From: Tautonia marina
GTDB taxonomy: Bacteria; Planctomycetota; Planctomycetia; Isosphaerales; Isosphaeraceae
Direction of reading: 5' to 3'
DNA: 64,000 nt
Assembly: GCF_009177065.1 (NCBI RefSeq)
Contig: NZ_WEZF01000019.1
Span: 1 to 64,000, forward strand
This document shows, piece by piece, positions 1 to 64,000 of this stretch. The stretch's first letter is position 1, and every line of letters begins with the position of its first letter. The notes under the pieces are model-generated. The model searched no databases and was not told the origin of the DNA. It was given only the letters and a program-made list of their open reading frames with translations. The position numbers and the translations under genes are program-made.

Positions 1-278
1 GAACGTGCGCCATCTCGCGACGCTTGCTGGAAAAGGCGGATGAAACGCCCGAACCCTCCACCTCCACGAACCATAGAACCACGCGTCCTTACCATCTGTG
101 TGTATTCTGCGCGAACTGCTTTCGCCTGCTCTTTAATGGAACGCTTTTGAAGTGAGAGGTCTTTCTTCTTGAGCTTCAACTCCTTTATCGCAAGCTTTAA
201 CTCAGGAGCAGTTGATGCAGTGATACTTATCCTACCACCATTGATTAGGACGAAACTCTTTGCGGGTAGGTCGCTCAT
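1..278 (-). CDS. Hypothetical protein, partial (runs off the left edge)
   Basis: A minus-strand frame is open from an ATG at 276-278 to the window edge, giving 92 visible residues starting MSDLPAKSFVLINGGRIS. The middle is rich in Lys/Leu/Glu (ELKLAIKELKLKKKDLSLQK) and looks helical, followed by a Gly-rich RGGGGFGRF stretch. I do not recognise a characterised family. The frame stays open upstream to another ATG at 387-389, which would add 37 Arg-rich residues and would overlap the stop of a small upstream frame as ATGA. I chose 278 because a weak AGG lies about six bases upstream. Codon use is clearly AT-richer than in most of the window. Confidence 0.5.
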   Translation of the reverse strand, partial: MSDLPAKSFVLINGGRISITASTAPELKLAIKELKLKKKDLSLQKRSIKEQAKAVRAEYTQMVRTRGSMVRGGGGFGRFIRLFQQASRDGAR

Positions 279-385
279 AAGAAACCTGTGAGATATCAGC
301 CTAACCTGAAGCCGACGAACGATTCGTAATCTTTCTCCACGAATACGAACGAAACCTCGTGGAAAGACACGACTGAATGCTTGGA

Positions 386-571
386 TCATCCCAACCCATC
401 TAACAGATTGTCCCGCGCTCCTTGCGGTGATGCAAGCACAATTCGGGACCCGTCGAGCACCCATTTGTAGCAGCAGCCCGTCACATCCAAATTCCCCGAT
501 ACGATGACTAAACCTCCCGTTTTTCCCGATGGTATCGGTATCGGGCATTCCGTCTCTGTGGCCGCGCCCAA
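386..571 (-). CDS. Possible small protein upstream of the left-edge gene
   Basis: This 61-residue frame begins at a TTG and contains GGLVIVSGNLDVTGCCYKW. Its TGA stop overlaps an ATG that is in frame with the left-edge gene (ATGA), the pattern of translational coupling. Base composition matches the AT-richer left-edge gene. No Shine-Dalgarno sequence is evident and no family is recognised, so it may be a chance frame or a remnant. The rest of 279-638 shows no other gene. Confidence 0.25.
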   Translation of the reverse strand: MGAATETECPIPIPSGKTGGLVIVSGNLDVTGCCYKWVLDGSRIVLASPQGARDNLLDGLG

Positions 572-638
572 GGGGGCCGCGCGCCGGGAAGCCTGAAGAT
601 CGAGTCAAGAACCCATCGAGACGACGAGAGCCGCAGCT

Positions 639-1898
639 ATGAGCCACGCACCGATCTCAGGCGAACATTCCCATCCCCAGCCCACCTCGAAATCCGGCCC
701 CCGCACCGAGGCCGGTCGGCGGCGCAGCCGGCTCAATGCGAAAAAGCACGGCCTGACCGCCGCCTTGCCCGACGGCGAGGCCGAGGCCGCGCTCATGCAA
801 GGCTTCTCCGATCGCTGGGTCGCCCAGCTCGGGGCCGATACCGAGGCCGAAGAGGCGATCATTCGCGCCTCGGCCGTCGCCTATGCGCGGCTCGAACGAT
901 GCCGGAAGGTGGAGGAGGCGACCGTAAAGGACGCCGGCCGCAGGGCGATCGACGCCTGGGAGAAACGCCGGCAACGCGGCGCCCGAAAAGTCGCGCAGGG
1001 GCTGGCGAAGGACCCGAGCAACACCCTGGCCGATCTGGAAGCCGACTCCTTCGGCTGCGAGTGGCTCATCCGCCAGTGGCTGAAGCTCGACGCCCGGCTG
1101 GAGCAGGGGATCCCCTGGGATCGTGAGGAATTTCCCCGCGCCATGCACCTGTTCGGCCTCGCCCCCCAGGCCCCCGGCCCCGACGCCGATCCCATCATCC
1201 AGCGCCTCTGGTACCTCGCCCGGCTCTGCTCCGGCTACCCCGTTCCCGCATCCCCCCAGTTCCCCCAGGACCCCGTTTCCGGCCGAATCGCGCTGCGAAC
1301 CATGATCGCCGAGGAACTCGACCGCCTCGAAGCCCTCCGCGACGATGCCTGGCACGACCACGACCAGGCCGAAGCTCTCTCCGTCGCCCAGATGGCCCAG
1401 ATCGACACGAGCAAGGAGGGCCAGCTCCGCCAGCGCTACCGCCGCGAGGCGTACTCGGAGATGGTCCGAGGGATCAACCAGCTCATGCGGCTCCGGGTCG
1501 AACGGAGCAAGGACCAGGACCGCCAGTGGCACCAGGCCCACCCCGAATTCGGCCGCCGTCGCGTGGCTCCCACCGGGCCAACCCGCGCCGGGTTCCCCAA
1601 CGTCGCCCCGCCATCTCCCCCGCCCAATCCTGAGCCGGAGCCGACCCACTCGCCGAATCCTCCCTCCGCCACGAACGCCCCGGCCAGTTCCCGAAACGAA
1701 CCGCAATTTCCCGCTCCGGAGCACAACCCCGATCGCCCGAACTCGCTGCAAAACAACGAGATCCGCCCCGAGCCGTCTCAACCCTCCTCGGCCGATGATT
1801 GGCGCACCGAGCCGCGCCCGACGCCTCCCCGTGCCTCCGAGTCCGAACCTCAACGGCCCGCCGATGCCGCCTCGCCGCCTCCCGAGCTCCGTCGATAA
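639..1898 (+). CDS. Hypothetical planctomycete-type protein with Pro-rich tail
   Basis: The 419-residue product begins with ATG at 639. Near residues 28-41 it has RRRSRLNAKKHGLTA, a short basic KHGLTA segment that recurs in uncharacterised planctomycete proteins. Residues about 50-285 are charged and look helical. The last 120 residues are Pro/Ser/Asn-rich and probably disordered. There is no signal peptide or membrane segment. A long minus-strand frame (657-1853) overlaps it, but its Gly/Val/Arg-rich translation is typical of an antisense shadow of GC-rich DNA. Function is unknown. Confidence 0.65.
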   Translation: MSHAPISGEHSHPQPTSKSGPRTEAGRRRSRLNAKKHGLTAALPDGEAEAALMQGFSDRWVAQLGADTEAEEAIIRASAVAYARLERCRKVEEATVKDAGRRAIDAWEKRRQRGARKVAQGLAKDPSNTLADLEADSFGCEWLIRQWLKLDARLEQGIPWDREEFPRAMHLFGLAPQAPGPDADPIIQRLWYLARLCSGYPVPASPQFPQDPVSGRIALRTMIAEELDRLEALRDDAWHDHDQAEALSVAQMAQIDTSKEGQLRQRYRREAYSEMVRGINQLMRLRVERSKDQDRQWHQAHPEFGRRRVAPTGPTRAGFPNVAPPSPPPNPEPEPTHSPNPPSATNAPASSRNEPQFPAPEHNPDRPNSLQNNEIRPEPSQPSSADDWRTEPRPTPPRASESEPQRPADAASPPPELRR

Positions 1899-2071
1899 CC
1901 CGTCCGATCGCCGCGGTTTCCCCGTTTCCCCTCCCGATCGCCTCGGGACTCAGAGACCGTCCGCACCCGAGCATGGCCAAATCGCCCGGGATCACTAAGC
2001 TATCACTTGGAGACCGCACCCGATCGCGCTCCCCCCTCCTGGCCCTTATCGAACGAGTTTGAGACGCTGGC

Positions 2072-3916
2072 ATGGGTTACCGATCGCTCGCCGCTTGCAT
2101 CGCCGACCTGAGAACTCAGGGAGATCTCATCGAGATCGACGCCGAGGTCGATCCTCGCCTGGAGGTCGCCGCCATCCAGCGCAGGGTCTACGAGGCCCAG
2201 GGTCCGGCCCTGCTGTTCAAACGGGTCAAGGGCTGTGCCTTCCCCGTCGTCGGCAACCTGTTCGGCACGATGGAGCGCACCCGCTGGATCTTCCGCGACA
2301 CCCTGGAGGCCGTCCGCCACCTCGTCGAGCTGAAGGTCAGCCCGCCCAACGGTTTCAAGCGTCCCTGGCGCTACCTCGATGTCCCCAAAACCGGCCTCAA
2401 CCTGTTACCGAGGCGGGTCCGCTCGGGACCGATCCTGAGCCACCGAACGACCGTCTCAAGTCTCCCCCAGATCGTCAGCTGGCCGAAGGACGGTGGCGCG
2501 TTCGTCACCTTGCCCCAGGTCTACACCGAGCACCCCGACACGCCCGGCCTGGCGAAGTCGAACCTCGGCATGTATCGGGTCCAGCTTTCCGGCAATGACT
2601 ACGAACCCAACCGCGAGATCGGCCTGCACTACCAGATCCACCGAGGCATCGGCATTCACCACGCCGCGGCCATCAAGAAGGGGGAGCCGCTCCGCGTGAA
2701 CATCTTCGTCGGCGGCCCTCCCGCCATGACGGTTGCCGCCGTCATGCCCCTGCCCGAAGGCTTGCCCGAGCTAAGCTTTGCCGGCGCTCTCGGCGGCCGG
2801 GCCGTGCGGATGGTTCGGCCGCCCGACTGGCCGTTGGCCATGCCCGCCGAGGCCGACTTCGTCATCTGCGGCACCATCAACCCCCACGAGACGAAGCCCG
2901 AAGGCCCCTTCGGCGACCACCTGGGCTATTACGCCCTCGTCCATGACTTCCCCGTCATGAAGGTCGATCGCGTCTACCACCGCCCCGGAGCCATCTGGCC
3001 GTTCACCTCCGTTGGTCGGCCCCCGCAGGAAGACACCTCGTTCGGCGACCTGATCCACGAGCTGACCGGCCCGCTCGTCCCCACCGTCTTGCCGGGCGTG
3101 AAGGCCGTCAACGCAGTCGATGCGGCCGGGGTCCACCCGCTCCTGCTCGCCATCGGCAGCGAGCGCTACGTGCCTTATGCCCAGGAGCGCCGACCGCAGG
3201 AAATTCTGACCCAGGCCAACGCCATCCTCGGCCAGGGGCAGATGTCATTGGCGAAGTATCTCCTGATCGTTGCCGAGGAGGACGACCCCGACCTCGACAT
3301 CCACGACATCGGGCGCTTTTTGCAGCACCTCCTCGAACGGGCCGACTGGGAAACCGATCTGCACTTCCAGACGAAGACGACGATGGACACCCTCGACTAC
3401 TCCGGCCACGGCTTCAACCAGGGGTCGAAGGTCGTCATCGCCGCCGCCGGCCGCAAGCGGAGAGACCTTCCCACCGAGATCCCGAGCGATCTGGACCTCC
3501 CCGACGGCTTCAGCAACCCCCGCGTCTGCCTGCCGGGCGTCCTGGCGGTGCAGGGGCCGCCCTTCGCCCCCGACCATCGCGGCGAGGACCAGAGCCAGGC
3601 CGCCTTCTGCTGGTCGTTCCAGCCGAGCGACTCCATCAACGCATTCCCGCTCATCGTCCTGGTGGATGACAGCGACTTTACCGCGAAATCCCTCAAGAAT
3701 TTCCTCTGGGTCACCTTCACCCGCTCGAACCCCGCGGCCGACATCCACGGCATCGGCTCCTCGACCCACCAGAAGCATTGGTTCTGCCGCGGCTCACTCG
3801 TCATCGACGCCCGGATCAAGCCGCACCACGCCCCCCCGCTGGAAGACGACCCCGACGCCGAGCGCAAGGTCGATTCCCTCGGCGCCCCCGGAGGGCCACT
3901 GCATGGGGTGATCTGA
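2072..3916 (+). CDS. UbiD family decarboxylase
   Basis: This 614-residue protein belongs to the UbiD family, which uses prenylated FMN to decarboxylate aromatic or alpha,beta-unsaturated acids. The signature EGPFGDHLGYY starts at Glu277, with Asp282 in the second acidic position as in E. coli UbiD. An NREIGLHYQIHRG segment supplies the upstream Arg region. It is longer than the roughly 490-residue E. coli enzyme. Planctomycetes generally make menaquinone by the futalosine route, so a role in quinone synthesis (MqnL-like) is possible but is only inferred. No UbiX partner lies nearby. It converges with the Nramp-like gene across 27 bp. Confidence 0.88.
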   Translation: MGYRSLAACIADLRTQGDLIEIDAEVDPRLEVAAIQRRVYEAQGPALLFKRVKGCAFPVVGNLFGTMERTRWIFRDTLEAVRHLVELKVSPPNGFKRPWRYLDVPKTGLNLLPRRVRSGPILSHRTTVSSLPQIVSWPKDGGAFVTLPQVYTEHPDTPGLAKSNLGMYRVQLSGNDYEPNREIGLHYQIHRGIGIHHAAAIKKGEPLRVNIFVGGPPAMTVAAVMPLPEGLPELSFAGALGGRAVRMVRPPDWPLAMPAEADFVICGTINPHETKPEGPFGDHLGYYALVHDFPVMKVDRVYHRPGAIWPFTSVGRPPQEDTSFGDLIHELTGPLVPTVLPGVKAVNAVDAAGVHPLLLAIGSERYVPYAQERRPQEILTQANAILGQGQMSLAKYLLIVAEEDDPDLDIHDIGRFLQHLLERADWETDLHFQTKTTMDTLDYSGHGFNQGSKVVIAAAGRKRRDLPTEIPSDLDLPDGFSNPRVCLPGVLAVQGPPFAPDHRGEDQSQAAFCWSFQPSDSINAFPLIVLVDDSDFTAKSLKNFLWVTFTRSNPAADIHGIGSSTHQKHWFCRGSLVIDARIKPHHAPPLEDDPDAERKVDSLGAPGGPLHGVI

Positions 3917-3943
3917 GGCCATGCCCGGCGCGGCAAGGTCCGA

Positions 3944-5209
3944 TCAAGGCGGGCCTGCCGCACCACCGCCGAACCGGCTCAGGAGATCGGCAATCCCGAT
4001 GCCCGCAAACGTCACCAGCGTGAGAATCAAGAGCAGGTTCGACCCCCAACGGTTCCGGAAGCTCCGGCCGACCCAGTCCTCTCGGTTGTTCAAAATCAGG
4101 AGCGTCACCGCCAGCAACGGCATGAACAACGCCCCCAGCACCGCATGAGCCAGTTGCACATGCCTGACGGAAAGTTGAATCAACACCAATGGAACCACCG
4201 CAATGGCAACCAGATACCCCCGATAGGCCCGCGTCTGGTCGAGGTCCACATCGACGATGGCGTCGGTGTCTCCCTTGCTCAGCTGCCGGAAGTCGGCGAA
4301 CAGATAGGGCGCACTCTGCCAGACTCCCAGCAGGCTCGAAAAAACCGCCCCCCAGAACCCGACCAGAAAGACCAACCGAGCCACCGGCCCCGCCGCCTCC
4401 TGAAGCTGATCGGCCAGCAGCAGCGCCACTTCGGCCCCCTGACGGTCCACGGTAATCCGGGAGCTGATCACCAGCATCGCAATGCCAAACAGCCCCGTTG
4501 CGGCGTAGGCAATCGCCAGGTCGATCCGGCAGAGCTTCGCCCCCTCCAGGCCCGATCGGTTCGACTCCCGAATCCAGTACCCATACGAGAGCAACGTCAC
4601 CGTCCCACCCACCCCGCCGAGCAACCCGACCGCATAGGGCAAGTCTCCCGATCGGATCGTCGGGCGGGTCAGCCCCCGAGCGATCGCCTCGAAGTCCGGA
4701 CCCAGCAGCGCGGCGGCGAGAATCACACACACGAACATCGATGCGACCAGGACCGCCATGATCCGCTCAAAGGTCTTGAATCCTCCCACCCAGACCAGAA
4801 ACAGGCCACCCAGCGCATGCACCACCGTCCAGATCGCCTGCGACGTGGCCCGGTCGCCGAGCGGAAAGAGACCGTCCCCCGCCACGCCGCAGGCCTTTCC
4901 CAGCGATCCCCCGGTGATGAGCGACCAAAGCAACAGATACGCCAGAAAGACCCAGCGAATCCAGCCGCCGAGCTTCGTCGCCCAGCCTTCGAGCAAGGTC
5001 GTGCCCGTGGCCATCTGCCAGCGGGCCAGCCCCTCGGTCAACGCCCACTTGAAGACGCAGCCGATCACCACCGCCCAGACCAGGGCCATGCCCGCCTTCG
5101 AGCCCGCGTAACTCGCCGTCAACAGGTCGCCCGCCCCCACTCCCGTCGCCGCAACCAGTAACCCGGGACCGATCAACGGAAGCAGCGACGGACGACCCGA
5201 AGACGTCAT
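3944..5209 (-). CDS. Nramp-related divalent metal transporter
   Basis: This 421-residue protein is a polytopic membrane protein with about eleven hydrophobic segments. It resembles the Nramp/MntH family, starting with GPGLLVAATGVGAGD in helix 1. Nramp proteins normally carry DPGN in helix 1 and an MPHN-like motif in helix 6. Here those positions read roughly GVGAGD and GGVGGTVTLLSYGYW, so the usual metal-binding Asp and Met are missing and the substrate may differ. The gene lies 37 bp after the metallohydrolase on the same strand and is probably cotranscribed with it. Confidence 0.75.
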   Translation of the reverse strand: MTSSGRPSLLPLIGPGLLVAATGVGAGDLLTASYAGSKAGMALVWAVVIGCVFKWALTEGLARWQMATGTTLLEGWATKLGGWIRWVFLAYLLLWSLITGGSLGKACGVAGDGLFPLGDRATSQAIWTVVHALGGLFLVWVGGFKTFERIMAVLVASMFVCVILAAALLGPDFEAIARGLTRPTIRSGDLPYAVGLLGGVGGTVTLLSYGYWIRESNRSGLEGAKLCRIDLAIAYAATGLFGIAMLVISSRITVDRQGAEVALLLADQLQEAAGPVARLVFLVGFWGAVFSSLLGVWQSAPYLFADFRQLSKGDTDAIVDVDLDQTRAYRGYLVAIAVVPLVLIQLSVRHVQLAHAVLGALFMPLLAVTLLILNNREDWVGRSFRNRWGSNLLLILTLVTFAGIGIADLLSRFGGGAAGPP

Positions 5210-5246
5210 GAGCGATTCCTCATCTACCTACTCTTTGACAATCTGA

Positions 5247-7523
5247 TCACTCAGCCTCACTCTCGGCCAGGATCTTGCGATAGGCCTCCCGAGCGAACTC
5301 ATAGGCCGCCTCGGCCTCCTCCCGATCCTCGGGACGGATGGCGTTGACCTTTTGCGACCAGCACTGATCGACGCTCTTGAGGCACCACTCGGCCGACTTT
5401 TTCGAGGCCCGGACCGGTTGGTCATCGATCAGGACGAAGATCGGGTTCGTATGCGAGCTGGGATAGATCCGCAGGGCCACCCAGCTCGACCGCTCGATCG
5501 GGATGTCGAAGGTCAGGTCCTGGAACGAGCCATCGGCCTCGATCTCCTGCCGGGCGACCGGGTATCCGTTGACGACCACCTCGACCGGCACCCGCCGCGA
5601 GTCGCCAATCCGGGTCCGTTCAACATCCCAGTACGGCTGCTGGCTCAACGGTCGGTTGCGGATCGCCTCGGTTCGCTCGTCCGGCTCGGGGGCGAGCAGG
5701 GCGGCAACCGAGGCCGAAACGCGGACCTGGCCCGGCGCGTCAATCCTCAGCTCGCTGCCGTTCTCACCCACCGCCACGTCCTCGACCTTGAAATCGACCA
5801 GATGGCTCCGACCGTCGGAGACGTACGAACGGCCCTCCTTGATCCCTTGAACCCATCGATCAAAGTCCAGCTCTCCGTCGATCTTGACGTACGACCGCCC
5901 CAGGCCGACCCGCTCGCCGTAGATGCAGGGGAAATCCGTCTCGCCGCTGATCCTCGCTCGGTAGCCGCAGTTCAGGGTGTGATACCAGATGTTCAACTCC
6001 CACGGGGCCGGCGTATCGACGCTGGAGATGAAATCGACCGCATCGTGGGCCACGGTCACGATGTATTCATTCGCGCCGATGCCATCGAATGGCGGAATCT
6101 CATCGGTCGGCAGCTCCAGCGACTTCGTCTGCAAGCCCCAGCCCGAGTGCGAGTAACCGACCACCCCGCCTTGCTCCTTGCCCCATTGCAGGACGGGCAA
6201 GGTCCAGCTCGGCCATTCTTCAATCAAGGTCGTGCCGGGGTAGTCGTCCTCGGTCAGGCGGAGCAGGCACAGGTGCCCGGCATGCGACGAGGGGAACCCG
6301 GAAACCTCGACGTCGTATCGCATCAAGTAATCGGAGGTCGAAAGTGGGTGGATATCTCCTTCGAAGAACTCCTTCTGGTAGTACCAGCACGGCCCCCAGC
6401 TCAGGACGCAGCCGACGGCCAGGTCTTCACCGAGGATGTGCCGCATCATGTGCTCCGGCTCAACCCCCTCAGTCGGACTTTCATAGTGGGCGCAACCGGC
6501 GGCGTGAACGTGGTGATCGCCGGAGTACCAGCCCATCGCGGCCAGGTCGGCCCAGCGTTCCAGCTCGAACGCTTCGGTCTGGGTGCCGGCCCCTTCGGCC
6601 ACGGTGATCTGGCGAGACTTGACCTGGTATTCCGGCCCTCGGGTGTACTCGACGTCGAAGGTGCCCGGCGGCAGGATGACCGACTCGCCCGACTTCCGGT
6701 AAATCTGCGGGTGGAAGAAGAAGTCCGGGGCGAGCCGGCGACCGGGAGACGGGTAAACACGTCCCAATTCGTCGCGGATCAAGAGCGAGGCCATCACCGG
6801 CGTGTCGTCCTCGTCTCGAATGTCGAGCGAGACGACCACGCCCGGCTCGCACTGGAACAGGATGTCCACGTCGGATCGGAAGCCGAGGTCCTGGGTTCCC
6901 TGGCCGACGTCGAAGGTCAGCTTCGCCTCGCGGGGGCCCGCGTCTCGGCTGTAAATCTGGATGATCCGGTATTCGAGCGCCAGACCCGAAAGGGTCGGGT
7001 TCAACGGCCGGTCGTTGAACATGGCGATCTCGGTCCAGCGGTCGGGGATCGACTCGGGCGGAATCGTCTGCTTCGGATCGGGCGAGGCGGTCGATCGGGT
7101 GTAAATCGGTGCCGCGTTCGGGCTGGCCACGCGAAGCGGAGCCGTCACGCCGGCCTCGTTGTGGACCTTGATGAGAAAGGCTCGCCAGCCTTGCTGCGTC
7201 AGGATTGGCTCGGCCGGCCCTTGCTGGGCCTTGACCCGGCTCTCGGGGTTGATCGAAACGCCGACGAGGCAGTAGGGGTCGAGAATCTCCTGGATCGCGG
7301 CGGAGCCTTCCGACTCATCGGTCTGGGTGAAGGCTCGTTCGAGCTGGGCCCGTTCCTCGACGCTGAGCGGGCGGCCGATCACCTCCAGGGCATCGGCCAC
7401 GCGGCGGGCCTGGGCGGCGAGCGGCTGAAGCGGAACACCGGCAACCCTGGGCAGCTCGCCGGCCTCGATCAAGGTCGGAGGAAGCAACGCCAACAGGGCC
7501 AGCACGCGCAGAGAGGCATTCAT
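5247..7523 (-). CDS. CehA/McbA family metallohydrolase, secreted
   Basis: The product is 758 residues. I placed the start at the ATG of MNASLRVLALLALLPP because AGGAGG lies nine bases upstream and an N-terminal signal peptide follows; an ATG 45 bases upstream lacks both. A PHP-type metal centre is indicated by WYSGDHHVHAAGC at about residues 333-344, the CehA/McbA arrangement that hydrolyses esters such as carbamates. The first 300 residues look like beta-sandwich material with no known ligand. The enzyme is probably exported. The substrate cannot be told from sequence. The Nramp-like gene follows downstream. Confidence 0.8.
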   Translation of the reverse strand: MNASLRVLALLALLPPTLIEAGELPRVAGVPLQPLAAQARRVADALEVIGRPLSVEERAQLERAFTQTDESEGSAAIQEILDPYCLVGVSINPESRVKAQQGPAEPILTQQGWRAFLIKVHNEAGVTAPLRVASPNAAPIYTRSTASPDPKQTIPPESIPDRWTEIAMFNDRPLNPTLSGLALEYRIIQIYSRDAGPREAKLTFDVGQGTQDLGFRSDVDILFQCEPGVVVSLDIRDEDDTPVMASLLIRDELGRVYPSPGRRLAPDFFFHPQIYRKSGESVILPPGTFDVEYTRGPEYQVKSRQITVAEGAGTQTEAFELERWADLAAMGWYSGDHHVHAAGCAHYESPTEGVEPEHMMRHILGEDLAVGCVLSWGPCWYYQKEFFEGDIHPLSTSDYLMRYDVEVSGFPSSHAGHLCLLRLTEDDYPGTTLIEEWPSWTLPVLQWGKEQGGVVGYSHSGWGLQTKSLELPTDEIPPFDGIGANEYIVTVAHDAVDFISSVDTPAPWELNIWYHTLNCGYRARISGETDFPCIYGERVGLGRSYVKIDGELDFDRWVQGIKEGRSYVSDGRSHLVDFKVEDVAVGENGSELRIDAPGQVRVSASVAALLAPEPDERTEAIRNRPLSQQPYWDVERTRIGDSRRVPVEVVVNGYPVARQEIEADGSFQDLTFDIPIERSSWVALRIYPSSHTNPIFVLIDDQPVRASKKSAEWCLKSVDQCWSQKVNAIRPEDREEAEAAYEFAREAYRKILAESEAE

Positions 7524-7811
7524 CAGGATCATCCTCCTGGGTCCGCAATCCGAGCCGGGGGTAGGCATTGGGACGGGCCTCGGCCGAGGGTCGAGGGCCG
7601 AGGGTCGATCCCCTCTCGTCGAAACCGAACGGTCTCAGGGCTGAGGCTAGCCGGGAGGCCAGGCCGATGCAACCAACCGCCCGGGAAGTTCCGCTTGTCG
7701 CCTCCGACGGCTTACGGTATGGTCCCCGCGACATTCCGGGGTGACGACCCGCGCCGCAATCGTTGTGGGCGGGAAGGCTCCGCACTTCCCCCGGGCCTAC
7801 GGAGGCTCGCC

Positions 7812-9098
7812 ATGCGAGGTCCGAGACGCCTGCGCCTCGGCCGACGTTGGCTGATCGCCCTGGTGCTGGCCCCGCCCGTGTTCTGGACGGCCGTCCTGAC
7901 GTTCGTGCCGACCGACTGGGCCCGGCGAGCCATCGAGGAACGGGTCCAGCGCATGACCGGTTGCCCGGCTCGGCTGGAACACGTCCGGTTCGGCCCTCTC
8001 GGCGGAGTCCACCTGACGGGGCTGTCGATCCTCGAACCGAGAACCACGCCGGACGAGGTGACCGCCCCCTGGGTCGAGGCCGGATCGGTTCGGGTCGATC
8101 TGAGCCTTGGAGCCTTGCTCGTCGGTCGGGGAGAGCCGAGCCGGGTCGATGTGTGCGACCTCTCGCTCCGCCTGGCCCGGGATCGAAACGGCCGTTTCCC
8201 TCCCTGGCTGTTGCTCCGGAACGCCGAGCCTCCCGAGCTTTCGGTCCACGACGATCCGCAGGGCGACTCCGAGTCGCACGGGCCGATTACCTTCCGCCTG
8301 ACTCGGGGACGTATCGTCTTTGTCGATGCCCAGGTGGCCACGACGGTGGCGATCGACGACCTGCAATGCTCGGGAACCTGGTGGCCCTCGGTCGTCGAAA
8401 TCGAGGATCTGAGGGGGGGGCTCAATGGCGGCACCTTCGCCCTCGCCGCCGAGATTGAGCGGGGACCGTCACCGGCCTTCATGGGCCATTTGGAAGCCCG
8501 AGGCGTTCAGCTCGGCTCGAACCTGGGGCTGATGACGTACCTCGTCCCGTATCTCGCCGGGGCCTCCGATCAACTGGACGGCAAGCTCGACGTCGACCTC
8601 GAATTGAAGGGGCAGGGGGCCTCGGGCTCGGACATCCGAGATTCGCTGAGTGGCCGGGGGATGGTCCGGATCGACCCGATCCGGCTGGAGGGTTCGTCGC
8701 TGCTGATCGACCTGGCTCGCGTCCTCCCGGTCACGCAGTACGGCAAGGTCGGTTCGCTGCGGAGCGAGTTTTCCATTGAAGATCGGCGCATCTTGAGCCG
8801 GAAGATCCAGCTCAACCTGGGCGGAACGCCGATCGTCCTGACTGGGGGTTCGGCCTTCGACGGTCGCATCCACTACCAGCTCGATACCGCGCCGCTCGCC
8901 GGGAAAGTCGGCCCGGACATGCTCGCCTTGCTCGCCGATGCCGGGATCACTCCCGAGGATCTCCTTGATCTGAAAATTACCGGCTCGATCGACCAGCCCC
9001 AGGTTCAGATTGGCCGGTTCTCCATCGACGCCCGCCAGGAAGGCCGATCGACGCTCGACGCCATCACCCGACGGCTCCGGGATCGCCTGCGACGGTAA
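7812..9098 (+). CDS. AsmA-like membrane-anchored protein
   Basis: The 428-residue product starts at ATG 7812, preceded by GGAGG at a spacing of six. The frame is open far upstream, but that part is the antisense of the metallohydrolase. A single N-terminal helix (LIALVLAPPVFWTAVL) follows a basic start. The rest is repetitive beta-strand sequence with an AsmA/TamB-like look, for example GHLEARGVQLGSNLGLM and GTPIVLTGGSAFDGRIHY. Such proteins sit in the periplasm, anchored in the inner membrane, and are linked to lipid or outer-membrane transport. Assignment to this superfamily is from overall pattern, not from a catalytic motif. Confidence 0.72.
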   Translation: MRGPRRLRLGRRWLIALVLAPPVFWTAVLTFVPTDWARRAIEERVQRMTGCPARLEHVRFGPLGGVHLTGLSILEPRTTPDEVTAPWVEAGSVRVDLSLGALLVGRGEPSRVDVCDLSLRLARDRNGRFPPWLLLRNAEPPELSVHDDPQGDSESHGPITFRLTRGRIVFVDAQVATTVAIDDLQCSGTWWPSVVEIEDLRGGLNGGTFALAAEIERGPSPAFMGHLEARGVQLGSNLGLMTYLVPYLAGASDQLDGKLDVDLELKGQGASGSDIRDSLSGRGMVRIDPIRLEGSSLLIDLARVLPVTQYGKVGSLRSEFSIEDRRILSRKIQLNLGGTPIVLTGGSAFDGRIHYQLDTAPLAGKVGPDMLALLADAGITPEDLLDLKITGSIDQPQVQIGRFSIDARQEGRSTLDAITRRLRDRLRR

Positions 9099-9260
9099 TC
9101 GAGGGCGGGAGGGCCGATCGCTCGCATTGGTCGGCCTTGCTGCGGGATCGTTGTCGAGGCTTCCGGCGGCTGCTACGATGCCGGTCGGCGTCGGCCCCGT
9201 TTCCCCGAATTCCCCAAAGCAAAGGCCGGCGCTCGACCCTCCCCAGGAGACCACGACGCG

Positions 9261-9986
9261 ATGAACCTCTTGAACTTGAAGTCGCTTCCCCACCTGATTC
9301 CGGCCTTGAGCCTGCTGGTCGTGAGCCTTGGTGCTCCGGCCCTGGCCGACGACGAGGCGATCGACGTGACCGAAGGAGGAGAGACGATCGTCCTGCTCCA
9401 GGACAACTCGCTCGACAACTGGGCCATCCACGTTGACCCCCGAACCGAGCCCTACAGCCCCGAATCGAAGGCCGAGGGGATCTTCACCGTCAAGGACGGC
9501 CTGCTCGAAGTCACCGGCGAGCGCTTCGCCTGCCTGACGACCAAGGAGGCGTACAAGAATTACCACCTGGTCCTCGAATTCAAGTGGGGCGAGAAGAAGT
9601 GGGCCCCCCGGGCCGACGTGATCCGAGACTCCGGCATCCTGATGCACTGCGTCGGGCCGGACAAGATCTGGACCACCTCGATCGAGTGCCAGATTCAGGA
9701 AGGGGACTGCGGCGACTTCTTCATGGTCGGCGGCACAACCCTGACCGTCGACGGCGAGACCAAGACCGGCGGCCGGTTCATCAAGTCTCCCGACACCGAG
9801 AAGCCCAACGGCGAGTGGAACACGATCGAGGTCATCTGCGATGGCGACCGGATCGTCAACATCGTCAACGGCACCGTCGTCAATGACGGCACCGGCGCGA
9901 GCGTGACCGCCGGCCGGATCGCCTTGCAATCGGAAGGGGCCGAGGTCTTCTACCGCAACGTCATCCTGAAGCCGATCGCACGCTGA
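9261..9986 (+). CDS. DUF1080 (3-keto-disaccharide hydrolase) domain protein
   Basis: This 241-residue protein has a signal peptide (PALSLLVVSLGAPALA) and then a single DUF1080 domain, a concanavalin-like beta sandwich. Characteristic pieces are LQDNSLDNWAIH, YHLVLEFKWGEKKW, DSGILMHCVGPDKIW and GRIALQSEGAEVFYRN near the end. Some family members hydrolyse 3-keto-glycosides; many have no assigned activity, and planctomycetes carry large numbers of paralogs. It is a single-gene unit followed 22 bases later by a ten-base-pair inverted repeat. Confidence 0.88.
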   Translation: MNLLNLKSLPHLIPALSLLVVSLGAPALADDEAIDVTEGGETIVLLQDNSLDNWAIHVDPRTEPYSPESKAEGIFTVKDGLLEVTGERFACLTTKEAYKNYHLVLEFKWGEKKWAPRADVIRDSGILMHCVGPDKIWTTSIECQIQEGDCGDFFMVGGTTLTVDGETKTGGRFIKSPDTEKPNGEWNTIEVICDGDRIVNIVNGTVVNDGTGASVTAGRIALQSEGAEVFYRNVILKPIAR

Positions 9987-10007
9987 GCCGTCTCTCGCAA
10001 CCCTCCG

Positions 10008-10054
10008 CCGATCCACGCTCCGCACCAGCCAAAGGGCCGGGGACCGTGGATCGG
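10008..10054 (+). terminator. Hairpin after the DUF1080 gene
   Basis: CCGATCCACG at 10008-10017 is perfectly complementary to CGTGGATCGG at 10045-10054, with a 27-base loop, 22 bases past the stop codon. There is no T-run after it, so it may be an RNA-stabilising 3' hairpin rather than a factor-independent terminator. Confidence 0.45.
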
Positions 10055-10194
10055 GGTCAATCTGAAACCAGAATAATCGCCCCGTTTCGCAAAACCGCGC
10101 CAATCGCCCCAAATTCTCCAATTCTCCCCAAAGATCCGATTTCGTTCGGAGTGGACTGTGTTGTGGGGCGGGGAGTGCGTAGGATAGTTCTGGA

Positions 10195-10236
10195 GTGAAC
10201 GGTCTGGGAGCGACGGAGTCGAACCAGACCGCTCAC
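10195..10236 (+). promoter_or_regulatory. Long hairpin in the leader of the metzincin gene
   Basis: GTGA-a-CGGTCTGG (10195-10207) pairs with CCAGACCG-c-TCAC (10224-10236), with a single A/C mismatch. An inner CGAC-gga-GTCG stem (10211-10221) sits in the loop. The structure lies about 180 bases before the protease start codon. It could be a 5' leader element, an operator palindrome or an early terminator; the sequence alone does not decide. The rest of 9987-10412 shows no gene. Confidence 0.45.
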
Positions 10237-10412
10237 GGACTCGAACAGAGGGAACGAGAATCGACCACGTTCCGCCCCCCAAGGCTTCCCGGTGGATGAT
10301 CCACCGCTCGCTTCCTCTCCGCGAGCGAGCCGGGAACGGGGTCTTCGTGTTCCTCCCGATCTTGCTTTGAACTCATCTCCGCGTTGATTGACCCCACGAG
10401 AGAGACGCCACC

Positions 10413-13400
10413 ATGATGCGCTTCCCGAGTTTCGGGTTCCGCTGGCTGGCACCGATGCTGGGCATTGCCCTGCTTGGTGGTCCGGCCTCGCAGGCGATTG
10501 GCCAGCCGCAGGAGGAATCCCCCTCCGCGTTCCCTTCCGGCCCGCTGCCGAGCGGGTTGCCTCCGGAGCTGATCGCCCGGCTGGCTCAGGGAGGATCGAA
10601 CGGTAATCAGGCCAAGCCCGACGACTTCCCTCCGCTCGACAAGGTGATCGAGGGGTATGAGAAGGTCGTCTCGATGCTCGACGGCAAGCCGAGCTTCTTC
10701 AACATCTGGATTCGCAAGCGCGACGGCCAGATGATCGCCGAGCTTCCCCGAGAGTACATGAGGCAGAAGCATTACATCGCCCTGACCGTGGCCAGCGGCG
10801 AGCGCTTCGCCGGGCTTCAGGCGGGCGACATGTACGTCTACTGGAAGCCCTACGACAAGCGGCTGGCCCTCATCCAGCCGAACGTCGAGATCCGATCGAC
10901 GGGCGACAACGAGTCGAAGGCCTCGGTCCAGCGCCTGTTCACCGACAAGGTCTTGCTCGACATCCCGATCCTGACGATCGTTCCCCAGGGCGGCCCGGTG
11001 ATCGACCTGGATGAGCTGCTGGTCGGCCAGGCGTCGAAGTTCTTCGGCAACAGCGTCCGGATCAGCAACCCGAGGCTCGCGGCGATCAAGACAGCCAAAG
11101 CGTTCGAGCAGAACGTTGAGCTGGCCTTCGAGGTGCCGATGGAGGACGGGCAGCTTCGAACCTTGCACTACTCGATCAGCCTGATTCCCGAGAACACCGG
11201 TTACCGAGTCCGGAAGGCCGACGAGCGCGTCGGCTACTTCACGACAGCCTATTCCGACCTGGGCAAGTTCGCCGAGGGAGAAAACCGGGTCCGCTACATC
11301 AACCGCTGGCACCTGGAGAAGGCCGATCCGAGCTTGAATGTCAGCCCGCCGAAGCAGCCGATCGTCTTCTACATCGAGCACACGACTCCGATCCGATACC
11401 GCCGATGGGTCCGCGAGGGGGTGCTCTACTGGAACAAGGCGTTTGAGAAGGTCGGCTTCTCCAACGCGATTGAGGTTTACTACCAGGATGCCGCCTCAGG
11501 GGCCCACATGGAGAAGGACCCGGAGGACGTTCGGTACAACTTCATCCGGTGGCTGAACAACGACGTGGGCACGGCGATCGGCCCCAGCCGGGTCAACCCG
11601 CTGACCGGCCAGATCCTTGACGCCGACATCATCCTGACCGACGGCTGGATTCGGGCCTTCTGGCGCGACTACAACCAGGAATTGCCGAAGATCGCCCTGG
11701 AAGGTTTCAGTCCCGAAACCATGGCCTGGCTCGACGCCAACCCCGACTGGGACCCCCGCATCCGGATGGCCCCGCCGGCCGATCGTGACCTCCTGATCGC
11801 CCAGCGCGCCATGCGAGGCCCCCAGCCGCTCGGAGGCCACCCGGCCGCCCACGTCGACCCGACCCTGATGGGGGACAACGAGTTCGACGGCCTGATCGGT
11901 CGGATGAGCCAGGTCAACGGCCTCTGCCTGGCCGCTTCGGGACGGGCTCGCGACGTGGCCGCCTTGCGGCTGCACCTGGCGACGCTCGACGACGGGCACG
12001 GTCACGATCACTCCGCCCTGGCCGAAGGGGACAAGGACGGCGAATCGCCTAAGAAGGAGGACGATTCGGAGCCGAAGGAGATGCTCGACGGGATTCCCGA
12101 GGAGTTCATCGGCCCCTTGCTCGCGGACCTGGTGGCGCACGAGGTTGGTCATACCCTCGGCTTGCGGCACAACTTCAAGGCGTCGGGCCTCTACACCTTG
12201 AAGGAGATCAACAGCAACGCCCTGAAGGGACAGAAGCCGTTCACCGGGTCGGTGATGGACTATAACCCCGTGAACATCAACATGGAATCGGGAGAGGTCC
12301 AGGGTGACTATACGATGATCGACATTGGCCCGTATGATCTTTGGGCCATTGAATTCGGTTATACGACCGATGAAAAGGATCTCAAGAAGGTTCTCTCCCG
12401 GGTTTCCGAACCCGAACTGGCGTATGGAACCGACGAGGACACCGGTGGACCCGACCCGCTGGCCCGTCGCTACGACTTCTCGAAAGACCCGCTCGACTAC
12501 GCCGAGAACCAGATGAGGCTGGCGCGCTATCACCGCGAGCGGCTTCTGGAGAAGTTCGTCGACGACGGCGACAGCTGGGCCAAGGCTCGTCGCGGCTACG
12601 AGATGACCCTCGGGTTCCAGGTCTCGTCGTTGAACATGCTGGCCGGCTGGGTCGGCGGCGCGTTCGTCAACCGAGACAAGAAGGGGGACCCCGGCGACCG
12701 CGACCCGATCAAGGTCGTTCCGGTCGATCAACAGCGGGCAGCCCTGGCGTTCATCATCGAGAACGCCTTCAAGGACGACGCGTTCGGCCTGACCCCCGAG
12801 CTGCTCCGCCGGATGTCGGTCGATAAGTGGCTCGACGGCGACGGGTTCCGATCGGCCGTCAACGATGAACCGACCTGGCCGATTCACGATCGGATCATGG
12901 GCATTCAGGCATCAGCACTGACGATGCTCATGAATCCGACCACCCTGAGGCGGGTCTATGACAACGAGTTCCGGATTCCGGCCGAAGAGGATGCCCTGAC
13001 CCTTCCCGAACTGCTCGAAACCGTGAGCAAGGCCATCTGGTCGGAGCTGGACGAGCCGGGCAACGGTCCGTTCACCGATCGGAAGCCGATGGTGTCGAGC
13101 CTGCGCCGGAACCTTCAGCGCGAGCATCTCGATCGCCTGATCGATCTGTGTCTGGACAATGGAGGCAGTGGGGCGGCCCAGAAGCCGATCTCGAACCTGG
13201 CCCAGATGCAGCTTCGCGAGCTGAAGGATCAGGCATCGAAGATTCTCGAAGCGACCAACGGCAAGGCCGACTCCTACACCCGCGCTCATCTACTCGAAAC
13301 GGTCGATCTGATCGATCGGGCGTTGGATGCTCAGGTGATTTACAACACGAAGGACCTGGTGCCCACGTCGGGACGCCCGATGGTCCTGTTCGGCGAGCAA

Positions 13401-13421
13401 GGCATTCCGTCGTCTCGCTGA
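10413..13421 (+). CDS. Zinc-dependent metzincin-type metalloprotease (DUF5117-like)
   Basis: This 1002-residue protein has a signal peptide (GIALLGGPASQAIG). The zinc site HEVGHTLGLRH starts at His576 and fits HExxHxxGxxH. A SVMDY Met-turn follows, so this is a metzincin-like protease. The N-terminal half matches the DUF5117 type of long secreted planctomycete and Bacteroidetes proteases, with YRRWVREGVLYWNKAFE before the catalytic part. A His/Asp-rich insert (DDGHGHDHS) lies about 45 residues before the zinc motif. The start is ATG 10413; an alternative ATG follows immediately. A strong hairpin follows the stop. The substrate is unknown. Confidence 0.85.
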   Translation: MMRFPSFGFRWLAPMLGIALLGGPASQAIGQPQEESPSAFPSGPLPSGLPPELIARLAQGGSNGNQAKPDDFPPLDKVIEGYEKVVSMLDGKPSFFNIWIRKRDGQMIAELPREYMRQKHYIALTVASGERFAGLQAGDMYVYWKPYDKRLALIQPNVEIRSTGDNESKASVQRLFTDKVLLDIPILTIVPQGGPVIDLDELLVGQASKFFGNSVRISNPRLAAIKTAKAFEQNVELAFEVPMEDGQLRTLHYSISLIPENTGYRVRKADERVGYFTTAYSDLGKFAEGENRVRYINRWHLEKADPSLNVSPPKQPIVFYIEHTTPIRYRRWVREGVLYWNKAFEKVGFSNAIEVYYQDAASGAHMEKDPEDVRYNFIRWLNNDVGTAIGPSRVNPLTGQILDADIILTDGWIRAFWRDYNQELPKIALEGFSPETMAWLDANPDWDPRIRMAPPADRDLLIAQRAMRGPQPLGGHPAAHVDPTLMGDNEFDGLIGRMSQVNGLCLAASGRARDVAALRLHLATLDDGHGHDHSALAEGDKDGESPKKEDDSEPKEMLDGIPEEFIGPLLADLVAHEVGHTLGLRHNFKASGLYTLKEINSNALKGQKPFTGSVMDYNPVNINMESGEVQGDYTMIDIGPYDLWAIEFGYTTDEKDLKKVLSRVSEPELAYGTDEDTGGPDPLARRYDFSKDPLDYAENQMRLARYHRERLLEKFVDDGDSWAKARRGYEMTLGFQVSSLNMLAGWVGGAFVNRDKKGDPGDRDPIKVVPVDQQRAALAFIIENAFKDDAFGLTPELLRRMSVDKWLDGDGFRSAVNDEPTWPIHDRIMGIQASALTMLMNPTTLRRVYDNEFRIPAEEDALTLPELLETVSKAIWSELDEPGNGPFTDRKPMVSSLRRNLQREHLDRLIDLCLDNGGSGAAQKPISNLAQMQLRELKDQASKILEATNGKADSYTRAHLLETVDLIDRALDAQVIYNTKDLVPTSGRPMVLFGEQGIPSSR

Positions 13422-13424
13422 GTG

Positions 13425-13459
13425 AACGAGGCCGGGGAGGGTGAGTGCCCCGGCTCGTT
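13425..13459 (+). terminator. Terminator-like hairpin after the metzincin gene
   Basis: AACGAG(G)CCGGGG at 13425-13437 pairs with CCCCGGCTCGTT at 13448-13459, a twelve-pair stem with one bulged G. It starts four bases after the stop codon. No T-run follows. Confidence 0.6.
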
Positions 13460-13701
13460 GAGAATTGTGGTTCGAAACCCGCCGGAGACGGTCCCGATCG
13501 CATGGGGATCGTTTCCGGTGCGCTTATTGGTGGGGAGTGGGTTCCGGCCGGGCCGAGCTTGACCGTTCTGTCCGCTCCGGGTAGAGAACGAGGTCCCGGT
13601 CCAGCGCAGATCGTCCGTTCCTTGCCGTTCAGGCGATCACAACCGAAGGGTCAGGCCAAGGGAGTGCCTGCCGAGGACCGGCCGCCAGGAGGATTGCGGC
13701 A

Positions 13702-14547
13702 ATGCACGGCGGAGGAACGGGGCAGCAGATCGGCCTGGCCCATCGGGCCCGACGACGGCTCCAGCGCGTCGCCGAACGAACCCGGCATCGGATTCAAGGG
13801 GTGCCGGTTCGCCTGGCCGAGCGGGCCGCCGGATTGCCCGTACCGCCTCCTCGCTTGCTGCACGACATCGGCAATTCCGAGGACCCGAACTGGTTTCTCC
13901 AGGGGGGTCGCTGGGCCGCCGAGGACATCCGAAACGCCGCCGCCCGCCACGGAATGCCGATGGAGGAGGTGGGGGCGTTGCTCGACTTCGGCTGCGGGGT
14001 CGGCCGGGTGGTGCGCCACTGGTCGAGCCTGGCCGCATCGGGGGTCGAGATCGTGGGGACCGACACCAACCCGGCGATGATCGCCTGGTGCCGCCGTCAT
14101 CTCGGCTTCGCTCGCTTCGCGGTCAATACGCTCGATGGGCGGATCGACGCCCCCGACGATTGGTTCGGCCTGGCCTACGCCCTGTCGGTCTTTACGCACA
14201 TGGGAGCGACCCGCCAGCGGCACTGGATGGCCGAGCTGCGCCGGGTGGTCCGGCCCGGCGGCCTGGTGCTGATCACCCTGCACGGCGACGCCTACCGAGC
14301 CGGTCTTTCTCCCCAACTTCGCAACCAGTACGACAGGGGGGAGATGGTGGTGGTGGGCACCGACCGCGAAGGGAGCAACGACTGCGCCGCCTTCCACCCG
14401 CCTGGGTCGCTCGCAACGGGCCTGGCCGAGGGGTGGGAGCTTCTGGAATGGCTGCCCCAGGCGGCTCGCGGGAATCCGGTCCAGGACGTCTGCTTGCTGC
14501 GAAAGCCCCTCGATTCACGAGGGCCCGTTCCACCGAAGGGGAGGTGA
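13702..14547 (+). CDS. Class I SAM-dependent methyltransferase
   Basis: The 281-residue product starts at ATG 13702, with AGGAGG nine bases upstream. The SAM-binding motif I LDFGCGVGRV is at residues 94-103, followed by an acidic motif II (VGTDTNP) and a motif near DWFGLAYALSVFTHM, then RRVVRPGGLVLITLHG. This is the common Methyltransf_11/25 fold. The N-terminal 80 residues are Arg-rich and carry no recognised domain. There is no export signal. The acceptor is unknown and the neighbours do not suggest one. Confidence 0.82.
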   Translation: MHGGGTGQQIGLAHRARRRLQRVAERTRHRIQGVPVRLAERAAGLPVPPPRLLHDIGNSEDPNWFLQGGRWAAEDIRNAAARHGMPMEEVGALLDFGCGVGRVVRHWSSLAASGVEIVGTDTNPAMIAWCRRHLGFARFAVNTLDGRIDAPDDWFGLAYALSVFTHMGATRQRHWMAELRRVVRPGGLVLITLHGDAYRAGLSPQLRNQYDRGEMVVVGTDREGSNDCAAFHPPGSLATGLAEGWELLEWLPQAARGNPVQDVCLLRKPLDSRGPVPPKGR

Positions 14548-14646
14548 TCAGAGCGGAATCGGGCTTGGGGACGGGGCGATCAATCGCGTATTCTGGCAAC
14601 GCTCCCGAGACGTGCCCCGCTCCACCCCTGGCCGAGTTTTCCGCCG

Positions 14647-15609
14647 ATGCGACCCTTCGTTCTGTCGGTTGTTGCGATCCTTGCCCTGTTCACCGTTGGT
14701 CCACATCGAGCCCAATCGGCGAGTCTCTGGAACGATTGCGGCCACCGGGTGATTGCGGCCATCGCCTTCGAGGAACTCGGCCCCGAGGCCCGTCAGGCGC
14801 TTCTCGACTTGCTCGACCAGCACCCGGCCGCGCAAGACGCGACCTTCTGGGCCAAGCATCCCCTGAACGGTGACAATGCCGAGCTGAACCGGTTCATGAA
14901 CGCGGCCGTCTTCCCCGACGACGTGAAGCGGCCGGGCCCGTTCAAGCGCTACGATCTCGGCCGGGCTCATTACATCAACTTCCGGATCATAGTCGATTCC
15001 GCAGGGATGGTGGAGGTGCTGCCCCCGTTGCAGGACCTCGACTACGACGACCCGCACGGCGACATCCTTGAATCGCTGGCGACGAACCTGGCGATCGCGC
15101 GCGACCGGTCGGCCTCGGCGTCGGATCGGGCGTTGGCGCTGAGCTGGATCTTTCATCTGGTCGGCGACCTGCATCAGCCGTTGCATAACGTGGCCCGCTT
15201 TTGCGTGGCGACCCCCAACGGCGACCGGGGAGGCAACGGCATTCGGTTCGCCCAGGGGAACCTGCACAGCTACTGGGACCGGGCGCTGGGGACCGACGCG
15301 ACTCCCGAGAGCGTCGAAGCGCTGGCCGCCGCCTTGCGGGCCGAGTCTCCGCGTGAGACGTTTGCCGAGCGGCTCGCAGAGCCCGACCCGGGCCGATGGT
15401 CGCGGGAAGGGGTCGACCTCGCCCTCCAGACGGTTTATCGCAACCTCGACCCCTCGCTGGCCGAGTTCCCCGACATCCCGATCGGTTACGAGGCCGACGC
15501 CCGATCGCTCGCGCGGCGGCAATCGGCCCTGGCCGGCTATCGCCTGGCGGACCTGCTCCAGGGGATCTTGACCAGCCCGGAATCTCCGGCCGATCCCGCC
15601 GACAAATAA
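14647..15609 (+). CDS. S1/P1 nuclease family protein, secreted
   Basis: The 320-residue product has a signal peptide (VLSVVAILALFTVGP). The mature chain probably begins near ASLW; in this family an N-terminal Trp coordinates zinc. Conserved metal-site pieces follow: WNDCGHRVIAAIAF, GRAHYINF and HLVGDLHQPLHN from His170. These supply the trinuclear zinc centre of enzymes that cleave single-stranded nucleic acid and 3'-nucleotides. The protein would act in the periplasm or outside the cell, perhaps for phosphate or nucleoside scavenging. It is a single-gene unit. Confidence 0.88.
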   Translation: MRPFVLSVVAILALFTVGPHRAQSASLWNDCGHRVIAAIAFEELGPEARQALLDLLDQHPAAQDATFWAKHPLNGDNAELNRFMNAAVFPDDVKRPGPFKRYDLGRAHYINFRIIVDSAGMVEVLPPLQDLDYDDPHGDILESLATNLAIARDRSASASDRALALSWIFHLVGDLHQPLHNVARFCVATPNGDRGGNGIRFAQGNLHSYWDRALGTDATPESVEALAAALRAESPRETFAERLAEPDPGRWSREGVDLALQTVYRNLDPSLAEFPDIPIGYEADARSLARRQSALAGYRLADLLQGILTSPESPADPADK

Positions 15610-15658
15610 CCCAGGCTGCCTAAGCTTCCAGGCGAATGCACGTTCACCAGGTTTTCAT

Positions 15659-15686
15659 TTGACAAAAAAAGGTGACGCTCGATACC
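15659..15686 (+). promoter_or_regulatory. Possible promoter of the surface-glycan cluster
   Basis: TTGACA at 15659-15664 is followed after 16 bases by GATACC (15681-15686), a half-match to a sigma-70 -10 box. It lies in the 325-base gap before the exporter genes. This gap shows no gene and is AT-richer than its surroundings. The -10 match is weak. Confidence 0.3.
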
Positions 15687-15934
15687 GTGTGCTTCCGGCG
15701 GATTTTCGAGAGACGTGTCACAAGTGATGGTTGTTTCCCTAAGATCATTCAAGATCAAATCGTTCGCGCTCGATCACTCGGATCCCACCCGTGGATGGTG
15801 ATGGCGTTCCGATGAGTCGCAACGGACGAATCCTTGCCAACGTCCCACACTGCATTCGGTCTGTCACACCTTCGACCAGGGACGCGGGATTCGTGAAGCA
15901 CAGCAACCAAGAGGGCCGCGCAGCGGTTTGAGTT

Positions 15935-16858
15935 TTGGAGAGGGATCCAGGAACCACCACCGGAGACTCGGCGTTCTCAGTCGGAACGGTCGCCTCCTCG
16001 AAACCGTCGGCCACGGTCGACACCTTGATCATCGAGCCGCCGTCGGGGTGGCAACTGGTCAATCTTCGAGAGCTGGTGGAACGACGCGATCTGCTCGTGT
16101 TCATGACCTGGCGGGGGATCAAGGCGCGGTACGCTCAGTCGGTGCTGGGGATTGGCTGGGCGGTCTTTCAGCCGGTCATCACGATGCTGATCTACACGGT
16201 CATCTTCAGCCGGGTGGCCAAGATTTCGTTGCCGGGGAACCTTCCGTACGCGCTGGTGGCCTTCTGCGGGATTCTTCCCTGGTTGTTCTTCTCCTCAGGA
16301 CTGACGGGGGCGAGCAACAGTCTGGTCCAGAACAACCAGATGATCTCGAAGATCTACTTCCCGAGAATCATCTTGCCCCTGGCGCAGATTCTCTCGAAGT
16401 TCGTAGACCTGGGGATCATGCTGCTGTTGCTGGGGCTGCTGCTGCTCGGCTACGCGATGGCGGGGTATGATGTTGCTCCGCGCCCGGAAGCGATTGTCGT
16501 GATTCCGGCGATGATTTTGGTAGCCTTCGTCGCGGTGCTGGGGCTGAGTCTCTGGCTGGCGGCGATGGCGGTGCAGTACCGAGACGTGGCGTATGCCCTG
16601 ACCTTCGTGATTCAACTGGCGATGTACCTGACGCCGGTGATCTACACGACCGAGATGATCCCCGGTCGTCTCTTGCCCATTTTCGGGCTGAACCCGATGC
16701 TGGCGGTTATCACCGGATTCCGGGCCAGCCTGCTGGGCGCCCCGTTCGAATATCACCTTCCCCTGATCCTCGAAGGTACGCTGGTTGCCGTGATTCTGCT
16801 GGTGACCGGTCTCTTCTACTTTCGGCGATCCGAACGCTTGTTTGCCGACGTCGCCTAG
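15935..16858 (+). CDS. ABC-2 type polysaccharide export permease (Wzm-like)
   Basis: The 307-residue product has six hydrophobic segments and the conserved family start LVNLRELVERRDLLVFMTWRGIKARYAQ before helix 1, then GIGWAVFQPVITM. It matches inner-membrane permeases that export capsule or O-antigen chains with a Wzt ATPase, which is the next gene. The start is uncertain: the frame opens with TTG at 15935, and no ATG precedes the conserved part. The first 30 residues are Ser/Thr-rich and poorly conserved in type. This is the first gene of a same-strand glycan cluster running to about 26.8 kb. Confidence 0.88.
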   Translation: MERDPGTTTGDSAFSVGTVASSKPSATVDTLIIEPPSGWQLVNLRELVERRDLLVFMTWRGIKARYAQSVLGIGWAVFQPVITMLIYTVIFSRVAKISLPGNLPYALVAFCGILPWLFFSSGLTGASNSLVQNNQMISKIYFPRIILPLAQILSKFVDLGIMLLLLGLLLLGYAMAGYDVAPRPEAIVVIPAMILVAFVAVLGLSLWLAAMAVQYRDVAYALTFVIQLAMYLTPVIYTTEMIPGRLLPIFGLNPMLAVITGFRASLLGAPFEYHLPLILEGTLVAVILLVTGLFYFRRSERLFADVA

Positions 16859-16942
16859 ACTTGAAGTGCATTCGAGCCCTTGGCGTGGCGTTGGTTCCTC
16901 GTCCGTTCCCCTCCGCATCCCAGAGTTCTTCCGAACATCATC

Positions 16943-18262
16943 ATGTCGAACACCGCCATCAGTGTCGAAGGACTGAGCAAGCTTTACCGGATCGGCCTCG
17001 CGGAGGAGCGGCACGAATCGCTGCTCTCTGCCTCGATCGATGCGATGAAGCGCCCGCTGAAGAACTTCCGCAAACTCTGGCGGCTGGACACCTCACGATC
17101 GGGGGCCGAAGAGGAGGCGGATCTCATCTGGGCCCTCCGCGATGCATCCTTTGAGGTTTCGCAGGGGGAGGTTCTCGGGGTCATCGGCCGCAACGGCGCG
17201 GGGAAATCGACCCTGCTGAAGATTCTTTCCCGAGTCACCTGCCCGACCGCTGGCCGGGTGGTGGTTCACGGGCGTGTGTCCTCATTGCTGGAAGTCGGCA
17301 CCGGGTTTCACCCCGAGCTGACCGGCCGCGACAACATCTATCTGAACGGCACGATCCTCGGCATGACCCGTCGGGAAATCGACCGGAAGTTCGAGGAGAT
17401 CGTCGAGTTCTCGGGCATCTCCAGATTTCTTGACACGCCGATCAAGCGCTACAGCTCGGGCATGAAGGTTCGGCTGGCGTTCTCGGTGGCGGCTCATCTT
17501 GATCCCGAGGTTTTGATCATCGACGAAGTGCTAGCCGTCGGCGATCTTGAATTTCAGCAGAAGTGCCTGAGCAAGATGCGGGATCTTTCGTCCGACCGCG
17601 ATCGAACGGTCCTGTTCGTCAGCCACAACCTCGGCGCTCACCAGGCCCTTTGCGACCGAGGGATCGTGCTGAGCCAAGGGCAATTGAACTTTGATGGCCC
17701 GATTTCGGAGGCGATCAACTTCTACCTCCAGTCCAACACGCCAACCTCCGACCGCCAGTCGTTGCTGGAGGTAACCAACCGACGGGGGAGCGGGGAGATT
17801 TTGATCAAGGACATCCGATTTATCGATGCCGAGAGTGGGACCGAGTTGCTGACGTTCATTCCTGGTCGCTCGGTGCGTGTTGAGATCGGGTACCTGAACC
17901 GAAGCGACTCCCCGATGTCGGAGGTCGAATTTTCCATCGGCTTTCGGACCATGCACGGCCAAAAGCTGACCGAATTACGAAGTGGATTCGCCAATCGATT
18001 CTTTGAGACAGAGTCTGGGGAGGGAGTCGCCTCTTGCACCATTCCCCGATGGCCGTTGAGCCGAGGCCATTATTACTACCACTGTCAGATTCACGCGAAG
18101 CGACAGCTCATCGACCTGATTAACCCCGTCGGTCAGATTGAAGTCGAACGCGGCGATTTCTACCAGAAGGGTGGTCGACTCATGAACGAGGACGGCATGA
18201 TTTTCGCCGATTTCGACTGGTCGCTCTCGGGTGGCGTACCCTTGGAGGTTAATTTCGATTGA
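16943..18262 (+). CDS. ABC transporter ATP-binding protein with Wzt C-terminal domain
   Basis: The 439-residue product starts at the ATG of MSNTAISVEGLSKLY. Walker A GRNGAGKST is at residues 82-90, the signature YSSGMKV near 170, and Walker B VLIIDEVLAVGD near 190-201. Residues about 270-439 form an additional beta-rich Wzt-C domain, including FIPGRSVRVEIGYLNRSD; in O9a-type exporters this domain binds the non-reducing end of the finished glycan. It is 84 bases after the permease. The C-terminal domain suggests that export depends on a chain-end modification, for which the sulfotransferases or pyruvyl transferase are candidates. Confidence 0.9.
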   Translation: MSNTAISVEGLSKLYRIGLAEERHESLLSASIDAMKRPLKNFRKLWRLDTSRSGAEEEADLIWALRDASFEVSQGEVLGVIGRNGAGKSTLLKILSRVTCPTAGRVVVHGRVSSLLEVGTGFHPELTGRDNIYLNGTILGMTRREIDRKFEEIVEFSGISRFLDTPIKRYSSGMKVRLAFSVAAHLDPEVLIIDEVLAVGDLEFQQKCLSKMRDLSSDRDRTVLFVSHNLGAHQALCDRGIVLSQGQLNFDGPISEAINFYLQSNTPTSDRQSLLEVTNRRGSGEILIKDIRFIDAESGTELLTFIPGRSVRVEIGYLNRSDSPMSEVEFSIGFRTMHGQKLTELRSGFANRFFETESGEGVASCTIPRWPLSRGHYYYHCQIHAKRQLIDLINPVGQIEVERGDFYQKGGRLMNEDGMIFADFDWSLSGGVPLEVNFD

Positions 18263-18340
18263 CCGTTGACCAAGCAAGGCTCCTCCATCAGGCAGGCTCA
18301 AACCAAGGGACAAACCCATTTTCACGAGAGACTTGAAAGC

Positions 18341-19108
18341 ATGTCATACTCCCATAACCTAAAGTTTGTTTTCATCCATATACCAAAGTGCGCCGGAACA
18401 AGCATCGAGAAGGCACTACAAGGACAGTGCAAAATTGAGAATATAGGCAAATTCGACCAAGATTTCATTGAAAAAAACAAACTTGGTCTCTCTAGCCGCT
18501 TTCATCTCAGTGGGAAGCATTTAGCTGCAAGCGATCTGCGAAAACTGATGGGCGAAGAAATTTTCGACAGCTATTTTTCATTTGCATTTGTTCGGAACCC
18601 ATTTTCCCGCCTCGTATCTTACTATCATTTTCTGAAACGACACGACTCTCTTGAGCACGAGAAAGCTCAAGTTCGCCTTGCACTGCACGCCAACACTTTC
18701 ACAGATTTTGTCAAAGCGGCATTGAATGACGCAGACCCAGCATCAGACCTTCTCTTTAATCAGCAACCTTATATTTGCAACGAAGAAGGAAAGATTATTG
18801 TAGACAAAATCTATAAATTCGAAAACCTCCAGCATGATTTTGCAGATGCATGTAGGAGGATAGGTGTTCGCCCTGGCCTGGCATCTCACATCAGGGATCT
18901 TTTTCATGTTCCGCGAATCACACTACCTCGTTTGAATCGAGGTGATGGTAAAACTGCTCAGTATCAGAACTATTATGACTCTGGCATTCGCCGAGCCGTT
19001 GAAGATCGCTGCCAACAAGATCTAGTTACATTCAACTACTCGTTCGATGACTATGCTCGAACACCACAGCCTGTCCCTGTTACCTCTTCCGCTGACTCCT
19101 CATATTGA
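18341..19108 (+). CDS. Sulfotransferase family 2 protein
   Basis: The 255-residue product starts at ATG 18341. The PAPS-binding loop FIHIPKCAGTS is at residues 11-21, and FAFVRNPFSRLVSYYHF provides the 3'-phosphate-binding Arg/Ser region. These are hallmarks of carbohydrate O-sulfotransferases of the Sulfotransfer_2 family. There are no membrane segments. Base composition is much AT-richer than the ABC genes before it, which suggests recent acquisition. The stop overlaps a TTG possible start of the next gene. In this cluster it probably sulfates the exported glycan or its precursor. Confidence 0.85.
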   Translation: MSYSHNLKFVFIHIPKCAGTSIEKALQGQCKIENIGKFDQDFIEKNKLGLSSRFHLSGKHLAASDLRKLMGEEIFDSYFSFAFVRNPFSRLVSYYHFLKRHDSLEHEKAQVRLALHANTFTDFVKAALNDADPASDLLFNQQPYICNEEGKIIVDKIYKFENLQHDFADACRRIGVRPGLASHIRDLFHVPRITLPRLNRGDGKTAQYQNYYDSGIRRAVEDRCQQDLVTFNYSFDDYARTPQPVPVTSSADSSY

Positions 19109-19146
19109 CACGCGGCAAAGAGCATCTTGGGAGCAAAGACCCACAA

Positions 19147-20058
19147 ATGGTTAGGAACATTATCACGTCGATTAAAGGTTCTCGAAAGCTCCAGCGATGG
19201 AGAAAAACCGCGAACCGAGAAGCCTGGCAACTTCAGCGTGATAATCCGCTTGAAGTTCCGTTTCACATGAAGCCGATCGCTCGCCAATTCGCGCGTGATG
19301 GACTGGCGGTGTTCTCAATCACAAAGCTCACTGGAGGCAAAGAATTACTCGACGGCCTTCGCAAAGAGTTCCGGGAAGGTTGCCACCGGCTTGCCGACGA
19401 AATTGAATCCAAACAAAATGCCTTACTTTCACCACACGATGAGAAGGATGGAAGCAAAGGTTACATTGTTCAGTTTCGGCCTTGGGAGGACAGCCCTCAG
19501 TACCAAACAGCCCTTGGTCAATTGGCGCTTCACCCAGACATCATATCGCTTGTCAACCATTACTTTCATTTGTACTCAAAAGTAATGACACCTTCTTACT
19601 GGAATACACTTGTTTCCGGGTCGGCAACCCCACGATCAAGTCAGCAGTGGCATCGAGATTACGAAGACGTACAAGTCGTAAAAGCATTCGTGTATCTAAA
19701 TGATGTAGATGATGGCAATGGGCCGTTCCACTACATGAGAAAGACTCACGCAGGAGTTGGCCGTTGGACGAACCCCAAAACGTGGCGTGACTCCGAGGGT
19801 GGCGTCCGGGCACATGAGGACGACCTTTTTCAGGTTTTCGACCCCCAGAGGTGCGAGAAGATTACGGGAACCGTCGGAACGATGTTCATTGCTGACACAA
19901 AAGGTTACCACCGGGGAGGTCTTGCTATCGATCGCACCAGAGAACTTGCGTTTACGAGTTACAAATCACCGATCTTTCAAGCAAAAGGTCTTTCCGCCCC
20001 TTTTGAAAACCTACCCGAGAATGTTCACCCGGCGATCCGATTTGCCGCCCAACCCTGA
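19147..20058 (+). CDS. Phytanoyl-CoA dioxygenase (PhyH) family protein
   Basis: The 303-residue product is counted from ATG 19147; a TTG at 19105 overlapping the previous stop is an alternative start. It is an Fe(II)/2-oxoglutarate oxygenase by its HxD pair in QQWHRDYED (His169, Asp171), the distal His in KGYHRGG (His255) and the following RELAFTSYKSP. Family members hydroxylate small molecules, lipids or sugars. Placement between a sulfotransferase and a pyruvyl transferase suggests a tailoring step on a glycan or its lipid carrier, which is inference. Like its neighbour it is AT-rich, and the two may have arrived together. Confidence 0.82.
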   Translation: MVRNIITSIKGSRKLQRWRKTANREAWQLQRDNPLEVPFHMKPIARQFARDGLAVFSITKLTGGKELLDGLRKEFREGCHRLADEIESKQNALLSPHDEKDGSKGYIVQFRPWEDSPQYQTALGQLALHPDIISLVNHYFHLYSKVMTPSYWNTLVSGSATPRSSQQWHRDYEDVQVVKAFVYLNDVDDGNGPFHYMRKTHAGVGRWTNPKTWRDSEGGVRAHEDDLFQVFDPQRCEKITGTVGTMFIADTKGYHRGGLAIDRTRELAFTSYKSPIFQAKGLSAPFENLPENVHPAIRFAAQP

Positions 20059-20100
20059 CGAACTCTTTCACGCTAGCGCCCTCAACCCGCTGATCCATCC

Positions 20101-21348
20101 ATGAACCTCCTCCTCGTCAACGACACCAGCACGAACCCGAACCTGGGATGCCAGGTGACGATGTTCATGCTCAACCGATTGGTGGAACGCCACTTTCCGG
20201 GAGCGAGTGTCGAACGGATCTTTCTTTCGACGATCAATCATCCGTTCACAGAGGATGAGCGTCGGGATCTGCTGCCGTCGGAGGTAACGACGATCGAGCA
20301 ATCGGCCGACCGGATGATGAGGTCGCCGTTGCCGGTGCTGACTGATCTGGTCGAGAAGCTAAGGTGGGCCGACCTGGTGGTGATCAACGGCGAGGGGTCG
20401 GTGCTGGAGGATCAGGCGAACTCGCGGATGGTCCTCATGATTTGCGACCTGGCGTCGCGGCTCGGGGCCGAATGCCACCTGATCAACTTCACGGCGCACC
20501 TGTCGCGGCCTTCGGCCGTGGAACTGGCCCGGCATGCCTTTGGCCGCTGTGCCACGGTTAGTGTCCGCGAACCACTTTCATATCTGCTGGTCAAGAAGTT
20601 CTTCCCGGATGTTCGACTCTTTCCCGACATCGTCATCGGGGTCCGAGAGGAACTGATCGGCCAGCTCAACGGGTCGCAACTGCCCGAACCTTTGGTGATG
20701 ATCGGGGGAGGATCGGCGACCATTCGGATGGAACGCCAGCCGGTTCCTGGGGGACGGAAGCATCGGCTTGGCCGGCTTCTCGGCCTTGAACGCAGCGCCG
20801 CGCCGATGGACCGGCTCCGGAGACGATTCGGTCGGATTGTGCGTCGGCTCGTGGCGCAAGGAGTCCACGTTCGCCTGATGGGATGGCCGCGCGATGAGTG
20901 GCTGGAAGACCTGGCGATCGATCCCAGGGCCGTGTATGAGGTGCCCGACTTCCGCCGCTATGTCGAGGTCGCGGGCCGATCGGTCGTGAACTTCACGGGC
21001 CGGCACCACGGAAACGTCATGAGTGCCTCGGCCGGTTGCCCATTCATCACGACGACGGCGAATTGCTTCAAGAACTACGGCGATGTGATGCTCTTCGGCT
21101 CTCCCGGCCCCGTGCTGGAGATGGAACGGCTGGACGACGCGGCGGCCCTGACGGCGATCGAGCAAACCCTCGCCGATCCGGAGGGCCACCGGGCCGAGGC
21201 CGAGCGACGCCGCGACGCCATTCTTCCCTTTACCGACGGAGCGCTCAGGAATATCGGCATGCGGATTGACGACGTGGTCGATGCCGGTCTCATCGAGGGA
21301 GTGTCGGGAGAGGCCGCCGCGAACTATGTTCAGCATATGACTCCCTGA
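20101..21348 (+). CDS. Polysaccharide pyruvyl transferase family protein
   Basis: The 415-residue product starts MNLLLVNDTSTNPNLGCQVT, the typical N-terminus of this GT-B-like family. A VVINGEGSVLEDQ loop comes near residue 95, then a VSVREPLSYLLVKKFFPDVRLFPDIV segment and a C-terminal FTGRHHGNVMSASAGCPFI. Such enzymes attach pyruvate ketals from PEP to sugars, adding negative charge. GC content returns to the normal high value. A sugar acceptor within the exported glycan is likely. Confidence 0.85.
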   Translation: MNLLLVNDTSTNPNLGCQVTMFMLNRLVERHFPGASVERIFLSTINHPFTEDERRDLLPSEVTTIEQSADRMMRSPLPVLTDLVEKLRWADLVVINGEGSVLEDQANSRMVLMICDLASRLGAECHLINFTAHLSRPSAVELARHAFGRCATVSVREPLSYLLVKKFFPDVRLFPDIVIGVREELIGQLNGSQLPEPLVMIGGGSATIRMERQPVPGGRKHRLGRLLGLERSAAPMDRLRRRFGRIVRRLVAQGVHVRLMGWPRDEWLEDLAIDPRAVYEVPDFRRYVEVAGRSVVNFTGRHHGNVMSASAGCPFITTTANCFKNYGDVMLFGSPGPVLEMERLDDAAALTAIEQTLADPEGHRAEAERRRDAILPFTDGALRNIGMRIDDVVDAGLIEGVSGEAAANYVQHMTP

Positions 21349-21390
21349 TCCCGTGCCACCAGACTTCGGAACAAGGATTGAAAATCATCC

Positions 21391-22431
21391 ATGAACAAGA
21401 AGCTCGTTCTGCTCGCAACCGACCGCTACTCGATCAACATTAACGATTTCTACATGTTTTATCGGCGCACCGGCCATCAGATCGAGGCCCTGGTGCATCA
21501 CACCAATTGCCCTGGGAAAAAGTGGTGGGCCGAAGGTCGATTTCCCGATCCGGCGCGGGAGAAGCTGCTCGATCCCCTCGACCTGGACCGTTTGAAGCTG
21601 GTTCCGTACACCGAGCCGGACGAGGTTCCCGGTCTGCTCGACGGTCTGGACTTCGACTACGTATGCATGGGGAACGGCAACGCCGAGGAACACCGAAGGG
21701 TCGTCGATCACATCGGGATCGATCGCTGCCTGTTCACCGAGTACGGGTGGCTTCCGTGGAGTAAGAACTTCTATATTTCTCGGGGAGGGTGCGGCGTTCG
21801 GTCGGAAATTCGGGACGTCGATGCCGCCACACTCGACCGCCAGCCGCTTCGTGAGGCGGAAGTGGAGGGGTTCCGGCGGACGCTCTCGAAGGGATGGCCG
21901 GTGCTCCGGCGGGGCTTTGTCTACGTGCCGTTGCAAAAGGATGTGAACGACTTCAAGTTCACCTTCTGCAATTTCCAGAACAACGTCGAGTTTCTCGACT
22001 TCATCCACGGGATTGTCCCCCCCGGGATGCGGATTGTCGTGAAGGAACACCCGCTTTACCGTCAGCATTACGACTATGCGAAATACGGCCGAGGTCGGTT
22101 CACGGACATCTCCGACAAGAAACTGAACAAGGCCATGCTGTACCGGAACATGGCCGCGATGATCTGCATTAACAGCACCTCGATTCTGGAGGCGCTGGCC
22201 TTTGGGGGAAAGGTCTTCGCTTATGGAGAAGACCTTTACATGAACAAGGATCTGGTGCATTTCCGGGTCACGGACTCCTCGGAGTTCGAACGGTTGCTGG
22301 GAATGGACCAGTCTCGGGAACGCTGCGATCGCTTCATCTCGCTGTTGATGGAGCGGCAGGTTGACCGTCGCCGTTGCCTGACCGAGGACCGCGATTACAT
22401 CGAGGGCCATTACTGGAACCGGGCCATCTGA
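21391..22431 (+). CDS. Capsule polysaccharide glycosyltransferase (KpsS-like)
   Basis: The 346-residue protein resembles capsule-synthesis transferases of the KpsC/KpsS type. The recognisable parts are GFVYVPLQKDVNDFKF, MRIVVKEHPLY near residue 216, and ICINSTSILEALAFGGKVFAYGEDLY near 255-280. KpsS-type enzymes use CMP-activated keto-sugars (CMP-Kdo), which fits a cluster that makes a CMP-nonulosonate. There is no membrane segment. The assignment rests on pattern rather than on a catalytic triad, and another glycosyltransferase family is possible. Confidence 0.65.
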   Translation: MNKKLVLLATDRYSININDFYMFYRRTGHQIEALVHHTNCPGKKWWAEGRFPDPAREKLLDPLDLDRLKLVPYTEPDEVPGLLDGLDFDYVCMGNGNAEEHRRVVDHIGIDRCLFTEYGWLPWSKNFYISRGGCGVRSEIRDVDAATLDRQPLREAEVEGFRRTLSKGWPVLRRGFVYVPLQKDVNDFKFTFCNFQNNVEFLDFIHGIVPPGMRIVVKEHPLYRQHYDYAKYGRGRFTDISDKKLNKAMLYRNMAAMICINSTSILEALAFGGKVFAYGEDLYMNKDLVHFRVTDSSEFERLLGMDQSRERCDRFISLLMERQVDRRRCLTEDRDYIEGHYWNRAI

Positions 22432-22470
22432 CGCCCTCGCCACCCTCCAGGATCGAAACACACGAGCACC

Positions 22471-23730
22471 ATGCCGATCAACGTCGTCTCCTTCTCGAAT
22501 ACTCCGCTTGCCGGCGCCCCGATCCGGATTAGCCGGGCCGTCGATCGGCACCCGGAGATTCGGGCGCGCCACGTGGACCTGAAGCGTTGGGGCATCTTCG
22601 ACCACGACCACGTGCACGAGGAGGATCCGGAGCAGACCCTCGCGCTGGCCGAGCAGGCCGACGTGATCCAACTGTTCAACGCCGTGTCGGCCGACAGCCG
22701 AGACTTCGCCCCGGTCGACTTTCGTGCCCTGGAGCGTCGCGGCGCGCGGCTCGTCCGGATGTTTGAAAGCACGCCGATGATGGTGGCGAGCGTTGCGGGC
22801 GTGACGGTCGATGAGGTGCTTTCCGACCCGACGCCGAAGCTGGTCATCACGCAGTACCCCGAGCGGTTCTTCCCGACCGCCCGGGTCGTCCCGAACCTCG
22901 TGCCGGAAGACTCGCCCGCCTATCTGCCTCCGGACGAGGAGCCCGACCTCGACGTCGTCTTCAGCCCGAGCTGGGCCAGCAGCGCCTGGTGGGCTCGGTG
23001 GGATACCAAGGGAACACCGGAAACCGTCGCGATGCTCCAGCGCCTGGAGCGCCGAACGGGAGCCCGCACCGCCTTCATCCGCTCGCGACCGCTCAGCGAG
23101 GTCATGCAGTTGAAGCGGCGTTCTCGAATGATTATCGACGAATTGATCACAGGCAGCTATCATCTCTCGGGTCTGGAAGGGCTGAGCCTCGGTCGCGCCG
23201 TTTTGGCCTATCTCGACGAGCGAGCCGACCGGGTGCTTCGGGTCTTCTCCGGTTCCGAGCAATGCCCCTTCATTAACACTCGCCTCGAAGACGCCGGAGC
23301 GGTGTTGGAGTCGCTGCTGAAGCATCCCGACGAACTCGCCGAGTTGGGCAGGGAGTCGAGGGCCTGGCTGGAGCAGTACTGGTCGCAGGCCTGGCTCGTC
23401 GAGCAGCACTATCTGGCCGTCTATCGAGATCTGCTCGAATCTCCGGATCGGGTGACCCGACAGCCCGAGTTGTCGCTCGACGGCGGCGCCGAGCGGCTTC
23501 GCACGTTCGTCATTCCCGACGCAATCTACGCGGCCCGAGCCGAGGTGGGCCGGGAAGGAAACTCCCGCGTGATCCAGTCGGCCCGAGCCGTGCGTTCGTG
23601 GGCTCAAAAGGTCAAGCAAGCCCTCCGCCGACCGGCCGCTCGGCCATCTGCCTCCCAACCCGCGGCGACCCCGGACCGATCGGAACGACCGCCCGTCTCA
23701 AACCCTCGCGAAACGACCCAGGTATCATGA
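22471..23730 (+). CDS. Putative glycosyltransferase
   Basis: The 419-residue protein has a GT-B-like layout. An N-terminal part carries INVVSFSNTPLAGAPIRISRA, then ADVIQLFNAVS and ARLVRMFEST. A C-terminal part carries YHLSGLEGLSLGRAVLAYLDE and ends in helices with LEQYWSQAWLVEQHYLAVYRDLL, like the end of group-1 glycosyltransferases. The last 75 residues are Arg/Pro-rich. Donor and acceptor are unknown. Its stop overlaps the start of the next gene (ATGA), so the two are translationally coupled. Confidence 0.6.
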   Translation: MPINVVSFSNTPLAGAPIRISRAVDRHPEIRARHVDLKRWGIFDHDHVHEEDPEQTLALAEQADVIQLFNAVSADSRDFAPVDFRALERRGARLVRMFESTPMMVASVAGVTVDEVLSDPTPKLVITQYPERFFPTARVVPNLVPEDSPAYLPPDEEPDLDVVFSPSWASSAWWARWDTKGTPETVAMLQRLERRTGARTAFIRSRPLSEVMQLKRRSRMIIDELITGSYHLSGLEGLSLGRAVLAYLDERADRVLRVFSGSEQCPFINTRLEDAGAVLESLLKHPDELAELGRESRAWLEQYWSQAWLVEQHYLAVYRDLLESPDRVTRQPELSLDGGAERLRTFVIPDAIYAARAEVGREGNSRVIQSARAVRSWAQKVKQALRRPAARPSASQPAATPDRSERPPVSNPRETTQVS

Positions 23731-24929
23731 CGACGCTGGCCATCATCCCCGCTCGCGGGGGCTCCAAGGGCATCCCCAGGAAGAATGTGCTGCCGGTTGG
23801 CGGCAAGCCGATGATCGGCTGGACGATCGAGGCGGCGCGCGCGGCGCGGAGCGTGAATCGCGTGGTCGTCTCAACGGATGATCCGGAGATCGCCGCGATT
23901 GCTCGCCGGTTCGGGGCCGAGGTGGTCGATCGGCCCGCGGAGCTGGCGGGGGACTCGGCATCGAGCGAGGCGGCGCTGCTGCATACGCTGGACGTGCTGC
24001 GGGATGGCGACGGGTACGAGCCGGATCGGCTCGTGTTCCTGCAGTGCACGTCGCCTCTGACGGCGGCTGAGGACATTGACGGGACCATCGCGGCGCTGGA
24101 ACGAGACAAGGCCGATACGGCCCTGGCAGTGGTGCCGTTCCATTACTTCCTGTGGAAGCATGATGGGGGCGGCGACGGCGTCGGAATCAATCACGATAAG
24201 CGGACCCGACCGCTCAGGCAGGATCGAGAGCCGCAGTATCTGGAGTCGGGGGCCGTCTATGTGATGAAGGTTGCCGGCTTCCGCGAGGCGAAGCATCGGT
24301 TCTTCGGCAAGACGGCGCTTTACGAGATGCCTTCGGAACGTCGATGGGAAATCGACGATCCCGTGGATCTGGAAGTGGCCGAGGTTTTGCTGCGAGCCCG
24401 CTCGAAGGCCGAGAAGCAGTCGCTGCTGCCAGAGAAGCTCGATGTGCTGGTCTTCGATTTCGACGGCGTGTTCACCGATAATGGCGTGATCGTTCTCGGC
24501 GAAGGGCAGGAAGCGGTCGTCTGCAGCCGGGGAGACGGCATGGGTCTGGAACTCCTCCGCAAGGCCGGCTGGCCGATGGTGGTGATTTCGAAGGAGACGC
24601 ACCCGGTCGTCTCGGCGCGGTGCGCGAAGCTGAAGATCGAATGCATCCAGGGAATCGAAGATAAGCTTCCGACCTTACGTCGATGGCTCGACGAGAGAGG
24701 GTTTGCCCTGGAGCGAACGCTTTATGTCGGCAACGACGTGAACGACCTGTCGTGCCTGACGGCCGTCGGATGTCCGGTGGCCGTGGCCGACGCCCACCCC
24801 GAGGCGCTCCGGGCGTCTCGGATCATCCTGGAATCACCGGGGGGCCGCGGAGCCCTTCGAGAACTGGCTGACCTTATCCTCAGTTCGGAGTCTGTCCGGC
24901 AAGCATCGCCCCCATCAAGCTCGAGTTGA
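23727..24929 (+). CDS. CMP-nonulosonate synthetase fused to KdsC-like HAD phosphatase
   Basis: The 400-residue protein is bifunctional. Residues 1-235 are an acylneuraminate cytidylyltransferase, with the CTP-binding IPARGGSKGIPRKN at 6-19 and LQCTSPLTAAEDID. Residues about 238-395 are a HAD phosphatase of the KdsC type with all motifs: DFDGVFTDN from Asp244, Ser in VVISKE, Lys in GIEDKLP and GNDVND at 335-340. Animal CMAS enzymes have the same layout but with a degraded HAD domain. An active pair would dephosphorylate a nonulosonate 9-phosphate and then activate it with CTP. The start overlaps the previous stop by four bases. Confidence 0.88.
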   Translation: MTTLAIIPARGGSKGIPRKNVLPVGGKPMIGWTIEAARAARSVNRVVVSTDDPEIAAIARRFGAEVVDRPAELAGDSASSEAALLHTLDVLRDGDGYEPDRLVFLQCTSPLTAAEDIDGTIAALERDKADTALAVVPFHYFLWKHDGGGDGVGINHDKRTRPLRQDREPQYLESGAVYVMKVAGFREAKHRFFGKTALYEMPSERRWEIDDPVDLEVAEVLLRARSKAEKQSLLPEKLDVLVFDFDGVFTDNGVIVLGEGQEAVVCSRGDGMGLELLRKAGWPMVVISKETHPVVSARCAKLKIECIQGIEDKLPTLRRWLDERGFALERTLYVGNDVNDLSCLTAVGCPVAVADAHPEALRASRIILESPGGRGALRELADLILSSESVRQASPPSSSS

Positions 24930-24953
24930 CTCTTATTGGAGTTCGCTTTTCTC

Positions 24954-25862
24954 ATGAACAAACAAGAGCCCGATTCTTTAAAGTTTTTTTTCTGTATTGG
25001 ATCGGAGAAAAGCGGGACTTCAATCCTGGCACGGGTGCTGGATCAGCACGCTGAGATTGCTTGTCTTTACGAGAGCTACCTGCTCGAACCGTATCACCAG
25101 AGCTGTCTGATCAATCCAGCCGGCACGAGGTGGGAGAAACAAGGATTTAACCAGCGAGCAATTCAGGGGTGGTGGAATCAGCTTCGTAAGGGAATGTATC
25201 CTTCCCGTCGTCGTCGCCTTTTAAATCGCCTGGTCGGTAAGCGAGGGACTCCGGCCGCCGTCGTTCGTCGGGTCATGACCGAAGTGTTCAGCGATTTCGC
25301 CCTTCGCACGAACGCCCGAATTGTCGGGGACAAATGGCCATTCTACATTGACCATCTCGAGTTGATCCTCGAAGCATTTCCAGACGCGAAGTTTATTTAC
25401 AATGTCCGAGATCCGCGTGGCCTGTGGTCCTCAGGACAGAAATTCAAGGATCGTGGACGCGGTGATCATGTGCTCCAGGGAATGCTCAAACGGGACGCAA
25501 AAATTCAACCATTTCTGACGCGTTCTAATTTCCTCACAGTGAGATACGAGGATCTCATTGCCTCGCCTTCGGAAACTGCTCGGAAACTGTGGGGGTTCCT
25601 GGGAGCCGAATACAAGGAAGAATACCTCAATTATGATCCGGCCAGGGATCCCTACCCCCAGCGCTGGGGCTGGGTACCTGAGACCGTCAAACCTCTGAAC
25701 CCCGAATCGACCGAGAAGTGGCGCACCCAAATGACTCCTGAGCAAATTGCTCGGGTCAACGAGATCAGCGGCGATTTCATTGCCCATTACCACTACGATT
25801 TGACCCCTGGAACCGGGCCCGTTCAGCCAACGGGTACCGAACACAACTCCTCAACACGTTGA
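24954..25862 (+). CDS. Sulfotransferase family protein
   Basis: The 302-residue product starts at ATG 24954. The PAPS loop FFCIGSEKSGTSIL is at about residues 12-25, and FIYNVRDPRGLWSS provides the second binding region, as in Sulfotransfer_1/3 proteins. A C-terminal segment RWGWVPETVKPLNPESTEKW resembles the end of glycan sulfotransferases. It is the second, unrelated sulfotransferase of the cluster, so two positions may be sulfated. It sits between the CMP-sugar synthetase and the NeuB-like gene. Composition is somewhat AT-richer than those neighbours. Confidence 0.82.
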   Translation: MNKQEPDSLKFFFCIGSEKSGTSILARVLDQHAEIACLYESYLLEPYHQSCLINPAGTRWEKQGFNQRAIQGWWNQLRKGMYPSRRRRLLNRLVGKRGTPAAVVRRVMTEVFSDFALRTNARIVGDKWPFYIDHLELILEAFPDAKFIYNVRDPRGLWSSGQKFKDRGRGDHVLQGMLKRDAKIQPFLTRSNFLTVRYEDLIASPSETARKLWGFLGAEYKEEYLNYDPARDPYPQRWGWVPETVKPLNPESTEKWRTQMTPEQIARVNEISGDFIAHYHYDLTPGTGPVQPTGTEHNSSTR

Positions 25863-25871
25863 GACTTCCAC

Positions 25872-26756
25872 ATGCCTAAGGTTGTTTCGATCGGCGGTCG
25901 GCCGGTTGGTGAAGGTCACCCCGTTTATGTCATTGCCGAGATCGGCCTGAACCACAACGGCGACATGAAGCTCGCCAAGCAACTGATCGACGCCGCCGCC
26001 CTGGCCGGTTGCGACGCCGTGAAGTTCCAGAAGCGCACGCCGGAGCTGTGCGTTCCTCCCGAGCAGCGCGACATCCGTCGCGATACCCCGTGGGGGGAAA
26101 TGACCTACATGGAGTATCGCTACCGGGTCGAGTTCGGCAAGGACGAGTTTGCCGAGATCGACCGATACTGCAAGGACAAGGGGATCGCCTGGTTCGCCTC
26201 GTGCTGGGACGAGCCGTCGGTCGACTTCATCGAGCAGTTTGACCCCCCTTGCTACAAGATGGCCTCGGCGTCGTTGACCGACGATAGCCTGTTCAAGCAC
26301 ACGGTGGCTACGGGCAAGCCGATCATCCTTTCGACCGGCATGTCGACGATGGAGGAGATCGAGCACGCCGTTTCGCTCTGCAATCCCGAGAAGCTGGTCA
26401 TCCTGCACGCAACCAGCACCTACCCGTGCAAGCCCGAGGAACTGAACCTGCGGGTCATTCCGGTGTTGCAGGCGAAGTTCGACGTTCCGATCGGGTACTC
26501 GGGCCACGAGGTCGGCCTTCAGACGACCCTGGCCGCGGTGAGCCTGGGGGCCTGCGTCGTCGAGCGGCACATCACCCTCGATCGCGCCATGTGGGGCAGC
26601 GACCAGGCCGCCTCGGTCGAACCCTCGGGCTTCCATCGGCTGGTCCGGGATATCCGGGTCATCGAGAAGGCCATGGGAGACGGGGTCAAGCGGGTCTACG
26701 AGAGCGAACTGCCGATCCAGAAGAAGCTCCGCCGCGTTGGCGCCGCGACCTCCTGA
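25872..26756 (+). CDS. NeuB-type nonulosonate synthase lacking the SAF domain
   Basis: The 294-residue protein is a TIM-barrel synthase that condenses PEP with a hexose or hexosamine. Family motifs are YVIAEIGLNHNGD (19-31), AVKFQKRTPE, CYKMASASLTDDSLF, IILSTGMSTMEEI, ILHATSTYPC, GYSGHE and VERHITLDR. Most NeuB enzymes are about 340 residues with a C-terminal SAF (antifreeze-like) domain that closes the partner active site. Here the chain stops just after PIQKKLRRVG, where SAF would begin. No NeuC-type epimerase lies in the window. With the fused synthetase-phosphatase, this fits a route from a sugar 6-phosphate. Confidence 0.87.
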   Translation: MPKVVSIGGRPVGEGHPVYVIAEIGLNHNGDMKLAKQLIDAAALAGCDAVKFQKRTPELCVPPEQRDIRRDTPWGEMTYMEYRYRVEFGKDEFAEIDRYCKDKGIAWFASCWDEPSVDFIEQFDPPCYKMASASLTDDSLFKHTVATGKPIILSTGMSTMEEIEHAVSLCNPEKLVILHATSTYPCKPEELNLRVIPVLQAKFDVPIGYSGHEVGLQTTLAAVSLGACVVERHITLDRAMWGSDQAASVEPSGFHRLVRDIRVIEKAMGDGVKRVYESELPIQKKLRRVGAATS

Positions 26757-26999
26757 TCGCGGCCGAAACCTCGCGGCCGGCAGTCGCAACCCGATCGGGA
26801 CACGATCGCTCCCGAACCCTCTCACGCAACCGATTCTCCCGAGAGGCCAGGCAATGGCTTTCCGGTGGGATCGGTTACGTGGTCGTCTTCGGAGCGATGA
26901 GCCGTTTCACCGAGCGTTCAACTTTGGTATAACGGCCCAAGATCGGCCTCGATGCCGGCAAAGCCTCCGAATTGATCTTTTGGGATGGCGAGGACCGTC

Positions 27000-28469
27000 A
27001 TGACCCGCATCGCATCGCGTCCCGGCATGCTCCAACACCCCTTGATCACTCGAAGGTATGCCCTTCAGGCAGGGGCGATCGGGTTGCTTGGCCTCGGCTC
27101 CTCGCACCTGAGGGCCTTGCGCGCGGCCGATGTGGTCGATCCTGCTTCTCAGGGAGAACGACCGGCTCGATCGGTCATCTTCATCTTCCTCTCGGGGGGT
27201 CTGGGTCAGCTCGACAGCTTCGACATGAAGCCGGAGGCCCCGGAAGAAATTCGCGGCGAATTTCAACCGATCGCCACGAGCGTGCCGGGCCTCTCGATCT
27301 GCGAGCATCTGCCGGAACTGGCGAAGCGGGCCCATCTTTGGTCGCTTGTCCGGTCCTTGACGCACCCGTACAACGAGCATTCCCAGGGACACATGGTCAT
27401 GCTTTCCGGTCGGACCATGCTTCCGCCCGGATTCGACGCGACCCGTCCGAAGGCAACCGACTGGCCCTCCATCGCCTCCGTAGCCGGTGCCCTGACAGGG
27501 CCTCGCGGGAACTTGCCGCCGGCGGTCGTTTTGCCCGAACGGCTCATCCACAACTCCGGCCGCGTCATTCCCGGTCAGTTTGGCGGACAGATGGGGTCGA
27601 GGCGGGATCCGTGGTTCATCGAGTCGTCCCCCTTCGACAACACCTATTACGGCGCCTATCCCGAATACGGCTTCGACCATCAGGAACGAGGGCGTCCTGA
27701 GCCCAAGAAGGCCTTCCGAGCCCCGAGCCTTGACCTTCCCGAAGGACTCGACGGTGGCCGCTTGCGCAACCGCCTCGCCTTGCTCGGCCACGTGGACGGC
27801 ATTCGCCGAGAACTAGACGCCGGGGCCGAAGCCTCCGCCTTCGACGACCATCGCTCCTCAGCCGTCGCCATGTTGACCGATCCCTCTGTTCGACAGGCGA
27901 TCGACGTGGCCGACGCCCCGCAGGCCGAGCGGGATCGCTACGGCGACAACCTGTTCGGCTGGTCGCTCTTGATGGCCAAGCGGCTGGTTGCCTCGGGCGT
28001 CGATCTCGTTCAGGTGAACCTCGGGAACAATGAAACCTGGGACACCCACGGGAACGCCTTCCCCCATCTGAAGGACAAACTTTACCCTCCGACCGATCGC
28101 GCCGTCTCGGCCCTGCTCGACGATCTCCAGGCCGAAGGCTTGCTCGATTCGACCCTGGTTGTCATGGCCGGCGAGTTTGGCCGAACGCCTCGGATCTCGC
28201 ACCTCGAAAAACACTACGAGCATCCAGGACGCGATCACTGGGGACGAGCGCAAAGCGTCTGGCTTGCGGGGGGTGGCATTCAGGGAGGCCGCGTCCTGGG
28301 AGCGACCGATCGGGTGGGGGGTGAGCCCGTCTCCGATCCTCAGCGCCCCGAGAATTTTGCCGCCACCATCTACCGGGCGCTCGGCCTTCCTTCGACCGCC
28401 GCCTGGAAAGACGAACAGGGCCGCCCTCACTTCATCTATCACGGCGATCCGTTCCCCGGCCTGACCTAA
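27000..28469 (+). CDS. DUF1501 domain protein with Tat-type signal
   Basis: The 489-residue product is placed at ATG 27000, which has GCGAGGA upstream; an ATG at 26985 is an alternative. A twin-arginine-like leader (TRRYALQAGAIGLLGLG) is followed by the DUF1501 pattern: RSVIFIFLSGGLGQLDSFD, then EHSQGHMVMLSGR, WDTHGNAFP and VVMAGEFGRTPRI. DUF1501 proteins belong to the alkaline-phosphatase/sulfatase fold. They are abundant in planctomycetes, often beside DUF1549/DUF1553 genes, which are absent here. The function is not established. The preceding 240 bases show no gene. Confidence 0.88.
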   Translation: MTRIASRPGMLQHPLITRRYALQAGAIGLLGLGSSHLRALRAADVVDPASQGERPARSVIFIFLSGGLGQLDSFDMKPEAPEEIRGEFQPIATSVPGLSICEHLPELAKRAHLWSLVRSLTHPYNEHSQGHMVMLSGRTMLPPGFDATRPKATDWPSIASVAGALTGPRGNLPPAVVLPERLIHNSGRVIPGQFGGQMGSRRDPWFIESSPFDNTYYGAYPEYGFDHQERGRPEPKKAFRAPSLDLPEGLDGGRLRNRLALLGHVDGIRRELDAGAEASAFDDHRSSAVAMLTDPSVRQAIDVADAPQAERDRYGDNLFGWSLLMAKRLVASGVDLVQVNLGNNETWDTHGNAFPHLKDKLYPPTDRAVSALLDDLQAEGLLDSTLVVMAGEFGRTPRISHLEKHYEHPGRDHWGRAQSVWLAGGGIQGGRVLGATDRVGGEPVSDPQRPENFAATIYRALGLPSTAAWKDEQGRPHFIYHGDPFPGLT

Positions 28470-28590
28470 TTCCGTCGGTCATTCCCTTCACCTTCAGCCA
28501 GACGCTCGAACCCGATCCGGTGCCCCGGGTGGGTGATCACGCCGAGTTGCTCAAGGTCGGCCCCCACACCGCCTCGGAAGGTCGTTTCAG

Positions 28591-28836
28591 ATGAACGAAC
28601 TCCACGACGACATGGGGCGCGGAAATCTTCGGAAGATTTGGTGGCTACTGACGATCGTCGCGGCCATCCTGCTCTGGTTCATCGCATCGTTTCTGCTGTA
28701 CCGCTTCTGGTACGAGGACGACCTTCCGACACCAAAGACCTTGTTCAGCCCGTTGACCAACCTTGCCAATCTGTTTGGATGTCTGTTGCTTGCCTGGGTG
28801 ATCATGCTTCCCTTCCGACCGAGAAGCGAACCCTGA
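28591..28836 (+). CDS. Small two-helix membrane protein
   Basis: This 81-residue protein has two hydrophobic helices, WWLLTIVAAILLWFIASFL (about residues 17-35) and LANLFGCLLLAWVIMLPF (about 58-75), joined by an acidic loop. GGAAGG lies ten bases before the ATG. It follows the DUF1501 gene on the same strand but 120 bases away. No family is recognised. The hydrophobic pattern and ribosome-binding site favour a real gene. Confidence 0.6.
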   Translation: MNELHDDMGRGNLRKIWWLLTIVAAILLWFIASFLLYRFWYEDDLPTPKTLFSPLTNLANLFGCLLLAWVIMLPFRPRSEP

Positions 28837-28910
28837 ATCACCTCGCACCAAACGCGACGATCGCTCACAAGTTCGGCACGGGATCCAACCGTTGCGGAGT
28901 TCCCCGAGGA

Positions 28911-29891
28911 TCACTCGCCGGCAGAGGGAGCGGCGATCGGCAGGGCAGGGGAGGGTGTGGGATTGGCCTCCGGCTCCGGGGCGGTCGGCGATCGGGATGC
29001 CTGCTGCGGCAGGGCAACATCTCGCAGCCTTCGACGCGCCTGAGCCGTCATCAAGGCGGTCGGACCGAGCACGAATGCCATGCCGAGCAGGGTCATCGGG
29101 GTCAGCACGCGCCCCCAGACCCAGACATCAAAGCACATGGCGAAGGCGACCTGTGAGAGGCCGATCACCGCGACCCGAGTCGGAACCCCGAGCGCATAGG
29201 CTTTGGTCAGGCAAAACTGGCCAATCGTGCCCGAGACGGCCACCCCCAACAGGAGCAAGAGCGTGAGGGGATCGAGTCGCATCGTATGCAAGGCTCCGCT
29301 GGAGGATTGCACCAGCAACCAGCCCCCGGCGATCAGACTGGCGACCCCCGCGAAATGGGCAACGACCGCCCGCGTATCGACGTTACGAAGCCGGTGCAAA
29401 CCCATCAGGGCCACCGCCGTCGTCAGCGAACTGGCAACCGCCACACCCACCGCCAGTGTGTCCCCTCCCAGGTGAGGGCGCTGAATGAACAACACACCGA
29501 TCAGCCCACTGACCATCCCGCCCACTTCGATCATCGAGGGCACCCGGCGCAACCAGAGCGCCGAAAACACCACGATCCAGAGTGGATACATGCTCATGAG
29601 GGTAAGCGCGTCGGCGACCGGAAGAACCGACATCGCGTAAAAATTGCAGACCAGGCTCACACTCCCGGCAAGGCTGCGAATCCAGAGCGTCGGGGGCCGA
29701 AAGACCACCAGCCGAACGCCGGCCGAAACGGCCAGCATCCATGCCGAGCCGAGCATGAACAGCGCCCGGGTCAGGGCCACGATGAGCCAGTCGCATCGGG
29801 GACCCAACGCATGGGTCAACGCCCCCATGACCGCAAACGAGACCGCTCCGACAAGCATCCAGAGCGCAGACCGAAACGAATTGGCATCCAT
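28911..29891 (-). CDS. EamA family (DMT) transporter
   Basis: The 326-residue product is counted from ATG 29891; a GTG at 29936 is an alternative and neither has a clear ribosome-binding site. It has ten predicted helices in two EamA repeats, with FYAMSVLPVADALTLMSMYPLW in the first and FCLTKAYALGVPTRVAVIG in the second. These proteins export metabolites, often amino acids or nucleosides; the substrate is not visible. A Pro/Ala-rich cytoplasmic tail of about 30 residues ends the protein. It lies 125 bp after the sensor kinase on the same strand. Confidence 0.83.
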   Translation of the reverse strand: MDANSFRSALWMLVGAVSFAVMGALTHALGPRCDWLIVALTRALFMLGSAWMLAVSAGVRLVVFRPPTLWIRSLAGSVSLVCNFYAMSVLPVADALTLMSMYPLWIVVFSALWLRRVPSMIEVGGMVSGLIGVLFIQRPHLGGDTLAVGVAVASSLTTAVALMGLHRLRNVDTRAVVAHFAGVASLIAGGWLLVQSSSGALHTMRLDPLTLLLLLGVAVSGTIGQFCLTKAYALGVPTRVAVIGLSQVAFAMCFDVWVWGRVLTPMTLLGMAFVLGPTALMTAQARRRLRDVALPQQASRSPTAPEPEANPTPSPALPIAAPSAGE

Positions 29892-30016
29892 ATAAGGTGT
29901 TGAGAAAAAGTTGAGGAAACAGAGGGAGGGAATCACGACGAGGCAAGCCGACTTCTGACAAGGAGGGATTCACGATCCATGCCCCAAACACCCCGATGCC
30001 ACCTCCACCAGTGACA

Positions 30017-31750
30017 TCAATGGGGTGGTGGAGAAGTCTCTGAGTGATTCGATCGAGGCGGGCCGAAGCGAGCAAGGGTGGCGAGCAGTTGAAGGCGATC
30101 GATCGGTTTCCCGAGGTATCCATCACAGCCCGATCGAAGATAGCGTTCGCGGTCTCCATCCATGACATTGGCCGTCAGGGCGACGATGGGTGTCCGGCAA
30201 CCGATCGCGCGAAGCCGAGCGGCCGCGTCGAGTCCACCGAGATTTGGCATGAGCATATCCATGAGAATCACATGGTAGCCATTGCCTTCCGCTTCGGATC
30301 GCTCGACGGCGTCCACTGCTTCCGCGCCGTCGTTGACCACATCAAGGCAAACCCCGACCTGGCCCAGGATGCGACCGATTAGTCGCTGATTGCTCACGGT
30401 ATCTTCCGCCAGCAAGACACGCAGCCCCTCAGGCAGTTCCGCCGCGTCTTCGGTGGTCGCATCGGGTGAAGCGGCCAACGTCGATCCTGAGGAAGGGTCT
30501 GAAGAAAGCCTTGGAATCCCATCGAGGTTGCCGGGATCGATGGTGACGCAGACCGTCGTTCCGGCCCCGGGAGTGCTGTTCACCTGAATGGTTCCGCCAA
30601 GCAACTCGACAAGCCGCCGACTGATCGCCAGTCCCAGCCCGGTGCTGCCTCGGGGGTCATCGCGACGGTCGAGCCGTCCGTAAGGAATGAACAAGCGATC
30701 AATCTCGTCCGGGGTCATGCCGATTCCCGTGTCGGCAACCTCGAATTCGATCAAGGGCCGAGGCTCCTCGTTCTCGGACTCGACCGAAACCAGCCGAACC
30801 GTGAGCTTCACCAGCCCACGATCCGTGTACTTGACCGAATTACTCACGAGGTTGACCAGCACTTGCTTGAGCCGAACGGCATCGGTGTCAATCCGTTCGG
30901 GGATGCTGCCCTCGAAGCCAACCTGCAACGCCAATCCCTTGCGGCGGGCGAGCACTCCGATGAGTGATTCCACCTCGGCGAGCACCCGCGGTAGTTCCAC
31001 CGATCGCCGATTCACCTCCAGCCGGCCGGCCTCGATTCGGGAGAGATCGAGTACGTCGTTGACAATATCCAGCAGATGCTCGCCGTTCTCTCGGATAGTG
31101 CGCAGGGCATCGAGCCGAGCCGGCTCCTCTCCCGGCTGAACTTCGCGCAGGAGTTCGTCGGAATAACCGAGAATCGCCGTCATGGGCGTACGGATCTCGT
31201 GGCTCATCTGAGCCAGAAAATCACTCTTGGCTCGGTTTGCCGCCTCGGCCTCGGAGGTCAGTTCGGCGAGCCTGCGATTGGCCCGTTCGAGCGCATCGGC
31301 GTGTTCGGCAAGCTGGATCTGAGCGCGTGTCCGCTCCTCGATTTCCTTCGTCAACCGTTCGTTCAATCGCATGACGCCCGGTAATTCGAGAGCGCGAGGA
31401 ACGATCGGAATCATGGCCACGACCGTCATCCACGAAGCTGCCGCGGTGATGGCCTTGGAAACGCCCAGCAGCCGATAGGCAGGCCACGAGAACATGGTGG
31501 CGTCAATCAGGTGCGTTATTCCGCACGTGAGAATAAAAATTCCAAAAAGATAAAAAACTTTATGAAACGGAACATCTTTTCGTCGCGTTACGAAGAACAG
31601 GAGTACACAAGGGATTGTCAGATATGCCCCCCAGATGGCCAGATCTGCTCCGATGTGAAGCCACCCCAGGGCCGGAGTCCATCCCGTTCCGCAATGCCAT
31701 CGCGCGGGGAAACCAGAGGTGTCGAACAGGCGACCGAAGACGTCGATCAT
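30017..31750 (-). CDS. Hybrid histidine kinase with ethylene-receptor-like sensor
   Basis: The 577-residue product is counted from ATG 31750; an ATG at 31828 would add 26 residues. Three N-terminal helices (about 33-118) resemble the ethylene-binding domain of ETR1. Asp36 sits in GADLAIWGAYLTIPC, and Cys76 and His80 in CGITHLID, the positions that bind copper in ETR1. A coiled coil (130-175) leads to HisKA (SHEIRTPM, His184), HATPase_c (DTGIGM near 340, GLGLAISRR near 371) and a receiver domain with Asp450 and phospho-acceptor Asp498 (ILMDMLMP). Ligand binding is inferred from these residues only. Confidence 0.88.
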   Translation of the reverse strand: MIDVFGRLFDTSGFPARWHCGTGWTPALGWLHIGADLAIWGAYLTIPCVLLFFVTRRKDVPFHKVFYLFGIFILTCGITHLIDATMFSWPAYRLLGVSKAITAAASWMTVVAMIPIVPRALELPGVMRLNERLTKEIEERTRAQIQLAEHADALERANRRLAELTSEAEAANRAKSDFLAQMSHEIRTPMTAILGYSDELLREVQPGEEPARLDALRTIRENGEHLLDIVNDVLDLSRIEAGRLEVNRRSVELPRVLAEVESLIGVLARRKGLALQVGFEGSIPERIDTDAVRLKQVLVNLVSNSVKYTDRGLVKLTVRLVSVESENEEPRPLIEFEVADTGIGMTPDEIDRLFIPYGRLDRRDDPRGSTGLGLAISRRLVELLGGTIQVNSTPGAGTTVCVTIDPGNLDGIPRLSSDPSSGSTLAASPDATTEDAAELPEGLRVLLAEDTVSNQRLIGRILGQVGVCLDVVNDGAEAVDAVERSEAEGNGYHVILMDMLMPNLGGLDAAARLRAIGCRTPIVALTANVMDGDRERYLRSGCDGYLGKPIDRLQLLATLARFGPPRSNHSETSPPPH

Positions 31751-31828
31751 GAAAATGAACCGCAAGCGGTGAGTCGAACCGAAACGCAGCAGATCAACCG
31801 ATCGGCCCCGGAGCATGGCGCTTGCCAT

Positions 31829-32195
31829 GCAACCCTGACGGAGTCGTCCTTACGCGATCGCGGGGATTCCAGGCATTCTACGATGGCCCTAAACGGTCAC
31901 CCAACCCAGGAACATTCCAGTGTACGCCCCGCCATTGAGCATGAACAGGGCAACCGCGCTCGATTAACGCTCGCATCGTCCGATCACCGTGAGTCCTTCT
32001 CGAAATTCAACCGATCAACACGCAATGGCCCAACCCCTGGCACCTTTCTTGGGCCACCGATCTCCCCTCCGACCGATTTCTCGCATTCGTTCAGGACTTG
32101 CCAAGACCGCTTCGAGAGAAAGTTCACCCCACACCCATGACTGGCCACAATCGGCCAAGGGTGAGTGTTCTTGTTATTGGTAGATGCTTGGGGCA
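31829..32195. other. Gene-free stretch between sensor kinase and transposase remnant
   Basis: I see no convincing gene, hairpin or tRNA here. It probably contains the kinase promoter and sequence flanking the ISKra4 remnant. Confidence 0.5.
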
Positions 32196-33037
32196 TCAGT
32201 TGATCGATTGCTCCCTGAAGGCATCCCATTGGCTCAGTTCACCTTCATACAACGCACACAGGTGGTATACGGCATTGGTATCGGCCCCGTCGCTGCCCCA
32301 GCGCATGCCGCGCTGGTTGAGTCGCTGGTAGACGACCGTCTTGCATACCGCTTCGATGCGAGCCGAGCCGATTGGCCAGCCCTCGGCCCGGTATCGCGGG
32401 TCGTCTATCCGGTGCAGGTTGTTGCGGAGGTCGCCGGTCGTCAGGCAGTGTTCCTCCCGGGTCGCGGGCGTTCGGCCTCACAGGTCCAACGCCTCCAACT
32501 CGCCAAGGATCGCGACGCCAGCCTCGTGCTTCATCCGGTGGCTCCAGCGATCCGTCAGGTCCGCGGCGGCGGGCGCGTCGACGCCGCAGTACGCCTTAGC
32601 CAGGTTGCCGAGGTGCTCGGCGGCGTGGTCGAAGTCCAGCATCCGCACGCCACAAGGGAAAAACACGTCCATGAGCGTGTCCAGCACGGCGCCGCCGTCG
32701 GTCAACGCCACCCACTGCTCCGCCTGGTCCATGCCGATCTGGGCCGCTTGCCGCCGCATCCGCGTCCCAGCTCGTCGAGGTCCATCAGCCCGGCCTGGTA
32801 GCGGGTCGCCGGTGGATGGGCTCCGGAGGTTGCGTCGCCGCGGTCGGGCCGGGGGTTGAAGAGCTTGCCCACCCAGGCCATCCGCCCGTCGGCCTTCGCC
32901 CCCGCGGCCCCTGGATGCCCAGGCCCGTGGCCTCGACGCTGGCATAGGCGACCGTCCGGCCGCGGGCGTCGCGATTCCAATGCCAAGCGACGGCCGTCCC
33001 GAGGGTGTGCCCCGCCTCCCAGAGCCCGCCGAGCCGC
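32196..33037 (-). pseudogene. ISKra4-type transposase remnant (copy 1), frameshifted
   Basis: Reading the minus strand in changing frames gives a continuous ISKra4-like protein. It starts GGLWEAGHTLGTAVAWHW, continues through VAYASVEATGLGIQG, MAWVGKLFNPRPDRGDA, MDQAEQWVALTDGG and MLDFDHAAEHLGNLAKA, and ends YQRLNQRGMRWGSDGADTNA and LCALYEGELSQWDAF before a TGA at 32196-32198. At least two indels break the frame, near 32920 and 32770, and a further shift lies near 32480. The N-terminus is missing where an IS66 tail abuts. The gene cannot make a functional transposase by normal reading. A 247-bp piece recurs inverted at 48973-49219. Confidence 0.8.
32706..32952 (-). repeat. Inverted 247-bp repeat, copy 1
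   Basis: The reverse complement of this block matches 48973-49219 over 247 bases with about four substitutions and no length difference. Both copies share the same frame-breaking indels. Confidence 0.9.
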
Positions 33038-33209
33038 CGGGGGCCGGACCGCGGCGATCCTGCTGAGCGTCACGCAGCGTGCCCGGGCCTTCGGCCTGGA
33101 GCCGTGGTCGTATCTGCGCGACCTGCTCGGGCGGGTGAGCACGCACCCGGCGAGCTGGATTGCAGAGTTGCTCCCCGATCAGTGGCAACCGGGCTGCGAG
33201 CGGTCCTGA
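33038..33209 (+). pseudogene. IS66-type transposase 3' remnant
   Basis: The plus-strand frame reads TAAILLSVTQRARAFGL, EPWSYLRDLLGRVST and HPASWIAELLPDQW and then stops at 33207-33209. This is the characteristic end of IS66-family TnpC proteins. Only about 55 residues remain, and the upstream side is replaced by the opposing ISKra4 remnant. The element is dead and marks a past rearrangement. The following 276 bases show nothing recognisable. Confidence 0.75.
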
Positions 33210-33485
33210 GTCCGTCAAACGCGGCCCCCGTCGCCAACGCATCCTGTCGTCCCCCTCGACGGCTCGTGCCGCCGCGATCCCGTCCGGTCCCCGCATCGAC
33301 CAAGCCGCAATCGCATCGCTCCGTCAAGAACGAGCTCGGCCGATCGCTTACGCCGGGCTGACCTCCAGGCTCGAGGTGCCCAGCCCGGCTGCTTGCCGCA
33401 CCGGTCTGCATCGGCGACAATCCCAGGGCCACCCAGACGGTTGCAACGCACCCGAGGACAGAGCACTTCGGCTGGAGGTAATCCC

Positions 33486-34376
33486 ATGGACCGAGAACGA
33501 GCGCAGGACTTCGATCAGGGACTACTCGACCTCTACGACGATTATGCACACGGCCGCCTCGACCGCCGCGAGTTCGCTCGACGGGCGGCGGCCTTCGCCG
33601 TGGGCGGGCTCACTGCCGAGGCGCTGTTGGCACGGCTCAGCCCGAACTACGCGCTCGCGCAGCAGGTCGCCCCCGGCGACGAGCGGATCCACGTCGAGTA
33701 TGCGACCTACGAGTCGCCCAGGGGCGGCGGGACGATTCGAGGGCTCCTCGCCCGCCCGCGGGCCGAGGACGCGACGTACCCGGCGGTCCTCGTCATCCAC
33801 GAGAATCGCGGGCTGAACCCGTACATCGAGGACGTCGCGAGGCGGTTGGCGGTCCGCGGATTCCTGGCGCTCGCTCCGGACGCCCTGACCCCGCTCGGCG
33901 GCTATCCGGGGGATGACGACCAGGGTCGCGCGATGCAGGCGAGGCGCGACGCCGGCGAGATGACGGAGGACTTCATCGCGGGGGCCGAGTTCCTCAAGGC
34001 GCACCCGAAGTCGACCGGGAAGGTCGGCGCGGTCGGCTTCTGTTTCGGCGGGGGCATGGTCAATACGCTGGCCGTCCGCATCCCGGAGACGATCGCGGCG
34101 GCGGTCCCGTTCTACGGCCGCCAGCCCCGCGCGGAGGACGTTCCCGAAATCGTGGCCCCCCTCCTCATCCACTATGCGGGGCTGGACACCCGGATCAACG
34201 AGGGGTGGCCCGCCTTCGAGGAGGCGCTGAAGGCCTCGAACAAGGCATACGAGGCGCACATCTACCCGGACGTCAATCACGGGTTCCACAACGACACGAC
34301 CCCGCGGTACGACAAGCAGGCCGCGGAGCTCGCCTGGGAACGGACGATCACGTTCTTCAAGGAGCATCTGGGCTGA
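33486..34376 (+). CDS. Dienelactone hydrolase family protein
   Basis: The 296-residue product starts at ATG 33486, with GGAGG eight bases upstream. The nucleophile Cys186 lies in GFCFGGG, with Asp234 (GLDTRIN) and His265 (NHGFHND) completing the Cys-Asp-His triad of dienelactone hydrolases. Residues about 20-55 contain [16 protein letters not shown], a Tat-like leader that also occurs in exported DLH proteins. It could hydrolyse lactones or esters; the true substrate is unknown. It lies just inside the transposon-remnant boundary. Confidence 0.87.
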
Positions 34377-34645
34377 TCGCATCCGCCGGGTCCTCATAGG
34401 GCCGGGGACCATCGGCATCCGCGGGGCGGAATGCCTGTAGAGGTCCGCCTGCCTCCCCTGGGCAGACACCATCATCCTCCCCGCGAGCGAGCCCCGGAGG
34501 CGGAGCGAGCCGCCCGGGCTGACCTCCGACGCGAGCGTGTGGAGTCCCCGTGTGCGTATCCCATGAACCGTGCCGTCGGGTTCTGTTCCCGGCGAACGAG
34601 CGTATAGGAGCCGGCGTCACCCCTCCACCCAACCTTGAGCGAGTC

Positions 34646-35836
34646 ATGCGACGATACTTCCCCGGCCTCCTGCTCGTGATGACCCTGCCGGCCGCAGCCG
34701 ACGAGCGGTTCACCGGCCCCTGGCCCATGGATGAACTGAAGCGGGCGCCCGCCTCCAGCGTGTCGGAGCCCGACCCCGCGACCGGCCTGCGAGAGGTCTT
34801 CTACGAGAATGTCCCCCTCGACGGGAAGCCGGCACGGGTTTTTGCCTACTACGCCGTCCCCCGGACCGGCGAGGGGCCGTTCCCGGCCATGGTGCTCGTG
34901 CACGGAGGCGGCGGAAAGGCGTTCCCCGAGTGGGCGAGGCTCTGGGCGGATCGCGGCTACGCGGCGATCGCCATGGATTTGTCCGGCCGCGGGCCGGATG
35001 GGGAGCGGCTCCCCGACGGCGGCCCCGACCAGTCCGACGAGGAGAAGTTCCGCGATTTCGAGCCGGAGGAGGTCGGTCGGATGTGGTCCTACCACGCGGT
35101 CGCGGCGGCGGTCCGGGCCCACTCCTTCCTGGCCGCGCGCCCCGAGGTCGACAGGGACCGGATCGGGGTGACCGGGATCAGCTGGGGCGGCTACCTCACC
35201 TGCATCGTCGCGGGGATCGACGACCGGGTGAAGGTCGCCGTGCCGGTCTATGGATGCGGCTTCCTCGACGAGAACAGCGCCTGGATCCCGCGGTTCGAGG
35301 AGATGGGCGAGGCCAGGACGAGGCGCTGGTGCGATCTGTTCGACCCCTCGCGTTACCTGCCGGGCGTCAGCTGCCCGATCCTCTTCGTCAACGGCACGAA
35401 CGACTTCGCCTACCCGCTGGACAGCTACCGGAAGTCCTACCGGCTCGTGGAGGGCCCGGTGGACCTGTGCATTACTGTCGGGATGCTGCACGGGCATCCG
35501 CAGGGGTGGGCCCCGGAGGAGATCGGCCTGTTTGTCGAAAGCATCCTGGAGGGCGGCACGCCGCCCCCTCGCCTGACCGCCCCCGAGATCGACGGCGGCA
35601 GCGGCCGCATCTCCGCTCGCGTCGCATCGAACCGCTCCTACGGGAAGGCGAAGCTCCATTACACCACCGACTCGGGCGCGTGGCAGGAGCGGAGCTGGTC
35701 GACGATCGACGCCGAGATCGGGGACTCCCGGGTCGAGGCCGAGCTGCCCAGAGAACGACCGATCGTGGCCTTCTTCACCGTCGAGGACGATCGCGGGGCC
35801 GTAGCGAGCAGCCCGCACGTGACGGCCGGGAAGTGA
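34646..35836 (+). CDS. Secreted alpha/beta hydrolase (acetyl-esterase-like)
   Basis: The 396-residue product starts at ATG 34646 with a short signal peptide (FPGLLLVMTLPAAA). The nucleophile Ser179 is in GISWGG, Asp253 in NGTNDFAYP and His282 in MLHGHPQG, a full catalytic triad. The oxyanion region reads VLVHGGGGKAFP. A C-terminal beta domain of about 100 residues follows. The layout fits esterases and peptidases of the prolyl-oligopeptidase or acetyl-xylan-esterase type. It follows the DLH gene by 269 bases with no gene between. Confidence 0.82.
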   Translation: MRRYFPGLLLVMTLPAAADERFTGPWPMDELKRAPASSVSEPDPATGLREVFYENVPLDGKPARVFAYYAVPRTGEGPFPAMVLVHGGGGKAFPEWARLWADRGYAAIAMDLSGRGPDGERLPDGGPDQSDEEKFRDFEPEEVGRMWSYHAVAAAVRAHSFLAARPEVDRDRIGVTGISWGGYLTCIVAGIDDRVKVAVPVYGCGFLDENSAWIPRFEEMGEARTRRWCDLFDPSRYLPGVSCPILFVNGTNDFAYPLDSYRKSYRLVEGPVDLCITVGMLHGHPQGWAPEEIGLFVESILEGGTPPPRLTAPEIDGGSGRISARVASNRSYGKAKLHYTTDSGAWQERSWSTIDAEIGDSRVEAELPRERPIVAFFTVEDDRGAVASSPHVTAGK

Positions 35837-36036
35837 CCCATGAGGCTTGGGGCGGGACGAGCCAGCCTGGCGGCTCGGTGGTGACGGGCCGGGAGGCGGC
35901 CGAGCGGGCGCAGGTCCAGGCTCGATGAGACGAACGCCGGCACCGACGAGGTCCGTATCGTCTCGCCCACGTCGGACGTAGAATGGCCTTCCCGGTCGAG
36001 CGAGGGGCCGATCCTCCACCCATTCCCGAGCAACCC

Positions 36037-37020
36037 ATGCGTCTACCAGTTCGCGGCAGTCTCGCCCTCATCCTGCTCACCGCTTCGCCGGCCCATCCGG
36101 CCGACGGCATCCTGGCCCCGGGGGCCGAGCCCCAACTCCTGCAGGAGCGGGGCGCAGGAGAAGGCCCGGCATGGCACCCGAAGCTCGGACTGCTCACCAG
36201 CGGCGACGGCAGCATCTATCGCCGCGCCCTCGACGGCACGCTCTCGGTCTACCGGGAGGGAGCCGGGTCGAACGGCCTGGCGTTCGACCGCGAGGGGCGT
36301 TTGGTGATCTGCGAGGCCTCAGGCCGCCGCGTAACCCGACTGGAGGCCGACGGGACCCTGACCGTCCTCGCCGACCGGTTCGACGGACATCGCTTCAATC
36401 AGCCCAACGACCTGGTCCTCGACTCCCGGGGGCGGATCTACTTCTCCGACCCCTGCTACGGCGACCGCCGCGGCATGGAGATGGTGGACTCCCAGGGCCG
36501 CGAGGTCGAAGGGGTCTACCGAATCGACCCGGACGGCAGGATCAAGCGCGTCATCACGCACGAGGCGGACCGGCCGAACGGCCTGGCGATCTCCCCGGAC
36601 GGCAAGTCGCTCTTCGTCGCCGACAACAACAACGACACGATCGGCGGCGCCCGGAAGCTCTGGCGGTTCGCCCTCCGGGACGACGGCGGGATCGAGCCCG
36701 CCAGCCGGACGCTCGTTTACGACTGGGGCGCGACGCGCGGGCCGGACGGGATGAAGTTCGACGTCGCCGGGCGCCTGTTCGTCGCCGCCGGGCTGAACCG
36801 TCAGAACCCGCCGTTCGAGACGCAGGAGGAGCCCACGGCCGGCATCTACGTCTTCTCCCCGGACGGCGAGTTGCTTGAATTGATCCCGATCCCTCGGGAC
36901 GAATGCACCAACTGCGCCTTCGGCGGCGAGGACTTAAAGACGCTCTTCGTGACCGCGGGCGGCACGCTGTGGTCGGTTCGGCTGAACGAGCCCGGGCGCA
37001 CGATCTGGAATGCCAGGTGA
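36037..37020 (+). CDS. SMP-30/gluconolactonase family protein, secreted
   Basis: The 327-residue product starts at the ATG of MRLPVRGSLALILLTASPAHP, a signal peptide. The six-bladed propeller pattern is seen in AGEGPAWHP, NGLAFDREGRLVICE, FNQPNDLVLDSRGRIYFSDP, RPNGLAISPDGKSLFVAD and GPDGMKFDVAGRLFVAA. The Glu, Asn and Asp residues of these repeats bind a divalent metal in family members that open sugar lactones. It probably acts in the periplasm. It is part of a run of secreted hydrolases. The 303 bases after it (37021-37323) show no gene. Confidence 0.88.
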   Translation: MRLPVRGSLALILLTASPAHPADGILAPGAEPQLLQERGAGEGPAWHPKLGLLTSGDGSIYRRALDGTLSVYREGAGSNGLAFDREGRLVICEASGRRVTRLEADGTLTVLADRFDGHRFNQPNDLVLDSRGRIYFSDPCYGDRRGMEMVDSQGREVEGVYRIDPDGRIKRVITHEADRPNGLAISPDGKSLFVADNNNDTIGGARKLWRFALRDDGGIEPASRTLVYDWGATRGPDGMKFDVAGRLFVAAGLNRQNPPFETQEEPTAGIYVFSPDGELLELIPIPRDECTNCAFGGEDLKTLFVTAGGTLWSVRLNEPGRTIWNAR

Positions 37021-37323
37021 TCCCCGGACGGGAGCAAGGTTCCCGATCAGACCGGCGCTCCGTCACCCGGCCCGCTGACCCCGGTGAACGATCAATCATG
37101 AGGCGGGCGTTTGACGTGTATCACGCTGCCGAGGGGAACCATGCGCCTTGAAAGAAGTGTTTCTTGCCGAAAGTGGGGGCGTTCCCGACACGCGATTCAG
37201 TCAATGGTTCTCGTGCGTTCGACATCGCAAGACTGACACGGTGGACGCTGGGGCGATTTCCGGGGAGGATGACACGAGACCGGGACGACACGTCCCTCTC
37301 GAAGACCCAGAGGTGGACACGCG

Positions 37324-39891
37324 ATGAAACCGAATCCGCAGGTCATCCTGGCGGGGCTCCTCTCCCTGGCGATCTTGAACGGGCCGGTCCGGGCGGCGGA
37401 AGGGCCGGTCAAGGTCTTCATCCTCGCCGGGCAGTCCAATATGCAGGGCTTCGGGCAGATCGAGGCCAATCCGGATCGCAATGGCGGCCTGGGATCGCTC
37501 GAGTTCCTGGTGAAGAACCCGGCCACGGCGGAGCGGGTCGCGGCGCTTGTGGATGACTCCGGGCGGTGGCGTATCCGCGATGACGTGCGGATCTCCTACC
37601 TCGAGCGGAGCGGTCCCCTGACGGTCGGCTACGGGGTCCGACGAGAGACGATCGGCCCGGAGCTGGGTTTCGGCTGGACGGTGGGGGATGCGCTGGACGA
37701 TCCGGTCCTGATCATCAAATGCGCCTGGGGCGGCAAGAGCCTCGCGGTCGACTTCCGGCCGCCCAGCGCGGGCAGGCCGCCGTATTCGCTCGGCGAGGAG
37801 GCCGATGAGGCCATCGCGGAAGACCCGGAGATTCTCGGCAAGTCCTACCGCGAGATGCTGGTCCTTACCAGGGAGGCGATCGGGAACCTCGAGGAGCTTG
37901 TACCCGGCAGTGACGGCCGCTACGTGCTCTCGGGCTTCGGCTGGCATCAGGGGTGGAACGATCGCATCAACGACGACTTCAACGCCGAGTATGAGAGCAA
38001 CATGGCGCACTTCATCCAAGACGTCCGCAGGGACCTGGGTGCGCCGTCGTTGCCGTTCGTCATCGCCGAGACCGGGATGACAGGCCCGGACGAGACACAT
38101 CCGCGGGCGCTGTCACTGATGCGGGCGCAGGCCGCCGTGGCCGAGCGTCCCGAGTTCCGGGGAAACGTCTCGTTCGTCGGCACGCGGTCGTTCTGGCGCC
38201 CGGAGGAACAATCGCCCAGCCGCCAGGGCTACCACTGGAATTCGAACGCCGAGACCTATTTCCTGATCGGCGAGGCGATGGGCGAGGCGATGCTGACGCT
38301 CGTCGAGCCGGGCGGCGGCCCGGTGCGGGAGGGTGAGATGTCGGGATACCTGATCGTCCCGACGGAACGGGTCCCCGAGTCGTTCGGAGGCGGCTTCTCA
38401 ATGTACGTCGCCGCCTGGCCCCTGCTGCGGACCTACCCGGGGAATCGCTTCCAGTCGGGGCTGTTCGGCACGTGGATGTTCGCCCGGCTCGACGAGCCAC
38501 CCCCGGAGAAGCTTTACTCCGACATCGAGGGCGGGCTGGGGTGGTGGCGCGATACCCGATTCGCCACGGAGACCCCGAAGTTCATCATGGGCGGCGTGGC
38601 CCCGAACTTTATTGAGTGGGCCAACGGTCCCGGCGCCGGCAAGGGGCGAGACTGGGACCGGCCGGCGGGGAAGTATGGCGTCGCCCAGCTGAGCCCCCGG
38701 CTGCTCTGGCCGCCCGACGGCCTGAATCTCAAACAGGGCACCCGCGGCGAACTCTTCGGATACGGCTATCTGCCCCTGCCGCTGACGACGGCCAGGGCCA
38801 CGACCGACGGCAAGGACGTCCCGACCGGCGACCGTTCGTGGACGCTCTTCCTGAACACGAAGACCTTCAAAGGGCCGGTGGCCTTCTTCACCCCGTACTT
38901 CTGGTCGCACTCGACCGTCGATCAGCCACAATTCGCCGGGATGCTGCTCGACAGCCGCCCGTCCGATCCCAATCGGCACCTGCAGATGGAGACCCAGTAC
39001 ATCCCGGCATTCCTCTCCGACGGCAGCGACGGCGAGACGTACGCCCGCATCGCGCCGACCCGCTTTCCCCGGAGGACCGACGGCGAATCGTTGCTCGTGC
39101 ATCGCATCATGTCTTACTCGGAGGGAGCGCTCTGGGACTCGGTGAAAGCGTGGTTCGAGGGCGGTCCCCCGGCCAGCGGCGTCATCGACCCTCAAGACGC
39201 CGTCGTGCATCCGTTCACAGGACGTGGCGGGGCGACTTGGCGAATCTACCCTGAGGGGACTCCGAGGGAAGATCGGATGCCCGTCGCGTGGGATGCGTTC
39301 GCAACCCCAACGGTGCTCGACGCGCAGACGTTCGGTTATCGATGGGACGCGAGGACCGTCGCCGGGGCCGACCCCGAGTCTGAGGCCCTGGTGACGCTCC
39401 CCGAGTATTTCCGCCTGGAGAATGACGGGGGCGACCGGAACTCGCGGTGGGTGCCGGTCCCTGCTGAAGACGTTCCGGAGGGGACGGGGTTGAAGCAGTT
39501 GCGATTCGACGGCGACCACGACGCGGCACCATCGGAGCCTTATGTCACTCCGGACGACGAGGTAAGCAGTTGGAAGAACCCCGGCCCCGTTGCGGGGCCG
39601 TTCCAGGTGAAACTCGGCGACGGCAGCGTCTTGACCTACTCCTGGTATCGCTTCGCCGACCAACCGGCACTGCTCAACGCGGGTCTGTCGGACGCGGAAC
39701 GCGAGGCGATCCAGGTGCGCATTGAGCACTTGCATCGGCACTGGACGATCGATCACGACTACCTGCCGCCCCCCACGGTCGGGACACTGGCGGAACTCGA
39801 TCCGGCCCTGATCGTGACGCCCCCCGAAGGGCTGGAAGTCGGCTACGTCCCGATCGTGACGCGACAAGAGTCGAGCACGCAGGGCCCATGA
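37324..39891 (+). CDS. SASA-domain carbohydrate esterase with large unknown C-terminal region
   Basis: The 855-residue product has a signal peptide (VILAGLLSLAILNGPVRA). Residues 30-330 are a SASA-type (sialate O-acetylesterase-like) SGNH hydrolase: the nucleophile Ser is in ILAGQSNMQGFG, the block with WHQGWND is near 218, and the catalytic His is in GYHWNSNAETYFLIGEAMG. Residues about 335-855 are a second region with no family I recognise, rich in Trp, Pro and Gly, for example YVAAWPLLRTYPGNRFQ and TPYFWSHSTVDQPQF. Typical SASA proteins stop after the first part. The target glycan is unknown. Confidence 0.8.
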   Translation: MKPNPQVILAGLLSLAILNGPVRAAEGPVKVFILAGQSNMQGFGQIEANPDRNGGLGSLEFLVKNPATAERVAALVDDSGRWRIRDDVRISYLERSGPLTVGYGVRRETIGPELGFGWTVGDALDDPVLIIKCAWGGKSLAVDFRPPSAGRPPYSLGEEADEAIAEDPEILGKSYREMLVLTREAIGNLEELVPGSDGRYVLSGFGWHQGWNDRINDDFNAEYESNMAHFIQDVRRDLGAPSLPFVIAETGMTGPDETHPRALSLMRAQAAVAERPEFRGNVSFVGTRSFWRPEEQSPSRQGYHWNSNAETYFLIGEAMGEAMLTLVEPGGGPVREGEMSGYLIVPTERVPESFGGGFSMYVAAWPLLRTYPGNRFQSGLFGTWMFARLDEPPPEKLYSDIEGGLGWWRDTRFATETPKFIMGGVAPNFIEWANGPGAGKGRDWDRPAGKYGVAQLSPRLLWPPDGLNLKQGTRGELFGYGYLPLPLTTARATTDGKDVPTGDRSWTLFLNTKTFKGPVAFFTPYFWSHSTVDQPQFAGMLLDSRPSDPNRHLQMETQYIPAFLSDGSDGETYARIAPTRFPRRTDGESLLVHRIMSYSEGALWDSVKAWFEGGPPASGVIDPQDAVVHPFTGRGGATWRIYPEGTPREDRMPVAWDAFATPTVLDAQTFGYRWDARTVAGADPESEALVTLPEYFRLENDGGDRNSRWVPVPAEDVPEGTGLKQLRFDGDHDAAPSEPYVTPDDEVSSWKNPGPVAGPFQVKLGDGSVLTYSWYRFADQPALLNAGLSDAEREAIQVRIEHLHRHWTIDHDYLPPPTVGTLAELDPALIVTPPEGLEVGYVPIVTRQESSTQGP

Positions 39892-39974
39892 TGGCCCCCG
39901 CCCGCTGAAGGACTCGTTCGACACCCGAGTACCCTGGTCGCGTCCAGGCGTCGTCCCTCCGGAGGGATCTCGGG

Positions 39975-41078
39975 CTACTCGACCACGAGGACCGGCTCGC
40001 CGAGGACGTCCATCCTCGGCGAAACGCCCAGGCCCGGCGCCTCCGAGGCGGCCATGCGGCCGTTGACCCGACGGGGGGCACCCTCGGCCGAGCTGACGGT
40101 CACGTAGCTGTTGAAGTCGGTTGAGGTGAAGAGGAACTCCGTCGGTGTGCTGTGGGCCAGGTGGGCGATCGCCGCGGTGATGATGTCGCCGCCCCAGCTG
40201 TCCTCGATCGTCATGGCGATGCCCATCGAGACGCAGAGATCTCGGGCCTGCCGGGCGCGGGTCAGGCCGCCGAACTTGCTGATCTTGATGTTTACCACGT
40301 CCATCGCCCGATCGCCGTGGGCCCGCAGGAGCAGTTCGAGGGAATCGACATTCTCGTCGAGCACGAAGGGATGGTCGCAATGGCGACGGACGGTCAGGCA
40401 CTCGTCGTAGGAGCGGCAGGGCTGCTCGATGTAGACGTCCACATCGCGCACTGCGCGGACGACGCGGAGGGCGTCGTGCATCAACCAGCCCGTGTTGGCG
40501 TCGGCCACCAGCCGATCGCCGGGCTGGAGCTCGGCGGCCACGGCCCGAATCCGGGCGATGTCCACGTCGGGATCGCCGCCGACCTTCAGCTGGAAGCGGC
40601 GATAACCCTCGGCCCGATAGCCCGCCACCCGTTGGGCCATCGCCTCGGGGGCCTCCTGGGAGATGGCGCGATAGAGCACGAAGTCGTCGCCGTACCGGCC
40701 GCCCAGCAGGAGGCACACCGGGAGCCCGCAGGCCTGCCCGAGCAGATCCCAGCAGGCCATGTCGATGGCCGACTTGACGTAGGGGTGCCCCTGGAGCGCC
40801 GCGTCCATTCGGCGATTGAGCCGCTCAATCTGCCGGGGATCTTCTCCGAGCAGGTGCGGGCCAAACTCGGCGATTCCGGCGCGGGCCCCGTTGGCGTAGG
40901 CTGGGAGGTAGAAGGGGCCAAGCGGGCAGACCTCGCCGTGGCCCGTCAGGCCCTGATCGGTCTCGATCGCGACGATCGTGCTGTCGAAGACGGAGACCGA
41001 CTTCCCGCCCGACCACTTGTAACTCCCCTCGTGGAGTGGGAGATCGACGCGGTAGGCTGAGATGCGGCGGATCTTCAT
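39975..41078 (-). CDS. cis-3-hydroxy-L-proline dehydratase (enolase superfamily)
   Basis: The 367-residue product matches the enolase-superfamily cis-3-hydroxy-L-proline dehydratase closely in pattern: [50 protein letters not shown] and DFNSYVTVS. Metal ligands are Asp193, Glu218 and the acidic pair at 241-242. The second-strand motif reads FQLKVGG, so the first Lys of the usual KxK is Gln163 and only Lys165 remains; Lys268 lies in ISKFGG. The enzyme would convert the substrate to delta-1-pyrroline-2-carboxylate. The divergent neighbour is the matching reductase family. Confidence 0.85.
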
Positions 41079-41193
41079 GGTGAGGACACCTCGTCGGGCC
41101 GGGGCCCGCCCCGTGATTGCCGTCGGCCTCGGATGCCGAGCGAGAGTGGCATCGTAGTCCGGGCCTCCACCGATTCCAAGGGACTTCACGCCC

Positions 41194-42189
41194 ATGCTCC
41201 TCCTCGACGCCGCCGACGTCCGCCGCGCCCTCCCGATGCGACAGGCCGTCGAGGCCATGAAGCGGGCCTTCGCCGCGCTGAGCGACGGCTCCGCCGTCGT
41301 CCCCCACCGGGCCGTCCTGCCCATCCCGCGGAACGCAGGCGTCAGCCTCGTCATGTCCTCGTTCCTCGACGCGGCCGATCGGCCTGACCAGGCGCTCGCG
41401 GTCAAGGTCGTCTCGCTCTTTGACGGGAATCGCGCACGAGGCCTGGCGCGGATCCAGGCCACGGTGCTGCTCATCGATCCCGAGACCGGACGGCTCGAGG
41501 CGCTCCTCGATGGTGCCGCGCTGACGGCGATCCGGACCGCCGCGGCCTCCGGTGCGGCGACCGACCTGCTCGCCCGCCCCGAATCCCGATCGCTGGCCAT
41601 CCTCGGGGCGGGTGTCCAGGCACGCTCCCATGTCGAGGCCATCTGCTCGGTCCGGCCCATCGAGACGGTCGCGGTCTACAGCCCGACGCCGTCGAAGGTG
41701 GAGGAGCTGATCGAGGAGTTTGCCGGCCGGACCGACATCGAGGCCAGGTTCCTCGCAGCACGGTCCGCCTCGGAGGCGATCGCCGGGGCCGACATCCTCT
41801 GCACAACGACCACGTCCCGGACGCCCGTCTTCCGGGACGACGACGTTCGCCCGGGCACCCACATCAACGCCGTCGGCTCCTATGTCCCGGAAGTCGCCGA
41901 GGTGCCCCCCGAGACGGTCATCCGAGCCCGGGTCGTCGTCGACAGCCGCGAGGCGGCATGGATCGAGGCAGGAGACCTGATCCAACCGCTCCAAGCGGGC
42001 CGCATCGAGGCCGGTCATGTCGTCGCCGAACTCGGGGAGATCGTGCTGGGGCGGAAACCGGGACGCACGGGCCCCGATGAGGTCACCCTCTTCAAGTCGG
42101 TCGGGGTCGCCGTGCAAGACGCCTCCGCCGCCCGATTGGCCGTCGATAACGCCCGCAGGGAGGGGCTCGGTCGTCAACTCTCCTGGTAG
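41194..42189 (+). CDS. Ornithine cyclodeaminase/mu-crystallin family, likely pyrroline-2-carboxylate reductase
   Basis: The 331-residue product has the OCD fold. The N-terminal [15 protein letters not shown] and the substrate-site Arg in [11 protein letters not shown] are followed by the NAD(P)-binding [18 protein letters not shown] near residue 130, then [18 protein letters not shown] and [13 protein letters not shown]. Bacterial members beside hydroxyproline dehydratases reduce delta-1-pyrroline-2-carboxylate to L-proline. It is divergent from the dehydratase gene, with 115 bp between start codons that should hold both promoters. True ornithine cyclodeaminase activity is an alternative. Confidence 0.82.
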
Positions 42190-42366
42190 TCCCCGCCGCG
42201 GAGTCCTCCATTGCCCGAGCTTCTGACGATCGCATTGCGATCGAGTTCCGACCTCGATCGGTCGCACCAATCCTGAGAGGCGGCCCGTCATTCCGGCGGT
42301 CGCAACGGCCGACTCCAATTTCCCCGACCTTGACGTTGAAACACCGATCCGAAAAAGGAGGATGCC

Positions 42367-43323
42367 ATGATCCGATTGCTGGCCACGCTGCCGTTTGTCT
42401 TCCCCGTCTTCGTCACCGCCCAGGAGTTCGCCGGCTCCGGCGGGTACGACCCCGCCAGGATCACGCCGGAAATGAAGGCGGTGACCGAAACCATCGCCCA
42501 GGCGCTCGAGGGCCTCACGCCCGAAGGCTTCTCGCAAAAAAGCCTCGTCGAACGCTACACCGAGGTCAACCTGTACGACAAGATCAACGGCCGGTCCGAG
42601 CTGTTCCACGCCTACGACGTTACCGGCATGACCTTCGTCACCTTCGCCAGGGCGGACGACCCGGCTCAGTTCATCGACGTCTTCCTCTACGACATGACCA
42701 CCCCCCTCGGCGCCTTCGGCATTGCTTCGGTCGAGCGCCCGCCCGGCAGCGAGTCCATCGCCATCGGCGACGGCGGCCACCGCAGCAAGGCTGATCTGTT
42801 CTTCCGGAAGGGCCAGTACTATGCGTCGATCCTGACATCCGGTGCCGACGAGGAGGTCCAGAAGGCCGCGTCGGTCCTGGCCGAGACGCTGGCGAAGCGC
42901 CTGAACAGCGAAGCGGCGGAACTCTGGGGGCTCGCCGTGCTCCCGGAGGAGCATCGGGTCGAAGAGACGGTCCAGTACGTCATGGTCGACGCCCTGGGCC
43001 TCGACTTTTTGTCCAATGTGTTCCTCGCCGAATACAACGACGGCGAGACCGAGTTCACCGCCTTCGTCGCACGGAGCAACTCCGCGGACGACGCCGCGGC
43101 CGTCCTGGCCCAGTACAAGGCCTACCTCGACGAATTCGGCGACATGCCCGAATCGGCCCAGATCGAAGGGGTGTCGGTCCTGGTTGCCGATGTGGGCGGC
43201 GGCTTTTTCGACGGCGTCTGCCAGGTTGGGGACGTCATCGCCGGCGTCACGGCGATCAACGACCGCGATGCGACCCTCAAGGCCATGACCTTCCTGCTCG
43301 AAAGACTAACCACCCCGAACTGA
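42367..43323 (+). CDS. DUF6599-like secreted protein
   Basis: The 318-residue product starts at ATG 42367 after AAAAAGGAGG at a spacing of five. A short signal peptide (LLATLPFVFPVFVTA) precedes two similar halves, one with VNLYDKINGRSELFHAYDV, MTFVTFAR and FLYDMTTPLGAFGIAS, the other with YNDGETEFTAFVA and VSVLVADVGGGFFDGV. The first half resembles DUF6599 proteins, whose role is unknown. No catalytic motif is visible. The gene ends at a strong hairpin. Confidence 0.75.
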   Translation: MIRLLATLPFVFPVFVTAQEFAGSGGYDPARITPEMKAVTETIAQALEGLTPEGFSQKSLVERYTEVNLYDKINGRSELFHAYDVTGMTFVTFARADDPAQFIDVFLYDMTTPLGAFGIASVERPPGSESIAIGDGGHRSKADLFFRKGQYYASILTSGADEEVQKAASVLAETLAKRLNSEAAELWGLAVLPEEHRVEETVQYVMVDALGLDFLSNVFLAEYNDGETEFTAFVARSNSADDAAAVLAQYKAYLDEFGDMPESAQIEGVSVLVADVGGGFFDGVCQVGDVIAGVTAINDRDATLKAMTFLLERLTTPN

Positions 43324-43335
43324 CCGAGGGACCGT

Positions 43336-43361
43336 GCGGGGCCTTTTCGGCGAGGCCCCGC
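43336..43361. terminator. Hairpin between convergent genes
   Basis: GCGGGGCC (43336-43343) and GGCCCCGC (43354-43361) form a perfect eight-pair stem 12 bases after the DUF6599-like stop, with a ten-base loop that begins TTTT. It could serve both convergent genes. Confidence 0.55.
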
Positions 43362-43512
43362 GTGCGATCGTCGAATCTGGCCACGACGTCGCCGATTCGA
43401 ACCCGTTGAAGATTTCACAATCGTCGAGAGAACCGCGCAGGTCAGCGCGGGCTTCTATTCCATCCAACGCCGCCCAGGACGATCCCAGGGTGGCACGGCA
43501 GACTCAGGACGA

Positions 43513-44538
43513 TCAGGCCGTGGCGAAGAGTTCCGCCGAGCGCTGAACGGCCACGATGTTCTCCTTGATCAGGGCCAGGTTCTGCATGTCGCTATTGACG
43601 ACGTCGACGCCGTGGGCCAGGACGTAGGCGTAAGCCCGTTGCCAGGGCGAAAGCCCCGATTGCAGGACCTTCTCGCTGTAATGTCCGTCGAAGGCGTTCT
43701 CCTGTTCCTTGCCTCCCAGGTAGCGGGCCGCCTTCATTCCCACGAGGCCGATGCCGGCTTCGCGGGCACGCTGGAGGATGGGCTGGAGATCGACCATCGC
43801 CGGTGTCCCCTCCATGAGACGGAACGTGTGGTAGTCGTACCACCCGGCGGGGGTGATGGCGATCATGGCGAGGTCGTACCAGTCCGTCTCGATCATCGCC
43901 TCGAGCACGTGCTGCGCCTGATTGTGGGTACTCACGCCCCAATGGCCGACCTTCCCGGCCTGCTTTGCCTTCAGGAAGGCCTCGTGCAGCTCTTCGCAAC
44001 GGATGACCGCAGGGTCGTTGACCTGCATCAGGTAGTAGGCGTCCACGTAGTCGGTACCGAGATCGGCGAGGCTCGCATCGAGCAGCCCCGACCAGTAATC
44101 GGCCAGGAACTTCCCTTGCGCGGCGGTCAACGGCTTGCCCGGCTCGTGTCCGTCGACGGGACGCAACGGTGCCTTGGACGTGACCCAGATCTCACCGCGA
44201 TGCCTCGCGAGGAAGGGGGCGAAGGCCCGCTCGCTCCCTTTGTAGAAGACGTCCGATCCGAGATCGTAAAAGTTCACGCCCGCGTCGAACGCGACCTCGA
44301 GCAACCGCACACCCCTGCCGCCCACCAATGCCGCGCCGCCGCCGAAGACGAGGCGGCTGCACAGGAAATTCGTCCGGCCGAGCTTGCGGTACGGCATGCC
44401 GTCCCGCTCGTTGCGGTGAATCAGCCCGTCATCCTGCGAGTCCTTGGCCTGCGTCGTCGTCGCGACGGCCGCCGTGGCGGTGGCGGCGGCGGTGGACTTC
44501 ATGAATGCCCGGCGGTTCATCTCGTGCGGCGCTGTCAT
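43513..44538 (-). CDS. Tat-exported aldo/keto reductase
   Basis: The 341-residue product starts at ATG 44538, with GGGAGA upstream. A twin-arginine leader (NRRAFMKSTAAATATAAVA) precedes an aldo/keto reductase barrel starting MPYRKLGRTNFLCSRL. The catalytic Asp is in NFYDLGSD, Tyr in VFYKGSER and Lys in WVTSKAPL. The usual His of the tetrad appears as Gln in YYLMQVND, which may shift the activity. The HWGVSTHNQ segment follows. Export makes NADPH use unlikely unless cofactor is loaded before export, as in Gfo-like Tat substrates. Confidence 0.85.
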   Translation of the reverse strand: MTAPHEMNRRAFMKSTAAATATAAVATTTQAKDSQDDGLIHRNERDGMPYRKLGRTNFLCSRLVFGGGAALVGGRGVRLLEVAFDAGVNFYDLGSDVFYKGSERAFAPFLARHRGEIWVTSKAPLRPVDGHEPGKPLTAAQGKFLADYWSGLLDASLADLGTDYVDAYYLMQVNDPAVIRCEELHEAFLKAKQAGKVGHWGVSTHNQAQHVLEAMIETDWYDLAMIAITPAGWYDYHTFRLMEGTPAMVDLQPILQRAREAGIGLVGMKAARYLGGKEQENAFDGHYSEKVLQSGLSPWQRAYAYVLAHGVDVVNSDMQNLALIKENIVAVQRSAELFATA

Positions 44539-45217
44539 GGTATTCTCCCTGCAGCTGTCCGAGCCCGGCGATGTTGCCCCCGACACTCTAGGCCGGGTGG
44601 GCGCGTGGCGTCAATCTTCGCGGCCTTCCTCCAAACAATTGCAGATAAACAGTTTGGTGAGGAGGATCGGGTATATCAAGCATGTGCGTCATCGAGATCC
44701 AATGCTTTCAGCAGGAGAAGCTGGCGGTGCTGTCTTTGGCCGAGCCGGGGCTCGATCCCTCGGCCCGGTTGCGGTTCCAGGAGCCGGCGACCCTGCCCTG
44801 CCTGGGGCAGCCACGAGCCCAGAACTCGGCCAATGACGACCAGGCATCGCCATCCCGAAAGCCGGCGTCTCGGGCCGGTGCCATGTCATTTCGACACTTT
44901 TTCTAAATGCCTTGCGGTGGGTCAAGGCGTCGGCCTGGCCCCCCGTTCGGCGTGCCGGAGTCGCTGCATTGCCACTTGGTGATGCGGACGTGTCGGCCCG
45001 ACGACCTCGCAGGCCATCACACCGGAGCGAGCAGAGGCGTCGGTTGACCTGGTGAGGGCACCCCGAACTTGCGTTCTCGCGCGTCGCGTCCAGGGGCAAC
45101 CGGGTTTCGTGAAAGCGCGTCGGCGGTCACACTGGGGGGAGCCTCGCGTGGACAGTCCGACCGTTGCGAGGGAAGCTCGATGGAGTTCCTGCCCACCAGA
45201 CCGGGAGATTGCGGCCG
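44539..45217. other. Gene-free stretch between reductase and helicase
   Basis: About 680 bases lack a convincing gene. A 74-codon frame at 44682-44906 has a GGAGG too far upstream (about 16 bases) and no recognisable content, so I do not call it. Promoters for the two divergent neighbours should lie here. Confidence 0.5.
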
Positions 45218-47497
45218 ATGCCGTTGGAGATTCCGACGCGAGACGAGTTGTACGTGCGGTATGTGGACCAGTTGCCTTACGAACCGTATCCCGTCCAGGA
45301 CGCCGCGCTGGAGGCCTGGTTCGAGTCCGAGCAGGGGGTCCTCGTCTGCGCCCCGACGGGCACGGGCAAGACCCTGATCGCCGAGGCGGCCCTCTTTGAG
45401 GCGCTCCATACGGGCAAGCAGGCCTACTACACGACCCCCTTGATCGCGCTGACCGAGCAGAAATTCCAGGAGATGCAGGACCGGGCCGTGGAATGGGGGT
45501 TCCGCCGCGAGGACGTGGGGATGGTCACCGGGAGCCGCAAGGTCAACCCCGAGGCCCCGGTGCTCGTCGTCGTGGCCGAGATCCTCCTGAACCGCTTGCT
45601 CAACCGGTTCGACTTCTCGGACGTGACGGCCTGCGTCATGGACGAGTTCCACAACTTCGCCGAGATCCAGCGCGGGATTGTCTGGGAGCTGTCGCTCGGC
45701 ATGCTGCCCAGCCATGTCCGCCTCCTCCTGCTCTCGGCGACGGTCGGGAACTCGGCCGAGTTCGTTAACTGGTTGGCGAGGCAGCACAACCGCACGATCG
45801 CGGTCGTGGAGGGCAAGGAACGTCGGGTGCCGCTGACCTACGAATGGGTGCCCGACCTGTTCCTCAACGAGCAGCTCGTCGTGATGGCGGCCGGCGACGA
45901 GGACGGACGTCGGACGCCCGCCCTGGTCTTCTGCTTCGACCGCGAGGAGTGCTGGAGCGTCGCCGAAAACGTCATGGGCAAGGACCTCAACATCTCCGAC
46001 ACGCAGAAGAAGGAGCTGCACGACCGGATCAACGCGCTCGACCTGAGCCAGGGGGCCGGCCCCAAGCTCAAGCGATTGCTCCACCGGGGGGTCGGCGTCC
46101 ACCACGCGGGGCTCCTGCCGAAGTATCGCCTGGCCGTCGAGGACCTCTTCCAGCGCAAGCTCCTCCCGGTCGTCGTCTGCACCGAGACCCTGGCGGCCGG
46201 TATCAACCTGCCGGCGCGCTCGGTGGTGCTCTCGTCGCTGGTGAAGGGCCCCTTCGGCGCGAAGAAGCTGATCGGCTCAAGCATCGCCCACCAGATTTTC
46301 GGCCGAGCCGGCCGCCCGCAGTTCGACAACCGGGGGTATGTCTATGCCCTGGCCCACCCCGACGACGTCGATATCGAGCGGTGGAGGGTGAAGTACGACG
46401 CCATCCCCGAGGACACCCGCGACCCGGGCCTGTTGAAGGCGAAAAAGGCCCTCAAGAAAAAGAGGCCGAGGCGCCGCGAGAACGAGCAGTACTGGGTCGA
46501 GGGGCACTTCAACCAGCTCCAGGCCGCCCCGCCCGGCAAGCTCTCCAGCAGGGGTCCGCTGCCGTGGCGGCTGCTGGCCTATCTGCTTGAGGTCTCGCCG
46601 GAAGTCGAGGGCATCCGCGCCGCGGTCCGCAAGCGGCTGATGGACGACCCGCGGATCGCCGCGGGCGAGAAGGCGCTCGACCGGATGCTGCTGGCGCTGC
46701 ACGACGGTGGGTTCGTGACCCTGGACCCCGAGCCCCCGCCGCCCCCGGAGGCCGGCGAGCCCCCGACACCCTATACGCCGACCCTCGCCCAGCCGACGCC
46801 CTCGTTGGGGAAGCTGCTCGCGTTCCGGAGCATCCATCCGCTCTACGGCGCCTTCCTAACCGAGATCCTCGCCGGGGCCGATGCCGACGAGCGCGTGCAG
46901 GCGATGGAGAGTACCCTGGAGATGCCCGGTCCGGTCCGGAAGCGGCTCCGGGTCCCGCTCAAGCTGCTCGAATCGGGCGCCCTCGCCAGCTCGATGCTCG
47001 ACGCGGAGCTGATCCAGCGTGGGCTCATGGCCGCGCAGGTCGACGAGGAGGACGAGGAGGAGGACGACCGGCCCGAGTGGGAGAAGAGGCCGCCGGCCCT
47101 GGCGGAGAAGCTCCGGCTCTACTTCGACCACCGCTACCCCGACCTCGCCGACGTCCACTCGCACCCGATCTGGTGCGCCGGCGAGCTGATCGCGTACGAC
47201 GGCAACTTCAATAAGTTCGTGACGAGCCTCGACCTGACCAAGCAGGAGGGGATCGTCTTCCGCCACGTCCAGCGGATGATCATGCTCTGCGGCGAGTTCG
47301 AACGGGCCTGCGCCCTCGACGTCGACGCCGGCCCCTCCGCCCTCACCTGGCGTGACGAGCTGCGCGAGCTGGCCGCGAAGCTGACCGAGAGTTGCCGAGT
47401 CGTCGACCCGACCAGCACCGACCAGCTGATCGCGAAGCTCGGCGAACCCGACATGATCGATGCCGAGGCAGCGAGGCTCACGGGCGGGTCGACCTGA
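45218..47497 (+). CDS. Ski2-like DEAD/DEAH-box helicase
   Basis: The 759-residue product starts at the ATG of MPLEIPTRDELY, with GGGAG ten bases upstream. Motif I APTGTGKT is at residues 45-52, motif II is DEFH at 142-145, motif III is LLSATVG, and the second RecA domain has VGVHHAGLLPKYR, TETLAAGINLPAR and HQIFGRAGRPQFDNRG. These fit the Ski2/Mtr4 superfamily of RNA/DNA helicases. Residues about 400-600 contain Lys/Arg-rich and Pro-rich linkers. A role in RNA turnover or DNA repair is possible; no partner gene is nearby. Confidence 0.88.
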   Translation: MPLEIPTRDELYVRYVDQLPYEPYPVQDAALEAWFESEQGVLVCAPTGTGKTLIAEAALFEALHTGKQAYYTTPLIALTEQKFQEMQDRAVEWGFRREDVGMVTGSRKVNPEAPVLVVVAEILLNRLLNRFDFSDVTACVMDEFHNFAEIQRGIVWELSLGMLPSHVRLLLLSATVGNSAEFVNWLARQHNRTIAVVEGKERRVPLTYEWVPDLFLNEQLVVMAAGDEDGRRTPALVFCFDREECWSVAENVMGKDLNISDTQKKELHDRINALDLSQGAGPKLKRLLHRGVGVHHAGLLPKYRLAVEDLFQRKLLPVVVCTETLAAGINLPARSVVLSSLVKGPFGAKKLIGSSIAHQIFGRAGRPQFDNRGYVYALAHPDDVDIERWRVKYDAIPEDTRDPGLLKAKKALKKKRPRRRENEQYWVEGHFNQLQAAPPGKLSSRGPLPWRLLAYLLEVSPEVEGIRAAVRKRLMDDPRIAAGEKALDRMLLALHDGGFVTLDPEPPPPPEAGEPPTPYTPTLAQPTPSLGKLLAFRSIHPLYGAFLTEILAGADADERVQAMESTLEMPGPVRKRLRVPLKLLESGALASSMLDAELIQRGLMAAQVDEEDEEEDDRPEWEKRPPALAEKLRLYFDHRYPDLADVHSHPIWCAGELIAYDGNFNKFVTSLDLTKQEGIVFRHVQRMIMLCGEFERACALDVDAGPSALTWRDELRELAAKLTESCRVVDPTSTDQLIAKLGEPDMIDAEAARLTGGST

Positions 47498-47744
47498 GGG
47501 CGGACGGGCCTGATCGCCTCCCGCCAGGCTTGTTCGCACGATTCTGACAGTTGAAAATTTCGAATAGCAGATGATGAGCACAAGCACGAGCTGTTGCTTG
47601 GCGCCCCCCGCCATCCCGGAGTCGTTGCCAGGAGACGATTCCGGGGGTGTGGCGGTGGTCGAAGCTGCGAGCCCATGCGGCTCGGTTTGCCCTCATCCTG
47701 GCTCGGCTCCGTCAAGTGGCCGATTCCCGGGGTGGAACTTGTGA

Positions 47745-48508
47745 GATGACCGTCGGGCGCTGAGTGAGCAGGAGATCGTCGCCCTTTTGCGAGCGGCCGA
47801 CGCTGGCGCGGTGGTCGATGGCATGAGCGGGCCGGATCGCAGGATGCTCTACGCCGTGGCCCTGGGGACTGGGTTCCGAGCAGGAGAGCTTCGCAGCCTG
47901 ACCCCGGCCTCCTTCCGCCTGGACCATACCCGCCCGCGATCGTCGTCTCCAGTTCCTCCTCGAAGCGCCGCCGGAAAGATGTCCAGCCGATCCGAGCCGA
48001 CCTGGTCGAACTGCTCCGCTCCTGGATCGCCCGCAAACCCGCCGGGACGCCCGTGTTCGCCCTCCCTGAGAAACCCGCCCGGATGCTCCGCGTCGATCTG
48101 GAAGCTGCTGGGATCCCGTACAGGGATGACTCGGGCCGAGTGTGCGACTTCTATTCGCTCCGCCTCACCTTCATCACCTTGCGGGCCATGTCGAGCACCC
48201 CGGTGAAGTCGGTTCAGTCACTCGCCCGCCATAGCACGCCCGTCTTGACGCTCGAACGCTACGCCCATGTCAGCCTGCATGGCCAGTCGGCCTCCCTGAA
48301 CGCCCTTCCTGCCCTGAATCCCAGCAACACGCCCCCGCGAACCGAGGCCGCGATACTGGCCCGAACGGGAGCCGATGGCCCGATCCTGGCAGCGCATGGG
48401 CAGCGCGCAGGAGTCGGAACGGAGCGTTTCGAGTCGGATACAGACGGGAACGCTGATGTTTTCCCACCTAGCCCGAGTCGGCGCAAAGCAAAACCCGAGA
48501 CGGGTTGA
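47745..48508 (+). pseudogene. Tyrosine recombinase (integrase) remnant, frameshifted
   Basis: Two frames join near 47930. The first reads RRALSEQEIVALLRAADAG and MLYAVALGTGFRAGELRSL, with the first catalytic Arg. The second reads SKRRRKDVQPIRADLVELL, CDFYSLRLTFITLRA and SVQSLARHSTPVLTLERYAHVS, with the Tyr nucleophile in LERYAH. The second Arg is followed by Leu where integrases usually have His. The N-terminal arm-binding part is missing. The fragment ends 29 bases from the 3' end of tRNA-Arg, as expected for an element inserted into that tRNA gene. Confidence 0.8.
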
Positions 48509-48519
48509 GTCGTCTCGGG
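48486..48519 (-). terminator. Intrinsic terminator of tRNA-Arg
   Basis: On the minus strand a perfect nine-pair stem (CCCGAGACG and CGTCTCGGG, 48494-48519, eight-base loop) is followed by TTTTGCTTT. It lies 18 bases downstream of the tRNA 3' end. Stem plus T-run makes this the clearest factor-independent terminator in the window. Confidence 0.8.
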
Positions 48520-48537
48520 GTCGCGTGTTGTCGGAAG

Positions 48538-48611
48538 TACACCCGGTAGGACTCGAACCTACAACCCTCAGTTCCGAAGACTGATGCTCTATCCAATTGA
48601 GCTACGGGTGC
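48538..48611 (-). tRNA. tRNA-Arg (anticodon UCG)
   Basis: The minus strand folds as a full cloverleaf of 74 bases. The acceptor is GCACCCG with CGGGTGT (a G-U first pair) and discriminator A, the D stem is GCTC/GAGC, and the anticodon stem is TCAGT/ACTGA with loop CTTCGGA. The anticodon TCG reads CGA. The T arm is GTAGG-TTCGAGT-CCTAC. CCA is not encoded. The 3' end faces the integrase remnant. Confidence 0.95.
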
Positions 48612-48903
48612 ATAAAGAAAACGCAGAGGCCAACTTCAAGGATGTGTTTGAATAAGAGGGTTTTCTAAAAAAATTCGGAAAATAATCTCGGAAATGAAAT
48701 CGAAAAGCAGGGATCGGCCAGGTCAAAGTGCTTCAACCAGGTTGATCTTATCTTACAAAGGAGGCTGGTGCAATGTCCAGAAGGAACTGGGGCCGGATTG
48801 GCCGGTGGGTCAATGGGTGAGCGTCTCGATTAATTGCGTGCAACGAAGACTGCTGATGGGTTCGCCCCGATTCTGCGATGATCCGTTCACGGAGGGCCCG
48901 GCG

Positions 48904-49228
48904 ATGTCGCTTTCCGAACTGACCCCGGAACACGCCGCCGAAGCCGAACGCCTCTATCAGCACCTTCGCCCCGTCGCCTATGCCAGCGTCGAGGCCACGG
49001 GCCTGGGCATCCAGGGGCCGCGGGGGCGAAGGCCGACGGGCGGATGGCCTGGGTGGGCAAGCTCTTCAACCCCCGGCCTGACCGCGGCGACGCGACCTCC
49101 GGAGCCCATCCACCGGCGGCCCGCTACCAGGCCGGGCTGATGGACCTCGACGAGCTGGGGCGCGGATGCGGCGGCAAGCGGCCCAGATCGGCATGGACCA
49201 GGCGGAGCAGTGGGTGGCGTCCGGCTGA
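48904..49228 (+). pseudogene. ISKra4-type transposase remnant (copy 2)
   Basis: An ATG at 48904 begins MSLSELTPEHAAEAERLYQ and joins directly to VAYASVEATGLGIQG, so an internal part is deleted relative to a full transposase. The frame then breaks at the same two places as copy 1 (the PRGRRP and LGRGCGG shifts) and ends after EQWVASG at a TGA. Only about a quarter of a transposase remains. It is inverted relative to copy 1 at 32.7 kb. Confidence 0.8.
48973..49219 (+). repeat. Inverted 247-bp repeat, copy 2
   Basis: This block is the partner of 32706-32952 in opposite orientation, with about four mismatches in 247 bases. Sequence on both outer sides is unrelated between copies. Confidence 0.9.
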
Positions 49229-49419
49229 GCCCACCTTCCCTGATGGTTTGAGATTGGCCATGCTGAATGCTTCACCTATTGGGGAGGAGCCGAGGCGATG
49301 GCACCCCAGGACGATCGGGCACGGTACTGGGCCGAGGTGATCGATCCTCTCGCGCGCCAAGATTAAGGTCTGCGACCTCGGCGGGAATCGAGGCGATCCG
49401 GGTCCACCGAGATGGTGGG

Positions 49420-50838
49420 TCAGAAGATCAGGATCATATCGAGGCCGATCGTGAGTTGGTCACCGGATGTGCCGTTGTCGTAAGGTCGGCTGGGATGGGC
49501 CCAGTCGTATCGGACCTCGGGGCGGATCCAGAGGCGACGGCTTGGTTTGAGGACCGCGCCGAACGTCACCTCGAAGAAGTCGCCGGGGAAGCCGGTGCGG
49601 GAGCCGGCCACGTTGCGGAACCATTCGGTACGGAGGACGAGAGAGACGGGCTCGGTCAGCTCGAGCAAGAACCAGTTGCCAACCGCGTACCACTGGTCGG
49701 ACGCGGGTAGGCCGTTCCGACCGGCCGATCCGAGGCCGGGAATGGAACGCTCCCAGCCCTGGTCGAATTCGAGAACCTGAAGGAGGCGGTCGGTCCAGTT
49801 CCGGGTCATTACCGTGGTGAAGAGGGTGCGATCGTTGCGGCGATAGCCCGGGTTGGGGAGACCGGCGAGCGAAGGGATGTTGACATAGCCGGTCGGGAAA
49901 ATCTGTGTATGAGCGGGCAGGAAGCGGGGGAATTGGTTCGGCCCCCAGAGACAGGTGAAGGCCAGGTGGGAGCGGCCGTCGGGGGAATCCCAACTGAATC
50001 CACCAACATATCCCCAATCGTAATGGTCGTTGACGAAGCGGTCCCAGCCGTTGATGGCGCCGTTGAACAACTTGACGCGATCGGAGACGTACAGTGTCGT
50101 CAGCACGCCAAAGTGGGTAAACGGTTGGCCGTAGTCGAACATGTAGGGGACGGAAAGGAGCGGGCGACTGACGGCGGGCACGCCCTCATAGCCGGCGATG
50201 GTGTACCAGCGGCCGCCTCGGATGTCGAGACCGCCCTCTGTGAGCACAGGCAGGTGGACCTCGGCGTAGAACTGGGCCGGGTCGTAGCCGGCAAAGCGAT
50301 TTAGCTGAAAAGTGTCGTCGAAAAGCCCGTGCATGTGGTTGAACTGCCAGTCGTTGCCGAACAGGTTGTCGAATCGGAAGCCGAAGTTAAGGCCTTCGCC
50401 CTGCTCGATGGGATCCTCCACGATCAGGTAGTACTGGTTGCCCATCCATTGATTGGCGAGGTCGTTCGGGTTCACGCCGAAGTTGTGGCCGTTGGCCGGC
50501 GAGGCAGGGTTCCCGGTGAAACTGTTCTGGATCCAGCCGTGGATCCGGACGCGACTGCGTTCAAGTCCGAGCAGGCGATTGACCGGCAAATCGGATGTCG
50601 GGTCGAGCGGCGAGCCCTCACGCGAGTCGCGATCGCCCCGGCCGCGAGAGGAGCCCTGGAAGATGATGACGTCGGAGATCAGGTCGTCGAGGGTCCGTTC
50701 GACGGGGCTGCCTCCTCGCCGCTCGGCCACCGGCCCGGGTGGGGCAAATTCCGGCGCGGGCTCCTGGCCGAGGGTGAGCTGGCCGGGGGCTGCGAGCGCG
50801 ATCCAGAGCGAGACACTTGCCGCGAGAACCCGCGCCAT
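49420..50838 (-). CDS. Outer-membrane beta-barrel porin-like protein
   Basis: The 472-residue product starts at ATG 50838 after GGAGGGGAG. A signal peptide (VLAASVSLWIALAAPGQL) is followed by alternating beta strands rich in Trp, Tyr, Asn and Gly, for example RIHGWIQNSFTGNPASP, YYLIVEDPIEQGEGLNFGF, RTEWFRNVAGSRTGFPGDF and a C-terminal LTIGLDMILIF ending in Phe. The pattern fits the BBP2-like porins common in planctomycetes. It lies 94 bp after another porin on the same strand and close to the urea genes, so solute uptake is likely. Confidence 0.8.
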   Translation of the reverse strand: MARVLAASVSLWIALAAPGQLTLGQEPAPEFAPPGPVAERRGGSPVERTLDDLISDVIIFQGSSRGRGDRDSREGSPLDPTSDLPVNRLLGLERSRVRIHGWIQNSFTGNPASPANGHNFGVNPNDLANQWMGNQYYLIVEDPIEQGEGLNFGFRFDNLFGNDWQFNHMHGLFDDTFQLNRFAGYDPAQFYAEVHLPVLTEGGLDIRGGRWYTIAGYEGVPAVSRPLLSVPYMFDYGQPFTHFGVLTTLYVSDRVKLFNGAINGWDRFVNDHYDWGYVGGFSWDSPDGRSHLAFTCLWGPNQFPRFLPAHTQIFPTGYVNIPSLAGLPNPGYRRNDRTLFTTVMTRNWTDRLLQVLEFDQGWERSIPGLGSAGRNGLPASDQWYAVGNWFLLELTEPVSLVLRTEWFRNVAGSRTGFPGDFFEVTFGAVLKPSRRLWIRPEVRYDWAHPSRPYDNGTSGDQLTIGLDMILIF

Positions 50839-50932
50839 CTCCCCTCCGCCTGGCCGTCCCGAACATCTGACCTCGGGGGCAGGTCGGGCGGATCCCAAAT
50901 CGGGTTGAACTCCGAGGGATGTCCGCCACCGC

Positions 50933-52720
50933 TCAGAAGAACATGGCGTAACGGAACCAGAAGGTTCCCCAGGTATCAATCGGTTCGGGACCGTTGACCG
51001 GGATCGCTCGGTTTAGCCCGGTCCAGAGGTAATTGAATGACAGGCGCGTGTATCGGTTGGGCCACCAGTTCACGCCGGTCATCAGCTGGCCCATCCGGTT
51101 GGTCGAGGTACGCGGATCGGCAAAGCCGCGGGCGAAGTCGCCGGTTCCGACGTTGAATTCCGACCATTGCGCAGCGAGCTGCCAGGCACCCGGCCCAAAC
51201 TGGCCACGACTCGGTCGCCAGGGTCGCAGCGGTGCGACGGTCGAATAGCCCTGGAAGCCGTTGCCTGCGTAATCTCGCTCACCGGTCAGCCAGTATGAAG
51301 CATTGATATAATATGCATGCTGTGTCGAACGGCCACGGGTGGTCACGTCTTCGAGAACACGGCTGAAGTTCATGTATTCCGCGAGCACACTGAACCGCCC
51401 GAACCAGAAGAAATGGGGTGCGACCCGCGTTCGAACCCCTCGGGCAATGATTCCCTCGTTGTAGGTAAAGAACGGTATACCTGTCGAGGTGACAAATTCG
51501 GAGTTCGTCGTGGGTTCACCCGCGCCGTTGATGAACGCGATCTGCTCACCCGGGTTCAGCCGGTAAGTATCGTAACCGGACGAGAAGCCCACACCGCCGC
51601 CAAGAGCTTTCAGGATGCTATCGCTGGGAGCGAAGGGAGTCAGTGTGATGGCCCCGTTAAATTCAACATTGTCATTCAGTGCATACCAGAAGCTGGTGCC
51701 AGGGTTGTTGACTCCGGACCACCACTGGAGTCGTCCGTCGAACAGGTTCCCCGAGGCCATCACTCCGAGCTGACGTTTGCCGGCTAACTGAAAGAGGGGC
51801 GAGTTGGTGATCACCGGCTCCATCGCCGGTGAGAATCCGTAGTATTCGTACAACGGGGGGGTGAGTCCCTTGCCGAAACGGACGGTGAGGGCGTCGCTGA
51901 AGCGGTAGGCTCCCCAGACATCGAGCAGGTTAAACTGGCCAAGGAAACCCTGCGTGCCGACCTGATACAGCCAGTTTTTGGTCACGTTGCCATAGATAAA
52001 CGTACGAGCGAATGGGACGTTGAACCCCTGCTCGATTGTCGGCATGTTCGCGCGATCATAAAACGTTCCATCGAGCGTAACCTGGTTGGTGAGATTCATT
52101 GAGAACTCACCTTCCTCGTCACCAAGATGCAGGTAGCCGCCGCCGCCCAGGGCACCGGTGCCCAGGTTGTAGCGGTAGCTGGGGCTCAGCGGGAAGTTGT
52201 CGCGGGTGGGATGGTCGGGATCGCCGAAGACCTCGGTCATCGTGCTCGACCCGGAGTAAGTCGTGGTGACTCGGGGCGCGGGTGCCCCCCCTCGCGTGGT
52301 CATGGGGGCCATCGCGCCGTCAGCAAGTGCTCCGAATGTGGTCCCGGGAGCTGACGGCTGGACCTGCTGGAACCCCGCCAGTTCGCCCTGCCGCATCATC
52401 TCCATCTCGCTCCTCAGCCGGACAACCTCCTCGCGAAGTGTCCGCATCTCGGCCACCTCCGCTCGGAGCTGGCGCAGTTCCTCGACCATCGGGTCGGAGG
52501 ACGACGGAGTTGGCGCGAGCGGGGTCGAGTCCTCCCCCTCAAGGACCGGCGGGAGATCCGGGACAGGCGCACCCGATGGAGGAGGGACGTCCGGGGTCCG
52601 AACCTGGCTCCTCGCGACCGGGGACCAGGCGAGCCAAATCCCGAGGGCCATCAGGGCGACAACCTGTCTGCCGGAATTCCCGCTCAGGGCGGCCACCTCG
52701 ACTCTTACCTCTCGGAACAT
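50933..52720 (-). CDS. OprO/OprP-type porin with coiled-coil N-terminus
   Basis: The 595-residue product starts at ATG 52720 with GGGAGGAG seven bases upstream. A signal peptide (VVALMALGIWLAWSPVARS) is followed by a Pro-rich linker and a coiled coil (VEELRQLRAEVAEM), probably a trimerisation or peptidoglycan-binding stalk. A phosphate-selective-porin-like barrel follows, with VRFGKGLTPPLYEYYGFSP, INASYWLTGERD, GAWQLAAQWSEF and the end RYAMFF. The passenger solute cannot be told from sequence; the urea region downstream suggests a small nitrogen compound as one option. It probably forms a two-gene unit with the next porin. Confidence 0.82.
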   Translation of the reverse strand: MFREVRVEVAALSGNSGRQVVALMALGIWLAWSPVARSQVRTPDVPPPSGAPVPDLPPVLEGEDSTPLAPTPSSSDPMVEELRQLRAEVAEMRTLREEVVRLRSEMEMMRQGELAGFQQVQPSAPGTTFGALADGAMAPMTTRGGAPAPRVTTTYSGSSTMTEVFGDPDHPTRDNFPLSPSYRYNLGTGALGGGGYLHLGDEEGEFSMNLTNQVTLDGTFYDRANMPTIEQGFNVPFARTFIYGNVTKNWLYQVGTQGFLGQFNLLDVWGAYRFSDALTVRFGKGLTPPLYEYYGFSPAMEPVITNSPLFQLAGKRQLGVMASGNLFDGRLQWWSGVNNPGTSFWYALNDNVEFNGAITLTPFAPSDSILKALGGGVGFSSGYDTYRLNPGEQIAFINGAGEPTTNSEFVTSTGIPFFTYNEGIIARGVRTRVAPHFFWFGRFSVLAEYMNFSRVLEDVTTRGRSTQHAYYINASYWLTGERDYAGNGFQGYSTVAPLRPWRPSRGQFGPGAWQLAAQWSEFNVGTGDFARGFADPRTSTNRMGQLMTGVNWWPNRYTRLSFNYLWTGLNRAIPVNGPEPIDTWGTFWFRYAMFF

Positions 52721-52752
52721 CGACAGGCTCCTCCCAAGGAATTGAACCCCGG

Positions 52753-52956
52753 TCAGCTTCCGACCCGGTCGCGCCCCAATCCACCGGGACCAGAGGTTCC
52801 TAGAAATTTCGGAGTCTCCACGACCACGATGAACTCGCCAGTCTCCGGCATCAGATATCGACCAGCCGGCACAATCGGCTTGATCGATCCTGAAGGAGCC
52901 AGCACCGCAACTTCTTGATATGGGCCGCTGAGGTTCGACACATCGAGTGTCAACAA
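52753..52956 (-). CDS. Doubtful small frame in the porin/AraC intergenic region
   Basis: A 67-codon frame opening with TTG reads VSNLSGPYQEVAVLAPSG and GEFIVVVETPKFLG, which looks protein-like rather than like an antisense shadow. No ribosome-binding site or family is seen. It may be the end of a decayed gene. The remaining 52721-53100 gap should contain the divergent promoters of the porins and the AraC gene. Confidence 0.25.
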   Translation of the reverse strand: MLTLDVSNLSGPYQEVAVLAPSGSIKPIVPAGRYLMPETGEFIVVVETPKFLGTSGPGGLGRDRVGS

Positions 52957-53100
52957 CTGGACACCGCATCGCCTGATCGATACGGTGGACTTGCATGGAT
53001 ATGAGGCCCTTTCTGCCGTCTCCGATCGTCGAACGGAGGGTTATCGAATCTGGGAATTCTTCGTGACCTCTCTGAGGAGAGTCGCGGAGAAGGAGGCTCC

Positions 53101-54015
53101 ATGACGAAACTGACTCGAGTCCTTTTCGAGGATGGGGCCACCCCGTTCTCCCCCGAGCTGATCAAACTCCGAATCCTCGCCAGCAGTTCAGCTTACGGCT
53201 GGGACGGACTGCGGGTCATCCACAGCATCGGTGGCGTCGATGAACCGATGACGATTCTGAGCAAGTTCCACCAGCTTTGCGTGCCGATCGGCCCGCAGGA
53301 GTTCCGGGTCGATTGGAAGACCGGGGCAAGGATCAAGAGGCGGTGGCACGGTCGAGGGGTTTTCAGTCTGTTTCCGGCAATGGAAGCCCATACTTTCCAG
53401 ACCTCAGGCCTGCCCGATGTGCTCAACTGGAACATCGATGCCGCCGTCCTGCATCGAACCGCCGAGCGGGAACTGGATCGGACGCTGTCCGGCGTCGCCC
53501 TGTTCCCCCGACTCGGCGCCGAGGACGCCCGGATGGTTGACCTCGGTCGTCGAGTCGCCATTGCCCTGGAACCAGCCGTTGCCCTGGCGTCACGCCTCCG
53601 GGTGGAGGAGCTTCAGGTGGAGGCAACGATGCACCTCCTACGTCATCATTCCTCCGTGGGAATCTTCTTCGGGCCGGAACGTAGCTCCGTTTCGGCGGCC
53701 CGACTGCGGCCCGCCGCCGAGCGCCTTCATGACGAGGACGGCACCGCGATCACGATCGAAGATCTGGCAGACCTTGTGGGGTTGAGCCCCTATCACTTCC
53801 TCCGCCAGTTCAAACGTGTCGTGGGAGAAACCCCGCACCAGTACCTGATCCACCTGCGGATCGAGCGAGCCAAGGGGATGCTGGAAACGGGGTGCCTCTC
53901 GATCGCCGACATCGCCTTGCAATCGGGGTTCTCCAGCCAGAGCCACCTCACCACGTTCTTCCGACGGCAGGTGGGGCTGACCCCCAAGGCTTACCGAGAA
54001 TTGCTCCTTCGTTAG
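53101..54015 (+). CDS. AraC family transcriptional regulator
   Basis: The 304-residue product starts at ATG 53101 with AAGGAGG five bases upstream. Residues about 205-304 are the double helix-turn-helix of AraC proteins: ITIEDLADLVGLSPYHFLRQ, then GETPHQYLIHLRIERA and IADIALQSGFSSQSHLTTFF, closing with VGLTPKAYRE. The N-terminal 190 residues form a sensor part of no recognised type. It lies between the divergent porin genes and the urea genes and could control either. Its stop overlaps the end of the opposing K+ channel remnant. Confidence 0.87.
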   Translation: MTKLTRVLFEDGATPFSPELIKLRILASSSAYGWDGLRVIHSIGGVDEPMTILSKFHQLCVPIGPQEFRVDWKTGARIKRRWHGRGVFSLFPAMEAHTFQTSGLPDVLNWNIDAAVLHRTAERELDRTLSGVALFPRLGAEDARMVDLGRRVAIALEPAVALASRLRVEELQVEATMHLLRHHSSVGIFFGPERSSVSAARLRPAAERLHDEDGTAITIEDLADLVGLSPYHFLRQFKRVVGETPHQYLIHLRIERAKGMLETGCLSIADIALQSGFSSQSHLTTFFRRQVGLTPKAYRELLLR

Positions 54016-54374
54016 CTCTTGGCTCGATGGATTTGCTGCCCGGCAATGCTCCCCCGCGCTGGGATCGAGGACGAATCCACGAATGTGGGCCTCAAAGCAT
54101 CGATCTCCGCCTGGATTTCCTTGTGTTCGGCCAGGATCCGGTTCAGTTCCTGATCCCGAGACTCCAATGGCGCGCTCCCGAACCAGGAGACCATCGACCC
54201 TGTGACGGTCCCAACGAGCCCGGCCCCGGTGAGCATCAGCAAGGTTGCGACCAGACGTCCCTCGATCGTGATTGGAGAGAAGTCACCCTGGCCAACCGTC
54301 GACATTCTTACAAAAGTCCATCAGAAGGTGTCCTCGGCGCAGGCGGCAAAGCTGGCTGTCTCGAGGGAGGAATA
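54012..54374 (-). pseudogene. K+ channel remnant with in-frame stop
   Basis: On the minus strand, one frame reads CAEDTF-stop-WTFVRMSTVGQGD and continues as FSPITIEGRLVATLLMLTG. This is the pore helix, selectivity filter (TVGQGD) and inner helix of a potassium channel. The stop at 54321-54323 is TGA where channels carry the first Trp of a WW pair (TGG). Another stop lies 17 codons upstream and no outer helix is found. Only the 3' part survives. The rest of the gap to 54610 shows nothing else. Confidence 0.65.
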
Positions 54375-54610
54375 TCAGGCCGGTGAGCGATCGAGGAGAA
54401 AAATTGAAAGGGAGCAATAACATGATAGAACCGGCAGATTGGTGAGAACTATAATGAGCCCAGAGACGAGAGAATCTCGTTTGCCAAAAGCTCTTACTCC
54501 CTGATTCGTCTCGCTGCACGTGGGAGCCGACCGGGAGTCAATTTCGGAGATGCTCGTCGCCAAATCATGGCGGAGTTCTTCTGTCTGAATGCTCGAGGCT
54601 CGTCGCGATC

Positions 54611-55513
54611 ATGTCATCAGCAGACCTGGCCGCCTCCTCCCCCAAGACCGATGCGCCGCTCGACATCGCCCGGGTTCTCCTCCGGGGGATCGGGCAAGTC
54701 ATGTTTCAAGGGCATGCAGGCACGGGGACGCTCTTCCTGATCGGAATCGCGGTTGCATCACCCTTGATGGGTGTTGGGGCGGCCATCGGCGCGGTCGTCG
54801 GCCCGCTGGTGGCCCGACTGCTGAAATTCGACCGCGAGGAGATCGTGGACGGCATCTACGGGTTCAACGCGACCCTGGTCGGGATCGCCCTGGTATTCTA
54901 CCTCAGGCCGGTCCCCTGGACCTGGGGGCTCGTTCTGGTCGGTTGTGCCGCATCGAGCCCCGTTACCTACCTGATGCGACGGTATTTGAAGTTCCCAACT
55001 TACACGTCGCCGTTCATCGTGGTCACCTGGCTGCTGCTCATCCTGGTGCACGAGATCGCCGGCACGACGCTTGACGTGCCACCGGCGCCTCCGGAACACA
55101 CGCCGGTCGGCTTCCTCAACGAGGTCTTCCGGGGAGCGGCCGAGGTGATGTTCGGTGCGAACATCGTCACAGGCATCCTGTTCATCGTCGGCATCGCTCT
55201 GAGCAACTGGCGGCATGCGACCCTCGCCCTGCTCGGCTCGCTCATCGGCACGGCGGTGGCGGTTTACCACGACGATCCAATCGAGTCGATCTCCATCGGC
55301 ATCTACGGTTACAACGCCGCACTGGCGGCGATCGCCATTTTCATCTGGCGGCCGTCGTTACTCATCCCCGCCCTGGCCGCAGTCGTCTCCGTGCCGCTGA
55401 CCGAGTTTTTTCCCAGGATGCTGGGGATCCCGCCGTTGACGGCGCCGTTCGTCGCGGCATCGTGGATCATCCTGGCGGTCGGTGTGTTGGAGTCAGCCTT
55501 TGTGAAGAACTAA
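54611..55513 (+). CDS. Urea transporter
   Basis: The 300-residue product is a channel-like urea transporter with two homologous halves. The repeated signature appears as LLRGIGQVMFQGHAGTGTLF and then EVFRGAAEVMFGANIVTGILF, each followed by a GIYGFNATLVGIAL or GIYGYNAALAAIAI segment, and by SPFIVVTWLLLI in half one. This is the fold of dvUT and UT-B channels in the inner membrane. It stands 117 bp before ureA on the same strand, so urea uptake and hydrolysis are probably expressed together. Confidence 0.92.
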   Translation: MSSADLAASSPKTDAPLDIARVLLRGIGQVMFQGHAGTGTLFLIGIAVASPLMGVGAAIGAVVGPLVARLLKFDREEIVDGIYGFNATLVGIALVFYLRPVPWTWGLVLVGCAASSPVTYLMRRYLKFPTYTSPFIVVTWLLLILVHEIAGTTLDVPPAPPEHTPVGFLNEVFRGAAEVMFGANIVTGILFIVGIALSNWRHATLALLGSLIGTAVAVYHDDPIESISIGIYGYNAALAAIAIFIWRPSLLIPALAAVVSVPLTEFFPRMLGIPPLTAPFVAASWIILAVGVLESAFVKN

Positions 55514-55630
55514 GTGCCTCGCCCTCGGTCGGGTGCCGGGCCTGGAACCCGGCGATCGGGCGGAGGAGAATCCGATCCTCGATCAACGTCGCCGCGACCG
55601 GTGAGAGCCCCCTGGAGTCGGAGTCGACCC

Positions 55631-55933
55631 ATGCATCTGACGCCCCGAGAGATGGAGAAGCTGGTCATCTACCAGATGGCGGACATCGCCCAGCGACGCA
55701 AAGCCAAGGGCCTGAAACTCAACCACCCGGAGGCCATGGCGATCATCTGCGCCTCGGCGATGGAGGGGGCCCGCGAGGGGAAGTCGGTTGAGGAGGTCAT
55801 GACCGAGGCGACCCAGGTGCTGACCGCCGCGGACGTGATGGAGGGGGTTCCCGAACTGATCCCCTACGTCCAGGTGGAGGCGGTCTTCACCGACGGGAGC
55901 CGCCTGGTCACCGTGCACGAACCCATCAAGTGA
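55631..55933 (+). CDS. ureA: Urease subunit gamma
   Basis: The 100-residue product begins [20 protein letters not shown] and includes [24 protein letters not shown] and [21 protein letters not shown], matching UreA over its full usual length of about 100 residues. It is the smallest structural part of the UreABC urease, which hydrolyses urea to ammonia and carbamate in the cytoplasm. The start is ATG 55631; upstream in-frame sequence is not conserved. ureB follows after 49 bases. Confidence 0.96.
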
Positions 55934-55982
55934 CCCGAACGTCCCACAGGCGGAAACGGGCCCCGGCCCGAGGAGACGAATC

Positions 55983-56453
55983 GTGGCAGATTCCGAAAAC
56001 AAGGGCGTCGGTTCGTGGCAGCGGCACCCCGACGCGTCAGCGCACTCGGACAATCCAGACCAGGCTCCGGTTGGCGGCCTGATCCTCGCCGAAGGGGAGA
56101 TCGAGCTCAACGCCGGGCGGCCGACGGTGACGTTGAAGGTCCGGAACACCGGCGATCGACCAATCCAGATTGGCTCGCACTTTCATTTCTTCGAGACGAA
56201 CCGCTACCTGGAATTCGACCGTACGGCCGCCTTCGGCATGCGTTTGAATATCCCCTCCTGCACGGCCATCCGCTTCGAGCCAGGGGACGAGAAGGAGGTG
56301 ACACTCGTCCCGATGGGCGGCAAGCAGTTCTGCGTCGGCTTCAACAACCTCGTCGATGGCTGGACGGGAGACGGTCCTACGCCCGACTACCGCCCAAACT
56401 TCGACGCCGCCGTCGAGCGGGCCCGGCAGCAAGGCTTCAAATCGACCAAGTAG
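55983..56453 (+). CDS. ureB: Urease subunit beta, with N-terminal extension
   Basis: The 156-residue product starts at GTG 55983, with GAGGAG upstream. The UreB core runs from about residue 29: [56 protein letters not shown] and FNNLVDGW. Typical bacterial UreB proteins are about 105 residues, so this one has an extra 28 at the N-terminus and about 18 at the C-terminus. ureC starts 34 bases after the stop. Confidence 0.94.
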
Positions 56454-56487
56454 GGCATCAAGGCACCGGACCCGGGGACACGGCACC

Positions 56488-58203
56488 ATGAAGATCTCTC
56501 GCAAGCAGTACGCCGACCTGTACGGCCCGACCGTTGGCGACAAGATCCGGCTCGGCAACACCGACCTCTACGTCGAGATTGAGAAGGATCTCCGCGTCTA
56601 CGGCGACGAGCTGATCACCGGCGGCGGCAAGACCCTCCGCGACGGCATGGGGTCCGACAACCAGCTGACCCAGGAGGCCGGCTGCCTCGACCTCGTCATC
56701 ACCAACGTCACGATCCTCGATCCGATCCTCGGCGTCATCAAGGCCGACGTCGGAGTCCGCAACGGCCGGATCGTGGGGATCGGCAAGGCCGGCAATCCGG
56801 GAACGATGGACAATGTGACCCCAGGGCTCGTCACCGGCACCTCGACCGATGCGATCTCCGGCGAGCACCTGATCCTCACCGCCGCCGGCATGGACACCCA
56901 TGTCCATTACATCTGCCCCCAGCAGGTCTGGCACGCACTGTCCAACGGCATCACCACCCTCTGGGGGGGCGGAATCGGCCCGACCGATGGCACCAACGGC
57001 GTCACCACCACCAACGGCCCCTGGAACCTGGAGATGATGCTCCGGGCCGCCGAGGGGCTGCCGATTAACTGGGGATTCCAGGGCAAGGGGAACAGCAGCG
57101 GCCACGCCCCGCTGGTCGAGCAGCTCCGCGCCGGGGCGGCCGGGTTCAAAATCCACGAGGACTACGGGACAACCCCGTCCGCCATCCGAAGCTGCCTGTC
57201 GGTGGCCGAGGAATACGACGTTTCTGTGGCGGTGCATACCGACACGCTCAACGAGTCGGGCTTCGTCGAAGACTCAATCGCCGCCTTCGACGGCCGAACG
57301 ATCCACACGTACCATTCCGAGGGGGCGGGCGGCGGCCACGCTCCCGACCTGCTCAAGGTGGTCGGCCAGCCGAACGTCATGCCCAGCTCAACCAACCCGA
57401 CGCTCCCCTGCGGCGTCAACTCGGTGGCCGAGCTGTTCGACATGATCATGGTCTGCCACAACCTCAACCCGAAGATCCCCTCCGACGTCTCCTTCGCCGA
57501 GAGCCGGGTCCGGGCCGAGACGATCGTGGCCGAGAGCGTCCTTCACGACCTGGGGGCGATCTCGATGATCGGCAGCGACGCGCAGGCCATGGGTCGCATC
57601 GGCGAGCACTTCCTCCGTGCCTTTCAGACAGCCGACGCCATGAAGAAAGCCCGCGGCAAGCTCAGTGAGGACGCCCCGGGCAACGACAACTTCCGGGCCC
57701 TCCGCTACCTGGCCAAGGTCACGCTCAATCCCTGCATCACCGCCGGGATTTCCCATGTCCTCGGTTCGATCACCCCGGGCAAACTCGCCGACCTTGTCCT
57801 TTGGGAACCGGCCTTCTTCGGAGCCAAGCCGAAACTCGTCCTCAAGGGTGGATTCATCGTCTGGGCGAACATGGGTGACCCCAACGCCTCGCTTCCCACC
57901 CCCCAACCGATGGTCTACCGCCCAATGTTCGGTGCCTTCGGCTCGACCACGCAGAAGACGTGCATCTCGTTCGTCTCCCGGCTGGCCTACGACCTGAACG
58001 TCAAGGAGCAGTACGGCCTGACCCGAATGGTCGAACCCGTCGTCGGAACCCGGGTCCTCACCAAGCGGCACATGGTCCGGAACGACTACCTGCCGAAGAT
58101 CGACGTGAACCCGCAGACCTTCGCCGTCACGATCGAGGGTGAGCATATTACCGTCACCCCGCCGAAGTCGATCGCTCTGAACCAGCTCTATTTCTTCAGT
58201 TGA
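56488..58203 (+). CDS. ureC: Urease subunit alpha (catalytic)
   Basis: The 571-residue catalytic subunit starts [19 protein letters not shown]. The carbamylated lysine is Lys221 in GFKIHEDYG. The nickel-site region [11 protein letters not shown], the [13 protein letters not shown] segment and [15 protein letters not shown] are present. The mobile flap reads VCHNLNP (Cys323, His324), keeping the catalytic His but with Asn at the next position, where many ureases have His. Length is normal. A nine-pair hairpin and a 324-base gap separate it from the accessory genes. Confidence 0.97.
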
Positions 58204-58207
58204 GCCA

Positions 58208-58243
58208 GCGTCGGCCTTCCTCTTCGTCGGGGCAGGCCGACGC
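58208..58243 (+). terminator. Hairpin between ureC and ureE
   Basis: GCGTCGGCC (58208-58216) pairs perfectly with GGCCGACGC (58235-58243) around an 18-base loop, starting four bases after the ureC stop. No T-run follows. It may stabilise or partly terminate the structural-gene transcript. The rest of the gap to 58527 holds broken hydrophobic reading such as ALWLVGIAAGKLASG and LAASLSLGLIFVELSLRL, perhaps a decayed membrane-protein gene. Confidence 0.5.
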
Positions 58244-58527
58244 AAACCCCACCGAACTCATAAGGAAGCAAATATCCTTGAACGGAACAGCCCCAGCCCT
58301 GGCGTCCATCGGTGGAGGGATCGGCCCTCTGGCTGGTCGGGATCGCCGCCGGTAAGCTCGCCTCTGGACGCGAGAACAACCTGGAGGGGCTTGGGGCGGT
58401 CTAGTCGACCTGGCGGCCAGCCTCTCCCTGGGCCTGATCTTCGTCGAACTCAGCCTGCGGCTCGGAGAGGCCTTGTGCGACGGTCCGGGGTCGGGCTTGC
58501 CGCGCCGCAACTTGACAGGAGCCCTCG

Positions 58528-59133
58528 ATGATCCTCGTGGAATCCGTCCTCGGGAATGTGAATCACCCGTCCTGGCAGGCTCTACTCGAAGGGGCGGATC
58601 TCGATGTCCTCCGCCTCGACCAGTGGCAGGCCCAGAAGAATCGCTTCCGTCGCAAGACCGAGGGCGGTACCGAACTGGCCCTCTCGCTGGAGCGGAACAC
58701 GCACCTCCACGACGGCGACCTGTTGCTCTGGGATCCAGAGGCCCGGCGGGGCGTGGTCGCCCGGATCGTCCTCCAGGAGGTGATGGTCATCCGGCTCGAC
58801 GACCTGCTCTCGAAGGACCCCGCGATGGTGGTCCGCTCCTGCGTCGAGCTTGGCCACGCGCTGGGGAACCAGCACTGGCCGGCAGTGGTCAAGGGGAATG
58901 CCGTCTACGTGCCGCTGACGGTCGATCGCAAGGTGATGGCCTCCGTCATGCGGACCCATGCATTCGAGGGGATCTCCTACGAGTTCCTCCCCGGAGCCGA
59001 GGTCATCCCCTACCTCGCCCCCCACGAGGCCCGCCGGCTGTTCGGGGGCGCCGACTCGACGCCGCACTCCCATGTGCACGGCGACGGGCCTAGCCACGAC
59101 CACGACCACCCGCATCATCACCATCATCATTGA
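58528..59133 (+). CDS. ureE: Urease accessory protein UreE with His-rich tail
   Basis: The 201-residue nickel chaperone starts at ATG 58528 with AGGAG seven bases upstream. The N-terminal domain includes LDQWQAQKNRFRRKTEGG and the metal-binding domain contains ELGHALGNQHWPAVVKG with its His. The C-terminus is HSHVHGDGPSHDHDHP followed by six His, a natural nickel-storage tail like that of Klebsiella UreE. No nickel importer gene is seen in the window, which may make storage important. Confidence 0.94.
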   Translation: MILVESVLGNVNHPSWQALLEGADLDVLRLDQWQAQKNRFRRKTEGGTELALSLERNTHLHDGDLLLWDPEARRGVVARIVLQEVMVIRLDDLLSKDPAMVVRSCVELGHALGNQHWPAVVKGNAVYVPLTVDRKVMASVMRTHAFEGISYEFLPGAEVIPYLAPHEARRLFGGADSTPHSHVHGDGPSHDHDHPHHHHHH

Positions 59134-59151
59134 GCCTGAGCGAGGTCGAAC

Positions 59152-59841
59152 GTGCCAACGATCCCCGAGTTGATGCGCGTCCTTCAATTCGGCGACTCGG
59201 TGCTCCCGGTGGGCGCTTTCTCGTTCTCCAACGGGCTGGAGTCGGCGGTGCAGCTTGGCATCGTCCAGGATACGGCAACCCTGGAACAATTCATCGGTAC
59301 GGCCCTCCATCAGGCGGCCACGTCTGACGGGATCGCGGTGCTTGCCGCGTTCCGAGCCGCGCGGGACGATGACCTCGGCCGCATCGTGGACGCGGACTTT
59401 GCCGTTGCCAATCGCAAGCTCAACGAGGAGATGCGCACCATGACGGTGCGGATGGGTCGCAAGCTCGCCGAGATGGCCGAGCATGTGCTCGGTCCCAGCG
59501 TCTGCTCCTCCTGGCTCGCCGCCATTCGCCGCGGAGATGCCCCCGGATGTTTCCCCATAGGCCAGGCCCTCGTGTTCTCCTCCCTCGGCCTGTCGGAGCA
59601 GGACGCGTTCGCGGTGCATCAGTATGGCCTGGCGAGTATGATGGTCGCCGCGTCGTTGCGACTGATGCGCCTTCACTACCTTGACGCCCAGGCGATCCTC
59701 TTCCGCGTCAACTCCGAGGCCGAGGCCCACTACAAGCAGATCGCCTCGGCCTCGATCGACGACATGGCGGCCTTCGCGCCGGTAATGGACATCGTTGCCT
59801 CCGCTCACGTGAAGGCGACCGTCCGCATGTTCATGAACTGA
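59152..59841 (+). CDS. ureF: Urease accessory protein UreF
   Basis: The 229-residue product starts at GTG 59152. It matches UreF by LMRVLQFGDSVLPVGAFSFS and NGLESAVQLGIV at the N-terminus and by YLDAQAILFR and ASIDDMAAFAPVMDIVASAHV at the C-terminus. UreF bridges UreD and UreG in the urease activation complex. It starts 18 bases after ureE and ends 21 bases before ureG, consistent with one operon. Confidence 0.94.
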   Translation: MPTIPELMRVLQFGDSVLPVGAFSFSNGLESAVQLGIVQDTATLEQFIGTALHQAATSDGIAVLAAFRAARDDDLGRIVDADFAVANRKLNEEMRTMTVRMGRKLAEMAEHVLGPSVCSSWLAAIRRGDAPGCFPIGQALVFSSLGLSEQDAFAVHQYGLASMMVAASLRLMRLHYLDAQAILFRVNSEAEAHYKQIASASIDDMAAFAPVMDIVASAHVKATVRMFMN

Positions 59842-59862
59842 GATACGGGACGACACGGACCT

Positions 59863-60501
59863 ATGAAGAAGATCACTCGCATCGGAATCGGCGGCCCCGT
59901 CGGGTCGGGGAAGACGGCCATCATCGAGGCCATTTCCCCGATGCTCATCGAGATGGGCATCCGGGTCCTGGTCATCACCAACGACGTTGTGACCACCGAA
60001 GACGCCAAGCACGTGCAGCGCACGCTCAAAGGCGTGCTCATCGAGGAGCGTATCCTCGGCGTAGAGACCGGCGCCTGCCCGCACACGGCCGTCCGCGAGG
60101 ACCCCAGCATGAACCTCGCCGCCGTTGAGGATATGGAGGCGAAGTTCCCCGACACCGACGTCGTGCTCATCGAGAGCGGCGGCGACAACCTCACGCTCAC
60201 CTTCAGCCCGGCCCTGGTCGACTTCTTCATCTACGTCATCGACGTGGCCGCCGGCGACAAGATCCCCCGCAAGAACGGCCCCGGGATTACCCAGTCCGAC
60301 ATCCTCGTCATCAACAAGACCGACCTGGCACCCTATGTCGGGGCCAGCCTCGAAGTCATGGACCACGACTCCCGACTAATGCGCGGCGACAAGCCGTTCC
60401 TCTTCACCAACTGCAAGACCGGTGAGGGGATCCGAGAACTCGTCGACCTGATCCGGGAGAATGTTCTGTTCGATCTCCAGTTGCCGGCGGCCGGAGCATG
60501 A
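59863..60501 (+). CDS. ureG: Urease accessory GTPase UreG
   Basis: The 212-residue product carries the P-loop [17 protein letters not shown] near residues 6-22, the nickel-binding Cys-Pro-His in [12 protein letters not shown], the [13 protein letters not shown] switch and the NKTD guanine motif ([12 protein letters not shown]). It hydrolyses GTP to drive nickel delivery to UreC. Length is standard. Its stop overlaps the ureD start (ATGA), so the two are translationally coupled. Confidence 0.96.
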
Positions 60502-61406
60502 TCATCGACGCCCCGGAACTCGCCCCGTATCAGGACGAGCCGAAACAACTCCCCAGCGGTTCCTTCGGCAAGGTTGCATCGCTCCGGTTGCGCTTCGATG
60601 ACCGGGGCAACCGCTCCATCCTCGGCTTCATGGACCGCCGCGCTCCCCTCCTCGTGCAGCGTGCCCTCTACTGCGACGAGGGAATGCCCGGCCTGCCCGT
60701 CGTCCACATCATCAGCAACGCCGGCGGGATCCTCCAGGGTGACCGCTACACCATGGAGTTCGTCGCTGGGCCCGGCGCCTGCGGCCACATCACGACCCAG
60801 GCGGCCACGAAGATCCACGAGATGGATGCGAATTACGCCTCCCAGGAGCAGGACATTATCCTGGAGGACGGCGCGTATCTCGAATACCTCCCCGACCCGG
60901 TCATCCCTTTCCGGCACTCCCGGTTCCTCAGCCGCACCCGAATCCGGATCGCTCCCGCGGCGACGCTCCTCTACGCAGAGATCCTCATGGCTGGGCGTAA
61001 GTACTATCGCGAAGGCGAGCGATTCCAGTTCGACCTGTTCTCCTCGACGGTCCGGGCAAATCGGCCCTCGGGAGCCGAGCTCTTCGTCGAGAAGTTCGTG
61101 ATCGAGCCAGCCCGCTCGCCTGCCAGCCGCATCGGAATCATGGGGGATTTCGACGTCTTCGGGAACGTCATCCTCCTGACTCCTCGCGAGCACGCCGACG
61201 CAATCTTCGATCAGGTCCCCGCTCTCTGGGACAAACGTGAGAACATGGCCTCCGGGGTGAGCCGACTCCCGAACGATGCCGGTCTGATCTACAAGATTCT
61301 CGGGATGGAGTCGGGGCCCGTCCGTACAAAGGTCCGAGAGTTCTGGTCGATCGTCCGATCGCAGGTCACCGGCAAGCCGGTCACTCCGGAGTTTCCCTGG
61401 CGCTGA
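60498..61406 (+). CDS. ureD: Urease accessory protein UreD
   Basis: The 302-residue product matches UreD/UreH by [32 protein letters not shown] and [18 protein letters not shown], and the C-terminal [20 protein letters not shown]. UreD is the scaffold that binds urease apoprotein and passes nickel from UreG. The ATG at 60498 overlaps the ureG stop. It is the last gene of the operon; no terminator hairpin is evident after it. Confidence 0.93.
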
Positions 61407-61886
61407 GCCTGATCTCGGTGCAGCCGGGCGTCACATCGAGCATTCCGGAGGTCGACTTTGCTCCCGAAGCCCCAGTCGAACACAAGCGCACCTGGCTCGT
61501 GGTTGATGCAAGGCCGGGTCGTCGCGGAGGATGACGTGGCCGTTTGTGGTTCTTATCGCCGCAATCCATGGCGGTGATCCGCTGGGGGAGCAGGGCCCGT
61601 TGCTCGTGGACGATCAGTCGCGACGGTGTCCGACTCGGAACACCCCGCTCCGACTCCTGCACCCTGACCTGAGGCTGTCGATCCGGAGCGCCAGCAGTTC
61701 CAGGTCATCCTGCCTTGGGGACGACCTCTCGATCGCACGGCTTCTCGAAGTCGCGGTGGGCCTGTTCGCACGCCGACGGGAGGCCAGTCCCGTTTCTTGA
61801 ATTTGCGCTTGTGTACGCAAGTCCACTATGCTAGAGTTCTCGGCATGGTAACCGACTGCGATCCCCACCGGGCTGAGGAGATCGTT
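61407..61886. other. Gene-free stretch after ureD
   Basis: I find no convincing gene in these 480 bases. Frames on both strands give Arg/Ser/Pro-rich translations typical of shadows. A short TTGCG...CGCAA inverted pair (about 61804-61820) lies upstream of the next gene and might be an operator. Confidence 0.4.
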
Positions 61887-62228
61887 ATGTTCTCGTGTTT
61901 CTGCCGATCGGGTCTTCCGGCTCCCTTCTCGGCCGAGCATCCTGCCGAGGACCTTCGAACCCCTTCGGCGAACGACCTGCACCCGCCCCCCGCTCCGCAT
62001 GCGATCATCGGAGCGGTCGTGTTCCGCACGCATCGGGGAGAGACGGCTGAGGCGATTCTCGACCGTGAGGGCCGCTGGCGATGCCCCAGGTTGCCGGTCC
62101 TCGATCGGGTCTTGAACATTCTCTACGAGCCGGGCCGCTTGCCCGGTGGAAACCTGCCGTACGGACATGCAGAGCTGTTCCGTGTGGCAAGCTGGCTCAA
62201 AGGGGAGGTCCGTCGCCCTCGTTCCTGA
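61887..62228 (+). CDS. Hypothetical protein
   Basis: The 113-residue product starts at ATG 61887 with GAGGAG six bases upstream, which decides the start over an ATG 42 bases earlier. It reads FSCFCRSGLPAPFSAEHP at the N-terminus and AIIGAVVFRTHRGETAEAI with RWRCPRLPVLDRVLNILYE in the middle. There is no membrane helix or known domain. Two Cys near the start could bind metal, but nothing else supports that. The 300 bases after it show no gene. Confidence 0.55.
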   Translation: MFSCFCRSGLPAPFSAEHPAEDLRTPSANDLHPPPAPHAIIGAVVFRTHRGETAEAILDREGRWRCPRLPVLDRVLNILYEPGRLPGGNLPYGHAELFRVASWLKGEVRRPRS

Positions 62229-62528
62229 AGGAGGGGAGCCGAACGGGGATCGGACGAAAACGCATGGGGCGAGACGCTCCCCGCAATCCAGGGGCGATCG
62301 GAAGCAGTTCATCCGCGAGCCAAGCACACACTCACCAGGGACAAATCAACCCACAAATCACATCGGCGTTTTCGATGAAGCTTGCGTCACGGTTCGGCAG
62401 GACGATTGGTGGCGGGCCGTTCGAAGTGTCTCAACGACCCGCTGATGACTCCTGAAGCAACGGGGCAGATCGGCTCGAGGGTTGATCGGTGTTCCCTCGA
62501 CCCAACGCCCCGAACCTCACATCGCTCG

Positions 62529-63284
62529 TCACTCGGGCACGATCCCGCTCGGACTCGATTGTCGAGCCCGGTGAACTCGGCGGACCATCCACCCGACCCC
62601 GGCCAGGCCCATCGCCAGCGAGAGCATGCTGGCTGGTTCGGGGATCGGCACCACATTCACGGTCTCGTCGCCAGACGGATCCAACAGAGCCGGAACCTTG
62701 TCACTGCCGGCTCCCAACGGAATGGCCTGAAAGCGAACCACAAAGGAACGCAGCCCCCCACCGCTGCCGGGGGGAACGCTGAGCGTTTCCAAAAACGACG
62801 AGGCAGACAGGCTGTTCAATCCCGATCCCACCAGCGCAAACTCAAAGCGGCCCGACTCGCCCGCCGCCAGACCTCGCTGGGGCCGACCGTTCCCGATGCC
62901 CACCTCAAGATCGAACTGGCCAAACGGTTCGAGTCCGAACGCGTTGCTCCCAAGCGACGCGCTGAAATGATCGGGAGCGGCGGTCAGCGCAAGCCCCTGA
63001 ATCGCATCTCCCGGGTTGTTCAGCACGAACCGCGTGAGATAGCCCCCCAGCGACGAATCGATCGTGTTCGTCAAGTCAATGATCAAGGATGCGTTCTGAT
63101 CGTCGATTGCCGAGTAGTGCAACGCCCCGGAGAACGAGCCAAGCCCCTCGGTGCTGGCAGCCTGATCCGCCGACAGCACGATCGAATCGCCCCGAGCCAT
63201 CGGGCAGACCACGAGTGCCAGCGCCGAGACCGCGACACCCCCCAACATCTTCAAGCCGCGACTGGTGAAAATCGATCGATCCAT
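62529..63284 (-). CDS. PEP-CTERM sorting domain protein
   Basis: The 251-residue product is placed at ATG 63284 with GGAG nine bases upstream; a GTG at 63299 is an alternative. A signal peptide (MLGGVAVSALALVVCP) leads to a beta-rich body, and the C-terminus carries VPIPEPASMLSLAMGLAGVG then WMVRRVHRARQ. That is the PEP motif, a hydrophobic helix and a basic end recognised by exosortase. The protein is thus likely processed and displayed at the surface. The body has no recognised enzyme domain. Confidence 0.85.
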   Translation of the reverse strand: MDRSIFTSRGLKMLGGVAVSALALVVCPMARGDSIVLSADQAASTEGLGSFSGALHYSAIDDQNASLIIDLTNTIDSSLGGYLTRFVLNNPGDAIQGLALTAAPDHFSASLGSNAFGLEPFGQFDLEVGIGNGRPQRGLAAGESGRFEFALVGSGLNSLSASSFLETLSVPPGSGGGLRSFVVRFQAIPLGAGSDKVPALLDPSGDETVNVVPIPEPASMLSLAMGLAGVGWMVRRVHRARQSSPSGIVPE

Positions 63285-63530
63285 CCAGAGATGCTCCACT
63301 CAGAAAGAGGTCAACCCATCGTCGAGGCGCACGTTCCACGCCGGCCGTCGTCAAACGACGGTCGTCTCGGCGCAGCCGGCGAGAAAGAATCCCGAAGACG
63401 ATGCGTTTCTTCTGTTACGTCTCCGGGTTCCCTTTGGTGACGCTCTTGATTGGATGCAAGTCTGCAGCGGAGGCACGCTGGACGCTTAAATCGTGCAAAC
63501 GGCCGGTTTCATGTTGACCCAAATCAACAC

Positions 63531-63563
63531 CGAGCGGCGACCCGAACGTCGGGCCGCCGCTCG
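63531..63563 (-). terminator. Terminator-like hairpin downstream of the right-edge gene
   Basis: CGAGCGGCG-a-CCCGA (63531-63545) pairs with TCGGG-c-CGCCGCTCG (63549-63563): fourteen pairs with one mismatch and a three-base loop. It is 70 bases past the stop of the minus-strand gene at the right edge. The remaining part of 63285-63632 shows no gene. Confidence 0.6.
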
Positions 63564-63632
63564 TGGGATGTCAATGCGCAGGACATCACGGTCATCGGGT
63601 GCGAAGAAACACCTGATCGTGCCGCGAGCCGA

Positions 63633-64000
63633 TCAGTCCTCCTGCTCCTCCTCACGCTTGGAGAAGACCCGGAAGACGTCGCCGATGACCTGGTTGGCCA
63701 GATCGTCGAGCGTCGTGTAAATCACCTCCTCAGCCTGCGGGCTCAGGGGAGACATCTCCGGCTCGTAACCGCCGACCGGATAGGCGGCCGCCGTGGCGAT
63801 GTAGCCGATATTGCCGTTCGCATACCCGACCACCAGCGGCACGGCGCGGTCGGCAATCAGCCCTTCGATGTGAAACCCGAACTCGACCATCGGCTCGCCG
63901 GGCATGGTCAAGAGCAGGTAAGGCCCGATCTTCAGGGCCATCATCTCCGAGGGGACCGGCTCCCGCTTGCCGGGCAGATCGACCACCTCGCGCGCGGATC
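63633..64000 (-). CDS. Neutral ceramidase-like protein, C-terminal part (partial)
   Basis: The frame is open to the right window edge, so only about 122 C-terminal residues are seen. It includes MALKIGPYLLLTMPGEPMVEFGF and LVVGYANGNIGYIATAAAYPVGGYE, which resemble the end of the neutral/alkaline non-lysosomal ceramidase domain found in many planctomycete proteins, where the Tyr-rich YIAT..YPVGGYE stretch lies near the active site. The last 15 residues are acidic. The catalytic Ser and zinc ligands lie outside the window. Confidence 0.7.
   Translation of the reverse strand, partial: SAREVVDLPGKREPVPSEMMALKIGPYLLLTMPGEPMVEFGFHIEGLIADRAVPLVVGYANGNIGYIATAAAYPVGGYEPEMSPLSPQAEEVIYTTLDDLANQVIGDVFRVFSKREEEQED

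Follow-up and report, generated by a model that had tools for sequence, protein, structure and literature searches.

A compact gene pair in Tautonia marina that probably encodes a CMP-Kdn pathway from mannose 6-phosphate

Which sugar is activated by the two genes at 23727–24929 and 25872–26756, both on the forward strand of the window (the whole stretch of 64,000 nucleotides of Tautonia marina DNA that was analysed)? The first encodes a protein of 400 amino acids in which a CMP-ulosonate synthetase (residues ~1–225) is fused to a HAD domain resembling KDN-9-phosphate phosphatases (residues ~236–390); the second encodes a NeuB-family synthase of 294 amino acids. Together they probably form a compact CMP-Kdn pathway of three steps that feeds an exported polysaccharide. 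The synthase would join mannose 6-phosphate and PEP to give Kdn 9-phosphate. Its phosphate would be stripped by the HAD half, leaving Kdn, and the N-terminal half of the fusion would convert Kdn and CTP to CMP-Kdn. An earlier note on this DNA had proposed such a Kdn route, with the substrate inferred; that reading is supported by a genome with a ManA-type domain and neither NeuC nor NanE found, by the HAD marker residues, by a synthase with a QKR motif and no SAF domain, by conserved linkage and one-frame forms, and by Kdn polymers reported from taxa that carry the pair.

The synthetase half was compared with known families and structures. CTP_transf_3 (PF02348) covers residues 5–131 of the fusion in a Pfam scan (87.8 bits), and an alignment with the best solved CMP-sialate synthetase spans residues 4–223. 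Scores and alignments are highest for CMP-sialate, CMP-Kdn and CMP-Pse synthetases, with KdsB lower, and the PseF model TIGR03584 reaches 133.4 bits against a cut-off of 205.7. By family and signature this half belongs with the CMP-sialate synthetases; specificity for CMP-Kdn is a candidate assignment. Among the nearest solved synthetases is PDB 9t4z (111.4 bits; Z 29.2), titled PpNeuA CMP-Kdn synthetase, which we take to be the enzyme of the alga Prymnesium parvum. The alga likewise uses a phosphorylated Kdn route, but with separate proteins, and no phosphatase homologue was found in it (PMC6200933).

The C-terminal half is a HAD domain of the KdsC type and, as had been noted earlier, it retains all four catalytic motifs: D244 and D246, S288 (VVISKE), K313 (EDKLP), and N336, D337 and D340 (GNDVND). 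The same note contrasted it with a degraded domain in animal CMAS. For mouse CMAS, of which we take PDB 1qwj and 3ewi to be two parts, the contrast is right: the protein also combines a synthetase with a KdsC-like HAD domain, but in 3ewi the first Asp of motif I is Asn (CNIDG against FDFDG in the window), the D of GND is Glu, and the two marker positions aligned with E290 and R298 hold Arg and Ser.

This domain scores below the curated cut-offs of three models. NCBIfam NF058599, the equivalog model for BT1713-type KDN-9-phosphatases, gives 75.5 bits (cut-off 180) despite the marker residues, and two KdsC models give more (99.6 bits, cut-off 208; 93.9 bits, cut-off 106.95). The set of marker residues Glu56/Arg64/Lys67 of BT1713 is, we assume, what separates KDN-9-phosphate from KDO-8-phosphate phosphatases, and PDB titles are consistent with this rule (BT1713 itself is 3e81; 4hgq is its E56A mutant and 4hgr its E56A/K67A mutant). 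Aligned to BT1713, the set is present in the window and in 85 of 85 distinct fusions (86 rows, which make 85 since locus L005 is the window). Catalytic and marker residues alike are kept in all 85, one motif-II position being Thr rather than Ser. Fusions are intact in 83 of the 85; in the other two (L008 and L009) the synthetase half has no signature and the HAD residues are still kept. HAD relatives without a synthetase half read Arg/Arg/Glu in 21 of 22 cases: at the position of Glu56, where the window has Glu290, these controls carry Arg, as do the aligned KdsC sequences. The marker residues rule out that such HADs are the same enzyme, with one exception (L019: Glu, Tyr, Lys).

The earlier note placed a NeuB-type synthase one gene away, and this is so: the gene at 25872–26756 matches PF03102 (E 9.5e-82, 274.5 bits), a NeuB-family match, with a single sulfotransferase gene in between. 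Two further PF03102 matches in the genome were read by eye as DAHP synthases, and no other NeuB occurs among its PF03102 matches. The synthase falls below the cut-offs of the NeuB model (266.1 against 399.65) and the PseI model TIGR03586 (223.5 against 340.25). Its predicted structure is a complete barrel (pLDDT 91.8), and Pfam scans found no SAF/antifreeze-like C-terminal domain in it, nor any SAF in 24 module synthases. Neisseria NeuB, Campylobacter PseI and Bacillus SpsE share the TIM-barrel fold; unlike the window protein they are longer chains, which we take to carry the SAF domain, and have no QKR motif. This motif, Q53-K54-R55 in the window, is a second distinguishing feature: K54 and R55 are kept in 75 of 75 module synthases (L068 and L005 left out) and absent from the four solved chains compared. 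Three Sphingomonadaceae synthases kept apart from that comparison (L035, L038, L040) also read QKR.

A sample from the phylum gives the same picture. QKR occurs in 12 of 15 SAF-less NeuBs (defined by a tail of <40 residues) against 5 of 77 longer ones (Fisher p 6.5e-9, uncorrected for relatedness), leaving three SAF-less synthases without the motif and five longer ones with it. Pfam agrees with the split by tail length, detecting SAF in 0 of 15 short and 74 of 77 longer proteins. The sample leaves out the window and four NeuBs that are partial or at or near contig ends (G253, G318, G265 and G278:C462), and includes two added loci from the window's genus (L006 and L007). Judged by sequence, the window synthase is of a SAF-less QKR type that stands apart from the NeuB, PseI and SpsE enzymes of solved structure, and the motif is suggestive of mannose 6-phosphate use.

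Two findings go beyond the earlier note: the synthase has no SAF domain, and the module is widespread, not peculiar to the T. marina genome. The fusion has the synthase next to it in 72 of 84 relatives' loci; 6 of the 84 showed no NeuB (86 rows, less L005, the window, and L010, a synthetase only). The relatives listed are the best 80 of 575 confirmed candidates; most of these are Streptomyces, so counts drawn from them lean to that genus. The two genes are neighbours in many Streptomyces loci, and the pair is found on two Sinorhizobium fredii plasmids. Kdn polymers are reported from these same taxa: passages in PMC11481543 and PMC13011467 describe Kdn chemistry, in strains that differ from those whose loci were read, and PMC9000132 cites a work whose title names a Kdn polysaccharide from S. 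fredii.

In Streptosporangiaceae, the family of Planotetraspora, the module takes a more extreme form. Of 200 genomes sampled 92 match, and in 75 of these synthetase, phosphatase and synthase lie in one uninterrupted frame, with key residues identical to those of the window in 30 of 30 loci read. A form with one stop occurs in seven matching genomes, the stop being followed by an in-frame ATG in four of four read. That high GC content left the frame open by chance is unlikely, because 75 genomes share the frame and because, of 30 loci taken for measurement, 29 have a third-position GC of 0.90–1.00 at the joint (the pattern did not catch L135). Re-initiation inside the single frame is possible, given Shine-Dalgarno-like pentamers in 15 of 29 joints; in L132 a GTG follows 8 bases after the pentamer.

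The surrounding genes, all on the forward strand, could use a CMP-sugar in an exported polysaccharide. A Wzm-like ABC exporter permease (15935–16858; best score 70.2 bits, below the equivalog cut-off of 380) is followed by an ATPase with a Wzt C-terminal domain detected by Pfam (16880–18262) and by a polysaccharide pyruvyl transferase family protein (20101–21348; 42.4 bits, cut-off 25.3, and below the CsaB cut-off). The product of 21391–22431 matches Capsule_synth (KpsC/KpsS-like) weakly (25.9 bits, cut-off 20) and is a candidate user of the CMP-ulosonate; a search for a solved KpsC-type relative gave two chance-level matches only. The gene at 22471–23730, for which neither Pfam nor NCBIfam gave a match at E 0.05, overlaps the fusion start by 4 bases, and a Sulfotransfer_3 gene (24936–25862; first ATG at 24954) separates fusion and synthase, which adjoin in two genomes of the same genus (G041 and G042). 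CMP-Kdn would pass to an exported polysaccharide that these genes make: the possible KpsC/S-like transferase, the sulfotransferases, the pyruvyl transferase family protein and the Wzm/Wzt exporter. Among the 80 named loci, Wzt-like ORFs occur in 35 and Wzm-like ORFs in 6; the second sulfotransferase, the pyruvyl transferase and PhyH occur in one each, and the first sulfotransferase, the Capsule_synth protein and the 22471 protein in none.

Two bacterial systems invite comparison. In Bacteroides thetaiotaomicron the CMP-Kdn genes are, we assume, BT1713 (phosphatase), BT1714 (synthase) and BT1715 (synthetase). The three chemical steps from mannose 6-phosphate and the HAD residues Glu56, Arg64 and Lys67 are as proposed here, but there are three separate proteins rather than two, or one in an actinobacterial family, and the window HAD does not reach the cut-off curated for the BT1713 model; the pathway proteins are UniProt Q8A710–Q8A712 (PMC6200933). 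In Streptomyces coelicolor, SCO4880 appears in a list in PMC8269224 as a sialic acid synthase, and a passage in PMC13011467 sets it within the teichulosonic acid cluster SCO4873–SCO4882; its neighbour is presumably the fusion. That cluster serves an actinobacterial wall glycopolymer, whereas the window carries genes for an ABC-exported and possibly sulfated polysaccharide.

Other products were weighed against Kdn. In an animal-type Neu5Ac route the synthase would turn ManNAc 6-phosphate into Neu5Ac 9-phosphate, from which HAD and synthetase would yield CMP-Neu5Ac; that BT1713 also accepts Neu5Ac 9-phosphate speaks for it. So do phospho-type synthases able to use both substrates (the human enzyme, Table 2 of PMC6200933) and Serratia marcescens with Kdn capsules, which according to a passage in PMC9000132 also shows Neu5Ac at ~1:20. 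We nevertheless regard this route as quite unlikely. That no NeuC epimerase is present, as the earlier note had it, was borne out genome-wide: the sole PF02350 (Epimerase_2) match is WecB (395.7 bits, cut-off 210.15, against 60.1 bits on the NeuC model, cut-off 235.9), and with an assembly 97.76% complete in 80 contigs this absence is strong, not absolute. NanE was not found in the genome either (0 of 1), so that no known supplier of ManNAc 6-phosphate came to light among the enzymes looked for (PF02350 epimerases and NanE), and a mannose-6-phosphate isomerase (ManA-type) domain is present. The genome thus offers neither the hydrolysing UDP-GlcNAc 2-epimerase of a NeuC-dependent route nor the NanE or GNE-like epimerase that would supply ManNAc 6-phosphate for a Neu5Ac 9-phosphate (NANS) route. 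The fetched stretches of 85 loci, 80 of them named module loci, hold no NeuC/WecB homologue. The missing SAF domain also argues against Neu5Ac: Arg314 of the NmNeuB SAF domain presumably contacts the N-acetyl group.

The same chemistry might be applied to another sugar phosphate, giving a different nonulosonate or a modified 2-keto-3-deoxy acid. Locus L168 combines a synthase of this type, 66% identical to that of the window, with a separate HAD, no CMP-synthetase, and split transketolase, aminotransferase and SDR genes as neighbours; in L173, synthase and HAD lie beside a legionaminate-type legB-legC-neuC cluster and the synthetase part is degraded. Given these two loci, the type may be used for several products. 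At L227, the HAD next to the QKR synthase has Glu/Leu/Arg at the marker positions. For the window such a product is unlikely, since reports on Streptomyces and S. fredii, both carriers of the pair, name Kdn and each possible decorating gene of the window stands beside the pair in at most one of the 80 named loci. A place for the fusion in the Kdo pathway, as a KdsC/KdsB-like enzyme yielding CMP-Kdo, would fit the higher KdsC scores and the lack of a separate KdsC over cut-off in the genome, for which reason the fusion may also serve Kdo synthesis. It is very improbable as the main function: positions 56 and 67 are Glu and Lys, the synthetase half stands closer to CMP-sialate, CMP-Kdn and CMP-Pse synthetases than to KdsB, and the linked synthase is a NeuB, not a KdsA. 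A second CTP_transf_3 gene, on contig C29, scores better than the fusion's domain (190.8 bits), and in a genome of the same genus (G040) nothing matches the fusion at E 1e-20, not even its HAD part. Animal CMAS demonstrates that a degraded HAD domain can persist, and the HAD half might be structural only, with another phosphatase or a non-phosphorylated route; conservation of its catalytic and marker residues in every distinct fusion, even where the synthetase signature is gone, makes this hardly credible.

Taken together, domains, catalytic and marker residues, an assembly in which neither NeuC nor NanE was found, conserved linkage and natural three-domain frames form the sequence-based part of the case for CMP-Kdn; from it we infer the exact substrate, the order and flux of the steps, transfer between domains, and the polymer. 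The pair would be a compact variant of a known CMP-Kdn pathway, the newer part being the one-frame, three-domain form. A term search of titles and abstract openings in the open-access literature, weak evidence on what is in print, returned no such fusion and no Kdn in Planctomycetes. We lean towards a broader view: the window pair may be the split form of a single three-domain CMP-Kdn synthase of Streptosporangiaceae, which would convert mannose 6-phosphate, PEP and CTP to CMP-Kdn, with QKR of the SAF-less synthase as the binding site of the sugar phosphate, replacing the N-acetyl contact of classical NeuB, and Kdn would thereby be an ordinary surface sugar in several bacterial phyla.

If the proposed pathway is true, CMP-Kdn could be made with a catalyst of one or two proteins, and there is a bearing on the origin of the domain order of animal CMAS. 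A simple rule – QKR in a SAF-less NeuB, a Glu/Arg/Lys HAD and no NeuC – would help to tell makers of Kdn from those of Neu5Ac, legionaminate and pseudaminate, since their synthases all go under annotations such as ‘N-acetylneuraminate synthase family protein’. Kdn would then be predicted in many bacteria, and in the polysaccharide of this genome.

The fusion of a CMP-sugar synthetase to a HAD phosphatase (23727-24929) lies on contig C19 in a same-strand run of genes that extends from an ABC polysaccharide exporter (15935-18262) to the NeuB-family synthase (25872-26756); the fusion begins with an ATG and shares four bases with the gene upstream. That the fusion has a NeuB synthase nearby and no hydrolysing UDP-GlcNAc 2-epimerase (NeuC), as the earlier note observed, holds: the reading frame combines a cytidylyltransferase domain (PF02348, 87.8 bits) with, at about 236-390, a HAD domain of KdsC type, and the genome-wide search for a NeuC-type epimerase that the note proposed returned a single Epimerase_2 protein, which is WecB by the curated cut-off (assembly of 80 contigs, 97.76% complete). 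NanE had no match in this genome, and no protein passed the NeuC cut-off in any of 45 genomes of the Isosphaerales. The genome encodes a class I mannose-6-phosphate isomerase domain (52 bits, cut-off 22). The synthase is the only NeuB of the genome; two weaker PF03102 matches were rejected, both being read as DAHP synthases. A second cytidylyltransferase gene, on contig C29 (190.8 bits), is taken for KdsB, and a third match, on contig C2, is weak (22.7 bits). Elsewhere in the window, 56635-56935 (reverse strand) matches the Rfam family 5_ureB_sRNA at 47.4 bits (gathering threshold 40).

AlphaFold models of both proteins are confident (pLDDT 91.8 for the synthase, 90.2 for the fusion). Compared with solved structures, the fusion model is nearest to CMP-sialate synthetases: 6ifd gives Z 30.5, and 9t4z, whose title is PpNeuA CMP-Kdn synthetase, Z 29.2 (rmsd 3.1 over 220 residues), a difference in Z of up to 1 counting as a tie. 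The top match of the HAD half is 3mmz from Streptomyces avermitilis (Z 25.7, rmsd 2.2 over 160), with KdsC and KDN-9-P phosphatases behind.

In Bacteroides BT1713, Glu56, Arg64 and Lys67 contact the sugar and are hallmarks of KDN-9-P phosphatases, a role supported by the titles under which its E56A and E56A/K67A mutants are deposited in the PDB. A MAFFT alignment shows all three conserved in 86 of 86 fusion rows (85 of them distinct, one row being the window itself). H. influenzae KdsC has Arg at 56 and Asp at 67; in 3mn1 from P. syringae these positions are Arg and Ser. A further 22 HAD relatives in the order, which align with the fusion through the HAD part alone, read Arg/Arg/Glu in 21 cases and Glu/Tyr/Lys in one (L019, genome G010, contig C370). 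All rows but L008 and L009 have an intact synthetase signature (84 of 86, or 83 of 85 distinct), and both of these still have the HAD residues. These two, with L159 and L160, are same-family fusions from genomes G021 (L008, L159) and G022 (L009, L160), at 41-43% identity, with exporter genes downstream and no NeuB in the fetched stretch. With synthetase signature degraded and HAD residues intact, they are the mirror image of animal CMAS.

The synthase is of a distinctive type. It stops after the barrel; the SAF domain that ends classical NeuB was detected by Pfam in none of 24 aligned synthases, and at most 33 residues follow the NeuB match in the 79 loci where that match exceeds 100 bits. Gln53 aligns with Gln55 of Neisseria NeuB and is followed directly by Lys54 and Arg55, invariant in 75 of 75 synthases paired with the fusion. 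The Gln-Lys-Arg motif (QKR) is lacking from the solved chains of Neisseria NeuB, Bacillus SpsE and Campylobacter PseI, and also from that of Leptospira (6ncs), which is itself a short one. A set of 92 NeuB frames, 90 sampled from the phylum plus two from genomes of the window's genus, has QKR in 12 of 15 short-tailed against 5 of 77 long-tailed forms (Fisher p 6.5e-9, relatedness not corrected); by Pfam, SAF is present in none of the 15 and 74 of the 77. The rule is not strict: L260, L268 and L269 are short without QKR, and L230, L239, L241, L243 and L246 are long with it, the genome of L243 also encoding a HAD protein with Glu/Arg/Lys (L272). We infer that Lys54 and Arg55 bind sugar phosphate. 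In the phylum sample, eight of 77 SAF-type frames (e.g. L200, L233, L244, L205) carry a CTP_transf_3 match as well; they represent a different sort of synthase-synthetase fusion, in which these scans show no HAD domain.

Fusion and synthase are closely linked. In 72 of 84 relatives' loci the NeuB match starts -60 to 200 bases from the fusion stop on the same strand; in two it lies about 785 bases off, in one it is fused to the fusion, and in three sphingomonads, also QKR, it is 2.7-4.0 kb away. Six loci show no NeuB (L104, L008, L009, L034, L036, L041): the L104 stretch ends just past the fusion, and L008 and L009 still showed none when extended to 6.6 and 19 kb. The genes adjoin in two genomes of the same genus, so the window's intervening sulfotransferase is a local difference. 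A search of 80 named loci (median length 17.2 kb, range 6.8-17.3 kb; the best 80 of 575 confirmed candidates) and five others found no NeuC or WecB homologue. The full fusion is patchy, found in five of 45 genomes of the order, window included; at E 1e-45, nine of 197 phylum genomes match, window included, two over the HAD part only. Relatives at 57-65% identity occur in Chloroflexi, Sphingomonas, Kiritimatiellae and other planctomycetes, while the same-family G021/G022 fusions reach only 41-43%, and so patchy a distribution suggests horizontal transfer. A short-tailed QKR NeuB with a weak CMP-synthetase match nearby also occurs in an unannotated stretch of E. coli KE47 (L172, 3266-4834; the record, 4.9 Mb long, is filed as a plasmid).

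Nothing speaks more strongly for a pathway shared by the three activities than their occurrence in one open frame. In Planotetraspora sp. A-T 1434 (Streptosporangiaceae; L094) a single 703-codon frame holds synthetase, phosphatase, a Pro/Thr/Ala-rich linker and synthase. A sample of 200 genomes from that family gave 92 matching genomes at 1e-60: in 75 a single frame without interruption covers the whole query, in seven there is exactly one in-frame stop, in nine the match is split in two (three of these at contig ends), and in one it is partial. In each of the four one-stop genomes read an ATG follows the stop in the same frame, so these, and also G061 and G164, are most simply two genes. Third-position GC at the joint is 0.90-1.00 in 29 of the 30 loci where it was measured, a range expected of coding sequence. 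Internal starts may nevertheless operate inside the one-chain frame: Shine-Dalgarno-like pentamers occur in 15 of these 29 joints, and in L132 a GTG lies 8 bases after one. In all 30 frames read (686-745 codons) the key residues of each of the three domains are identical to those in the window.

Known chemistry points the same way. Teichulosonic acid with Kdn occurs in Streptomyces walls, according to PMC11481543; the S. coelicolor genes are given as SCO4873-SCO4882 in PMC13011467, and a table in PMC8269224 lists SCO4880 as sialic acid synthase. The pair, with QKR in the synthase and Glu/Arg/Lys in the HAD, is also present on two S. fredii plasmid stretches (L273, L274), and a title cited in PMC9000132 names a Kdn polysaccharide from S. 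fredii. The strains studied chemically differ from those whose loci were read, so chemistry and gene pair agree at taxon level. In B. thetaiotaomicron and P. parvum the phosphorylated Kdn route is established (PMC6200933).

Three loci depart from this pattern. On an Azospirillum thermophilum plasmid (L173, 4932-6944) a SAF-less QKR synthase accompanies a HAD protein in which the synthetase part has lost its signature, the pair being divergent from an adjoining legB-legC-neuC cluster. A Methylomagnum ishizawai plasmid (L168, 1886-7498) encodes a QKR synthase 66% identical to the window's and a separate Glu/Arg/Lys, KDN-9-P-phosphatase-like HAD protein, with no CMP-synthetase annotated and with split transketolase, aminotransferase and SDR genes as neighbours; this locus may make a different product. 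In L227 a QKR synthase goes with a HAD reading Glu/Leu/Arg. The synthase type may therefore serve more than one product, and because of these loci our confidence is tempered. Kdn nevertheless remains the probable product of the pair, as the earlier note had interpreted it, given Glu/Arg/Lys in all distinct fusions, the lack of any NeuC or NanE match in this genome and the one-chain forms. Neither the two-gene rule nor the one-chain form is described in the open-access literature searched. Overall, this is a known pathway in a compact variant that is widespread.
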